Shown one piece after another: positions 1-64,000 of a stretch of DNA of 64,000 nt. The stretch comes from Juglans regia (lineage: Eukaryota > Streptophyta > Magnoliopsida > Fagales > Juglandaceae): contig NC_049916.1 in the NCBI RefSeq assembly GCF_001411555.2, positions 3,844,001 through 3,908,000 of the forward strand, in the 5' to 3' direction. The notes beneath the pieces were generated by a model. It ran no database searches and was not told where the DNA came from. It worked only from the letters and a program-made list of their open reading frames with translations. The position numbers were made by a program, and so were the translations under genes. The first letter of the stretch is position 1. Each line of letters begins with the position of its first letter.

Positions 1-105
1 ATATATAAAAAATATTTTATTTAATATATAAAATTAATTTTTTATTTTTTTTCCCAACCGGTCTGGTCCGGTTTTCCGGTTTCCCGATTGAATTTACACC
101 CCTAG
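1..105. repeat. end of a hAT-like non-autonomous element
   Basis: Stacked CCGG-type words (ccggtctggtccgg) are followed by an end reading cacccctag. Its complement begins CTAGGGGTG, the same kind of terminus as the well-defined hAT element at 22921-23454. Only one end is in the window, so the assignment is an inference from that similarity. Confidence 0.35.
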
Positions 106-117
106 AATCTATCAATA

Positions 118-292
118 AACAAGGATAATGATACACTTACAACTACTTTACAATTAGTTTACAATTCATTTTAAATCAAACCAATATAATTGTGACACTT
201 CATTAAAGGATAGTTTCAATTTTATTTAACTACCATTCTTTTTAAGTATAGTAAATTAGTTGTAGACATTGTAAACTTATCATTTTCCAATA
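118..292. repeat. possible small foldback MITE
   Basis: The two ends are loosely inverted. The left reads gataatgatacacttacaac, and the right reads, in complement, aatgataagtttacaatg followed by a shared acaact. The body is AT-rich and has no coding potential. No target duplication was settled. I see no gene in 293-1040. Confidence 0.25.
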
Positions 293-1039
293 AACAATCT
301 AAACAGAAAGAGGAAAAATAGATTTAATTTAGTTATGACATCAAATTCAGGCAATCTTAATTTAAGAATATATTTTATTTGTTTATATAATCAAATATAG
401 ACAACCCAACTTATCGAAAATGTACTTAATACGAGTGGTGCTCATTCCCAATAGATGAAGTATTGTTGCCTAACACACAATAAAGTGTTATTACAAGAGT
501 ATGCTTCTTTTTCCATTTCAATGTTTTTTACCCACTTTATGCCAATCTTTAGCAATTAATTTAGTCATAACTTTTATAACTTTTTTAAAACTACTTGGGG
601 GTGGACCTTCAACATCACATAGCTCTCAAGAATTGATTAACGGTTAACATCATGTTTCGTACGCTTTTGAGCCAAGTTCCAGCAACTCATGTCTTTAGAA
701 TTAGGCCTTCAAAAATGAAGTAGAAAGCAACTAGGAGAGGGCGGCCTTGGGGCTAGGGACTCTTCGATTACTAAGTCAATAAAATATTTTAGAAATTTAT
801 AAATAATGAGAGAGTCTAGAGACCAGAGAGCATTATCATACCTAGAAATTGCTACTTATACCAGGAGTCTGAGAGACAGATTGTGCCTGTATCTATGGAG
901 TCCATGTCCTTTTTACTAGCGCGGAACATTTAAATTGTGCTGCTGATCCGATCCGACCTGACCCTAATTAACTGACCCGAAACACAAAAACGGGTAAATG
1001 ATTCCATTTCCCTTTTTTTTTTCCCGTTTAAAACGGTTC

Positions 1040-1290
1040 GATATGGGGTAATTAGTCGTTACCCAAAAATATTAAGACCAATGTTTGCAACAGTTACATT
1101 TTTGTTTGAACTTCACTCTCTCATAATCGGGTCTTCATCTCCCATCCCCCATCTTTGATTCTTCTCTCTATCTCCCAAGTTCCAACTTTGTCCTCTCTCA
1201 GTCTCTTAGACTCAATCTCGACTCTCGCAGCTCTAGCCTCCACCGCTCTCACTCACATATTCACTCTCAGTCGCATCTTCACTTTCTCAG
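1040..1290 (+). other. pyrimidine-rich leader exon candidate
   Basis: This CT-rich stretch (tctctctatctccc, ctctctcagtctc) resembles a plant 5' untranslated leader. It ends in a near-consensus splice donor, CAG|GTAAGG, at 1290/1291. The next reading frame with a good start context begins at 1615. That would make 1291 to about 1560 a leader intron carrying the repeat at 1310-1512. There is no transcript evidence. Confidence 0.4.
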
Positions 1291-1309
1291 GTAAGGATTA
1301 CTTGAACTT

Positions 1310-1512
1310 GTTACAAGTTTGGAGAATGAGATGAGAATTTTGTATTTTGTTTAAGAGTTTAAAATATTGTGTTTTAGTATTATTATTGTTTTGAGATTTG
1401 AAAAATGTGAATTGAGATTTGAAAAAATTGAATTGTTTATTATATTTTGTATGAGGATTTGAAAAATGTATAATGATGAGATGAGATAAGATAAGATGAG
1501 AATTTTGTGTCT
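1310..1512. repeat. dispersed GAGATGAGAT-type MITE copy
   Basis: The copy is bounded by gagatgagaa-like words. Its core (attgaattgtttattatatt, gatttgaaaaatg) recurs, in complement, at 19340-19552 and 38053-38245. It is one of about nine diverged copies of the commonest repeat family in the window and lies in the putative leader intron of the next exon. Confidence 0.45.
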
Positions 1513-1614
1513 CATCCCACCCCCCAAACTTGCCCGGGTTAGGGTTTGGGTTGGCTGATTTGAACCTGAACAAAGAGTATTCCCTAAGTTCTAACGTTGT
1601 GGAAAGCCAAAACC

Positions 1615-1812
1615 ATGGCGCAGTTTCTGAGCCTTAGCGCACCAAATCCAACCGTCTCTAAATCGTCGTCGACTTGTTCAGGGTTACCTCGTACCCAACA
1701 CAACTTGTCGACTCACCACAAGAATATAAGGCAGAGCTGGAGCTCTTTACAAAAGGAACACCATTGCAACGGCAGAGTTTCTGCTTTTTTCCTAACAACA
1801 GAAAAGAGGTAG
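1615..1812 (+). CDS. putative first exon of an unidentified, possibly plastid-targeted protein
   Basis: The ATG at 1615 sits in a strong plant context (aaaaccATGGCG). It opens a frame of about 65 codons rich in Ser, Thr and basic residues and poor in acidic ones, as expected of a chloroplast transit peptide; this is an inference from composition only. The frame runs to a TAG at 1810-1812, but AG|GTAGTT at 1808/1809 could be a splice donor, so it may be exon 1 of a longer gene. An in-frame ATG at 1597 is a weaker alternative start. I could not find a continuation: downstream lie fragments of two unrelated gene families (WRKY and potassium transporter), so the locus may be a truncated or mosaic copy. 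Family not recognised. Confidence 0.4.
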   Translation: MAQFLSLSAPNPTVSKSSSTCSGLPRTQHNLSTHHKNIRQSWSSLQKEHHCNGRVSAFFLTTEKR

Positions 1813-1940
1813 TTAAGTTTTATATATTTAATGTAATCTCTTGGCATATTTGATAATGTGAAAGCTTGAAAGATGTTGGTTGTAAGTTTAGTAGGGTTTT
1901 GTGAGGTTGTTCGTTTCGCTTGGAAATGATTGCCCTGGTC

Positions 1941-2044
1941 ATAGGGTTGCATTTAGAACCTCAATAGGAGCTGGAGGTGATGGATGATGGGTTTAAGTGG
2001 AGGAAGTACGGAAAATTTTCTATCAAGAACAGGCCAAACCCAAG
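1941..2044 (+). pseudogene. WRKY domain fragment, group IIc WRKY50/51-like, frameshifted
   Basis: The plus strand encodes MDDGFKWRKYGK followed by KNRPNPR, and ends at AG|GTAAAT. This is the WRKY signature up to the conserved intron that splits the Arg codon in the middle of WRKY domains. Just upstream, in another frame, is RVAFRT, which in WRKY50/51-type proteins leads directly into the acidic segment before the domain, so a small indel separates the two pieces. The residues after WRKYGK depart from the usual K-M/V-V pattern. The second half of the domain (the C-C-H-H zinc ligands) was not found downstream. WRKY proteins bind W-boxes as transcription factors, but this copy cannot encode a complete DNA-binding domain. 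Confidence 0.75.
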
Positions 2045-3148
2045 GTAAATATATAGTATATATATAATATTAATATTTAAATTCTCAACTTGGGAATGAT
2101 TTTAGTTCTTTTCTATCTGGGTTTTTTATTCTGCTGCTTAAATTAAGATGGTGAAAGAAGTGGATGAAGATTGTTTAATGTGCTGTGTGCATTGCCCAAA
2201 TCAAAATGGTGGATTTCTAGCTTTAATATAAAAAAAAAAAAGGTTCCACCAATGATATATGAAGAGAGAGAGAGAGAGAGAAGCGTTCAATTTTAACAGA
2301 TTATGCTGATTGCATGGAATTAGAACTAGTGGATCCCTTCGTTTTAAAATGGTTCAGATGGGTAAACCCAAATCCTGATGATAATTTTAGGCTTGCTTTG
2401 TAATGCCTGTGCTGATTCTTGCCTTGTACGTGAAATGGTTAGAACTTGGTCCTCTGTGTAATAACTATTAATAGCTTTCACGGTAATCAATAAGAAATCC
2501 CACTCAGTTCTCTAACATTTTCAATGTCATGGTCCTCTGTATGGAGTATGGTACATGAACCAGTCTGGTTGCAAATGGCAAGAGTATTGTCAAGGAAAGA
2601 ATATCAGCCAGTTTATGTTTAAATATGAATGGCATTTATGAGAAACATCCAACAGAAAAAGAGGTGAACATGTTTGGTATGATCTGGCCTTGTTATGACA
2701 AAGGGTTATGATTTAGATTGCTCCAACCTTGAAAGGTAGGCTCTATTGACTATAAAGCAACGTTACCTACTATTAATCAATCTCTATTAGTTCTATAGCC
2801 TAAAAATTAGTTTTTGCTTGGGTTATTCATTACAACAATTTGTGTTGTTTCACACCTAGGCAGTGGGAGGTGAGCAACAGAGAACTTTGAAAACTTTGAA
2901 AAATATTTTTAACATATTTTTATTATATGTTTTAACAGAGAACTTTGAAAACAGAGAACTTGCAATTGATTATATTTTTAACATATATTTTTTCCATGTA
3001 GAGATAACTTTGAAAAATATTTTGAATGAGATCGAGTGAAGATTCCTTGAATAGCATGGAGGATGCAATTGAATAGCATGTTTTATCCACAAGTTTATAT
3101 TAAGTTGTTGGGAAGTGGGCCAAACAATGTAGCTCATCACGGGTGCCA
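2045..3148. other. no gene seen; GA microsatellite
   Basis: This AT-rich DNA lies between the WRKY and potassium-transporter fragments. A (GA)n run lies at about 2262-2281. A short duplicated phrase, acagagaactttgaaaac, occurs near 2877 and 2935. No second WRKY exon or transporter exon could be recognised. Confidence 0.5.
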
Positions 3149-3450
3149 TCAGGTTCCGTACGCTCATTCAATACTGCTAGAGCTCAACAAATTCCTCCAA
3201 ACAAATTGTCTCTTGTCTGATCCAGTGGATTGAAGAGGAGATGCAGCTTGTGAAGAATGCCAAGGAAAATGGTGTGGTTTATCTCCTAAGAGAAGCAGAA
3301 GTGGTGGCATAGCAGAAATCATCCTTGTTTAAGAAGATTCTTGTCAACTTTGTATATAACTTCTTGAGGAAAAACTTTAGACAAGGGGAGACAGTAATGG
3401 CAATTCCACATGTTCCACATGCGAGGCTTGTCAGGGTTGGATTGACATAA
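3149..3450 (+). pseudogene. KUP/HAK/KT potassium transporter, 3'-terminal fragment
   Basis: Two frames together give the cytosolic C-terminus of a plant KUP/HAK/KT K+ transporter. The first reads SGSVRSFNTARA. After a frameshift near 3210-3222 come EEEMQLVKNAKENGVVYLL, then KSSLFKKILVNFVYNFLRK, NFRQGE, and a terminal LVRVGLT that stops about three residues short of the family's usual end. A TAG at about 3310 interrupts the frame within the highly conserved stretch. The membrane-spanning part is absent. KUP proteins are plasma-membrane or endosomal potassium uptake carriers; with a frameshift, an internal stop and no transport domain, this is a dead fragment. 3451-3690 holds nothing recognisable. 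Confidence 0.8.
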
Positions 3451-3689
3451 AATATATAAGGCTGGAAATCTCTATGAAATTGAATAAAATATAGTTTTTG
3501 AAACCAGACAGTTTCCTTTGAACCTAGTTGAAGATAAAGAAAGCATGATTAATTTTACATATGACCCTCTAGATATAGGATAATTACTCCAACTTAAGCG
3601 AAAACATTCTGGATGGTGTTTGAATATAAGGGTTTGAGTTATACTACTATGTTGAGTTTGTAATGTGTTAGAGATTCCTCATAATAAAA

Positions 3690-6600
3690 GTAGCTTACAA
3701 GACAATGCATTTCATGGCTCGCATGATATCCTACATGATCCCTTAAGATAGCACCCAAACCAGCTTTATTCAACTCAAAAAAGAGGGCCCCATTAATATT
3801 GAGTTTAAAACAATTTTAAGAATGTGGTGACCACCTATACTGCAGATGCTTAGTAATAGCAAGTCCCTTCTGATGCAATGCATTATCTGTCTTCAACTTC
3901 TTTGATAAAGCAAATCCAATAGCTTGCTATGGTGGTAAAGAAATCTGGTCGTGGACCATCTTATTCCTTCTGAACCAAAAGCCCCAAGCCATTAAGAAGA
4001 AATCAGTTAACTCATCAATTGAACCATTTAAAAATATTTCCATTGCAGTTGAAATAAAGGAACTGAAATGGAAATCATGTTGTAAAACATCAAATTTTTT
4101 AACTCATATCTCAGAAACAGGGGGCATAACAACAAAGCATAGGTTAGATCTTCCATCTGGTGTTTACAAAAACAACATTGGCCACTTATATCCAGCTTTC
4201 TATTAATCAGATTGGCCTTAAATGGTAAACTCTCCTTGCATGCTATCTAAGCAAAAACTTTAATCTTGTGAGGAATTCTCAATCTCCAAAGAGCATTCCA
4301 AAATTTCTTCATTATAGCACCATTTGAAGGCTCACCACAATCGTGCTCCAAATTGGTTTTAAAGAATCTATAGGCACTTTTAACAAAGAAGTTACCTGAC
4401 TTTTCATACTCCCACATCTACTTATCCATGTCACCTAAGGCACAGGGGTGTATTCTTAGCACAGCCTTTGCAATTTTTGGATTGAATAGAGCTCTCACTT
4501 TAGCTAGATTCCACTAGTTGGTACTTGAATTAATTAAAGAAGACACTTGATCCTCCAGTTGACAGACTTGCTGCTCCCTCTGGTTACTACTTTCATGACA
4601 CAATTCCTCAGATTCGAATTCTAGGAATCCAAGCATCTCTTAAAATGTGAATTGATCTACCATTTCCCACATTCTATCTACCACCTTTCACAAGCAAGTT
4701 TTTGGCCTATCATATTCCTCTCCAAGTATAGGTGGGGTTGCCACCTAGAGAAGCTTCCAATAGGTTTCCATCAGAAAAGTACCTAGCCGCATACATCTTA
4801 TGGAATAAGCTCTCTTTATTATGCAATAATCTCCAAACTTGTTTTGCCAGCATAGCCATATTGAAAATCTCAAGATCCTTAAACCCCATCCTTCCAACAG
4901 ATTTTGATTGGGACAATTCCAGCTTATCCAATGCACCTTTTTTTTTTCTCATTTCTTTGTCCCCACCAATATCTAGCTATCATATTCTCAATCCCAGAAC
5001 AAAGTTTGGTTGTGAGCTTGAAACAACTCATGGCATAAGATGGAATTGCCAAAGCAACATTTGGCAATAGCCTTGAGAAGGATCTCCCTTCCTCTTTGAG
5101 AAAATATATTACATTTCCACCTTTGCAATTTTAGCCAAACTCTATGTTTGATATCAGCAAAAGCAGTGGTTTTAGACCTGCCTATCAATGGGGGCACCCC
5201 TAAATATTTTTTATATTGTTGCGGTTGGGATGAGCTCCACAGGTTCATAATAGTCTGCCTCTTCTCCATGTCTAGATTTGCACTGAAAACCATTAATGGT
5301 TTCTTCTTGTTCAACTGTTGTCCTGTAGCCACTTCATACTGTCTTGGCAAAGTTTGAAGTTTAGTATTTCGTAGCCACATCTGTAGTACATAAAATCAAA
5401 CTATCATATGCAAATAGCAGATGATTAAGCTTGGGGGCCACACGACAAATCTGGATACCAGGAGCATATCTAGACATCTCAACTTCTTTCAAAAGGCTAA
5501 CCAATCCTTTAGTGCATAAGAGGAACAGGTAAGGAGAAATGGGGTCTCCCTGCCTCAATCCTCTTTTAACACAAGAATTCAAAACTTTTAACACAACAAA
5601 AGTGACAGAACTACCAATCTTAGGCTAGAATTTTTGGTAGAATAAAGGTGGCATGTCATCAGGCCCAGGGGCTTTAGTAGGGTGCATCTCTTTCATAGCT
5701 TGGAGTACTTTAGTAGCTGTGTATTCTTTAGTAAGTTCCTCATTCATGTCAGTAGAGACCTTCCTCTCCATCTTATCAAGGACGACTTCTTGCTCTCGAG
5801 AACCTACAGAGGTAAATAAGATAGGAAAATGGTTAATAATCAACTGATCACAGTGTTCTCCTTCCTTCCAACTGCCCCCATCATCCATCAGTTTGGATAT
5901 ACAATTCTTTTTCTTCCTTTGGGAAGCTTTAGCATGGAAGAATTTTGTATTATGGTCACCTTCAGCTAGCTAGAGTGCTCTCAATCTTTGTTTCTACATT
6001 ATCTCTTCTCTATCCATCCATTTCTGCACTTCTTCAGCAACAATACCAACCTCACTAAAGTTTAAAACTGTTGGATCTTTCTCTTATTCCAGTGACAGTT
6101 TATTCTTAGCCTCTTGCAGCTTGACATGCACCTTACCAAAAGTTTATTTATTCCACCTTTATAATCTGAGCCAGAAATACACTTCATAACACCTTGCAAG
6201 TCACTATGAGAATTAGCCTTGATCCACTCATCCTTGATTATTTTTTAACATTCAACTTCCCTAAGCCACATTGCCTCAAATCTGAAGGGTTTTGGACCAC
6301 CCATTCTAATGCTTGCACCTTCTAACTCAATCCAAATTGGGAGATGATCACAGTAAGAAATAGAGCCATGAATGACTGAAACCCTATTAAACAAATTACA
6401 CCTAGATCCATTTCCAACAAACCTATCCAACCTCTCAGAGATCTGAGAAGCATCATGTCTTCCATTGCACCAAGTATATCTTGGCCCACTAAATCCAAGG
6501 TCTTTTAAGTCACAATCTAGAAACATTTGTTGAAAAGCATTCATTTGCTGGTTAAGTCTAGCTCCCCCCCCCCCCCCCTTCTCCTTTGATGTTAGAATTT

Positions 6601-7045
6601 CATTAAGAGTACTGCTACATCTACAAAAGAATTAAACAAAAATAATCTTACAAACTGGCGTGGCTTCATCTTATCCGTTAGATCTATTTTACAATAAAAG
6701 CAACTTTATAATCTGACGAACCAGATCAAGCCACGTCAATTTGTAGGATTACTTTTATGTGATCCCTTTGTGGTTAGAGTATTTCCCTTTCATTAAAGTC
6801 TCCCATGACTAACCAAGAATTAGGATCCTTTTTCAATCTCCTTAACAAATTCCAAGTTTTCATTCTTTGTGCAATTTCTGGTTGACCATAAACACCTATT
6901 AGGAACTATTGTCTTGAATTATTAGTTACCTTAGCATCGATGTGAGAAGCTAAGTAACTAAGGACAAATAATTGAACTTCATTCTTCCATAGCATTGCTA
7001 GTCCCCCACTCCTACCCAAAGCTTCAACAGTCCTAGGATTGCTGG
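3690..7045 (-). mobile_element. decayed LINE (L1-type non-LTR retrotransposon)
   Basis: Reading the minus strand from the right gives the domains of a plant L1 LINE in order. They are endonuclease pieces (NPRTVEAL joined to GRSGGLAMLW near 6990-7050; SGPRYTWCNG and SERLDRF near 6420-6510), the linker (PTKAPGPDDMP near 5650), reverse transcriptase (RGLRQGDPISPYLF near 5510-5560), the thumb (YLGVPPLIGRSK near 5160-5200), the zinc-finger RT tail (4710-4950), and an RNase H start (KLNINGALFFELNKAG near 3760-3810). The block is dead. The second catalytic Asp of the FADD box reads Tyr (FAYDS near 5400). The RT fingers and first palm motif are deleted between about 5620 and 5580, and endonuclease residues are missing between NPRTVEAL and GRSGG. 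Several frames are needed. A MITE lies within it at 6603-6792, next to a run of about 16 C. Confidence 0.9.
6603..6792. repeat. foldback MITE inserted in the LINE
   Basis: Imperfect inverted ends flank a body in which cttacaaactggcgtggctt on the left faces aagccacgtcaatttgtagg on the right. It is related to the copies at 14501-14658 and 22716-23469. It interrupts the LINE endonuclease region. Confidence 0.55.
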
Positions 7046-7676
7046 ATACTAATTTGGTTAAGCATTTAATTCTCAGGATTATAACATTCCACCACGCTTT
7101 CGAATCCGACATTTACGACGGCTCACTCTATCGACACTGACCCGACAGTAGCCCCTTTCCTTTCGGCTGTTTCACTCATCTATCAGTATTCAATGACTTA
7201 ACATCATGTCTATACATAATACCAATGCATTTTAATTGAGCCTATAGGTCAGCCCATCCATGACTTGAACCCATGACATGGTCCTTGCTCTGATACATAT
7301 TGTTAAAGACTCGACCATTGAACCAAAAGCCCTATAATAGTTAGATATACTAATTTGATTAAGCTTTTAACCCTCAAGGTTATAACATTCCACCACACTT
7401 CCAAATACGACGTCCACGGTAGCCCACTCTATCGAAACTGACCCGGAGGTAGTCTTTTCCCTTTTGGCGGCTTCACTCATCTATCAGTATTCTATGATTT
7501 AACACCATGTCCATACATAGTACCAAAACATTTTAATTTAGTCTATAGGTCAACCCCTCTGTGACTTGAACTCGTGACGTGATCCATACTCTGATGCAAA
7601 TTATTAAAGACCCAACCATTAATCCAAAAGCTCCAAAACTATTAGATACTAATTTGATTAAGCATTTAACACTCAT
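7045..7676. repeat. two tandem ~300-bp repeats plus the start of a third
   Basis: The phrase actaatttgattaagcattt recurs near 7048, 7350 and 7648, about 300 bp apart. The intervening units match along their length: cattccaccacgct / cattccaccacact; ctcatctatcagtatt in both; ccaaaagc in both. On the complement, atcagagcaagg followed by gggttcaagtc resembles the start of an LTR-element primer site for tRNA-Met. That suggests, but does not prove, an origin in tandem LTR-derived DNA. The array replaces the 5' end of the LINE. Confidence 0.7.
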
Positions 7677-7744
7677 GACGCATTATCGAGAAAATTTGAT
7701 GAATCAATAACTCACCTGGCAGCCATATAATTTCCCTCAACCAC

Positions 7745-9148
7745 TTGGCTAGTAGATTTACCTTTTTTTATCGAGAAGATCCAGATTTACAAAAGCTGAT
7801 TTCGACGTATGAAAGTAAGGTACTTGATGACTCTAAGTATCATATGAAAAATGGTTTGTTGTTTTACAAGAATCGATTATACATTGCCAATGATCCTAGT
7901 CTACAGGAGCTGATCCTCAATTTAGTCCGTAGTAGCCCTCAAGCAGCCATTCTGGACTCCATAAAACTCTTCATAGGGCTTGGGCGAGTTTTTATTGAAA
8001 AGGGTTGAAGAAGAATGTGAAGTATGTTTGTGTAATAAAACTGAAAATATCAAGCCAACAAGTATGCTCCAACCTTTACCCATTCCCAATAAGGCGTGGT
8101 CTGATATTTCTATGGATTTTATAAAAGAGCTAATCCCTTCCCATGGGTTTACTATTGTTTTGGTCGCGGTGGATCGCCTAAGTAAGTATGCACACTTCAT
8201 TCATGTTGCGCATCCTTACACAACAACTAAGATAGCTCAGATTTTCATTGCAAGGATTTTTAAATTACATGGTATGCCTAGCTCTATTGTCAATGACAAT
8301 GATCCAACATTTACAAGTTTGTTTTGGAAGAAACTGTTCAAATTACATGGCATAGAACTTAAGTTTAGTACAACATATCATCCTCAAACAGATGGTCAAA
8401 CTGAAATTATGAATAAATGTGTGGAGCATTACTTAAGATAGGAGATAAACCTAGAGAATGGTCAAGGTCGATTTCAAAGGCAAAATGGTGGTATAATAAG
8501 AATTTGCATACTTCTACAAAAATTACTCCATTTGAAGCAGATTATGCGTACCCACCTCCACCATTGTTGTCGCATTCTCCTGGTACAACTGTTGTCCAAG
8601 TTGTTGAAGACACTCTGAGATCTCGATATCAAATCCTTCGAATTTTGCGAGAGAATCTACAAGATGCAAAGGAAAGGATGAAACAGTTTGCGAATTTACG
8701 ATGTACGAAAATGAGTTTTGAAGTTGGAGATTTAGTTTACCTTCAGCTCTAGACGTATAAACAATATTTCTTTGTTTGTCGAAGAAATCTGAAACCTTTG
8801 CCCAAGTTTTTTGGTCCCTACAAGATCCTGGAGTGGATTGGTAGCGTTGCCTACCAATTGGAGCTTCCTTCTGTTGCGCGCATTCATCTGTTATTTCATG
8901 TTTTGTTCTTGAAGAAGAAGTTAGGAAATCAGAATGTGCAAATATCGACCATACCTTCGGATGCTGAAGATGGTGGGTTACGAGCTGCACCGGAAGAGAT
9001 CTTGGAGAGGCGCATGAAGAAGAAAGGGTACAGAGTTATGATTGAGCTTCTAGTCAAATGTTAGGGATTAGGGATTGAAGATGCTTAGTGGGTCACATAT
9101 CGAGAGTTGTCTAAGGATTTTCCTGACCTTGTGGGCAAGGTCTTCTGA
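7745..9148 (+). mobile_element. Ty3/gypsy retrotransposon, integrase-to-chromodomain remnant
   Basis: The plus-strand frames give, in order, the RNase H/integrase connection (FYREDPDLQKL), the integrase zinc-finger end (CEVCLCNK), and the integrase core with all three acidic positions visible (SMDF; VNDNDPTF; TDGQTEIMNK). After a frameshift near 8440 come the integrase C-terminal region (FEVGDLVYLQL), a TAG at 8750, and a chromodomain-like tail (FFGPYKILEWIGSVAYQLE). Gag, protease and reverse transcriptase are missing to the left, where the tandem repeat lies. The remnant is inactive. Confidence 0.9.
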
Positions 9149-9161
9149 TGGGGAAGGGATT

Positions 9162-9545
9162 GTCATGTGCTTGTGGGCTTTTGTGGGCTTAAGGCTTACT
9201 TGAATGGGTTGTAGCCATAGTTGGTAGATGAGTTATTCAATTGGGTTAAGTAAATTGTTATTTTGTTAGTTCGAGTCTTTGGGCAATAAGTTAATGGGTT
9301 GAGTCTTAGGCAATTTGTTAGCAAGGAATCAATAGTAGATATAGTCTTTCGTAGTGTTGGGGTTGTTCCTTAATTGTAGTGATTTGGGTTGAAGTCTGTT
9401 ATTGAGTCTATTATTCCCGAGTTATATTTAACTTATTAGAATGAATAAAAATCTATCGAATATTTTATTGCAGCTTATTAGTCTGGAGAGTAACCCCTCG
9501 AAGTGGTTAACTTATCTTTTAAATTTTAGCTAGCACCTTACATAT
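9162..9545 (+). repeat. probable 3' LTR remnant of the gypsy element
   Basis: A purine-rich tract (gatggggaagggat) at about 9147-9160 ends immediately before TGTCATGTGC, as expected for a polypurine tract followed by an LTR start. The stretch has no frame and contains an aataaaa signal near 9445. The right boundary is uncertain because no second LTR is in the window. Confidence 0.5.
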
Positions 9546-10012
9546 TTCAACACAACCCGTTATAAATGAAGGACCAAGGCTTGAAGGGGTGCGAGTTGGG
9601 GCAATGGAGATGGATGTGAATTAAGGTAAAGTAAGCCTTATCCCATATCCCAGTATCCCTCACTACGTATCATTTCACTAAACCTCAAATTCGCACATTT
9701 TGAATCTCTCCCTGTATTCTTTCTTGCGTAGATCGTTTTAATGAAATAATATTTCATTAAAAGCCACCTAAGGTGTTTGCCGAGACTCCACTCCCGGGGA
9801 ACTTCATTTAGAATTTCTTGAAAATGCTCACTCAAAAAGCTAATGTTCTCATGCTGAAACCACCGCATGTTATTGCCATAAGATAAAAGTGTTTATTTAA
9901 AATTGAGAAGTGCTATATTCACAAAAAGATCTTGTAAAAGTAAATTAACTCATTAAATAACTTAATATTATACGTCTAAGAGTAATACTACGCACAAGTT
10001 TTACAAACAATT
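9546..10012. other. no recognisable gene
   Basis: A minus-strand open frame at 9638-9868 (76 codons) reads like part of a protein (SEHFQEILNEVPREW), but I could not match it to a family and it has no splice or start context. The remaining sequence is AT-rich spacer. Confidence 0.3.
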
Positions 10013-12735
10013 CTTATCTTTGCATTGTCGATTTGGACATATTTCTGACTCTAGACTGCATGATTTAGCTCCTGATATTTCTTGTTCTACAAATACAAAT
10101 AATACTCATTGTGATGTTTGTCCACTTACTAAACAGAAAAGACTTCATTTTCCTTTAAGTTCTACTACTAGTTCTATTTTTGAACTAATTCATTGTGATA
10201 TCTGGAGACATTTTTTAGTCACTTCATATGATGGTTTTAGGTTTTTTGTTACCATTGTAGATGATTACAGTCGATGTACTTGGATATATTTGCTTAAATC
10301 CAAGTTTGAAACACGTTCATATTTGCAATCTTTTTTTAACTCTTGTGGAGACTCAATTTAATTGTAAAATCAAATCTATCCATACTGATAATGGTTTGGA
10401 ATTTGATATGAAAAGTCTTTTTGCTAGTAAAGGGGTTATACATCAATATAGTTGTGTATACACTCCTCAACAAAATGTTATTGTTGAAAGAAAACCAACA
10501 TATTCTTAATGTTGCTAGATCTCTTCATTTTCAATTAAATATTTCTTTACAATTTTGGAATGACTGTTTCATCATTGTTGTTTACCTTATTAACAGAATA
10601 CCTACACCTGTTTTAAATAACAAATCACCATATGAAGTACTTTCTTATATCAAACCCCCGTATAATCACCTTAAAACTTTGGTTGCCTTTGTTATACTTC
10701 CTCACTTGGTAATTCTTTATCCACCAAGTTCTCTGCTCGAGCTCAAGTTTGTGTCTTTCTTGGATATCCTACTGGTATCAAAGGCTACAAACTATATAAT
10801 CTCCATTCTCATAAAATTCTCATTTCTAGAGATGTCATATTTCATGAACATCTTTTTCCATTTAAACCAGATTCTCCATATCATCACCTGTCTTTGGAAA
10901 AACAGAATCCTCCTACTTCTTCATTGGATCCTATTTTACCAATCCCCCTTTCAGATGTTGCTCTTTCATCTACAGTAACATCTGGATCTCTCAATCCTCC
11001 TACTTCTTCTGCTTCCACTCAAAATACATCACCACCAGTTCCTATCAGAAACTATACAAGAAATAGAAAGGCACATGATTACTTGCAGTATTATCATTGT
11101 TCATTGATCTCAAATATAAAAGTTAATACATCTCCTCTGGTTGATGGTTCTTCTTCATCAGGTACTCCTTATCCTATTTCTTCATATTTGTCATATTTCA
11201 AATTTTCACCCACCTATAAACACTTTTGTGATTCTGTTGATTCACTTTATGAACCCAAATTCTTTTACCAATCCATTTCATATCCTCATTGGAGGGATGC
11301 AATAGCACCTGAGATCACTGCTCTTGAAACTAATAAAACTTGGATCCTAACTGAGTTACCTCTTGGCAATCAATCAATTGGTTGTAAATGAGTTTGCAAG
11401 TGCAAGTTGAAATCTTATGGCACTTTGGAAATGCAAAGAGATATACACAACGAGAATGTATTGATTATTTTAATACTTTCTCTTTAGTTGCCAAATTGAC
11501 CATTGTTCGTTGTTTTCTTGCCTTAGCTGCTATTCATAATTGGGAATTGCATCAATTGTATGTCAATAATACATTTCTTCATGGCAATTTGGATGAAGAG
11601 GTGTATATAAAGCTTCCTCCTAGTTTTTCTAAATATGGAGACACTTGGGTTTGTAAATTGCTCAAGTCCTCATATGGCTTGAAACAAGCATCTAGATAAT
11701 GGTTCTCTAAATTCTCATCCACACTGATTGCTTATAGTTTTACTCAATTAAAGTCTGATTATTCATTGTTTGCCAAGTGTTTTGGTGACTCTTTTATGGC
11801 CTTGTTGGTTTATGTGGATGATATTGTCATTGCTTCTAACCATTCTCAGTTTGTTCTTGATCTCAAGCACTTTCTCAATTTGCATTTCAAGTTAAAAGAT
11901 CTTGGTACTTTGAAATATTTTTTGGGCCTAGAAGTTGCACGATCTGCTAAGGACATATCTCTTTCTCAAAGAAAGCATGCACTTGAAATTGTTTATGACT
12001 TTGGTTTATTAGCTGCTAAACCTGCTAGCAGTCCAATGGATTAGAATTTAAGACTATCCAAAATTGATTATGGAGGTTATTTACTTATGATTCAACTTCT
12101 TATAGAAGATTAATTGATTGTCTTCATTATTTGACTCTTACTAGGCCTGACTTCTTTTTTTCTGTTGCAACATTGAGTCAATTTATGGATCTGCCTCGTC
12201 AATCACATTATGATGTAGCAATCCGAGTTGAGTGATACATCAAAGCTACTACAGGACAAAGCTTATTCTTCCCCAACAACTCCTCCTTGCAACTTAGAGG
12301 ATTTTGTGACTCTGATTGGGCCACCTATCCATATTCTAGACGGTCAGTTGCTGGTTTTTATCTTTTTTTTTTAGATTCTTTAATCTCCTGTAAATCCAAA
12401 AAGCAAGTCACTGTTTTTAGATCATCTGTAGAGGCTGAGTATCAGCTACTATCTCTTTCCATGATTTTGGAATTTCTTTTTCTTTAGTACCAGTTCTCTA
12501 CTATGACAGCCAAGCAACACTCCACATTGCAGCTAATCCAGTCTTTCATGAAAAAATTAAGCACATTGAAATAGACTGCCATATAGTTAGAGATATGGTT
12601 CAAAATAATGATCTTGTAACTCTTTGTGTTTATTCTGAACATCAGTTAGGAGATTTCTTTACTAAACCTTTAGTTTCAAATAGATATTTTAGTCTTCTTC
12701 GCAAGTTAAGTATTATTAATCTTCACATTCCAGCT
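10013..12735 (+). mobile_element. Ty1/copia retrotransposon, 5'-truncated and decayed
   Basis: The plus strand reads through the pre-integrase zinc motif (HCRFGHISDSRL ... CDVCPLTKQK), the integrase start (HCDIW, FVTIVDDYSRCTWIYLL, HTDNGLEF), and reverse transcriptase ([12 protein letters not shown], then the catalytic LVYVDDIVIAS). It continues through RNase H (FCDSDWATYPYSRRS, SSVEAEY) to a typical copia end (LGDFFTKPL ... INLHIPA, stop at 12736). At least five frameshifts or stops break it, and gag and protease are absent, so it begins abruptly near 10013. Confidence 0.92.
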
Positions 12736-12738
12736 TGA

Positions 12739-12975
12739 AGGGGCTATTATCATATATTATATACGTTTTATTTAAATCATCTACACTCACGTGCACGGTA
12801 AACTAGCATGTGCTTTAGTTAGTTTTACTCATAGTATATAAATACTTTTGTGTATATACATATTCAGATCAATAATAATTTTCTTGAATTTTCTCTAAAC
12901 TTCTCTCTCGATCTCCCTCTCGGTTTCTCTCTTATCACATAAACTTTCGGTGTACAAATCCCATGTAATCTTTTG
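12739..12975 (+). repeat. probable copia 3' LTR remnant
   Basis: A purine tract (gaagggg) directly after the polyprotein stop is followed by non-coding DNA with a TATA-like gtatataaatac near 12836 and a CT-rich stretch, the layout of a copia LTR. The right end is not defined. Confidence 0.5.
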
Positions 12976-13399
12976 TAAAAAGTGAATTCTAATATATAAA
13001 AAGATAAAAAAAAAAAAATTTCTAATAGTCTACTTTTTATGAAAGACTTATGTGAAATTTATATATATACTTAGAGGTTTAGGCTTATACAAAACATTCC
13101 TCAATATTAATTATATTTTATAATAAAAATAATTTTATAATCTCATTTTTTTAAAAAATTTGGATGACTTTCATTTATGTTAAATAAAATGCTTGTTTGG
13201 TAGTGGTTATAAAAGTTCCAGTAGTTGAGTGAAGTAAGCTCGATTCCTGCCGTTGAATCTCTGAATCATCATCTGTGATTTTCTTATGTGGCAATAATTA
13301 GGAAAGTTGACGTAGGATATAAAATAATAATAATCAAAGATGAAGGGTCATATCAGGTAGTACATCCAGTGTAGCCCCACTAAAAGTATTAAAACGACG
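12976..13399. other. intergenic spacer, no gene seen
   Basis: AT-rich DNA between the copia LTR remnant and the promoter region of the next gene. I see no coding frame or repeat boundary. Confidence 0.5.
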
Positions 13400-13640
13400 C
13401 CGCATCCTTCTTCTCTCACCATATTTATAGCGTTTGATTGATGGGATATTCAGAAAAAAGGCTTGTCTGTACAACTGGAAACGCAACTGGAAACGGACAA
13501 AAGAGCAATGAAACGATGACTTGAAAAAAGGAGACCCAACGCCAAGGATTCTCTGACAATCGTCATCTTCTTCTCCCTTTCCTTGTCGTTGATTCTCCTC
13601 CTCTGGATCTCAAGCCCTCCAGATCGATTTGAACGTACTT
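13400..13640 (+). promoter_or_regulatory. putative core promoter and 5' leader of the gene at 16577
   Basis: A TATA-like catatttatagc lies near 13418. It is followed by a CT-rich leader (cttcttctccctttcc) and a possible splice donor, AAC|GTACTT, near 13633. A matching acceptor (tttgacag) lies at 16550, just before the start codon, which would make 13634 to about 16550 a leader intron of roughly 2.9 kb. Inferred from layout only. Confidence 0.35.
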
Positions 13641-14020
13641 ACTTCCCCATCTCCATTAAACTTCATCCATTGCTCTGTCGCTCCATCTCTTGATTTGTCT
13701 CCGTCTTTCCCTGTCTTCCCTTTGTTAATTTCTTGTCTTTTGTTTTCCTTTTGTGTTTTCTGAAGTTTACATTTGTTTCCTTGCTTTTATGGGAATTGTT
13801 TTAGAGTTGAACTGTTGTTTCGTGTGTTATTTTAGCCTCTCTGTGTGATCTTCTTGTTGAATTGCTTCCATTTCTGGTATTTTCAACTTTAATGTATCAC
13901 TTCTTCCTCGGGTTGCTTTGTGTGCTGATTGTTTTGGGTCTGTTTCTTTGTAGATACCGTATTTCTATAGTCTGTTGTGTTTTTTCAGATACAAGGATGT
14001 GGATTAATTTAGACAAGTTG

Positions 14021-14072
<52 letters not shown>
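14021..14072. repeat. (TA)n(GA)n microsatellite
   Basis: A run of TA dinucleotides passes directly into an uninterrupted GA run, inside the putative leader intron. Confidence 0.95.
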
Positions 14073-14076
<4 letters not shown>

Positions 14077-14500
14077 CTTTCACTCCGCGATCTTTCTGCA
14101 GAAGACGTATTTTTCTCTTTATTCGACATGAAGCTTTTTTTTTTTTTGAAATAACAGTCATTTGCTTTCATGACAAGATCCATGAACTGTGAGCTTTAGG
14201 TGGGTTATCCTGTGATTTAATAATTGCATTGGTATTTCTTATGTCCTTTGTAGATTTTTTTTTTCTCGAGTAAGTACTTTTTCGCTGTGTCCATTGGCTC
14301 CTCAAAGTCATAATATTAAAGGTTTGTCTAGTTCTTTGATGCCGCATTCTCTTATCGGGTGGAAAGTTATTTAGTTTCATATCAGGCTAATATTTTCAAG
14401 GTGATTGCTCAACCCCAATTATTTCCTGGTATCTAACTAAGAGTACATAAGAAGTTCTATATCTACTTGTCAACCAAAAAAAAAAAAAAAGTTCTATATC

Positions 14501-14658
14501 TACAAAGTGATCTAACAAAAGCAAACTTACAAATTGACGAGCCTTGATGTGAGACGTCATATCTATTTTGTATAAAGGGAACTTTACTATCTAATGTATC
14601 ACATTAAGTCATGTCAATTTGTAGGTTTATTTTTGTATGATCTCTATGCAAACCAAGT
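14501..14658. repeat. foldback MITE, same family as 6603-6792
   Basis: The left half (aaacttacaaattgacgagc) and the right half (catgtcaatttgtaggttta) are inverted copies around an AT-rich centre. The phrase pair matches the copies at 6603 and 22716. Confidence 0.5.
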
Positions 14659-16119
14659 ATTTTTCTATCTTTAGTCTGAGCAGTATGCTTCAAAGGAAAT
14701 TCTTGTTCTCACCCCTTTCGCTCTAGTTATGGATTTTTAATGTATAGTGTCTGTTCTTTTCTTTTCTTTTTTCATTCTTCTTCTTTTTTTTTTTGGTAAG
14801 TTCATGCTGCATGCACTACGACTTTTCTTAGTGATGTCCTTTAGAGCTGACTTTTAGTAAAATACTAGCTTTTACTATTAACTCGACCATGTATACAACT
14901 ATTTTGGATCATTTAATGCTTCTTATCTTCTGTTGGCTTTGGATAAACTGTATTGAAATTAATAAGCTTTCCTTACTACTATCATATTATTTAATTTTAG
15001 AGCCATCTAATCTTGCTTCATTTAAGTGATATCCCGTCTTAGTTTCTTTGTCTATTTTTTGTGACTGAACATAGCATGTCATTCACTTAAAGAGAGAAGA
15101 AATTTTGCTAATGGGAGTTTCTTTATTAGAATTTGGTTTGAATGTCATATTGTCTGCACCCATCTCTCCTTTACGAGAGATTGGCTTTCTAAGGAAGGTT
15201 CTTATGTGGTGAAGATTATGATAGAGTTCTTATTCGCTTTTTTGAGGCTTATAACAAGGATTTGGTGGTGGGATTGAAGATCCTTCACTAGAGAGGCATC
15301 TTGGTCGTGGTTGAAGTGTTTGGCTGGCGCTTGGCTGGCGAGAAAGGCCAGCTTTACTAGGATGCTGAAGGACTTCCAGCTTTGTAAGGCCATACATTAT
15401 AAACTCTGGTTGAGAGAGCTTAACTCCATTTTATTGAATCACTCTCATCCACTTAGTCTAACTGAGCATGTTCTGTAATGAATGATGCCATCTGGTTAAG
15501 AGTTAGTAGTTTGTTAAACATTAATTGAGCAAGGAGCAACATGGCTGCATTGGAGAACTGGTAGGTGATAGAGATGGGAGAGATGGCTACATTTCTATGA
15601 TCATTTCAGTCTTGCTTATGAAGTTAACATGATGACTAAGTGGGAAACATAGAGGAGGATTGGAATTTATGTAACTGGAAGTAGAGTGAATGCTTTTTTC
15701 TTTTTCATATTGGAGCATTACTTGGTAGGTATGGAACCAAGAAAACTAGAGGAACTCATTCTTTGAAAGTAATTAAAGAAGTTTATGGATTTATTCTGGC
15801 TTTATCAATTTCACCATGCTACCAAAAGATTTTTCTGCTTGGAGAGAGCTAGAGCTTGTAGAAAAGTTGGAAAAATAGCACATTATATTCGTGGCTACTC
15901 ATCAAATATGCTGAAAAAAAATCATTACAGCTATGGTCAAATGCATTTAAAGAAACAATATGGTTTGGTGTGGTCTAACAATAGCCCAAACTTAGAAAGC
16001 TAAAGGCTTGTCCCACGTGCTAAAACCTTACTTTTTTTCATTGAAGCTTAGAACCCCATCTTGTATACTTGCTTTTGCATTTTGTTTCTTTTCTAATTCT
16101 TCAGGGGTGGGGGTTTTGA

Positions 16120-16381
16120 TTTTTTTTATTTTTTTGTTATGCCGGGGAACCTCTCCAAGGCAAGACCCTTCGGACCCACCCCTGTAGAGTAAACCCCAGT
16201 CCTGTGCACCGCACTCTCGGAAGTTTCTCTATACGAAACTAGTTAAATCGTTGGCTTTTCACCGGGATGTGTGGCTCCAAAGGATTGTTTGCACCCATGA
16301 GATGTTGAACCTTGGACCTTGAAGGGAGTGATATCCCAAGACCAAGGCCTTCACCACTTGGGCCAACCCCTTGGGGTTGGT
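16120..16381 (-). mobile_element. tRNA-derived SINE
   Basis: On the minus strand an RNA polymerase III A-box (TGGCCCAAGTGG) near 16365 is followed by a B-box-like GGTTCAACATC near 16310 and a non-coding body. The element ends in an A-rich tail, seen on the plus strand as a T-rich run at 16120-16135. The insertion is flanked by a direct repeat, tgggggttttga, at 16108-16119 and 16382-16393. The polymerase III boxes, tail and target duplication together make this a SINE. It sits about 190 bp upstream of the start codon of the next gene, in its putative leader intron. Confidence 0.8.
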
Positions 16382-16576
16382 TGGGGGTTTTGAATTGGGG
16401 GAGTAGGCATTTATAATGTCTAACTGTGAAAACATATATCATGGTGCTAGTTTTGTCTAAGTTATGTTCAAGTTGACAAGAAACTTTGTTCTCATCGAGG
16501 CTGTACTTGAATGGTTCTTCATCAAATTTTAAGAAATTCTACTTTGACAGAGTAAGATGGGTCAAAAAATGGGAGC

Positions 16577-18163
16577 ATGATGGCAGCAGCAGAAGCAAGA
16601 GCTGCATGGCAGAAAACATCTAATCGGTACTTCGTCCAAGAAGATGCCAAAAGGGCTCCCAAGTTCACCTGCTGCCAGTCATCATCTTCAACATCCAAAC
16701 AGGTTAATGCTGGACCTACCAATACAGACGATGGGCAAGATCACCCTGCCTTGGGTTTTATGCCCCTTAACAGGAACCTTTCATTTTCCAATCTACCCCA
16801 TGACACAAGATGGTGGCTCCAATTACATTCTAGCTATGGGTACCAAAAGGGTTTAACATATGAACAGTTAAGCGACTTAGAGGCCCGAGTTGATTCCATG
16901 AGAGTTGACACTGTGAAATCAACAACAAAGTTTGATGAGGTCCACCCACTAAAAGGAGACAATATTCATTTTGACGATCAGGACAACTGTGATTCTTCTC
17001 TTGATATGAAATGTAGTCTTTCTGCCATTTGTATGAATAAAGCTCCTGAAGTCGGAGAGCAAGAGGTAAAGGCTCTGTGTAGCAAGAATCCCGAGAAATG
17101 TCTTGAACTTATGGGTATGGATCCTTTTAGTTGTCCAGTTTCCAAACTACCTAACGAGTTTTGTTTAGATCCAGAATCTCCATGGATTGGTGGTGATAAG
17201 CCTGAGCCATGGTGGCGAATTACAGATAAAGACGAATTGGTCTCCTTGGTCCTCAAGAAGTCACATAACCATATTGAGAATTGCGATCTTCCCCCACCTC
17301 AGAAAATGTATGTTAGGACGCACCCATATGCTCATCTCGGGTGCCTTGACCGTGATGAAGCAATAGCGTCATCTTTTGGTAGGGAGGCCCGAACTGGTGG
17401 TATTCCCAATAGGAGTCATGCGCAGGGCTGTCCTGGTTCTGGGAAACCACATGGATACCAGGGGGCTTCTTCCGAAGAAGGGTGTTCACAGTATGGATCT
17501 GACAAGTCATTCAGGTATTAGTTTATATTTCCATTTTTCTACTCTGAGATGACACCATCTTGTTGTTTCATCTCACTCACTATAGGAATATTTGTTAACT
17601 GTATTATTTGTTTTTTTAGCCTAGCATTCAGAACTACATATATATGTTCACACATTAGCTAAGATTCTTGGTGGGCCTTGCATAAAAGCAGTTATAGTAG
17701 AAACCACAAGGATACACAAGTTTCTGAAAGTGACCATGGCAAAGCTCAGCTAATGGAAGCACTGTGCCGTTCTCAAACACGTGCAAGGGAATCCGAGACA
17801 ATAGCAAAGCAGATTTATGCTGAGAAGGAGCACATTCATAAACTCTTTTTCAGACAAGCCGCCCAACTTTTTGTCTATAAGCAGTGGTTCCAACTACTGC
17901 TGCTAGAGACCCTTTACATCCAGATTGAGAAGAATGAGGGGTCGGTTTCCACTCTCTTCCCCATGTTCCTTCCATGGATGCCTTACAAAGGTCAGAAACA
18001 GCGAAAGAGCAGGCTAAGGGCTACAAAGGGGAGAAGAGTCGAGGATCGGCGAGCAAGGCATGATATCGCAAAGTATGCTGTTGCTTTTGCATTGGGGTTG
18101 AGTATTGTCAGTGCTGGCTTGCTCGTGGGTTGGACCCTAGGGTGGATGTTACCTCCTTTCTAG
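16577..18163 (+). CDS. uncharacterised plant protein with C-terminal membrane anchor
   Basis: There are two coding exons, 16577-17514 and about 17692-18163, giving 469 codons. I recognise it as a plant-specific family of unknown function but cannot name it. Visible features are an Ala-rich start (MMAAAEARAAW), CC at 32-33, DTRWWLQL at 76-83, and PEPWWRITDKDE at 209-220. Exon 2 adds a charged helical stretch (RARESETIAKQIYAEK), a basic patch (RKSRLRATKGRR), and one hydrophobic segment in the last 30 residues (AFALGLSIVSAGLLVGW). This suggests a tail-anchored membrane protein; that is inference. The donor is AG|GTATTA. Three acceptors, before 17689, 17692 and 17698, all keep the frame. An upstream ATG at 16557 (MGQKMG) is out of frame by one base and may be the ancestral start. 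Confidence 0.85.
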
Positions 18164-18450
18164 AAAGCAGTTTCGACCAAAACCCTGTTTGTTGTGAAGA
18201 TTGATTTTTTACAAGGGGGAAGTGGCTGCTTTACATTGATATCATATGCACGATGTATTTTCTTGGACTCTTTGGCTGTCTAATGTAAATTCTTTGTTGT
18301 GCCTTTGCATATAAATATGATATGAGATGGGTGTATATGTTGGAGGGGGAATGTTGCTTGAGACAGAAACCGTCCCACGTTTCGTCGTGGTTTCATTCGG
18401 AGTTATTTTTTTAGAAAAAAATGGGGCAAGTGTTTTTGTTAAAGACAAAG

Positions 18451-18653
18451 TCTACTATGCCGCCCCAAATATACTGCTCGATTTGACCGCACGGCAATTT
18501 TTTTTTTTTTTTTTTAACCGAATGATGAAGAAAATAATTTTAAATATATTGATATATTTTTTTATTTTTTTAAAAATATTTAAATACATTAAAAAAATTA
18601 AATAAAAGAAAATTTGTTTTACAACTAGCGGTGCCAGCCGAGTAGCACCGCTC
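18451..18653. repeat. MITE family with GCCGCCCC ends, copy 1
   Basis: The left end, ctactatgccgcccc, is followed by a T-run and an AT-rich core (taaatatattgatatatttt). The right end, cgagtagcaccgctc, is the inverted counterpart. The same core and ends recur at 39345, 44530 and (reversed) 48038. Confidence 0.6.
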
Positions 18654-18845
18654 TTTTGTTAAATTTCATGTTGTTTCAGATTTCGTAGTGGTGTAAGGGA
18701 CAACCTGCTGCAAAGAACAGATTGAAACTTTTGCTGACAATCGTCCAAATGAAAAAGAAAAAAAAAAAGAACAGAACTCTATCCATGATATTAAGGGTGC
18801 ACATGGACTTAAGCAACAGGACTTTTAAGCGTTTAGAATGAGTAA

Positions 18846-19335
18846 GAGCATTAGCAATGGACTAGTCAAATATCAATACAAGTCTAAACTTTAGCTAGAT
18901 GGGAGAAAAAGCCTCTACATTGGACTAGCCAATGGTCCAAAACTTAAGACTTGATGAATAGTAAATCTTAAGTTCTCTCCAAATATGGCTAACTACTATT
19001 CACAATGGAAATCAATATTTAATTATTTCATCACTTCCCTCTCTCTTTGAATGGTAAAATATGCATGGTATGCACATTATTTCTACTGATTGATAGAGTA
19101 GACACATTATTTCTACAAAGCATGAAGATCTAAGAAATATATAAATTGTATTTGCAAAAAAAAAAAATTAAAAAATTAAAAAAAAAAACAAAAAATATAA
19201 TATTATATTATTATTTTAACTTTATAATAGCTAGTTCAATGTAGACTCACTTAGTCAAAAATTATTATTATAGCCAAAACTTAAGATTCTAGCCAAATTT
19301 TAGATTTGGCAATGGCTAGACCATTGCCAATGCTC
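18846..19335. mobile_element. Tourist-like (PIF/Harbinger) MITE
   Basis: The terminal inverted repeats are GAGCATTAGCAATGG on the left and CCATTGCCAATGCTC on the right (one mismatch). They are flanked on both sides by TAA (18843-18845 and 19336-19338), the 3-bp target duplication of PIF/Harbinger elements. The inverted similarity continues inward (tagtc / gctag). Length is 490 bp, with no coding frame. Confidence 0.85.
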
Positions 19336-19339
19336 TAAA

Positions 19340-19552
19340 CGATTACAACTTTCGTTTTTATAAAATTTTTTATCTCATCTAATTATTACAATTTTTTAAA
19401 ATTTTCATACAAAATAAAATAAATAATTTAATTTTTTTCAAATCTCAAAATAAAAATAATATTAAAAAAATATATTTTAATAATATTTTATTTAACTTTC
19501 AACTTTTATCTTACATTATCTCATCTCATCTCATCTGCGAACAAATGAGGCC
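19340..19552. repeat. dispersed GAGATGAGAT-type MITE copy
   Basis: The core (ataaataatttaattttt, caaatctcaaaataa) and the end (atctcatctcatctcatc) match, with substitutions, the copies at 38053-38245 and, in complement, 1310-1512. Confidence 0.6.
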
Positions 19553-19612
19553 TAAATGCCATTTTAATTAAAGTTTCATTTCTCTTCCATTATTAGTTCC
19601 GACTAATCTATT

Positions 19613-19745
19613 GAGACCAAAAACATCAAGAGCGATGCTACATACAATTTCCATTTGGGGATTACATGTGTAAACTTAATCAATTTTATCTTTAAAAATT
19701 TTTAAATTACAATAATATCTTTTTTAAAATAATATTTTTTTCAAT
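19613..19745. repeat. gatgctacatac-type short repeat
   Basis: The stretch gatgctacatacaatttcc ... aattacaataatatctttt resembles, in complement, the element at 50150-50312. No target duplication was resolved. Confidence 0.4.
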
Positions 19746-20119
19746 TTAATGGAAGATTTGCACATGAAAATCCCAGCGATCTTCTAGATTTAACACTATA
19801 TATACCTATCAAAATAATCAGAGAAACGAATGCATCTAACTTATTCACTACACAATAAAACAATACAATCTTCAATTCAAAAAGTATTTGAGAAAAATGG
19901 CTTAACAAAAACATAACATGCAAAAAGGACTGAAATGTATCGAAATAGATGGAACAAAATATAGTAAACTGAAATATTTAAGTGAAAAGGAAGAAATAGA
20001 TAATGGATAAGGAAAATCCTAAACCCATTCGTAGTATTTTATATACATGACTCTACCCTTTTAGATCATGGCAGAAGAACTTATCATAGAACCAACAGCA
20101 TCGTTGCCTTTTTTCCCGC

Positions 20120-20743
20120 AAGGTATTCGTAACGATTCGGTCTAATAATTCTAAGGTCGGAATATTAAAAATTCTTATTAGACTTAAATTAGGCGCAATA
20201 ACTAAGTTCAATCTCATTTAGTATTTATTGAATGAGTTAGACTCATTTTAGAACTTAAATATCGGTCATTAGAAGTTTATTTCAATTTAAAATCATTACT
20301 GATTGAAGTCTCATACACAATTTCAATTATTGTCAATCTTATATTGAATAAACTACTAGATCATATTTTTAAATTCAAACTTTCTTCTTAGATGATTACG
20401 ACTGAGTGTTTAGCATATTTGTGTCACTAAATGTATTAATTGAGTCCAATTCAAACTAATTGTCACCCTCTCACAAATCTCTCTATAAATATCTCCCTTC
20501 CACGCGTGTTATTTAGAAAGAAAATCATAAATATCCCAGTTCAGCACCATGATCGATTTTGTGTCGAAAATTTTAAAAAGCAAATTACAAGGTAAGTAAC
20601 TTGATCATAAATTAGAATTAATATACATTAGATAGTTATATTATTATTAAAACCAATTCTTTGGAAACCAGTGTTTATGTATCACGTATGTCATGATATT
20701 TGCAAACATGTTATTCATCATGTTTCATTTCTGCATATTATAG

Positions 20744-20781
<38 letters not shown>

Positions 20782-21710
20782 CATCTTACGTTGCATAAGA
20801 TATGTAATTTTTCTTCAAATCAAATGTAAGATAAGCTCATAACAGTTAATCATATGATCATTCAGATGCATAATACCAATGTAGTTTCAGGGTGGGCATG
20901 CAAGCCACGGACTCAAGCGTGGTCCACCGTAAAATGCCAAAGTATTGTACAGTCAGCTTCTTTTGTTGCAGTAGGGGAAGTTAGTACACACATGATTAAG
21001 TGTGTTGGCCAGCCAGATCAGTCAGTTAATTCAAATAAATTGGTCACGCATAGCATACGCATCAATATGTTTATTTATGATTTTAATTCTCAGCATAAAG
21101 TATTTTATGAAAACCTTATGTTAAGTATGTTTAAGACTGTTCATCCGGGACGGATTTTTTTTCGGCCCGGTCCGGAACCCGGATAACCGGGTTCCGGTTC
21201 CGATTTTCGGCTCGGATCAAATCCGGACCGAAACCCGCATTCTAATAATCGGTTTCATCTGGTCCGGACCCGGGTATGAAACCCGCATTCTAATACTGTA
21301 TGTTTACGTTATGATGAGTTTCTTATTGAATCATCGACTCGTTTTAATTTGTTTTTATGTTTTTAAACATCCTATATCAGAATATTTATGAAGCTAGAGC
21401 TGCAGGATGAGACTTAATCCATGGAGGTGTAACAGTAGCCTAGATCATGTACAGAGATTTTAAATTATGATTTTTATGATACAAATTTTGAGAAATTTTA
21501 ATAAATGTTTCCACGCACTCTCATTTATGATCTCAGTATTTTAATACAAAATGATTATATTTATTATAAGAAATATTTATACTTGGCGCTTCTTTTAGAA
21601 TAAAAATATATATATTTTTAAATCAGGTTCAGTAGTAACACTCCAGATTCTACGAGAATTTCTAAAAGTGACTTTATTCTTAATCGTGGGAATATGGGTG
21701 TTACAGGAAT
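20120..21710. other. non-coding repeat-like region, possible solo LTR
   Basis: No frame is supported. The stretch contains a promoter-like tctctataaatatctccc near 20480 and ends near gggtgttaca at 21696-21705, a form common at LTR termini. I could not match a TG start. A (TA)n run lies at 20743-20776. A CCGG-stacked insert at 21137-21295 resembles the hAT-like end at position 1. 21711-22144 is the 3' flank of the ORP gene and holds nothing else I can name. Confidence 0.3.
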
Positions 21711-22144
21711 GAATAATGTTTCCTTTTTGTACAAACAGAAACTGACTGCCACAAGGAGTGAACATAATGCAGTACCAGTTCTGAATCTCTGATGCTCTGT
21801 TACACATTATGGGTGCTGCACCATTCTATAGGTAATTTCAACCATCTCCAGCTTCAGTCATTACATTTCTGGAAATAATGCCTATAAATTCTTCTTCAAT
21901 GGTTCTTTGCTCTCTCATTCTGTGGTTGTGATTTCTAAATCGACCCATCGGTAATATCTTTCCTCTCGCACCAGGATCGTGCCGTATCTTTTAATAATCA
22001 ATTGAAGGATACAGATGGTACAAAATTTTCTATTATTCCTTCTACCAGCTTTCACCTAACTTCCATGCATGCCGTGGGGCACCTTTACAGATCACACGTG
22101 CAGTCATTTGCTACCCATCTAATTAAAATGAGAAAAATTTGAAC

Positions 22145-25100
22145 TTACTCGGACTGCTGATCAGATGGGATATGGCCAAAGATATCAGGACACGAATCCC
22201 ACTTTCCCCGTTCTCTGGCTTCCCAATACCCACCAAGATAGCGGTATGTATCACTCCCTTTATCTTTCACAAACCACCGTGGTTTCCATCCCCGCTCTTG
22301 CATCCTTCGAGCCTGAATCCCAATTGAAACAATAACCCATAATGAACATGACATATTCATCTAAAAACATGAGGCAACCTGCCATTATAGATTTAGTAAT
22401 TGCCTAGGTGCCTAGCTAGTGGCCAAGTTTGTTACTATATCGGCACCTTTGCATTATTTATAGATTTGAGGCAACTTCTTGTGCCTAAATTAATCATCAT
22501 TTAAATATTAACCTCCAGTCAAAAGTTAAATTATTCAAAGAAACGTTGCACAACTTGTTAGACACCACACTTCAAGGTGTTAAAATCCAAAATGATAACT
22601 ACCAAAATTTCATTGACACACTAACCATCTAACCAAAACAATCGATGCACACGGTGCACAAACAACAACGGGTCCATATACATATCAGATAGACATTTCT
22701 TTGAAGAGAAATGTTTTAGCCACAAAGAGATTACACAAAAACAAACCAACAAATCGACATTGTTTGATATGTTATGTTATATCTACTTTACAAAAAACAA
22801 ATTGATGTGACTTAATGAGGTACGTTAGATTGTAAAGTTATTTTTTTTGTAAAGTAGATATAACATAACATATCAAACAACGTCGATTTGTTGGTTTATT
22901 TTTATGGAATCTCTTTATGGTAGGGGTGGGCAGCGGGGGCCCACACCCCGTTACCCAGCCCTGTAAGGAGAATGCCCAATGGGTGCAGGGGGCGGGTTGA
23001 CTCCAACGGGGTCCCGCCACCGCTCCACTCCGCTATATATAAAAAGATAAATTTTAAATATTTATATAAATAAATATATTGTATATAGATATATACAATT
23101 TGTTGAAACCTTGAATTTGTATTCATGTTATTAGATTGTCTTGACCTCTTATATAAAGGTTGGCTTAGGAGGCCAAAACAATCTAAAATACAACTCTAAT
23201 AAGTTTAAATTATTTTTGTATTTATAAAATTTTAATTTATAGTTTAAATTATATTATAATTTTGGTCCAAAAAAATATTTTTGGACCCAAAAATAGTTTT
23301 TAGATCTAATGAGTCATGGGTAAATATTGGCCTGGGCAGGGCGGATAAGATTTTCGACCCCACCCCGCCTTCTAGGGGCAGGGGGCAGGGTTGAAAACCC
23401 TTCCCTCGCATGGTGTGGGGGGGGGTGTACCGCACCATGCGGATATCACCCCTACTTTATGGTTGTAGCACTTCTCTTATTTGAAAGATGGTTTTCTAGC
23501 TTCTATCATCACAACAATGGTTTATCCAACCTGCCCTTGAAATACCCAACTAGCGAGTGGTTCGACAGAAATTGTTCCATATTCCATATGAAAATTTTGT
23601 CCTCTTGGTAAGCATTTATACCAGATCCTATCCTTTTAATTTGCATGTTCAACCACAAGGTATCTTATCATCTTCAAATGCTCTTCCACTTTCACTAGTG
23701 ATGAGAGAGGATGGTCTTCAATATGTTAGTCTTCACTATTGGAGGGAGGGGACATCTCCCAGATCATTGTAGACAATTTCTGTAACTTGCCTGTTGTTAG
23801 AAGGTTAAGAAACATGGCTAATGCAAGCCAGACTCGGAAAGATATCAAGGAAGAAAATGTTATTCTTAAACAATATCTCTACAGATAGGATTTCAATTTC
23901 ACCAAGATGAGAACAACCTTTTAGCTCAGGTTAGCCAAGTGAAGAGAAAGCGGGGGTTCATGGATATGACTTCGCTTTTGTGGGCTCTTTTAGGTTGGTG
24001 GAAATGAAAACCTTAAAGATTGGATATCTTATTCTATTTTGAGATCTTATGGTTTTCTTGAGTAATAATACAAATCCAACCTTGTTAATTATGTAATTAC
24101 CCTAGTGAGTGGCTCATGGATATGAATTCGCCCTTGTAGACTGGTTTGTGAGTGGGGGTGGACACCATTCTGCTCTTGCCTGCCTCAAGAAGTTGGACTA
24201 GTTGCTCCTTTGTACACATCACTATGAGGAAAACATAGACATCCAAAGGCTTTGATATAGGAATAATCTGGAATCTTTTGCAAAAGCTTTTGATGAGGGG
24301 AGTCACCATCAATAGTCAACGATGGCAATCAGTAATTAGTATGCACTGTTTTATTAAATGTTTTGGCCCATCGTTTTTCGCAGTCTACGAGATGTTTAAT
24401 GCTATTGTGAGATATTACAGTTTTCTTAAGTAATACTATAGGCCAATCGTTGTTAATTATGTAATTATTCAACTACTAAGACTGGGTGTTGAGTTGATGA
24501 CAGTACAGTAAACATGCAACATAATGTTTACCTGACGTTGCCGCTGCTCCAAACGCAATTTCTCTGCATTTGCCATTTCATACTCTCCATTTTCCAAATA
24601 CCTTTGATCAGGTCTTAGCCTTGAATCCGTAGGCGGCAATTTTTCCTGTATATATAAATGTATGAATGAAATAGAAATGAATATGCCAACAAATCACCAA
24701 AAAAAAGCATGTAGTGCATCTGGACAGACACCCAAGTGAAATTATGCTATTTCCAATATATCCATTGGTAGCAACATTAGGATTTCGATGAATCACCATT
24801 ATCTTATAGCAACCATCCTAGGGAACTCATTATTATGTTATGAAAATGATCCAATGCGAACTAGATCAAATATACTTTCCCTTAGCGCAGCTTTTCCGTA
24901 ACTCATAATGAAACAAAGAAGGTGGAGTTAAAAATTAGGAAGCTCAATGAACTCATAAAAAAGTACCTTCAGTCCAGGGGTGAGCTCATTCAATGTGATG
25001 GCAAAGCGTGTTAAGTTATATCTAGTGAGAAGTTCGGGAGGCTTGCTTCGCTTCCAGAGCAGGCGGGCATCTGATAAAGACTCACATCCTTTCCCCTTCC

Positions 25101-28100
25101 CAGAAGAATCTCCTATCACATAATACATACTTTCATCCCACTTTCCGAAGAGAGTTGCCACCGTTTTTCCATTCCTGTCTTGAACCACACCATGTACCTG
25201 AAAAACAACCATGTTTATATAATCCAATTATACTCCCAACTCCTGATAACATTTCAAGTAGGTAAAAACACCAAACCACAGGATGGAACTCAAATTTACA
25301 TCACCCAATAACATTCTAAAATGCCGCATAAGAAGTCTGCTGAATGAGAGTTAGATGGAATCCAGTTTATCGGTCATTTAGTTATTTCCCACAAGTGAGA
25401 AAAATTATTATCTTTAGTAATAATTTCTCTTTTGTTCATACTAATAATACAGAACACCTACACAAAAATGAGATGCTCGGCTTGTATCCTCAAAATATGT
25501 AAGCCTGGATGATATTTCTCTTCTTTTCAGCAGTCAGAACACACATTTTACGACAGCAAGCAAAATAAACAGGCAAGATTACAAAATGACAATTCAAGTC
25601 CTTGAATAGGTAGCCTCATAAGATGCAGAAAGGGTGTAGGCTTGTAATGAACCTGGATATTCTCGACTGTGTTGTAATAAAGAAATGGTTTAGAAATGGA
25701 AGATAGTTGCTATGATGAAATAACTTATTGCACATAAGATGTTTGATAAAATGACAAAGAGGGTCACACTAAGAAAGAATGATAAAATGGCTATGCCTTG
25801 AGGTATTCGAGGTCCCCAATTCCTCCCAAAAGAAATAACAAACTGTTTCAAAGATAATTTCCAGATTTCAGATCCCCCTCCCACAAGTACTCCTCAGAAC
25901 ATATACTCGGAGCCAACACCTCTAATTGACTCTAACCAAAGTAAGGCCATGGACTGATTTCCTTCTCTACTAACTAAGCCCACGGGCCACTAACAAATTA
26001 ACAACTCAAATACAATAAAATGGTAACAACTAATTTGGACGCCCATCAAGTTCAGCCCAACTTAATTGGGTTCATTACATTATCCACCCCTTCAAAGAAC
26101 CTTGTCCTCAAGGTTGAAATATTGATGCAACTTTATAGTATTGGTTCCAGTTTAGCCTTTCATACTCAGCTTGCTCTTCTCCACCCCTTGCCAACAGCTA
26201 CCCTTGTCCTCATTGCCATGGAGGGTCATAACATCCTCCCCCCTCAAAAGAACCTTGTCCTCAAGGTTAATAGCAACGACACAATTGTCACCCTCACTCC
26301 AAGATAAGAATATTGAAAGGTATTGAATAGTATAGAACAATATAGAGTATAGAGTATAATTTTGAACATACGGCAGGGCAATGCCACAATTTGCCAAATT
26401 CTTCGTACGAGCATCTGATGGAACAACAATTTTATTTATTTTTTTTTTTTAGGACAGGAGTCATGCTGCAAGAGCTGAATGGCTCTACAGAGCTGCACCC
26501 CCTCTTGGGGTTCCACGAATAAATCCTCCCCATGCATTACATCCGATGAAAGAAGATCTTGGACCACTTGATGGCTCGGTTTAATACCAGATTGCACTAT
26601 AAACAATAACGGAGAGCCCCCACCCAATCCATCGATATTGTACTTAAGGGAAAGGCTACTCTGACATTTAGCTTTATCAAGGATAAGAGCAAGCATCAAA
26701 AATCTCTTCAATATAACATTCCCAAGAGTTTCATAGTAAGCAGGTCTATATGGGCCTTCTACCATCTTGTCATAGGCATAAGCCTGTGCAAGACCCGCAT
26801 GTGAGAAAAAGTGCATTGGGCAACAAGGAATTGCCACCAAACACAATAAACAGTACTCACAAATCTCTCTACTGATCCTAGAAAAATTTCCATCATCCCA
26901 TGGACTTCCTCTATCAAAAGGTGCACAAAAAAAACTTAAGGGGAAAAATATCAAACAATTGGGGGGTAAATACCAATGGATTGCCATGCTTCATGCTTTC
27001 CTCTATGTAAGTTGCAGCAGGCTTCGAATGTTTTTCATTGGTCCCAGTGATAATAATATCCCAAAAAGCAGACCACCATTCAAAAAGAAACCCATCAGGA
27101 GCATCCATTACTACAGGGTCCAATGCAACCTTCCAAACATTTACACCTCGCAATTTAGCAGCCAACTCTTTCAAATATTTCACTTCCTCCATAAGTTTGA
27201 AAGGAGTAGACTCTATTGGAAGAGGCTTTACAGGATTGACATTCGCAATATCTTTATCCACAAAATCCAAAACAAAAAGATTTTCCAGGGAATGAATAAA
27301 CCTCTGACCATCCTCACTCCTCTGCAACCAAACGTGCTCCAATGGCTAGTTTGAATTGTTCACCATAATACTAAACTCCTCTTGCGGCCTCCGTATCGAC
27401 GGTATATGAAAAGGCACCTTAGATTTCGGATTTATTTTCCCTCCTCTATCAATTGGCTTAAACACCACTTTAAGTGGCAATATATCAAACAGATAATGAA
27501 CAAAACGTTTCTTACCGATTTGTAATATTGAAGGTACAGCCCATAGCCATGGCACTTGCCCAAACATGGGTATTTCAACGGGTCTAGTACACAATAAGAC
27601 CAATGTGGCAGCAACCATAAGCTTGTCAGCTACTGGATCTAGAAATGCACCAAATGCCAATCCTAGCATCATCTTCCGAACAAGATAGCCCTCAAGCCAA
27701 TCACTAATATGATTGAGTATAGGGTCCAGAAAAATGAGATAGCATTCTAGTATCCCTTCTTCAAAGGCTAAAGGATCTAAGATTCCCCACAATGATTTGA
27801 TTCCATTCAATCCACCGAGATACACATTGTAGCAGGTCCTGACTACATGCACCAAGGAATCGCCCCGGATCAAGACTCCGGGGAATCGAATGGCGGAAAG
27901 CAAAACACGGAGCACACCCAGCTCAATGGCTTCCTCTCCGAGACCAACCAACCTGCAAAAGCCGTCAATCATCTTGTAAACAAAGGATGTGTTGTTGCTA
28001 CTGGGACTTGGGCGGTCAATCTCGGTGCAAATGAGGTTGAGGGAGAATAAGTTGAAGGTGCAATCGAGGACGGGCTCGACGACCTTGGCGTAGGTGGAAT

Positions 28101-31100
28101 CGAGGGCCAGAATGAGGGGTTGGAGGAGGGAATCAGCATGGGAGGAGGAGTAGAGATAATAAAAATAGACCCCACCAGGATCAAACTCCCATCTGGTGCC
28201 GCGATCCATCCTGATGGTTGGGCCTTCTTCTGTCATTGTATGGTTACTGCAAAGTATGACTGACGAAAATGAAGGAAAGAGGAAGTACTTTCTGAGAGGA
28301 AATGAAGGGAAAGACAATCAGAGATGGAAATCCGAGATTTTAGAATTTAATTTTGGGTTTGGATTTTTAAGAACGGATGGAGTGATTTCTTTGGGATCAG
28401 TCTCTGTTGGCATCGCTACATTTCTCTCCCTCGCTGGTGCCTTTTCTATTCTTTCTTCCACGATTTCATCTACATTCGTCGTTCCATTTTTTTCCTGCAC
28501 TATCTATTTTTGTGAATCTTCGATTGAAGCCGTAGCTCCCTTTTCAACTCCCTCCTCTGCAGCTTGGTCTTCCCAAACCAAGAAGGATTCCTCGACTTAT
28601 TGCTTGTAAACCTTGTAATTTGCGTGCATTCGATCAAGTAATTCTGTGATGTGCAACATTTTTTCAAGAGCTTTTTCCATCAATGGCAGCAAATTTACTG
28701 GCTGGTTGTTAAAGGTTATTCCGTCCATGGAAGAATCGGTGGCTCTAGATACCAATTGTAATGAACCCGGATATTCTCAACTGTGTTGTAATAAAGAAAT
28801 GGTTTAGAAATGGAAGATAGTTGCTATGATGAAATAACTGATTGCACATAAGATGTTTGATAAAATGACAAAGAGGGTCACACTAAGAAAGAATGATAAA
28901 ATGGTTATGCCTTGAGGTATTCGAGGTCCCCAATTCCTCCCAAAAGAAATAACAAACTGTTTCAAAGATAATTTCCAGATTTCAGATCCCCCTCCCACAA
29001 GTACTCCTCAGTACATATACTCAGAGCCAACACCTCTAATTGACTCTAACCGAAGTAAGGCCATGGACTGATTTCCTTCTCTACTAACTAAGCCCACGGG
29101 CCACTAACAAATTAACAACTCAAATACAATAAAATGGTAACAACTAATTTGGAGCCCCATCAAGTTCGGCACAACTTAATTGGGTTCATTGCAAGGCTCC
29201 ACCTTAGACAACCTACTCCCTCAAAGCAAGAAGCAATAACCATATCTAATTTCAGAAAACTAGGCCTATGGCCGTTGCATAGACAAATACTTTGTTTTGA
29301 ATAAGATGTATTAGACTGTGCTGCTAACTTTTTCCTTTATTTACCAATCAAAAAAACTTTTTCCCTTATTTACTTTATTTTTTAAATTTATTGCCTTCTT
29401 AAATTCGTACTTTTCTATTTAAAGTATAAAAATTCCAATATACTCTACAAGTGCCACACTAAGTAATTACACTGATATTAGTAACAGAACTATTATGCCA
29501 TAGATGTTAGATAATGCTAATACAAAGTTTCTGATGACAAAATTGTGCATACAGTTTCCTCTCCTCAGCCAAATCAAACAAAGTATATTTTACAAACCAC
29601 ACTTCTCTTTCATTAGCCATGATGCAAAAATAATTTGCAATAATGACAAAGGAACATAGACAATCATCATTATTTCTTATGCAACAGACCTAGATATTTA
29701 TATCTATGAAATTTTGAGACTTAGAGAGCACCTGGTGAGGATTTCGGTCAATGATCGACTGCTCCTTGAATTTCAGCTTACATGAATAATCATAATTTCC
29801 TTGTATGCGCATTGTACCATAGTGATCGCAATACAGCTTTCCCAAAATGAGATTGTATATTGATGTTGTGACCTGACAGAAGAGAGCCCGTTTCAAACTG
29901 GAACTGAACATGGAAAGAAGATCACATGAACCATTGGAGAAATACCTTACTCCACTGAAACACTTCCCCATCATCAAATTCCAAAGTCAAAATACCAACG
30001 GGATCAAGTTGAATTGATCGCCCCCAAAATTTGCTCTTTAAATTGCTATCCCCCCAGAATTTCCATCCCGTTCCCTCACAGTGACATGCAACAATCACAG
30101 GGTGATGACTGACCTGACACCAAAAGTGAAAGTAACTTGGCAAAATTTATTCCCAATATCAAAAGAAGCTTCAAAGCAAGCCCAAAAGAGCAATTGTACA
30201 CATGAAAGGTATGGTCTTTTCGAAATCACCTATGAGGGAACATGGGATTTTTCTATGAATTTCAGACACTTGTATAGAATAATTTCTCATGCCCTGAAAA
30301 CTTAATAATTTAATGCCAAATTCTCCAAAAGAGGAGTTGCTAACTTAGTACAATTATGACCATATATATCACCATTGGGTAAAGTCCCATATTACAAATT
30401 TAAGTTAGAGGCTCCTCCCTATTTTGGGAAGAAATCATATGAGGGTAAGCTAGTTCAACAGCTTTTAACTACATCAGTAAGCATTATAATGAAATTTTTG
30501 GACAAGTTACACTTTATCACTCTAAACTACCATTTCATTCTCAAACATTACCAAACTATAACTAGTTAAAACTCATCCCATAAATCTAGTGGCTTCATAT
30601 CTCAACTACTTAAATAAAAAACCATTTAAAATGCGACATATCCATTGATGTGACTGGGGATGACAATGTTCAGATGAAGAACTAGTAGCTTGGGGGATAA
30701 AATGTAATTTTGTTAAAAAAAACCATATTGCATCCCCCCTCACCCAAAAAATAGAAGAACAATATATTTCCAATGAAAAAATTATGTTCTTGATTCATTC
30801 CATCACCCACTTGTGTCATTAAATTTACAATTGCAAGGTTAAATTTAAATTTTGTTTTTTAACATCTTAAAACTTAGTGAAAATCTCTAGAATCATGCTT
30901 AGGTGCCACTAAAATTTAGACGAACTAATGTACACCATAGTCTCGATTTTTAAAATATTTGAGAAAAACAAATTATAAAATGGAAAGACCAAATTGGTAA
31001 TGTATTCGAAGTGTCAAAATAGAAAATGATACCTTCTCTGAGAAAAAGTGGAGGCCTTTATCTGGATAATCAGCCTCGTAGGTTTCTCCTAATAATGGAT

Positions 31101-31789
31101 TAAATGGTTTGCATATTCTTCCTTCAGTTGAAGAATATCCAGAAACAGCAAAAGCAGCAACATTAAGAATCCTCATGAGGCTATTACCCTGCAATATATC
31201 AAGGAGGAAACAAAAAGTTAAACAAAGGAATAATTACACCAAAAGAAATCCATAATGGCAATAGCATCTAAGAATACTGTTTAAAAGGCTTTTGCATCCA
31301 TACCAAAGTTTAAATCACTCATAATCACATTGAGCAACATTGCCTGATCAAAATAATATTCAGAGAGTTCACCAAATACTTCTCAACTAGATTTGAAACC
31401 AAATTGCTCACAGGGCAGTGTGCCAAAATAGGCAGCATAAGAAACAACAAAATATGGTACGAAATGTTAGCAAAAAATGAAATATTCTCTTCCTCTAATG
31501 CTCTAAAACTCTTAAGCAAACTAACAAAAATTATTCACAAATTGTTACATCTCCATAAGCGCCTTTCATATTCAGCTGAAGCTGCCACCAAGTGTCTGAA
31601 AGGTAAAACCTGTGATATTATTGATGTTTTCCTAACTCTCCAAGAGAGGCCACTAGTTGTAGGTGCCTTACATACAAATTGAACAAGAAAACAACAAATA
31701 TTCTGGAGGCATCAGTCAAACCACCATAATCACCAAAATTACAAAGTCTACAGTTAAACACATCTTCCAAATACATTGATTACTGCAAA

Positions 31790-31835
<46 letters not shown>

Positions 31836-34800
31836 CATTTGAAACCACAAGTTACAAGATACTCAATAGATATGAGTTCCATGATAAAAATCTAAAAGCA
31901 ATCACTTATTGGAGGCAAACTAAAATCATGATTTACGAGAATACCCTATAATCTAGAGTAGCCTTTTTTGTTTGGAGTGCCGCCCTTGAGAAGATATTGA
32001 CCACGGATAACTTGAGAAAGAAAGGATGTGTAGTCATGGAGTGGTGCTACATGTGTAGAAAGAATGGTGAATCGGTGAACCATCTCTTACTACATTGTGA
32101 GGTAGCAAGGGCATTGTGGGCTGAGATTTTTCAAAGGGTTGATTTAGCTTGGGTTATGCCGAGAGTGGTGGACCTGTTGGGTTGTTGGAGGAAGATGCAA
32201 GGTTGTCATCAAGTGGCAATGGTATGGAAGATGATTCCGTCGTGCATCATGTGGTGTATTTGGACGGAAAGGAATGCGCGCTGCTTTGAAGATAAGGAAC
32301 GCACACTGGCCGAGTTGAAGAAATATTTGTTCCACACATTATTGTCTTGGCTTTCCGCCATTGTATTACAGGGGGGCAATGTTCATGATTTTTTGTCTTT
32401 AATCTATCGCACGTAGAATGTAATTAGGTGTTCTATTGTATACTTCCTGTGTACATGGGCTATACTTACTTCACTCATATATATAATATTGATCTTTTAC
32501 TTATCAAAAAAAAAGAATACCCTATAAGCATATAAGCATTTCAGTAATCCAGGAATGACAGAAATATGAAGATAAATACGCAAACATTTTTTTAGAATGA
32601 AAAAACAGCATCAAGTTCTTACTTGCATACGTACCCTTTTCCCCCACTCATGTGCTCGATCAATGAGATATGAATATTCCAAATCCTCAAAACATTTTTG
32701 CAGGGAAGAGAGAGGCTCATTGAAGTAAACGGGAAGACATATTTTTGTGAGATCCTTTCCAATGTTATCTTTAATCATTGACCAAAGACTAACAGCCTTC
32801 TCTTTTTCAACAGGGTCAGGCAATTTCTTACGTCGCTTAACATGTGGATAGTTAGTTCCAACAGATCTAATGGAAGGGTCAACATCATCTTCAGGTTCAA
32901 TTGCAATACCACCATCATCAGAAGAGAAAGATGATACCCGCAAATCAGACCCATTACTTTTGAATGAGCTGGATGACAGAAAGTCACGAGTGTCAAAAAA
33001 TGTATTTTCTTCATCATCTGTTTCTTCCTCTGCAGCATCAGCCCTTTCATTATCATCTTCAGATTCACTAGGACTTCCTTCTTCTGAGAAACAGAAATTT
33101 AACATTAAAATTACTAAATAAGAATAAATCAAGAGAGAGAACTTGAAAAGATAATAAGAGGAGAAAAACACCCAAAACCATTGGTACAACTAACCATTTT
33201 CAAAAAAGATTTAATCCAAATAAGAATAACAACAAACTAAGGCCATATACAAGAAATGTGATCATTTAAGGATTCAGGTTACTGAAAAAGGAAAAAAAAT
33301 TCGGATTAGCAAAACCCTAAATAAATTATTCAAATTTTTTAGGTCACAACAATCACAACTACAGAAGCTTGAACCGCAATATTTGGGCACCAACTCTGCA
33401 CTTCGGGACAAAAAGGGGTGGTGTTATAAGTATAAAGTCAACTGCACATTCATAGTTATAATGTTTTAGGTATACAACAACTAAAACCAAGGTAATGTTC
33501 TCAAATCCAATTTGATTTATGATCCGTACTCATCCTAACCCACATAGGCGAGTAATCATTCAGTGATGGGTTGCAATGGCAAACACATTAGATTCCTCTA
33601 GTATAATAGTATTGTTCTTTATGGCAAACTAGACAAATCCAAATAAAAAATCATGGACTGTCCAGGAAGAGGCAGGTATTCGTTAACATAATTGGGATTA
33701 TATTAGCTAATCCAGTGGAAGGCAAGCAAATTAATTTCTGACATCAATAATAAAGAGCTGCAAGATTATGACACATCTCATCACCTTTTAAAACAATAGA
33801 GAGATGCCCTTCTCATGCATTTACAATTATCAGATCATCCAACTCATATTGACTTTAAATCTAATACGTGCTAATGAACAGATTATAGCATACCATCTTA
33901 CCATTGAATTTGTCTTGCCTTAATCTAGAAGAAGCCCCTTGATCATTGCACTGTCTTTGGCTCTCATCAACCACCGTATTCTCCAGATCAACTTTTTCTG
34001 TCTACATAATACAGTATAAAAGCAATTTCTTAGCAGGACACAAAATAATTTAAGAATTTACCCTGTGCCAGAAGGTAAATTTTCATTTGATGGGACACTC
34101 AGACCCAATAAATACCTTATCCAAACACAAAACAGGCTTCGAGAAATAAATGTCAAGAAATCATAACTCACTTGTACGTGATATTATTTTTGTACTAGAA
34201 GACTACACTTTACGAAGTAAATTGTCTACAGACAGAGTCACAGAAGAACATTTCAGTCTTTGAGTGGTAAACTTATGGTCAACCTGCCACTAACCAGAAC
34301 TTAGCTTGCAAATCATTACACCAGAAAAATACACTGAATGTCATAAATCACCCAGCAAGTACGACAAATGTGAAGTGTTAAGATGCAGGATAAGCCTGAA
34401 AAAAAAGAAGAAGATGCTAAGATGAAGAAAATGGGAAAGCAGAAGAATGTGGGGTGGTTAAGGACTTGCATAACTACGTAGAGCATCCTGATATAGAATC
34501 ACCCACTTCCACCCTTCACTTAAACCATAAACCACAAATGCCAGAAATCTATCGTTAATATACAAAATTGAAGTTTAATTAATACTTGTGCATCCAAGAC
34601 TAGCAAAGTTAAAGAACGTAGTCTATTTGCTTTGCAGTAAAACATGGTAGTATCACTATGCATGCATGCAACATTCAACCTACCAATTTGCCCTCTCCTA
34701 GGAATTCCACTTTATGGGAATGACACAAATCTTTAGGAAGAAAATTCAAAACATGAGATTATCTAAAGTTAATTACCGCTAAAACAACTAGGGCGATGAT

Positions 34801-37161
34801 TACCTTCACCAACAAATCACAACAACCATTAACTAGAAAACAACCGTTAATTACATCCACTGCTACCAAATGATTATGCTGCTACAAACTTCTAATTATT
34901 TCCCTCGCAACGCTGAGCTAGAAAACTACTATATTTGTTGATGGTCTCTATGCCTCAACAAAAACTTATGGCCACGCAAAGATTAACTAAAGTCAAATCT
35001 TTTTGTGGAGATTATGCTCTGGGTATAAATGAGGAGGACTCTACTGTTACCTTTTTAACATCATTTCAGCAAACTAGAATAAAAACACTAACCTGCTTAC
35101 AAGAAAACTGAAAATCTATGGGAATCACTGGCTATATCATTTCCAACATGAACTTCCAAAAAAGATATTCATATTCGCCCACAGGTTATAGAACGGAAAG
35201 ATGTTAAATTACACAATGAAACGGAATTTATTTTGTAATCCCATGATCTGATGACCTCAGCATAAGCCCTTAATTAAAACAGAATTCACACATTACCTAA
35301 CCTCAAAATTAACACTAAAATCAATTTAAAAATTAGAAGAATCATTACCTCTCAAAAAGTTAGAAGAATTTTTAATAAAAACTAAAATTATTTCAACATA
35401 GATATACAGGTGTTCAAAAAAACCCGTCCCCTCGGTACTCTATACAGAACGATCACAGTTTTAAAAAAAATGGAAAATTACAACTCTATCAATAGTTACA
35501 AATGAAAAGAACGATCCCAAACACACAGCCTCCTAGCAATTTATTCAAGAGGTTGAGGCATAGAGTTATATGCAATAGAAGAAGGAGAGACCGAAAAAGA
35601 ATTCTGAATTCGACTGCCGCGAAGTTTTTCAGATTTCATTACATGTACCTCTAGTTGCCGCAACGTGTCAATAAGGAGACACTGCTTCTGCTTTAGCAGC
35701 ACTAGTTGGCTCTGCAGCACCGCAAACTCGCTCCTCATGATTTGCTCGCTGTCCTGGATGGCTGCCTCTCCAACACCCTCTTCCAAAAGCCGCTGTCTCA
35801 GCTTCTCGGTTGACATAGTGAAATTATCTATGGGAGCCATCAGCTCGCTGTTCGACATACGTGGGAACATGTCCTTCACAGCTTGCAATGCCTCCATCCA
35901 CGCTTCTCGATCTTCACGCATCTCAGCCCTTAGATGGAGCTTCTTTGTGCCAGTGAAAATCGAGAATCTTTTGTCATCTGATTTGCTTTCACGAATTGAG
36001 GAAACCTGCAACATACCAACAAAATGAATAAAAAAAAATCATACACGGACAGAAAGACCTGAGGAAGATTAGTAATTAGGGGGTTAGAATTAAAGATCCT
36101 TCATATTAATCCAATGCAAACTTAGAGCATAAAATCAATATAATATTATAAATATCAACACAAGAAAATTTGCGAGTGATGCTAGATCGACACGGATAAA
36201 CTTAAAAAGCAAGGATAATTATAGTTGTAAATACGCAAATATCGTAGAATTATTTTTAAAAAGAGTAAAATTTTTTATTAAAAAGTTAATTTTTTTTTTT
36301 ATATAAATTTCATGTTTATTTATTTTTTTAAAATAATTATACGATACAGTAATTATCATTTTTCAAACATAAATTAATAAATAAAAATAAAAACCATTAT
36401 TTATAATAATGAAAACGAATATTTACGTGAAATAAAAATAAAATGAAATGATTTTAAATAAAAATTAAAAATAATATTATATTATTTAAAAATTTAAAAA
36501 AATAATGAGAATTTAAAAAATAATAAAATAGATGATATGAAATCGTTTTTATTATATACTCGACCAAATAGAGAATAATTCACATCACGTGGTTACTCTC
36601 CAAGATTTTAGAGAAAAATAATAATTAGTAATTACTCTGGTTGACCAAGACCTTGAGATGAATTTCGCCGAAGGGTTTGCGGGGAAGTTGTTGCTGCAAA
36701 TGCGAGGTTCCATTATGGTACCTCGAAATCCTTCGTATAGACTCCTCGCCGATGACCTTCGATCCTTTCTCGGTGTCTCGATTCACCACGATCCTATCGG
36801 GTCCATGAATCTTATAGTACGATAAAACGCCGTCCTGCAAGACGAACCACCGCGGCCTCCATCCTTTCCCGTAATTCACCCACTTGTAAAGTATCCCCGA
36901 GACGCCGTTCCCCACTATATCATTGATCTTCACGTCCACCGGCTGCTCCCTTGCGGAGTGAGACACCGTCGCCGGCGAGGCCGTCGTTCGCGGCTTGGTC
37001 AATATCCTTCCGCAATCCCCGTTATTGTCGCCGTGGATTTGTTTGTTTCCGGTTCGGGCACTATAATCGTATCTTGCCGACGTGGCCTCGGGGAGAGGCG
37101 GTATGTGGTGGAGCGCCTGGGATTGCTCGGACATGGTGAACAGGCAGCAGAAGGGATGCAT
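22145..37161 (-). CDS. ORP1: oxysterol-binding protein-related protein, ORP1 clade
   Basis: Ten coding exons, minus strand: 37161-36652, 36005-35649, 34001-33902, 33083-32635, 31188-31033, 30113-29946, 29872-29732, 25197-24967, 24645-24532, 22312-22145. They give 797 codons, the usual length for plant ORP1 proteins (about 800), and all junctions are GT-AG and phase-consistent. A PH domain spans about 77-215 ([26 protein letters not shown]), then a coiled coil ([17 protein letters not shown]), an acidic Ser/Glu/Asp-rich linker, and the lipid-binding domain from about 410. The domain carries [13 protein letters not shown] at the exon 4/5 join and the family signature as EKVSHHP (HH at 527-528); other ORPs usually read EQVSHHPP. 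The C-terminal helix is [15 protein letters not shown]. ORPs move sterols or phosphoinositides between membranes, and the PH domain selects the target membrane. Introns are enlarged by insertions described separately. Confidence 0.96.
22716..23469. mobile_element. long-arm foldback MITE in ORP1 intron 9, split by a hAT element
   Basis: Arms 22743-22797 and 22842-22897 are inverted copies of about 55 bp differing at one or two positions (core gatatgttatgttatatc). They leave a loop of about 44 bp. Outer ends agcca-caaagagatt / aatctctttatgg continue the inverted match and extend across the later hAT insertion to about 23469. Related copies lie at 6603 and 14501. The structure is a hairpin that could give double-stranded RNA when transcribed with the gene. 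Confidence 0.75.
22921..23454. mobile_element. non-autonomous hAT element, 534 bp
   Basis: The ends are TAGGGGTG and CACCCCTA, exact inverted repeats of 8 bp. The 8 bp outside both ends are identical (ctttatgg at 22913-22920 and 23455-23462), the target duplication length of hAT transposons. The interior has two G/C-rich blocks (cagcgggggcccacacc; gggggcagggttg) around an AT-rich centre, and no transposase. It is inserted in the right arm of the foldback MITE. Confidence 0.92.
23470..24531. other. ORP1 intron 9 remainder
   Basis: No gene seen. The phrases catggatatgacttcgc (near 23959) and catggatatgaattcgcc (near 24115), and gttaattatgtaatta (near 24085 and 24455), recur within the stretch. 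This suggests an old local duplication. An open frame at 23327-23611 is not recognisable. Confidence 0.4.
25643..26079 (-). repeat. 3' LTR of the gene-capturing retrotransposon
   Basis: It is 437 bp and matches 28757-29193 throughout. Differences seen by eye include gaacctgg/gaacccgg, tctcgact/tctcaact, aacttatt/aactgatt and atggctat/atggttat. Confidence 0.93.
26436..26987 (-). pseudogene. unidentified, probably captured coding segment
   Basis: The minus-strand frame contains protein-like text ([36 protein letters not shown]) that I cannot assign to a family. It is shifted relative to the upstream captured block. A phrase [10 protein letters not shown] before it echoes [11 protein letters not shown] in the upstream frame at about 27470-27500, so part may be the element's own or an internally duplicated sequence. 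It ends in a lysine run just before 26436. Confidence 0.4.
27001..27132 (-). pseudogene. captured fragment of a LEUNIG-type corepressor (LUFS domain)
   Basis: The minus strand encodes [17 protein letters not shown] followed by [14 protein letters not shown]. This matches the second half of the LUFS/LisH region of plant LEUNIG and LEUNIG_HOMOLOG proteins, where a Gly-Phe-Leu-Phe-Glu-Trp-Trp block precedes a Thr-Asn-Glu-Lys-His-Ser motif. In the parent family this region recruits SEUSS-type partners for transcriptional repression. The WD40 part is absent. It is joined in frame to the RRP6-like fragment just upstream with only a few codons between. Confidence 0.88.
27139..27447 (-). pseudogene. 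captured fragment of an RRP6-like exosome exoribonuclease
   Basis: The minus-strand frame reads [15 protein letters not shown], then after a TAG at 27346-27348 [33 protein letters not shown] and [17 protein letters not shown]. These match the segment immediately before the DEDD nuclease domain of plant RRP6-like proteins, which trim RNA with the nuclear exosome. The catalytic domain itself is missing. The stop replaces a position that is Gln in the family. Apart from that codon the frame is open on both sides. Confidence 0.9.
27526..27729 (-). pseudogene. captured fragment of phosphatidylglycerophosphate synthase
   Basis: The frame contains [22 protein letters not shown] and [10 protein letters not shown], then FGQVPWLW. 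This is the CDP-alcohol phosphatidyltransferase signature as found in plant PGP synthase (CDP-diacylglycerol plus glycerol-3-phosphate to PGP, for plastid and mitochondrial phosphatidylglycerol). Of the four signature Asp residues, the first, third and fourth are present and the second is Glu. The following Ala before Arg is Val. Only about 68 residues of the enzyme are present. Confidence 0.88.
27799..28149 (-). pseudogene. captured fragment of a BIG-type ARF guanine-nucleotide exchange factor
   Basis: About 117 codons match the N-terminal DCB region of plant BIG proteins (Sec7-family ARF-GEFs acting at the trans-Golgi and endosomes). The text includes [46 protein letters not shown] and [13 protein letters not shown]. 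The Sec7 catalytic domain is absent. In the host gene this region would be expected to span introns; here it is continuous, which implies capture from spliced RNA. The match stops at LGGLNG. A stretch of unassigned sequence (27730-27798) then links it in frame to the PGP synthase fragment. Confidence 0.88.
28150..28756 (-). other. 5' internal region of the retrotransposon
   Basis: From the primer site inward, the minus strand opens with [18 protein letters not shown], stops after about 45 codons, and continues with Glu-rich text ([18 protein letters not shown] at 28420-28480). I could not assign this to gag or to a host gene. A possible start for the fused frame is at 28317, or at the MDRGTRWEF Met at 28199. 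Confidence 0.5.
28757..29193 (-). repeat. 5' LTR of the gene-capturing retrotransposon
   Basis: It is 437 bp, with the same termini as the LTR at 25643-26079, and is followed on its outer side by the AGGCT target duplication. Confidence 0.93.
31794..31833. repeat. (GA)n microsatellite in an ORP1 intron
   Basis: An uninterrupted run of about 20 GA units in the intron between coding exons 4 and 5. Confidence 0.95.
31952..32513 (+). mobile_element. 5'-truncated LINE tail in ORP1 intron 4
   Basis: The plus strand encodes the zinc-finger RT tail of an L1-type LINE ([53 protein letters not shown]). A short 3' region and an A-run follow at 32506-32513. A 14-bp direct repeat (agaataccctataa at 31938-31951 and 32514-32527) flanks it, the expected LINE target duplication. 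It is antisense to the host gene. The LINE tail at 58197-58477 belongs to the same family. Confidence 0.93.
34002..35648. other. ORP1 intron 2
   Basis: 1.65 kb of AT-rich intron with no recognisable gene or repeat boundary. If it were retained, the reading frame from exon 2 would run to a stop at 35541. Confidence 0.6.
36006..36651. repeat. ORP1 intron 1 with AT-rich dispersed repeat
   Basis: The segment at about 36210-36370 (attatttttaaaaagagt ... aattatacgatacagtaatt) resembles stretches near 38600-38760, 41785-41925 and 42865-43030. That makes it a diverged dispersed family with no visible gene. Confidence 0.4.
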
Positions 37162-37660
37162 AAGGAAATGAATTAATACAAAAGACCGGTCCGATCGCCG
37201 ACTCGGAGCACGTTCTTCACGGTAGATATGAGACTAATGAGAGTCTCCATGGTTTCTCTCTATTTGCTTGGTCAACGAAATGGCCAGATATGAATGACAA
37301 TTGGCAAGGAAACGGAGGTTTTCCAAGGGGGAATAGGATAACGCGGTTATCGCTTCAGGTATTTGAAGAAAAATGTTGAATCAGTAGTGGAGGTAGCCGG
37401 GTAGAGAAGAAAGAGTCCGGCGAGTTGAGATGGTGGCAGGACAGGTAAAGAATGCACAAGTTGAGTTGGGGAAGTTGGGACTGCACGGATTTTAAATACG
37501 AAGAAGATAGCTGCAGTTGGTTTTTTTTTTAAAAAAAAAAAGAAAACAGATGTGGTTGGTTTTAGAGTTTATGATTGGGTGCGTATTTAACACTACAGTG
37601 TTCTGTTGTCCTGCCGCGTGGACGACTGCGCGTGTATGTGCCGCGTTACCCTTCGGGTGA
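37162..37660 (-). promoter_or_regulatory. ORP1 upstream region with three CGCG boxes
   Basis: About 450-490 bp before the start codon, 37613-37653 holds three CGCG words (ccgcgt, gcgcgt, ccgcgt) within 40 bp of otherwise AT-rich DNA. The vCGCGb form is the known binding site of calmodulin-binding CAMTA factors. The function here is inferred. No TATA box was convincingly placed. Confidence 0.35.
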
Positions 37661-39344
37661 TGTTATACCGTTGTAGAATATACAGTTCTCGCATAAAAAA
37701 AATAAAGGGGATAATTCTATGCGACCGACATTTCTAACCTGACCGACAAAGTGGAAATGCTTTTTATTTTTATTGTTTTTATTTTAATATCTTTTATATA
37801 TTTTAAAATATTTTAATAAAATAAAAATATATCAATTCATTCGTTTTTTTTAAAATGAGGTTACTATTAAAAAATAATTTTTTTATATAAATTTCATATT
37901 TTTTTTCAAGTATGCGCAGACTGTATATTTTAAAACTGTAAATATTATTTTTAATAATTCAATATATAAAGTTCTTTTTTAAAAATTTTTGTATAGACTA
38001 AATATTTATCTTTTTATTAATTTTAATTATATTAAGTAATGTGCTATATTTAGGATTTGTTTGGATAGATAAACGATCTCATCTCATCATTATAACTTTA
38101 TCAAATTTTCACATAAAATATAATAAATAATTTAATTTTTTCAAATCTCAAAATAATAATAATATTAAAACATAATATTCTTATAATATTATATTCAACT
38201 CATTTAAAACTATCTCATTTCATTATCTGAAATTATATAAAGAAAAATATTTAAAATGTGACATATTAACTAATGTGATTAGAAATTTAAAAAAATATAT
38301 ATATTTTTTTGTAATATCAAGTCATACTAAATGATGCGTTGTACTTGATGTAATTTTTTATTCAATGATTCCCTACTGAATTTATTTAAAACGTATCAAA
38401 TTATTCGATATAATTGTGATGATAAAATTTAATATTAATACAAATATTGTTATTTTGTGATTTCAAGCTGATATTTTTAAAAATAAAATAAAATTGTTTG
38501 GTTTGGGCGTGTATAGAGGGGGTGCACCGTGCATGGGCAGCGGTAGAATCAAATTTTGTTTATTGGTCTCATCCTGTCCCTGCTACTTTAACGCAAAGAA
38601 AAATAATATTTGTAATTTTAGAATATGTAAATATTATATATTTATTTTGAAAAAAAAAATAAGTATGGAATTTACATAAAAAAATATTTTAATAAATTTC
38701 ATTTTTTTTCTAAAAAATACGATACACTTGCATAATTTATAATTATATCTAACATTATTAAAAAAACATAATTACTAGTCTTACATATAAATTTTATAAA
38801 AAAGAAAGTTTATAAATTCATGCGATTAGTGTGATATATTAATATATTAGATTGTAAGAATTTTTTTTAAGACATTTCAATTTGCAAGTCTTTCTATATA
38901 AGATCTCTGTATATAAAACAAAAACAAAAACAGTAAGCACCATTTATTTTTGATATTTTTAGGATTAAGATTTTACGTAACAATGGATCTTCTTATTCCC
39001 AGCTTATTTCTCGATGAAATTTTCAATATATGTTTTATTTATAATAAATTATATTTGTAATTATAAATTATATAAATACTATCTATTTTTTAAAAAAAGT
39101 TAGTAAATATTATATTTACATAAAAGATTAATGTTTTAATGCTTGACCCAACTTTTTTTTAAAAAGAATGTACGGTAATTGTATAATTTATAATTGTATC
39201 TATTCTTAATCTTAATTATTTAATATTTATAGAATAAAATGACATAATACTTCATTATTAAATAATTATAATATTTAAATTATTTATATAGAAAAAATAA
39301 TAATTCATTGCACAGAATGCTATTGTAATTTCTATCGCCTCAAG
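37661..39344. other. AT-rich intergenic DNA with MITE debris
   Basis: No gene seen. Contains a GAGATGAGAT-type MITE copy at 38053-38245 and AT-rich repeat copies near 37840-38000, 38600-38760 and 39050-39215. Confidence 0.5.
38053..38245. repeat. dispersed GAGATGAGAT-type MITE copy
   Basis: It opens with gatttgtttggatag ... gatctcatctcatc and shares a core with 19340-19552 (ataaataatttaatttttt, caaatctcaaaataa). Confidence 0.6.
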
Positions 39345-39535
39345 GCTCAAACGTACCACTCGATTTGACAGTTTGATATTTTTTTTATTTTTTCATCAGA
39401 TAGAAATAATTTTAAGTGTATTGATGAATTTTTATTTTTAAAAGTATTTAAAAATATTAAAAAATGTGAATTAAAAAAAAAAATGGAGAGGTTACTTTTG
39501 CATCTAGCGATAGCACCGAGCCACCGCTCAATGAC
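39345..39535. repeat. MITE family with GCCGCCCC ends, copy 2 (diverged)
   Basis: It has ccactcgatttgaca, an AT-rich core (ttttaagtgtattgatga), and an end reading ctagcgatagcaccgagcc, in the same order and orientation as copy 1. Confidence 0.5.
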
Positions 39536-39744
39536 TGCTTTTCGTGATGGACCGATGGAATATAGGTTATGTTGGGACGGTGTTTACTACGTGGCAATAT
39601 GATGAGGGCAAAGTGGCTAACAGATGTTGCGGCGCCACCTAACATGCATGCACAAATGCGGCGCCTCCTACACTACATGCATGCACAAATAGAAGTCCTC
39701 ATTTCACACGCATTGCCTAGTTAAATATCAGTGTCTAATTAACG

Positions 39745-39945
39745 CTTCATTTGTTTTTACGGATAACATAAGATGGATAAAAATTAGAGATTAAATAAAA
39801 TATTATTAAAATATATATTTTTAATATTATTTTTTATTTAAAATTTAAAAAGGTTAAATTATTTATTTTATATTATATAAAAATTTAAAAAATTATAATA
39901 ATTATATAAGATGAAAAATTTTATAAAAATAAACGAAATCAAAAT
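39745..39945. repeat. dispersed GTTTGG-ended MITE copy
   Basis: Opens cttcatttgttttta and closes tataagatgaaaaat ... aaacgaaat, with the common AT-rich core (taaataaaatattattaaa). Confidence 0.45.
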
Positions 39946-40154
39946 TTTACTTAACTTTTATTAAAGTGGTCTTTTAAGTGTTAGGTTAATGTTTAATATT
40001 GTTGCTTTTGTAATGTTAAATTGTCATTTATCTCAAAATTTTAATTCTTATATACATCATCTTAAATTCTCAGTTTGAATTCGAATGGTTTTATTCATAG
40101 TGTAGACATCCTCTTACATTTTTTTTATCCATACTAGATGATTTGATTTTGTAC

Positions 40155-40402
40155 TAACGGTTTGTTTAGTTGTTGAAATCAATTCAATTTATCTCAAATC
40201 AATTATTAATAAGACTCATTATTTTTTTAACTTGTCGTAAAAAAATTAAACACATCTCAACATACTTTATATATTTAAACACATATATTAATATATTTAC
40301 AATAAAACATATCTCAATAAGATTTATAAAACACTATTATTCACAAATCAACTCGAATTATTTAAAATTACCTCAGCATCCAAACATAGGCTTAATTTTA
40401 TT
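40155..40402. repeat. dispersed GTTTGG-ended MITE copy
   Basis: The inverted ends are ggtttgtttagttgttga and its counterpart cagcatccaaacataggc. The interior is repeated aacacatatctcaa-like text. Confidence 0.5.
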
Positions 40403-40804
40403 CGCGTGAGAGTTTTGAAAATTCACATAAATATTTAAATATAATTTATTTTTCGAATTATGGCACTTCTTTACCACTCCTATTAATGGGATTTTACATA
40501 CGAAAAGCAGAACATTTTTCAAATATTAAAATAATACTTTAATTTGAATTATTCGAGAAAAAGCTAATGAGTGCATGATGTGAGGTAGCTTAAAATTGTT
40601 TTATCCTATGAGTAGGTATCCGGATATCCCAATGGAGAGATTCGAAATTCTTTCCTCTCTAACCTCCAATGTTGGAATGGGAGATCATACATAATTAAGT
40701 CTTACAAAAGCTAATTTTGAAAACTCACGCGAGTAACAATAGTATCATTAAACTTATTTTATAAGCTTACTTTTAAACGACTGAAACTCGATTAAAAGAT
40801 TTAG

Positions 40805-41158
40805 GTTGTGTTTAGATGTTGAACTGAGTTCAGTTTAGTTGAATTGAATTCTTTATGAATACTAGTGAGTTGAGCAGTAAAAAAAATATTTATGTGTAAC
40901 CCATCCAAAATTGGGTTTAAAATATATTTAGATGTTAAGATGAGTTTGGTACTTTTTATAAGAAATTGAAAAATATTGTGGGTCTCATATATAAAGATGT
41001 TTTAAATTGAAAAAAATTATGGATCTCATGTGTAAAAAGGTTTTGAGTTGGGATGCGTTTAGTAATTTGAGAGTTGAGTTTTTGTATGTTAGACTCAGTT
41101 TAAAATTAGACTGAACTAAACTGAACTTAGTTGAGTTTGTTAACCAAACGAAGCCTTA
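40805..41158. repeat. dispersed GTTTGG-ended MITE copy, longest
   Basis: It opens ggttgtgtttagatgttga and closes ttgttaaccaaacgaagcc. It has internal mirror-like blocks (tgagttcagtttag / ctgaactaaactgaac). Confidence 0.55.
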
Positions 41159-41236
41159 AAGTCGAGATTGAGCATTTTTGCATTTTTTTTTTAGCAAATA
41201 TAAAAGTAAATGAGCAAAATGTTAACAAGTAAGGGA

Positions 41237-41570
41237 GGGCTTGTTTTTGAAGTGAAATGATCTCATTTCATCTTAAAAATTCTCATTATTTTATTTTCAA
41301 ATATAATTTAAAAACAAATATTTTCAAGTTTAAATTTTTAATTTTTTATTTAATCATTACTTAATCATTACAATTTTTTTAAAATTCCAAACAAAACACA
41401 CAAAAAAAATGTAAAATTTTCAAATTTTAAAATAAAAAGTGGTATTAAAAAATTATATTCTATAAGATATCATAACTGAAATAATTTTATTATTATTCAC
41501 AAATAATTTTATTATTATTTACAAAATTATTATCCTATCTCATTACTCAAACATGCAAGCTTAAAAGGAG
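41237..41570. repeat. dispersed GTTTGG-ended MITE copy
   Basis: Opens agggcttgtttttgaag and closes cattactcaaacatgcaagc, with atctcatttcatctt near the left end. Confidence 0.5.
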
Positions 41571-43231
41571 GTCAAAATAATATTTGCAATGAAGGATGTA
41601 GAGTGGATGGACAAAATTGGAAATGCATCTAGTGTTATCGTTGGATGCGACCCATTTTGCTAGGATTGTGCAGCGAAATTGACATTAATTTAAATTGCCT
41701 TTCACTAGCGAACATTTTTAGATGCAAGTCGATATCATTTAACTATCGAAAATGAATAATGTTAAATACAAATATAAAGTAGGTAAATGCTATGCAATTC
41801 TTTTAAAAAAATAAAATTTATTATTAAAATATTATTTTTTTAAGTAAATTTTATATTTACTCATTTTTTTAAAAGAATTCCGAGACGCTTACACAATCTA
41901 TCACTACAAATATTATTTGTCATAAACAAATATGTTCCATTATAATGTTAGGGGGTCATTCTAAATTGTGTATCAAACTGTCTATGGCACGACTCCTTGC
42001 TTCTTTGATAGCCATCAATGTTGCTCTCGCCTTCTACGGTTGTCTTATTGGCAATGCCAAGTTTAAAATTTGATTAAAAGTTGAGATTTTGATTAAAGTC
42101 AATCTATATTAGATTATTTATCTTAAAGTTAAAATAATAAAATAATATTATATATTTTAATAATAATTTTTTATTTTTTTATTTTACAAATATACTCTAT
42201 ATATTAATTAATAATTTAATTTTTACTTAAAATTATTATTTTTTAACTATTTTTTTCTTGACCTAATTATCCAATAAAAACACTCCAACTAAAGGAAGAG
42301 AAAAAAAAAAATGGGAACTAAACAATAGAACTGTAGAATTTGGAGAATATTTTTAGATTAAAAAATTATTTTAAATATGAACAGTAAAATTCTAAACTTG
42401 AAGAATAAATTGACTTTATTGTAAGTCAAAAGTAAAGCATTAGAATTTTGACAATTTTTCTTTTTAAAATTTTAATATGGACCATTGATGAGAGGCGCAG
42501 CCACTATTGAGTGTCCCGTCTAGAGCACATGAGCTAGCTAAATTATATACGCAAATGTAGAAAACGTCACACACGTGAGAGAGCAGTGGGAGTACAGAAT
42601 TTAGAATCTTGCTGGAGAAGATCCGCACATGCTTGAACTTTGACGAGTTTTCTTTTTCAAGCTAGTATTATTAGATTGAGTAACAGTGCATATTTTATAT
42701 TTATTACGTGGTTATTTTTAGTTAATTGTTTCTAACACTAATTTAAAAAGATGTGTGGTCTAAATAATGTCACATAATGTATACAAAATGGATACTCTTA
42801 ATAGTGACTTCTATTTATATTTATTCTATTAGATAACATGAACATCACTTTTTTTATATATAAAACATGAGAAATAATATTTACAGCTTTAGAATATATA
42901 AATTTTATATTTTTTTTATTTAAAAAATGAGTAAATCTGATACTCTTATGAAAAAATTAATTTTTTAATAATAGACTCAACTTTTTATCTAATGGAGTTC
43001 GTGAGACTTTTATATTCTAAGATTGTATTTAATTTTAGCATTACTCTTTTATATACCATATTAGAATGTATTCTAATACATCTAATATGAATGAATTTAT
43101 AATATTATTTGACTAATCTTCTAGTTCTATATAGAATATAGATTTAAAAACTTTGAAAGAGCTAGGGTTTGAATAATTAGTACCACACGTTAATTTGCCA
43201 GGTCAATACAAATTATAATTTATGAGACTCG
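41571..43231. other. intergenic, no gene seen
   Basis: AT-rich DNA with diverged copies of the tatacgata-type repeat near 41785-41925 and 42865-43030. No coding frame is supported. Confidence 0.5.
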
Positions 43232-43432
43232 TTAAGGCTTCGTTTGGAAGTTAAACTTATTTTAACTTATTATTACATTTTTTTTAAATTTCAGCACAAA
43301 ATATTATAAAAAATTTAACTTTTTTAAATTCTAAAATAATAATAATAAATAATAATATTCTAAAAATATTTTATCATTTTAACTCAACTCATCTTAACTC
43401 AATTCAACATCCAAACGCACCCTCAATCCAAA
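43232..43432. repeat. dispersed GTTTGG-ended MITE copy
   Basis: The inverted ends are aaggcttcgtttggaag and its counterpart acatccaaacgcaccct. It has an AT-rich core and ctcaactcatcttaactc near the right end. Confidence 0.6.
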
Positions 43433-44529
43433 CAGCTTCTCTCAAATGAGAATATTTATAAATAATAGTAAAAAAATAATAAAAAAATATTAAATAGTAA
43501 TACAAATTAAGTGAAAAGTAATAAATAGTAATACAAATAGATGAAAAATAATAATAAAATAAAAAATAATTGGGAGAGTGTTTGAGAATACATGAACTAC
43601 TCTTGACTGCCAAACCCAGTGTGTCCGTTTGGTTAAGTCCAATTTTTAAGATTTTTTTAAAAGAGTTTCACCTTCAAAACAAATTTTTTTTTCTTAAAAA
43701 ATTACCATTTTATCGTTTCCTCCCACTATTTACCTAAGCCGTACATATAATAATCAAGTAATTTCTATAAAAATAAGAACAAAAATATTACAAAAAATAT
43801 ATATATTTAAACAACTTTTCAACTTTCTTGTCAATTTTCACAAATCCCGATATAAAATATATTTTAGAAGAATTTTATTCCAATTGTTTTAACTATTTCT
43901 ACAAAATCCAATAAAAACAGATTTAAAATTTTTTTTCATATATTCTCATGTCTTCACTAATTAAAATGATCGAGATTTTCAATGGCACGTATGAAGCAAT
44001 TGATAGAATATTTTTTATTTTTAAAATAATAAATTGAATAATTTAAAAAACATAAATAATATATTGGACGGTCAATTTTGGCGAGCAGGAGACAATAAAG
44101 ATATATATAAAAGATTAAAAAAAAAAAAAGACACGAAGGCGGAAGGACAGCACTGCGTGTTAAGTTGTACTCATAAGGCAGAGTATCACGGAGATATCGT
44201 TTGGGGCTCAGTTTGACTATGATCCCAGTCAAAGCTGCGACGAGTTGACGTGGACGTGGTGGCCAGTCACCATCTATGTGAGTAGGATTAATTTTCGAAA
44301 ATAAAAATTTTATTGATCTTCTTCACACTGCACGTCACATATAATATTTTAATTTTAATTTTTTTTTATCAAATATATAATTTATAAAGATGATAAATAG
44401 AAGAATTCTATTTTAAATAACTCCTATTCAAATGATTGAAATATCAAGCCACACGTGAACGAGTACGACTAGAGATGATAGATCTAAAATAAAAAATTAG
44501 GAAAGGCATAAGGTGTTGAAAAACACTAC
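43433..44529. other. intergenic, no gene seen
   Basis: AT-rich spacer. A less AT-rich patch at 44130-44285 (acgaaggcggaaggac; acgtggacgtggtggcc) has no supported frame. Confidence 0.5.
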
Positions 44530-44765
44530 TATACCCACTCTATTTGACACCTCTATTTGACTGCTTGTCTTTTTTTATTTTTTTATTATTATTTTTTTTT
44601 ATTTAATAATTAAGGAAGTGATTTTAAATATATTGATGTATTTTTTTTATTTTTTAAATGTATTTAAATATATTAAAAAAATATGAAAAAAAAAAAAAAA
44701 AAACTACTTTACGTTGGGCGGTAAGCCCAGCGGTCAAAATGGGGCGGCAGAGTAGCCGCACCCAA
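44530..44765. repeat. MITE family with GCCGCCCC ends, copy 3
   Basis: The left end, ctactatacccactctattt, leads into the core gattttaaatatattgatgt. The right end, ggtcaaaatggggcggcaga, is the inverted counterpart of copy 1's left end. This copy shows the terminal repeat best. Confidence 0.65.
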
Positions 44766-44989
44766 TGTATTACATCATACTATTTATAGACAATGTTCAT
44801 AATAACCTTGATTCCTTCCTTATCATATTTTGACAAATGTCACTCTAGCTATTACATTATGTTATAGTCTAGATTCTACAACATTTCAGATTATTCTCTC
44901 TGTGATGCATTGAGTGCGCTCTACATTGTTGGTGCAGTGTTGTTGTAAAGTGAGGGTAGAGTCTTGTGCTGCTGCAGCTGAGTGAGGCG

Positions 44990-47215
44990 CCTTAATATTC
45001 TCCCGCAATTCAAGCGTTACATGGGCAAGTGTGAGGCTTGATCGTAATTAAAGAAATTTGAGTTGTCGAGAGGGGCTTGGTTAAAATGTCAGCCAGTTGT
45101 TCTTTGCTTGATATAAAGGAGACTTGTAGTGTCTTGACAGCAACTCGTTCATGAACAAAGTGGTAGTCTAATTCCACATGTTTGGTACGAGCATGAAGAA
45201 CAGGGTTAACAGCCACATAAGTAGCTCTTAAATTATCACACCTCAAAATAGGTGAGTCGGTCAAAAAAATGTCTAATTCTTTTAACAATGATTTAAGCGA
45301 GCTATGGTTGCTTGTTTCTTAGGCCCCCATGAAATTAGATGAGAGCCAAAATAGATACAGAAGCCTCATGTGGACTTGTGGTCATTAGGGCATCCAGTCA
45401 GCATCAGAGAATGCAGAGAGTTAAAGGTTGAAGAAGCAAGAAAAATAAAAATAAACCCAATGCTATGTGTTTTGAAGGTATATGAGAATTTGCTTAACAG
45501 TATGCCAGTGGGACTGGCGAGGACAAGGCATGTATTGATAGACCTTGTTTACGGCAAATGATATATCAGGATAGGTGAATGACAAGTATTGAAGACTCCC
45601 TACTACACTTTGGTATAGTTCGGGGTCTTCAAACTTATGTCCATCAAGAGCAGAAAGCCGAACAGAGGTGGCCATAGGGGTTGAAACAGATTTGGCCTTA
45701 TGCATGTTAGTATGTAATAGAATATTAGCGATGCATTTTGACTGAGATAGAAAAAAATCGAAGGACATACGATATACTTCGACCCTTATGAAGTAATGTA
45801 ACAGACCCAAATCTTTGACTGGAAAATACAAACTTAAAGAAGCTATAAAATCAGAGATAACAATAAAGCTTGAACCAGTGGCAATTATGTCATCAACATA
45901 TATCAATAGATAAATGCAATCAGAGTGAGTAATCAGAATAAACACAGAACTATCATAACGAGAACCTTGAAATCCTAAATCAAGCAATTTCTCTGTAAGG
46001 TTTGCAAACCAGGCCCGAGGGGCCTGTTTTAATCCATAAATGAATTTTCTTAACTTACACACATGGTTCAGATGATCAGGATGGAGGAATCCAAGCAATT
46101 GTTTTATGAAAACAGCTTCCTCAAGGTCTCTATGGAGGAATGCGTTCTACACATCTAGTTGGTGAAGTGGCCACTGTTTGGAGACTGCAAAAGAAATAAG
46201 GAGTTGGACAATTACAGGTTTGATAACTGGATTGAAGGTTTCAGAAAAATCTACCTCAGGCTGCTGATGGAAGCCCTTGGCCACAAGCTATGCTTTACGA
46301 CGTTCTCACCTTACACTTGAAACCCAATATATTAGGATTAGAGGAAGGGGGGACAAGTTCCCAAGTCTGATTTTGAATCAAGGCTTGAAACTCAATTTGC
46401 ATAACATACCTCCACTCGAGATATTTTGAAGCTTCAGAGAATGAGGTGGGTTCTTTAGGGATGACACTCGAAGATGAAATAAAGGTAGTTATGGTGGAGG
46501 TGAATGGTCAAAGTGGAGGCCAAGGTATTGTACCACCGATGCACTTTTTTGGATAGTGTATGTGAACCCTTGACGGAGTAATCATGGGATGAAGGGGAGG
46601 CTGAGCAGAAGGTGGAGAAGATGAGGATAGTTCTGGCAGTGAGGAGGAAGGAGTGAGAGTAGAGCTATGGTTTGGGAGGTATGGAGAAATGGCGCTAGAT
46701 GGAGGGGAGTTAGGGTTCTAAGGTGAGGACAGGTCAGTTACACATTTTCGACCGAATATCAACCTTATGATGATTAAAAGACCTTATATTAGACCAACAT
46801 GATAACCCAAAGACACGAAGAAAATGATAATCGGGAGATCGACCCATCAAGATTTCATATGGTGATTTGTGGTTAAGGATCAGAGTGGGCATTCGGTCAA
46901 TGAGGAAAGTGGAGGTTTGGAAAGTGTTGGTCCAATATTTTTGGAGCATGGATGCATGGGAGAGAAGGGAAAGGTTCGTTTCTACAATATGGCGGTGATG
47001 CCTCTCAACACTTCCATATTGTTAATGGGACTAGAGGCAAGTGACCCTATAGATGATGCCATATTTTTTAAAAATATTTCAAAGTAGTCGGAATTCTCCA
47101 CCCCAATCCGTTTGGAATGAAATAACATTTCGAGAAAAGATATTCTTAACATATTGGAGAAATGCCACGATGATTGAGGACACATTGGATTTGGATTGAC
47201 ATATATCATAACAAA
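44990..47215 (-). mobile_element. Ty1/copia retrotransposon, decayed, minus strand
   Basis: From the right on the minus strand come integrase pieces (GVENSDYFEIF, LIDRMPTLILNHKSPYEIL), reverse transcriptase (FIYGLKQAPRAWF, IYVDDIIATGSS, KDLGLLHYFIRVEVY), and RNase H to the end (ILRCDNLRATYVA, KHVELDYHFVHERV, QLADILTKPL). One 211-codon RT frame (45463-46098) is still open and keeps the YVDD catalytic motif. Frameshifts and stops lie between the blocks, and gag and the pre-integrase part are missing past 47215. AT-rich DNA at 44800-44990 may be LTR remnant. Confidence 0.92.
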
Positions 47216-48037
47216 GGTTTTAAATTTAAACTGACTTTACATTTCACCCATTAATTAAATATAATGTGGTGGGTTCATTGAGTATTTATTTTTTAAAATT
47301 ATAGAAAGTGTTTAAGTTAGAAAATTATAGACAATAATCATGATATTAGTCTTTACCTATCACTCTCACATTTTATATTTTAGAATTTGAAACTACAAAA
47401 AAAAAAAAAAAATGTTTTGAATTTTTGGTCATTAGAAGACATTAGATGATCTTAATTTTACATGTTTGTGCACGTTGATTACACGGTCTAACAAGATTAA
47501 TGCATGATATATTCTTTCATGTTTGGTTCGTTCAAAGGAAAGAAAAGGGTGAAGAAAGTTTGAGGAGGTTCCGCCCCACTAAACCACCTACCCCCCGGAA
47601 AAATACATAAAATAAACTAAACCCATTGTCGATGAATATTCTGGTATTGGTTTATATATTCTCTATATATAATTCCGAATTATAAAAAATGTTTTAAGTC
47701 AAAAAATTATATAAAAAAAAAAACTCTCTCATTCCACTGGCCTCGATCATTCAATATCAGTGATAGAGACTGCCACTTTTGAATAGAGATAGATATAACT
47801 TTACAATATTAAATATTGTATGTAGTCAATATAAACTCTAATATTAAATATAATAAATATTACATGTTAAAGTGTAAATTTGCTCAATAGATCAAAATGG
47901 AAGGAAAGAGTCATCCCTAAGCCCATGGAGGTGGTTCGACGACGATGATGTAGTCGATAAACCCAAAATGGTAAATTGGGCATCGATACGATGCTTGAAG
48001 GTTTATCCATGAGAATAGATAATAAATAAGAGTCATG
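47216..48037. other. intergenic, no gene seen
   Basis: No supported frame, repeat boundary or RNA gene. Confidence 0.5.
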
Positions 48038-48262
48038 CTAGAGTGCTACCTAGCTTTGACCACTGGACTTGGACGTGTCTGCTAGTATAAAATCACTTTT
48101 TTATTTTTACATTTTTTAATATATTTAAATATTTTTTAAAATTTAAAAAAATATATCAATACACTAAAAAAAATATTTTCTTAATTATTAAGTAAAAATA
48201 ATAATTTTTTTAAATATATGAGCAGTTAAAATGAGAGAGCAAACTCAGATGGCATACTAGTA
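48038..48262. repeat. MITE family with GCCGCCCC ends, copy 4 (reversed)
   Basis: Read on the complement it begins ctagtatgccatctgag, passes the same AT-rich core and ends aggtagcactctagc. It is the same element in the opposite orientation to the other three. Confidence 0.55.
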
Positions 48263-49691
48263 TTTTCCTAATAAATAAATATATAAAATATAAATAAAGA
48301 GAAACACGGATTTATGTAATTCAGCATAAAAAGTCTACATCCACAGACCATTTAGTGTGAAATCTACTATGATGAGTGGTTTTACAATTTTTCTTTGTCT
48401 CACTAATCTCCCAATACAATAGAGGAAATTGAGAATTTTGGAAGTTGAAGAATATGACATCCTTTTGAGGACAAGAGATTTTTAGAGTTATTGTGCGTAG
48501 TGGAGACCTTCCAAATATGAAGTAATTCCCTTATTTTATAGATATTTTTTTCGTCATTGGAGTAATTAAGTCAACTTACATTATCTCTTCTTGGTCTTAT
48601 CTCTTATTGACTTTATCTATAGGCTTGATTATTGGTCTTACCTCATACTTATTCTTAATTGTTGATTTTATACCCAACATTGCCTATATTTTTCGAGTGG
48701 TAAAACATTTAGTAGAAAATTATTCTAATAGCATCCATGTAAATCCAACTTGCATTATCTTTTTTATCTCTATTTTTTACAGAGAGTGATATTCTCTTAT
48801 GAGAGTTTCTAGAAGTTAAAACAATACCCGTCACAAAGAAATTTGTGTGCGGAAAGGCATATAATAGATATGTAGTTTAACTTGTATTTAGAATTTTTTT
48901 TGTATTAATTAGTCATAACTATAACTTATTTCATGAATGAAATGAAATTTTTTTTTTATAAAATAAAAAAAAAAAAAAATTGCAACAGAGACAATGTTCC
49001 AATCATGGACCTTTTGCACCACATAGAATGTTGTGCATGTGGGGGATGGGGGAGTCGCTCTCACTCCCCCACCAAATCACACAATTCACAGACACAGGAG
49101 CAAGGAGGCATAAGACATGGGTCTTGTGTGTTGGGTCGCCAACTAGTTCCCAAAACACCCACAATGATTGTGAGGTTGCGACAAAGGAATCTTTATCCCC
49201 AGTCCGAATCTTCGTCTTGCACGGTTCAAGTCACTCAACAGTGACAAAAAACAACATAAGTCCTGTCTGCAACACAATGAAAACCTGTCCTCAACATATA
49301 TTTATGACATGTAGGTCATAAATCATGTGGGGGGTTCATCCATCACACTCAATACTACCAAATTTAAGCATATATCTGAGTGCATCTTAAAACACAAGTA
49401 TAATCTAACAAAATGCTTACTAAACACGAATCGATTAATAAAGAATGATGGTTACATGCGTTGTAATAAGATGATGATACCACGCCATTCATACTCCGGG
49501 TATATCCAATCATTTTCTTAACCTATAACACCTAGAATTATTTTATTCTTTCGTCAGTGTGTAGAGCACACCATTTACATTTATTAAATAATTTTAATTG
49601 CATGACGTGCTATAATAGGATGAAAATACTATGCCATTGGTACTCTTGGAGCATCAAATCATTTTTCTAACCTAATAGCTATAAAATCTAA
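48263..49691. other. intergenic, no gene seen; old duplication
   Basis: A G-rich/C-rich palindromic patch (gggggagtcgctctcactcccc) lies near 49045-49070. Two diverged copies of a ~90-bp phrase lie near 49460-49550 and 49605-49695 (gatgataccacgccattc / gaaaatactatgccattg). Overlapping plus-strand frames at 48933-49321 are not recognisable. Confidence 0.4.
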
Positions 49692-50092
49692 GGGCTTGTT
49701 TGGTAAGTAGGATGAGATGAAAATTTTATGAATAGTAGTAAAATGATTTTTGAATAATAGCGAAATGGTTTTAGTTAAGATATTTTATTGATTTTGAGAA
49801 AGGAAAGAGAAGAAAGTTAAATAAAAATATTATAAAGTTAAAAATATTATTAAAATATAATTTTTTTTATAAGTAATATAATTTTTATTTTGAAATTTGA
49901 AAAAATAGTATTATTTTTTATATTTGTTTGAAATCTTGGAAAAATTGTAATGATTAGGTAATTGTTCGATGAAAAAGTTAAAAATTTGAAATTGAAAAGT
50001 ATTTGTATTTAAGTAATATTTGCGGAGAAAATTATGAGAAGTTTTGAAATGAGACGAGATGATCTCACTTCCCAAACAATCATAGACAAGTT
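49692..50092. repeat. dispersed GTTTGG-ended MITE copy
   Basis: The ends are gggcttgtttggtaagtagg and, inverted, cttcccaaacaatcatag. Just inside each are gatgagatgaaaat and gagacgagatgatct. Confidence 0.65.
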
Positions 50093-50149
50093 TTAAATGG
50101 AAGACATTTTTGTAAAATAATTATTATGCTAAAGAGAAATTCTATTTAC

Positions 50150-50312
50150 AGTCCTCAAATAGAGATTGTATGTGCAAACCTTTCATTAAATGAAAAAAAT
50201 ATAATTTTTAGAAGGATATTATTGTAATTTTAAAAAATTTTAAAAATAAAATTGATTAAATTTATATATATACAATCATCAAATAGAGACTGTACGTAGC
50301 ATTGCTTTATGC
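50150..50312. repeat. MITE with gatgctacatac-type ends
   Basis: Inverted ends: ttacagtcctcaaatagaga on the left, and on the right tctctatttgatgattgta read in complement. The core is AT-rich. Related to 19613-19745. Confidence 0.5.
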
Positions 50313-50364
50313 TAAAACGTTCTATATATAACTTTTTTATCTGTTCTTTCTTTTATGATTTTGT

Positions 50365-50620
50365 CTATTCTGGGCCTGTGCCCGCAACGAATTTGATGGG
50401 CTGATTTATAAGCATATGAATCGCAAGTCTCTTAACGACATTGGAAGTCACACAATTGCTTAAAATCCTCAGTATACTATTATTTCATGTCCTTTTTCTA
50501 GCATAAACACGAAGAGAGAGAGAGAACTTTACCTGTTCTTTGGGCCTCTTCTCTCTCATTTATGATTTTCTTCTTTTCGGGCCTGAGCCCATTATTATTA
50601 CTAATGGGCTCACTAAACTT
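50365..50620 (+). promoter_or_regulatory. duplicated GGGCC-rich block upstream of the SET gene
   Basis: Two related blocks share tatgattttgtctattctgg / tatgattttcttcttttcgg, each followed by GGGCCTG, a nearby GCCC, and later gggct. TGGGCC/GGCCCA words are TCP-type site II elements typical of housekeeping promoters. They lie 0.8-1.1 kb before the start codon, so a promoter role is uncertain. Confidence 0.3.
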
Positions 50621-51436
50621 CCACATTTCAGATTGTAAAACCAGTAAAATCTAGAAAATGTGGGTCCTCCCCTATCTACTATCTATGAATTAAAATGAAA
50701 AATAAATAGTTAATTAACCTGATTTAAGAAGATGCATTATTCATTGAGTAATAATATAGATATAAAAAAAATTTATAACTCCTTTCTAAACAATTGTTAT
50801 GAACTAATTAATAGTGTTATGTTGATTTATGGTAAAATGTCTCCTTATTATTGTAATTTGAATTAATTTTAAAATTAATATTTGGATTTTCGCATTTTTA
50901 TAAACCTAATATTTAGTTTCTCACTCTCACAAATTTTATAGTCAAACTTTAAAAAATTTGTAATTAAGTTTAACTTTTGAAAAATGAATATCTTTTTTTA
51001 ATTCACGCGTGGTATCAATTATTGATACCACGTTAGCCAATTAAAAATTGACATATGTTATATTAATGAAAATTTTTTCTCATCAGTCACTAATTATTAT
51101 TTTACATTTCACATTTTATGAAAAATACTTTTACATTTTATAAAAAAAATTATGAGTATAGAATGTGAAAATAAATAGTGATTGATATATAAAATTTATT
51201 TATATTAATTTAATGTGATAATCTTTAAGATAAATTGACAAAAATATTTAATTACAAATATTTTAAAATTTACAAAAATAAAAAAAATTAGTTATTTGTT
51301 TTCTAAAAATGTGAAAATCCTTGCAAATAACCCTTCTAATCTTATTTGATTCTACCGTCGTGTTTGCCGTTTGGAGAGAGAGAACAGAACAGAAAAGTGA
51401 CGCATTCTTGTCCATAGAGAATGCGAGGGCGTAAGC

Positions 51437-54400
51437 ATGGAGGAGTTGCAGAGTGCGCTTAAAGAATGGGATCTAATCGTTTCTACTCTCCCAGAGAAAG
51501 GGCGGTGCCTTTTAACAACCAGAGATTTCTATCCAGGTCTCTCTCTCCCTCCCCCAAAGTTTCTTTATCTCTATCTTAGACAATTTGTAGCTTCCTTCGG
51601 CCGCATAAAAGCGAAGCTCCCGAGTTCGGAGACGTACTAAATTGAGTGTTCTTTTTAATAAAACAGTGAGGACATAACAAATGTTTGGTATATACTACCT
51701 TAACTAAACTAAGTTCAGCTTTATCATTTCAGGGGAAGTAATTATAAGCCAAGAGCCTTACGTCTGCGTTCCAAACAAGTCCTCAGGTGACCGGAGATGT
51801 GATGGATGCTTCACATCAAGTAACCTTAGGAAGTGCTCAGCTTGTCATGTTGTATGGTACTGTGGTAGCACATGCCAGGTATTTGTAATAATGTGGATAT
51901 ACCGTGCAGCTTCATGTCCAGTCAAATGTTGTTGTTTTCTCCTGTCATCTTTATAATCGGATAGCTTGTTTTAATCCGTGAAGATAGCCAATGGAGAAAT
52001 TTTAAACTTCATAAAGAAATGGTAATTGGATACTCTCTGCTTTTTTTTTTTTTTTATATGTATATTTTTAAATTCTCCAAATATCATTGGGTTCACCTTC
52101 TTTGTGCTCGGTACGAGTAACAATTTGTTAAGATCCAAAAATGAAGATAAAATAGTTAAAAATTGGAGAGGTTTATTCCGTTAACATGATTCATATATTC
52201 TCTGAAAGTTGCATATAGAGCGAGTTCAGCATTTAGAAAATATAAGTAATTGGATTAAACGTATATACTTCCTGTCGTCCATTCATTGGCTTTATGCTTT
52301 GCGATTTTCAGAAGTTGGACTGGAAGTTGCATCGTCTTGAATGCCAAGCTCTGTCAAGGCTTGACATGGACAAGAGAAAATCTGTCACGCCTTCCATACG
52401 TCTGATGGTGAAACTCTACCTTCGGAGAAAACTGGAAAGTGAGAAGGTAAGAAATTAGTATTCTTTTTATTTTCAACTTCAATGTTATTATTAATTAGGT
52501 GGATAGTTATTAGACGTCATGTTTCTGTACAAGCTAACAACTTAAAAGCGAAGACTAATTTTTGTCAGTGATCATTGAAGCCAAAATATCTTACAGGAGG
52601 TCACTGCCTTTCTGGTTTGCATTCATTGAAGCTAAGATCTTATAGATGGTTGGAGTCTAAAATGGGCTAGGCTTGTTTAGATAAAACCTTGAGATTGGCT
52701 CAAGTTCGAGCTGCTAACCCATTGTTAAAAAAATTGTATTTTACCTGCCAACATTTAAACAATGGTGGCCAGAATCCCCCATCATTTCCCCCCAGTTTCC
52801 ATCCATCCCCACCCCAAAAAAAAAAGTTTCAATATTCATATTTCACCCTCATCGTCTCTCTCTACTTCTCATTTACTCTGTCTTATCTTGTGATACTACT
52901 CACCTCTCTTGGGTGATAGAGATGGTTTAAAGGGGGATGGTTGTTGGGGCTTTAATTATGATAAAGATGGTGGCTAAAAATTTGGGGTTAATGAATGGCC
53001 TCTGGTTTTGATGATATGGGTATTGTACTCTGGTTTGTAATTTTCGTCTTGAATGAGAAAGACTGTGGAAGTCTTAGGCTTAGGTTTGATGGTTTTAGTA
53101 TTTGAAGAGCTGTGGTGATTGGAGTTTTGAATCGAAGATGTTGGGTTTGAAGATACCGTGAAGAATGAAGACAATGTTTTCTATGTGGTGAAAGGTGGCA
53201 ATTTGGGGAAGAATGGTGGTAGTGGGTGGCAGATTAGGGTAGGTTGCCTAGAAATTTGGGGAAGATCAATGAGACTGGGAGAGTAATGGGGGTGATGGTT
53301 GGAGCTAATGGATTTTATAAACCGCATTTTGGCTAACTAAAATGATCAAACCATTAGTGTCTAACATATAATTAACCCCAATCCACTTCTACAAAAACCT
53401 CCAATCTATTCTAATGGTTGGCAAGACTTTGAAATAGCTTTGTACTTATTTTTGTGTCAGAGATGGGGATGTTCTTCTTCATGATGGATTAAAAGGAGAT
53501 CTAGAAGGGTTGGGTACCCCGTTTTCTCTATAAATCTCTCTGTACTTTGCTTGTGGTGCTGTCAACTAATATTATAAAAATTGTAGAAGGTGAATAACAC
53601 TGGTTTCTGGAATTCCAAAAGACTTGGTTGTTAATTCTTTTTATCAAACTTCTTCAACACATTTGAATATCGTCTCCTAGTTAGTCCTTTTGAATTGAGT
53701 TTTTGCCTACTAAGAAGCTGAATGCAGAATACTTAATTACTCGAGCCATAAACTGTATAACTTGTTTTGCTGCTAGGTTATCCCTACTACCGCTACAAAC
53801 AATTACAACTTGGTGGAGGCACTGGTGGCTCGTATCCATCCCTATTCTACTCTTTGCTTTTAGTGTGCTCCATTTATGGGTTATTTCAATTGTTATATTT
53901 CCCCAAATTGTTTCATTTAACTTCCATTTTTCTGAAGACATGTCTGACATTGATGAGAAGCAGTTGGTGCTGTATGCTCAGATGGCTAACCTTGTCAACT
54001 TGATACTTCAGTGGCCTGAGATCAACATGAAGCAGATAGCTGAAAACTTTTCCAAGGTCTTCTAAATAAATAGTTTTTTTTAACAGTATAAATAATTTGA
54101 GTTCATATCTTAATAATTATTTTGCAGTTGAAGTTTAACAATTTCATGCCCCCTCATGTCTTTCATACCATTTCCCCCTTTTAAGTAAGTATTTGGTAGT
54201 CCCTTGGACTTCTTTCTTAAGGCTACATTCTGATGGCTACCGTATTATTTGAACCTTGCTTTATCAACTGCCAAAGAGGAAAAAAAAAAAGAAGAAGAAG
54301 AAGAAGAAGAAGAAGAAGAAGAAGAAGAGAGGGGAATGTTAACTGTTATGGAAAAGTTGAGAGTTCTGAAAGCATAATGGAAGTATCCAAGTGTGCTGTG

Positions 54401-57400
54401 AGCTTGATGGGTACCTAGTCCATTCACTCATGCGAATAACATGGATTGTTTTAATTCATTGCTAGAAAACTTTTGTAATGAGTCATCTGCAAATTGCACT
54501 ATCTGTTGTTATTTCCAAATATTTATCATGGGGGACCCAGTTTTTACATATCCCACTGCAACAAGATTTCTGAATAATATTCATCTCCATGGGGAAGACT
54601 GATTTTCTGGTACAATATAACTTTTATTTCTGATACTTATTCAATACAGTTTGCATGCAATGCACATACAATTTGTGATGGTGAACTAAGACCCTTGGGG
54701 ACCGGATTGTACCCTGTCATTTCCATTGTTAACCATAGGTAACTACTTTCGTGCATTGATATTTTCTGACTTTCATCAGCTTTCTGTGAGTCTGCTAATG
54801 GTTATGGTACTGTAGCTGCTTGCCCAATTCTGTTTTAGTGTTTGAAGGAAGGTTGGCTGTTGTACGTGCTGTACAACATATACCCCAAGGAGCTGAGGTA
54901 TATATGCTCTATAAAAGTTCTTGGTCTTTATGTTTAGCTAAATAAAAGTTTTGTTCAATATTTGACATGGAGGACTCAAATCTTTCTTTTAATACACTCT
55001 TCTACTGGATAACTTCCTAATTCTGTTTCTCTAGTTTTAACTTTCATAATTTTCTCAGCCTCTTAACTTTTTCTGGCTTGGTGTATCTGATGTATACTCC
55101 GTGTACTTTGATAGTACATTTTTTTTATTATTAGTAAGAGTTACGTTGTTTATCAAGAAAAGCATTAGACATGTTAAGAGATACTTTAGATTATAGGGGT
55201 AATAAACCCGGGTGTTGTTTGTTATCCATGTATAACTATTCAATCTCCAAAAAGGTCCATGCTCATAGTTGACACGAGCTTGAGCCAAGATTTAGTTTCC
55301 TTTCAATTTTTTTGTTCTATATTGTTCCTGGTTTTTTATGGATATACTGCTCGATTGAATCTAAGTACTGACTAATTTTTTTGTAACCTTTTACTTTGAT
55401 CTGCTGTAAGCTTTCTCCAGTAGCCTGGACGCGTGCACACACAAATGTATGTGTAAATACGTATATCCATAAGTATTTTTTTGAAGAACCATACTTTCAC
55501 TTAAAGATGAATCTGAAAGAACACCAAGAGGTACTTCTGGTGTAAATTGGTCCTGGCACCATGGTGGCAATCTTGGATTCAAGAATCCATTTAATGCATA
55601 GAAATTAACTCTCATATCAAATTGATATCAGGAAGATGTTGTGAAGTAGTGAAAATAGCAGTGAATGAACCATGACAAATTATATTTAGAACTATATGGC
55701 ATACTATAGAATGAATTTGAACAGGATAAAGGGAGAAGCGTGCTTTGAGTGAAACAAAAATAGATTTGAGTTCCTTACTAAGTAACTTGTTATGCAGGAA
55801 CAGTTTGTCATCAATTTGTGAAGGAGAAAGGGAGAAGCCTTTGAGTGGCAAAAAAAATACATTTGTGTTACTTGCAAAGTAATTTGTTATGCAGGAACAG
55901 TTTGCCATATCTTTTTCTGATGTAACATATAATTAGTTGTATAGGATAATTTTAAAACTGCACTTAATGAGAAAACCAATTTTTTTTTTATTAGTAATAA
56001 ATTTTATTAGAAAAATAGGAAATATATGCATACAAACAGTAAACGGAGAATCCTTTGGAAAGAAAGTATATATAGAGGGATAGAACATTGGCACAACCTG
56101 AAGATAACTCATATGACAACTACACAAGTAACGATTTTAGCTTAAGAACTAATAACTCAATCCATAAAATGTACAGTAGTACATCTTTATCCATATGGTC
56201 CATGTTAGACAAAGGAGGGCTTACTTTCCATATAGAACTCTTTCTTTGCCTTACAAGGAGAACTTTCCAACTGAAGTGCAATTCAACTACTTTCTGAGGC
56301 ATTACCCATAAAAATGCTCATATGCTTAACAACTTCATCCACAAAACCCACTCATGCCTTTTTGTTGGCCTTTTTTACTTTTGTGTCTTTACTCTCTCAT
56401 AAGCCTTCATGATGGTGTCTATAATTCTTTGATGTTAATTCAATTGCTTTGGATGGTATGAAGTTATCTCATAACCTTTTCCTTCATGTCAAGTGAAATA
56501 TGTTTGTTATGGTTCTATTTTGTAAGGTGTTGATTAGTTACATTGAAACTGCTGGAAGCACAATGACTCGGCAGAAGGCTTTGACAGAACAGTACCTTTT
56601 CACCTGTACTTGTCCCCGCTGCATAAAAGCGGTACCTGCTAACATTTTGTTCTTAGGATTTTCTTTTTATTTCTGAACTTACAGCATTATACTTTATATT
56701 GGAAAACCAGATCTACTGCTGGTTAATTGAGCTAATTTTGTATTGAAGGGTCAGTCTGATGATATCCAGGAAAGTGCGCTTCTAGAAGGTTATCGGTGCA
56801 AGGATGATCAATGCAATGGTTTCCTGCTCCGCAGTTCTGGTATGCGATTTTCTGCAATCAATGAATCAGATTATTATAAAAGAAAAGTTCAGCTTGTTGG
56901 CCAAAGTTCCTATTTTGGGTCTTTTGCTATTTGGATATGCAGATGGAGAAGGATTTATATGCCAACATTGTGGAGTTGTTAGGGACAAGGAAGAGATAAG
57001 AAAGATTGCGAGTGAAGTAAAATCAATGTTAGACACGGTTCTTATGTCTTCATCGGCTGGCAGTATCCTTCTCAGTTGTTTGCACTGGGACTTAGCATTT
57101 TCCAGAGGCAATTTGATAATTTAATTCTGCAATTAATCTTCTTCAATTTCTCTCCACCATCACGATATAAATTGTTCAGTCTTTTATTGAGGAAGAGTTT
57201 GTCTATGACTGAGTTTAGATCATCAGGAGACTTTTTGGATGTATCAGAAGATTGAGACTCTCCAAAGGAAATTGTCCCATCCTTTCTCAATCAGTTTGAT
57301 GCAAACTCGTGAAAAGCTTTTAAAGGTAGCCTTTAAATTTTTCCTTGACTTTTAATTCTTCTCTTATTTTGAGCTATATGGAGCTCAATGTTACTGGCAC

Positions 57401-60400
57401 ATGTTTACTTGGTTAAGTTGTGCTGGTGCTTTGTTCAAATTTATGTGAGACCAGATCGTGTTTGTGTCTTTTAGGTACGAATAATGATTTCTTTATTGGC
57501 TGAAACTTTCTTTTAAGCTTGGGTAAACTGGCAATTAGACAGAGAGTGTTTTAGTGAAGAATTAAAACTAGAACTAAGAGGCGTTTTCCCTAATTTTGGT
57601 GGCAGCTTACTGGATTGAAGTATAAATAAAGGTTTGAGCTGTATCCCATTGAGTTGAATCTATATAGTACTCTGCCTGCCTTACGCAGTATTGCAAATAA
57701 TTTCTTACTCATTTTTCTAGCAACAGAGTTTTACAAAAAAGAAAAAAAATCTAGGAACAGAGATTAGTATGTTCCCTGCACTCTAGTACTGAAGCTTGCT
57801 TTTTTCTTTTTGGATTATTTTCTTGTCACTTATGACTTCTAAATTTTGGCCACACTTCTTACTTGGTAATGCATTAAGTTCCAAAGCATAGACTTGCACC
57901 TCACCGTGATAACCTGATCTAAACTAGGTCCTTCCTCTTATTTATTTTATTTTTTGTTTTTATCCAAATGCACTTGAGCCCGATGATTGGAGAAGATTAA
58001 GGGTGTAAGATTGACTTAGGCCATGTTATGTTTGTGCAGTAGGCACCCAAGCCCAAGGATAGAAGCTCAACAATTAGCCAAGTTTCGGCCCCATAGGAAT
58101 TTAGGGTTTTGGAAGCCCAAACTAGGGTTTGGGAATGAGTGAGAGGTGCCCCTTTGGACAAAAAGGCTCTTGAGTTTCCCTAAGCTATAATTATTATTAT
58201 TGTTTGATAAGTAAACAAATTATATTGATCAAAGAATAGGCAAAGCCATGTACAGAGTTCTAAAAGAGAATACAAAAAGCAGCCCCTAGGCTAGGTATGC
58301 GCATTATAGAGAAGAAAATCATGTAGGTCCATGCCATTGAAATCAACAGCAAATGCCCATGTACATAGTGTTCTAAAAAATAAATCTTTAAGCTCTTCCA
58401 GAGATCTCTCCTTGTCTTCAAATGTTCGGTCATTGCGCTCTTGCCACAAACACCACATAATGCATATAGAGATCATCTTCCCTAAGCTATAATTATTAGG
58501 CTCCTAGGGAAAGGGAGTGTCATCTTTTCTAAGAAGCATCCGCCACTTGTCCCTCATGCATTGAAGCCTAAAGCTTCTAGAAGAAGCCAAGTGATGGAGG
58601 AGAGTCATAGGGTTTCGGCTCACCTAGGGCACACGCTAACTCCACCTTCCACCATGCCACTTGGCCAACATGCAACCTCACTCTACGGATTCCCTCAACC
58701 TCACTCTAATGGTTTGAAAACATATGCTTTCAGTTTGATTGATCGTTGGCATTTTCTTTATGTCGGGATATTTCTAAGTAAAGTTTGAGCAATTAAGGTA
58801 TGATACCAATTTGAACAACCAAAATGCAGAGTTTGTTTGAGCAATTACATTGGGATATCCCGACGTAAAGAAAATGCCAACGATCAAGCAAGCTGAAAGC
58901 ATATGTTTTCAAACCATTAGACTTTGGAAACAAACATTAAACCAAACATGGGTGGCGTGTACTTGGGTTTTATGCTCTTAACCCTAATCGGCTACGAGCT
59001 CCTCTTGTGACTTTTATAACTTATATACACACGGTTTGAAGAACACAAGTGTGTGGTGTGAGTGTATGATAAGGGTGGTTTCACCCGACAAAACCCTAAT
59101 GGCCGAACATCTCCACTCTCTTTTTCCCATCTTGCCATCAATCTCGGGTTCTTTGGAAAAGGAACCCTAAGCAAACCATACCAATCGAAGTTAAGCACGG
59201 TTGCCTTCTTGTAGTCGAACCAAATACTTCATTGGTCCCTTGGGACTACACTACAAGGTCAAATCACACATTCTTCACTCTCTTAGGCCGAACCTCTTCA
59301 ACTCAAACCCCTTACAAGAGTGTATGTATTCATGAGAAGGAAATGTGATAGAAACTTGAGAGTTCTTACCGTGCAATCCTTTCCCACAAGGTATTCTTGA
59401 ATCTCCAATCCTTGCTTGTACAAAAATAGTGTTTGGTTGGAAGGAAAATAGTGTATGGGTTTTCTTCTAAGGTAGGCGAGATAGAGAGGAGAGGAGAGGG
59501 AAAAATCTGAAATGAAGCAAATGACTCTTGGTGTGCCTTCTGTGGGGGTAAGGGCGCGGGTCCATTAATGCCCTCCTTATATACCTCATTCAAATCCCAC
59601 TTATTCTCTCTCCTATCATTACTTTTGATGTGGAAACTGAAGGGTTTTTTGTGCATGGGCGCCATGTGGTGTCTTGCATCTTGTTTTGTCTGAAAATCTC
59701 CTCTTCTTCTTCCCTCGTCATTGCTTCTCTTGGAAATGTTAAGAGACACCTCTTGCATGGATGACAAGTGGCGATTTCTTCTTCTTTTTTGTTTGATAAG
59801 TGGCGATATCTCATCCTAGCCGAAACCCTAAAACCTTCTTCCAACTCTTTTTGTGTCTAGATGCAATGAATCTAAGGTTGAGCAATACATGATTGCCAAA
59901 TGGCATGAAGTGGGCATGTGGCTCTTACCATTCCCGATATCCTCCTTGTCTCTTTCATCAAAGATCCTTCTAGAAGCTATTTTGTGAGTGGGGTGTAGAT
60001 CACATGGCCGAAACCCTAGAGATCTTCTAGAGGCTTTGTGTCCTACTTTGCATGCTTGTCAAGTGTCCAAATTCACTAAGATTTTCGGAATCCTAATCCC
60101 AAATCCGAAATTCCCCATGTGTCTCTTGCACTTCCTCATGATTCCATCTTCTAGAGATTCTAAGGTTCTTATGCAGGAATGTCATGTGGCAAAACATAGT
60201 GTGGGCGGCGTGTGTGTCCCTTGGATTTCTGAAATCCACTTCTCTTCTTCCCTTTATCCACTTTTAAGTCCAGACAATGAATCCGTAGCGTGAGGTTGCA
60301 TGATGGCCAAGTGGCATGGTAGAAGGTGGAGTTGGCGTGTGCCCTAGGCGAGCTGAAACCCTATGACTCTCCTCCATTACTTGGCTTCTTCTAGAAGCTT

Positions 60401-63294
60401 TAGGGCTTCAATGCATCAGGGACAAGTGGCGGATGCTTCTTAGAAAAGATGACACTCCCTTTCCCTAGGAGCCTAATAATTATAGCTCAGGGAAACTCAA
60501 GAGCCTTCTTGTCCAAAGGGGCACCTCTCACTCATTCCCAAACCCTAGTTTGGGCTTCCAAAACCCTAAATTCCTATGGGGCCGAAACTTGGCTAAGTGT
60601 TGAGCTTCTATCCTTGGGCTTGGGCTCCTATTGCATAAACAAAACGTGGCCTAAGTCAATCTTACACCCTTAATCTTCTCCAATCATCGGGCTAAAGTCC
60701 ATTTGGATAGAAACAAAAAATAAAATAAATAAGAGTAAGGACCTAGTTTAGACTGGGTTATCAGAGTGCCTCTAACTGGCAATTAAACCATAGTAAATCT
60801 GTTTTCATGGGACCGCTAAACTCCCTGTAATAAAACTAAATCTTACATTTTTTCAGATTTTGATGGAGCAGCAAGAATGGAGAGAAGCTCTGGCATACTG
60901 CAGATTGACCATTCCAGTGTATCAAAGTACATCATATTTCTATTTGGATATGCCAGGGGAGACATATTTAAGCTCCACTGGTATTCTGAATATTTTAGTT
61001 TGAGTTGGAGCTTCAGGGTTTAGAACTGAAATATTCTGCATGATATCCATCATATATTAGTCCTTGTTTCATATAATTTTTGACAAGTAAGATAAGATTT
61101 TATTAATGACTAAAAAAGGGTGAAACCCTAGAACACATTTTTTTTTTATGAGTCCTAGTACACATGAAGTATACAAGAGATCACCTTATTTCGTAATTCA
61201 TCATGGAAGTGTGTTTGAATTCAAGAAATGCATGTAGCAGAAGTGCTGCAGAAATAGCAAAGCATTTTGTAAGACAAAGAAGTCTGGAATTACTTGGAAA
61301 TAGAAATTTGTAGATGGAGAAGGTTTCATGCATGTGTTGATATTTGTTCACCTACCATGAGATGAGATAGCAATATGGAATAAAAAAGAAGTATTTGATG
61401 TACACCAGAGGTCCAGAAGTTTTGGAGACATTGATGAAGTTTTTTTATATACACCTACAAAATGGAAGAAACTCTAGACACGTAGAATACTTCTCAAGAT
61501 TTCATGATCTCTATTAAAGTTACCTGAAATTTTCGTAAAGATTAATGGTGAGAAAAAACGTTCTGAATAGATCTCTAAAAACATGAATTATGCTTTGATC
61601 AAGGATTTCACCCACATTGAGAATACTCGCAGGAAGGCTGATTTCTTAATCATTTATCACCTGTTTATAACAATACTCCAACCTGGTGAGTTTAATTGCC
61701 TTTTCTGATGGCTTTAATTTCTTACTGGAACAGGCCTTCCAAGATCATGTTTCCATGCCTCTGGCAGTTTCAATCCAATTTTTGAGATTGCTCTCTTCAA
61801 ACTTTAGTTTATCACACTGAACTCTTGTAATAATGTATAATAGAAGTCTAGAACCTCGAAGTTCTTTAGATTTCTTTTTTAAATTGCTAAGATTTCTGTC
61901 AACTCCAGCACAGTGCTTTTGCATCACTTGTTTTTTCACGTATGAAAAATAAATAAATAGCACTAATTACATCTGTTTTGAAATTGTTCTTCATCTTTAT
62001 TTAAATCAACAAATAGAGTACTTAATGTGTGTTTGGACTACCCCATTCATGTCGCAAAATTCTGCTGATTCTTACTTTTTCTTTTTTTTTTGGTATAAGT
62101 TATGTTGTTACTGCTGATATCCTGAATTTACTTGCTGTTTCATTGCAGGAGTTTACCCGGGATTTCATCCCTTGCTTGGACTGCAATATTATACCTGTGG
62201 GAAGCTTGAATGGTTAGAATCTTTGCCTAGCTTTTAATTGTATATTTTCAAGATGCTGTAATTGATTCCTCACAACACCTAATCTTCTATGTAACAAAGA
62301 TAAAAGTTGTGTTTGTTTATCCAGAGTTTTTTTCTCAGTATTCAGAACTTACAACACAAAATAGCTGACATTATTGCCATATGGAATAAGCATGAGAGTG
62401 AAACTGCATGACCTCTTGATATTTAACTGCTAGTAATTCTAATATAATGTCATGGAAATGTATTTGTATACTCCGTTTAATGTTGAGGTGCTAGGGTGTA
62501 GGACATGTACAATCCATGGAAAACCTTCAGTTGAAGAATCTTCTTGGAACTATAATAGAATCTTACGGGTTCCATTGGTTGCTATATGGGACCTCAGTTG
62601 AAGAATTTCTCATTGTGGTTGCAAAGCAAGCATGTTCAGTTCCATGACTTCACAATTAGACACATGGTTCCGGGAATTGCATATATTTGTGATGGTTTAG
62701 TTGACACAATATCCACATGTTTGACAAATTTCTTTTCACTTCAGACTATTATAAACTATCTGAAATCTGAACTGGAGAAACTCTATTTGATGTATATAAC
62801 GTTTATGCTCTGACACAATGCATCTGATGCTGCCTCTAGTTTTGCAAAGTAATTTATTCCACACACTGCATATCTTTTATTGCTCTTCCTTCCTCCCTCT
62901 GGCCCTCCCTTTATATTTATAATCTTGACTTGTTCAGTGAGTATGACTAACAAGCCATTAGGAACACCTCTGCTACCAGTGGTCCAGTGATAGGAAGCAG
63001 CAAATGTTCTTGTTATGCTAGTCTTGTTTGCTGCTAGTTGATAAACAATATAACATCCTAATAGGACCTTCCACCTATTTTTTCCTGGTAAAGAATCTTA
63101 TTCATTTTACTTTGAACTTTTAATATCACAGGTTTCTGGGCAACACGGACAGTGCTATAGAATCACTGACCAGGGCAGTGGATATCCTGAAAATTACTCA
63201 TGGGACAAATACGCCTTTCATCAAGGACCTCTTGCTGAAGTTGGAGGAAGCACGTGCTGAGGCTTCTTACAAGCTTTCATCTAAAGATGAGTAA
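51437..63294 (+). CDS. ASHR1: ASHR1-like MYND/SET-domain protein (SMYD type)
   Basis: Fourteen coding exons: 51437-51536, 51733-51878, 52312-52446, 53777-53831, 53938-54056, 54650-54738, 54816-54897, 56527-56631, 56749-56839, 56943-57062, 57219-57325, 60857-60926, 62149-62212, 63132-63294. They give 481 codons, matching the family length (about 480), with every GT-AG junction in phase. Residues 1-50 begin the split SET domain (KGRCLLTTRDFYPGEVI). A MYND zinc finger follows with ligands C56, C59, C68, C71, C77, C81, H89 and C93. The SET core is NHSC at 213-216 and ISYI at 245-248, and the post-SET cysteines are C269, C271 and C274. The C-terminus is helical (WREALAYCRLTIPVYQ; LLLKLEEARAEASY). 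SMYD proteins are lysine methyltransferases; substrates of plant ASHR1 are not settled. Intron 11 (3.5 kb) is swollen by a long-TIR element. The start follows an AG-rich leader (gagagagaacagaacag). Confidence 0.96.
52447..53776. other. SET gene intron 3
   Basis: 1.3 kb of intron without a recognisable element. A proline-rich frame at 52689-52916 has low-complexity C/T runs and is not a credible exon. Confidence 0.5.
54289..54328. repeat. (GAA)n trinucleotide microsatellite
   Basis: An uninterrupted run of about 13 GAA units, following an A-run, in intron 5 of the SET gene. Confidence 0.95.
58197..58477 (-). mobile_element. 5'-truncated LINE tail inside the left TIR arm
   Basis: The minus strand encodes CIMWCLWQERNDRTFEDKE and LHDFLLYN, the end of the same LINE family as 31952-32513. 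A 21-bp direct repeat beginning ttccctaagctataatta flanks it (58176-58196 and 58478-58498). The intact right TIR arm carries that site once, confirming the insertion point. Confidence 0.92.
58706..58920. repeat. 66-bp inverted repeat (hairpin)
   Basis: Arms 58706-58771 and 58855-58920 are near-perfect inverted copies (aaaacatatgctttcag / ctgaaagcatatgtttt; cgttggcattttcttta / gtaaagaaaatgccaacg). They have about four mismatches and an 83-bp spacer that itself repeats gagcaatta. It lies at the inner edge of the left TIR. Confidence 0.85.
58921..60278. other. interior of the long-TIR element
   Basis: Two minus-strand open frames (58992-59198; 59366-59767) do not resemble known proteins. The phrase aagtggc or a close variant recurs many times (for example near 59767, 59805, 60185). 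A module, caatgaatc ... tgcatgatggccaagtggca, appears near 59862-59925 and again at 60275-60340. Confidence 0.5.
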
Positions 63295-64000
63295 CAAGGT
63301 CTTCCTTACACGAGCTTGAGGCATTCCTAAGAAATACATGAGCTTGGGGTGGTTAATAGCTCCGTCGAGATTCAGTCACCGCAACAATTTTCACATTGGA
63401 TTCACTCCGGTACAATTCATCTCCTATAAATCTTTTATTAGTACCCTCGCAACCTCGCCCATTGGTGTTGTTCCTCTGTAATATTCCTGCTCTTCATCAG
63501 CATTCAAAATTTTGGCAATAATCAGATGTGCTAAATTGTTAAATGGATACCCCTAAGAAAACCATTTGGGCTTATACTTTACTGTGTGGACGATAAAGAA
63601 ATGCCACAAAAAATAGGACTTATGGAACAATCTTGACAGTAGATCTTAACCGAGGGTGTAAGTTGCCAAAACTTGGTAGTTTAGGATGTAAGTTGTCAAT
63701 GTTGATAATTTATGATGTATATTGTAAAAGCGGTGGTATCTTGGGGGGGCATTTTGATAATGTTTTGTTTGACTATTTTTTTTTTTTTCTTTCCGTAGTC
63801 TTCCAATTATTGATTGCTTACATTTGGATAGTGAGGTATTCTGTAAATAGTGGTGAAAAAATAATAAAAAAGTAATGATAAAATATTAAATAGTAATGAA
63901 AAGTAAGTAAAAAATAATAATAATAAAATAATAAATAGTAGTGCTGAGTACCCAAGCTAGGCCAAGCTGCCAAATTTTGCTGAATGATGAGGAGAATTTA
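63295..64000. other. 3' flank of the SET gene
   Basis: Probable 3' untranslated region up to about 63600, then AT-rich spacer. 63835-63940 (tgtaaatagtggtgaaaaa, taataataaaataataaa) resembles part of the GTTTGG-ended MITE family. No gene seen. Confidence 0.4.

Follow-up and report, generated by a model that had tools for sequence, protein, structure and literature searches.

The element at positions 25643-29193 of the window (the whole stretch of 64,000 nucleotides of Juglans regia DNA analysed here) is in all likelihood a non-autonomous walnut LTR retrotransposon whose interior combines cDNA pieces from at least five host genes into a mosaic, and for which we propose a route of capture and recombination. 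The evidence comes from the ends of the element, from the precise loss of donor introns, and from relatives elsewhere in the genome, where parts of the mosaic occur in other settings.

Structure of the element

The element is complete, lies on the minus strand and measures 3551 nt in all.

25638..25642, no strand: target site duplication AGGCT, left copy, 5 bp
25643..26079, minus: 3' LTR, 437 nt, 425 of 437 positions identical with the 5' LTR (12 differences)
26080..26115, minus: downstream pol-tail-like NLEDKV and polypurine tract, adjoining the 3' LTR
26240..26268, minus: upstream pol-tail-like NLEDKV and G-rich tract, a second polypurine/pol-tail-like copy
about 26365..26847, minus: ASPM-homologue piece (plant ASPM, fifth donor), matching P0121/P0122; donor at C3:8464093-8465050
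26850..26964, minus: recurring core, copy 2, common to LUFS-type and ASPM-type relatives
27001..27134, minus: LUFS-domain piece, matching SSBP2 (PDB); common to L014, L054, L056 and L057
27138..27429, minus: RRP6-like piece, two exons joined; donor at C3:24470421-24477262
27349..28236, minus: ORF of 296 aa from an ATG (BIG, PGPS, start of RRP6L), terminated by TAG
27437..27516, minus: recurring core, copy 1 (19 protein letters)
27517..27702, minus: PGP synthase piece, CDP-OH_P_transf PF01066 (1e-8); donor at C7:49705468-49706834; common to L045
27702..27805, minus: linker 1, equal to a stretch about 475 nt past BIG in L033/L034
27799..28149, minus: BIG ARF-GEF piece (DCB domain), PF16213 (6.9e-12); gene at C16:23213580, 86%
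28438..28756, minus: family leader, ATG at 28728; at least 40 genome places including partial ones (best 40 of 61 candidates)
28741..28754, minus: primer-binding-site-like TGGTATCTAGAGCC, immediately inside the 5' LTR
28757..29193, minus: 5' LTR, 437 nt
29194..29198, no strand: target site duplication AGGCT, right copy, 5 bp

The paired LTRs of 437 nt, the AGGCT duplication on each flank and the G-rich tracts ahead of the 3' LTR are as the initial annotation had described them, and together with the primer-binding-site-like sequence they mark an LTR retrotransposon. That annotation had called the primer site tRNA-Met(i)-type; the site is indeed present at the 5' LTR, and we take it to be of the tRNA-iMet type with one extra T. 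The upstream pol-tail-like copy at 26240-26268 had been overlooked. The leader ATG is a gag-like start by position alone and has no Pfam match; the six leader, linker and tail pieces matched 0 Pfam families, and no gag or pol Pfam match was obtained in the scanned ORFs and pieces of the element, unlike what an autonomous Ty3/gypsy element, with its reverse transcriptase and integrase, would give. The TRIM class, defined by very short LTRs and a very short interior, was considered and rejected, given LTRs of 437 nt and 3551 nt in all.

Pieces of five host genes lie in the interior, namely a BIG ARF-GEF, PGP synthase (PGPS), an RRP6-like gene (RRP6L), a LUFS domain and an ASPM homologue. The first four had been recognised from the letters alone; they lie at or near the positions then given, and their similarity persists in Pfam, protein and PDB matches, the RRP6-like piece having 61 and 63% to P0152 and P0153. 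The LUFS piece taken alone matches SSBP2 chains with E=0.0011, a fold that we take to be LUFS, with LEUNIG presumably the donor; donor genes were found for BIG, PGPS and RRP6L, and for ASPM, but a LEUNIG/LUFS donor gene was not located. The ASPM piece had escaped the first reading, and its addition takes the count of "at least four" donors to five. As had also been claimed, the pieces read in the element's sense. The matched blocks of BIG and linker 1 overlap by 9 nt at their joint.

Donor introns and the RNA step

For three of the five donors, intron loss can be read off base by base. The PGPS piece has precisely lost two introns of the walnut gene (donor joints CGGAAG/GTATAC...AATCAG/ATGATG and GACAAG/GTACGG...ATGCAG/CTTATG), the RRP6L piece one intron of about 6.5 kb (TTG/GTTAGT...TTTTTACAG/GAAAATC), and the ASPM piece at least one (CCAAG/GTAATT...AAATCAG/ATTTTC). 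Protein matches had suggested that the PGPS piece was exactly one exon, which is ruled out by the two introns that the gene has inside it. The BIG piece falls inside one exon block of its gene and so carries no information on intron loss. Since the donor introns are precisely gone, the cargo went through a spliced-RNA stage. The earlier proposal of capture from spliced transcripts thus finds support in the joints of three pieces, but serial capture by a single element probably accounts for only part of the route.

In the ASPM piece, the window also lacks another 323 donor bases, a stretch that starts with GT, ends with AG and takes in exon sequence; the exon part of it is retained in the relative L035. 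L035 and the window have in common a deletion of 50-51 nt in ASPM exon sequence, so a single capture event probably served both. The intron-loss test on the cargo of other members covered L035 and L045.

Relatives and sibling copies in the walnut genome

The genome contains relatives with a like leader, like LTR ends and a like tail, which the initial annotation had overlooked. Twelve of them have paired LTRs (L009-L018, L025 and L056), six of these with the primer-site pattern TGGTATC-N(0-1)-AGAG. A Pfam scan of 17 relatives found other host domains in 13; the core of about 80 nt, which occurs in at least 40 places in the genome (best 40 of 42 candidates), is present in 11 of the 17 and absent from L012, L013, L016, L018, L033 and L038. 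Among 20 interiors, 169 of 169 alignments (E<=1e-8) run in the same direction, which for leader and tail holds by construction, as the members were oriented by them.

With the exception of RRP6L, the window interior is found again piecewise in other members, each time in another setting: BIG with its linker in L033 and L034, PGPS with the core in L045, LUFS with the core in L014 and L056, and the core with ASPM in L035. RRP6L was found in no relative besides two sibling copies, C3 and C5 (with the duplicate C19114, counted as an assembly duplicate of C5 because 1500 flanking bases are identical). C5 matches the window interior at 96% over 512-2677; it was considered as a full copy and proved to be 5'-truncated. 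C3 matches at 96% over 1-1625 and at 94% over 2455-2677, and has its own target site duplication (AAATC) and LTRs that are 99.3% identical; its LTR of 555 nt starts just downstream of the upstream NLEDKV/G-rich copy. C3 is without LUFS and ASPM, and the two blocks flanking this internal deletion overlap by 5 nt at the joint.

Assembly of the mosaic

We propose that template switching inside virus-like particles would have copied host mRNAs into the cDNA of the element, and that later template switching between co-packaged sibling RNAs may have merged the cargo of several members in the window element, with short common stretches such as the recurring core assisting the switch. Because four module pairs recur in other members, sibling recombination probably built most of the mosaic. 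It is also possible, as a tentative extension that we do not favour, that the family is a cassette-exchange system, in which host mRNA pieces lying next to the element's own recurring core would be traded between members by homology-guided template switching at the core; cargo might then build up in ever new combinations, loosely comparable to an integron among retroelements.

One ancestral element might instead have captured all five genes serially, the other members being decay products that miss modules. The deletion in C3 indicates that module loss does happen, but this account is unlikely in view of what the other members hold. In L045 the PGPS piece has one extra exon and most of another upstream and is accompanied by a FAE1_CUT1 domain, L035 has ASPM exon sequence that the window lacks, about 475 nt separate BIG from linker 1 in L033, and in L056 LUFS is followed by a kinase and EF-hands in a single ORF.

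In the route by capture and sibling recombination, an unseen autonomous element would provide the enzymes, and mobilisation would occur in trans. The initial annotation had suggested looking for a partner with the same LTR; a regular-expression scan of 26 loci for reverse transcriptase, RNase H, integrase and gag motifs, which is weak evidence of absence, did not find one, and the 12 LTR-paired relatives have no such motif in the element sense. On the opposite strand, a single weak NRD..F match occurs in L017, and YVDD and FIDD matches in L018 are read as a probable nested copia insertion. In L022 an integrase-like match runs against the orientation of its LTR-like stretch. Two YxDD matches in L026 (plus strand), presumably copia- and LINE-like, share the orientation of the LTR-like stretch of that locus and lie one on each side of it; L026 has no LTR pair in the examined stretch. 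The NLEDKV tail may be a gypsy relic, and a gypsy fragment elsewhere in the window has a stretch similar, not equal, to it. Viral contigs gave no match for the ORF or for the primer-site pattern.

Coding potential and selection

A single frame takes in the leader ATG, BIG, PGPS, RRP6L, LUFS, the start and end of ASPM and the pol-tail-like motif, the main part of ASPM being in another. The window copy has stops and frameshifts, and in C3 the frame is open for 563 aa. The sharing of a frame by most modules, the open frame of C3 and the NG dN/dS values (0.49 for window/C3, 0.46 for window/C5) would suit a selected new gene of the element or of the host, as proposed for Bs1. We nevertheless judge such a gene improbable. 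In a test that keeps substitution types, synonymous changes between window and C3 were not in excess (22 against an expected 20.8, P=0.43), so that purifying selection on the fused ORF, which the value of 0.49 had suggested, is not supported; dN/dS between C3 and C5 is 1.77, from 7 changes. Moreover, near-invariant positions are changed at 3 of 37 in PGPS, 5 of 41 in ASPM and 4 of 36 in BIG, levels reached by 0 of 86, 0 of 31 and 1 of 34 relatives, respectively; for RRP6L, 2 of 20 are changed, a level reached by 3 of 9.

Relation to known systems

Helitrons and Pack-MULEs do gather genes (PMC13317346), and a DNA transposon of this kind could have collected the pieces, a spliced read-through transcript then being captured once by an LTR element, which would likewise remove the introns. 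This is very unlikely, as the common modules adjoin the leader, the core or the tail in several relatives, in sets that differ by member. Genes captured by Pack-MULEs are described as retaining their introns (PMC4717578), whereas the window element has LTR ends and lacks introns in its PGPS, RRP6L and ASPM pieces. An ordinary pseudogene cluster or an assembly artefact lying between two LTRs by chance, which the stops and frameshifts of the window copy might suggest, is hardly credible given the same chimera at C3 and C5 (96%) and the LTRs and target site duplication that C3 has of its own.

Among the closest precedents is Bs1 of maize, described as an LTR element that holds parts of several host genes, as exons only, and a chimeric gene (PMC13317346, PMC4717578). 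Host exons without introns in the element sense are likewise found here for PGPS, RRP6L and ASPM; three donors are reported for Bs1 against five here, as the initial annotation had anticipated in claiming more, and the walnut relatives carry other sets. GmaRetroS15 and related soybean TRIMs, with both LTRs, a 5-bp target site duplication and fragments of three genes as exons without introns (PMC4717578), resemble the window element in their LTR pair, 5-bp duplication and intron-free multi-gene cargo. The gene-carrying soybean TRIMs are given as 1,172-1,449 bp, against 3551 nt here, and the passages of that account on GmaRetroS15 mention no recurring core and no sharing of modules, unlike the walnut family. 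Jiang and Ramachandran (2013, PMC3726574) surveyed gene capture by LTR elements on the genome scale in rice and sorghum; the passages on capture discuss no multi-gene mosaics, and the word "intron" is absent from the main text. Veju and BARE-2 are reported as chimeras made by switching between different RNAs (PMC13317346); in the description given, they exchange element or unknown sequences, whereas the walnut family appears to exchange host cargo.

As intron-free multi-gene LTR cargo has already been published (Bs1, GmaRetroS15), calling the element alone a previously undescribed system goes too far. What is new is the apparent shuffling of cargo across a family.

The walnut family shows how LTR elements may gather and reshuffle host genes. 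Exon shuffling by retrotransposons usually has to be argued from single cases. Here donors, siblings and apparent recombinants within one genome form a natural series of intermediates for multi-gene LTR chimeras, in which the precise splice joints give a direct view of the RNA step and it becomes testable in what order capture, recombination and loss took place.

Anatomy of the element and its siblings

The LTR element lies among other retroelement remnants and a gene in the window:

7977-8438, plus strand: Ty3-type integrase core fragment (rve, 1.1e-9); further along its frame, DFPDLVGKVF and WGRD, resembling the NLEDKV tail of the LTR element
10675-11388, plus strand, and 45466-46146, minus strand: retroelement fragments (SH3_retrovirus 2.6e-20 and RVT_2 9.8e-30)
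25643-29193, minus strand (its reading sense): the LTR element
26087-26115 and 26240-26268: two polypurine/pol-tail-like copies in the element
26432-26456: A-rich stretch within the ASPM piece of the element, at the donor's exon end and intron; downstream, the frame returns to that of the leader and BIG
31952-32413, plus strand: zf-RVT fragment (2e-13), presumably LINE-type
32614-37233, minus strand: exons with Oxysterol_BP and PH domains; the gene, oxysterol-binding-protein-like, lies a few kb away from the LTR element

The element is flanked by the target site duplication (TSD) AGGCT and carries a PBS-like TGGTATCTAGAGCC directly after its 5' LTR. The initial annotation had called the two 437-bp LTRs equal, which is true of their length but not of their sequence, 12 sites being different (7 transitions, 5 transversions). 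The corresponding JC distance of 0.028 gives an age of about 1.1 million years if substitutions accrue at 1.3e-8 per site per year, or 5.6 million years if at 2.5e-9, rates that we assume here. No gag or pol domain was detected by Pfam in the scanned ORFs and pieces of the element.

The Juglans regia assembly (571,269,259 bases; the window is C16:3844001-3908000) yielded at least 59 matches to the 2677-nt interior between the LTRs (best 40 of 219 candidates scored). The sibling on contig C3 (C3:6454690-6457325, TSD AAATC, LTRs 99.3% identical) is arranged as leader, BIG, PGPS (PGP synthase), RRP6L and tail, with blocks overlapping by 5 nt and without LUFS and ASPM; both of these are present in the 5'-truncated sibling on C5 (C5:14590746-14592915), of which the C19114 copy was counted as a duplicate. 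In the C3 sibling a frame that opens at the leader ATG stays free of stops for 563 aa, across the cargo and into the tail; the corresponding stretch of the window element holds four stops. The two copies differ there at 65 sites (22 synonymous, 39 replacement, 4 stop), with no synonymous excess (22 seen versus 20.8 expected, P=0.43).

The C3 LTR is 555 nt long and starts just past the upstream polypurine tract, which is internal in the window element, where the LTR starts past the downstream tract; alternative polypurine tract use could explain the duplicated pol-tail-like stretch. Between the two copies the LTRs are identical at 343 of 390 aligned sites, a lower agreement than that of the interiors, and LTR and interior may therefore have separate histories.

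Host gene fragments and missing introns

Protein matches confirmed the four gene pieces named in the initial annotation (BIG, PGPS, RRP6L and LUFS) and added a fifth, from an ASPM homologue, that it had missed:

ORF 27346-28317: DCB (PF16213, 6.9e-12) and CDP-OH_P_transf (PF01066, 1e-8), by Pfam
ORF 26914-27345: RRP6-like proteins (9 matches); the LUFS stretch, searched alone, resembles SSBP2 chains (E=0.0011)
ORF 26436-26990: 31 matches to ASPM-like proteins, with identities of 58% for P0121 (65% of the query covered) and 88% for P0122 (46% covered)

A protein search with the first ORF scored 7998 candidates; among the best 120 of 7200 matches, identities reached 70% for BIG relatives and 84% for pecan PGPS, and none covered more than 44% of the query.

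In 29 of the 31 ASPM relatives a G is followed by unrelated residues exactly where the window element reads on, as would be expected of an intron, and in one of them (P0146) the exon resumes further on; the other two read as the element does. In five of the nine RRP6L relatives the residues differ as far as a Q that directly precedes EKLSV (or a variant of it), which would fit an intron end; two read through as the element does, and two are uninformative.

The donor loci bear out the precise absence of introns, with base-level joints in PGPS, RRP6L and ASPM. Two introns within the PGPS piece (donor C7:49705468-49706834) are gone at exact joints, and two RRP6L donor blocks, C3:24470421-24470575 (93%) and C3:24477114-24477262 (95%), are fused at the splice sites TTG/GTTAGT and TTTTTACAG/GAAAATC. 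From the ASPM donor (C3:8464093-8465050) the intron GTAATT...AAATCAG is missing (joint CCAAG/AT), its length being 106 nt given the two-base overlap of the matched blocks. A second ASPM removal spans 323 nt from GT (GGGGAGG/GTAAAC) to AG (GTTACAG/ATTTATT), and includes exon sequence that is retained by L035, a relative on C12. Thus, either a rare splice form was the RNA captured, or the element's own transcript underwent splicing afterwards. The gap, 1897-2219 of the ASPM locus L043 with its joint at 26525 of the window, is exitron-like. A 50-51-nt exonic deletion common to the element and L035 points to a single ASPM capture behind both. The BIG gene (C16:23213580, 86%) matches as a single block, which makes the intron test impossible, and no LUFS donor gene was identified among the genome matches of that piece. 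Intron absence was checked against donors in the window element, L035 (ASPM) and L045 (PGPS).

A family with shared modules and a recurring core

Other copies of the 437-bp LTR do occur, with at least 43 matches in the genome (best 40 of 173 candidates scored); there were at least 40 for the leader (best 40 of 61) and at least 40 for the recurring ~80-nt core (best 40 of 42), counts that take in the window, the siblings and partial matches, few places having been inspected individually. Of 20 fetched stretches, 11 (L009-L018, L025) contain LTR-like direct repeats at a spacing of 2 to 9 kb, and L056 raises the LTR-paired relatives to 12. Besides the C3 sibling, perfect 5-bp TSDs flank L012 (CGGGG) and L013 (AGGGG); elsewhere none was clear or readable in the stretch examined. 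The remaining relatives, L033, L035, L036, L038, L045 and L053 among them, are assigned to the family by leader, core or tail only. YVDD/FIDD motifs occur in L018 on the strand opposite to the element, and YxDD motifs in L026 in the sense of its own LTR-like stretch.

A Pfam scan of 30 hand-picked sense-strand ORFs from 17 relatives found a non-retroelement domain above the cut-off in 13.

Cargo domains above the Pfam cut-off in relatives
L010: MFS_1
L011, L025: Arm
L012, L013: Peptidase_M41
L016: WD40
L018: DEAD
L033: SEN1_N
L036: DNA_pol_B
L038: CG-1
L045: FAE1_CUT1 and CDP-OH_P_transf
L053: PRP8 domain IV
L056: Pkinase with EF-hands

We take these to correspond to names such as importin, FtsH, CDPK and KCS. 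The domain in L015 is below the cut-off, yet this relative is 91% identical to L010. The scanned ORFs of L014, L017 and L035 gave no domain above the cut-off; by DNA, two of the three carry modules of the window element, LUFS in L014 and ASPM in L035.

Interior modules of the window element (interior coordinates, element sense) in relatives
1-319: L036, L038, L056 (1-249 in L053)
172-600: L018
383-960 and 952-1055: L033
1055-1315: L045
1623-1852: L014 (to 1831 in L056)
1793-2232 and 2232-2523: L035
2411-2677: L015, L010

Only the RRP6L piece (interior ~1316-1622) is confined to C3, C5 and C19114 among the members compared. The modules are longer or differently flanked in L033, L035, L045 and L056, which argues that the window element would be a recombinant of such members, not their source. 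Comparison of 20 interiors gave 169 alignments at E<=1e-8, every one of them in the same direction, partly by construction, as members had been oriented by LTR, leader and tail.

DNA or peptide matches placed the core in 11 of the 17 relatives that had been scanned with Pfam (L010, L011, L014, L015, L017, L025, L035, L036, L045, L053, L056); it was not found by the same scan in L012, L013, L016, L018, L033 and L038, some stretches being incomplete. The scan also failed to find it at the loci of the ASPM and BIG genes (L043, L040, L049), with one weak peptide match in L049 (E=0.6).

Relation to known systems

Bs1 carries three transduced genes, and unrelated RNAs are joined by template switching, according to a 2026 review (PMC13317346); the soybean TRIM GmaRetroS15 holds three gene fragments as exons without introns (PMC4717578), and 22 Mb of maize sequence contain 20 LTR elements that carry gene fragments (PMC2773423). 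Transduced sequences are mostly in the gag-pol sense, according to a review of additional ORFs (PMC7264820). Its anatomy, its donors and siblings, the loss of introns from three of the donors and the modules shared with relatives were observed here. The window element is real, donor-rich and of a known kind (cf. PMC13317346, PMC4717578); the term previously undescribed system, for which the initial annotation held it to be the best candidate, is too strong for the element alone.

For the shuffling of cargo between members around a shared core, no title on the subject was found among those listed; the novelty we claim is modest, since this check covered mostly titles, from the general literature. 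Template switching would have built the cargo, and the window element would have been mobilised in trans; a direction of module transfer and a role of the core are likewise what we infer. The family around the window element has an unusual modular build.
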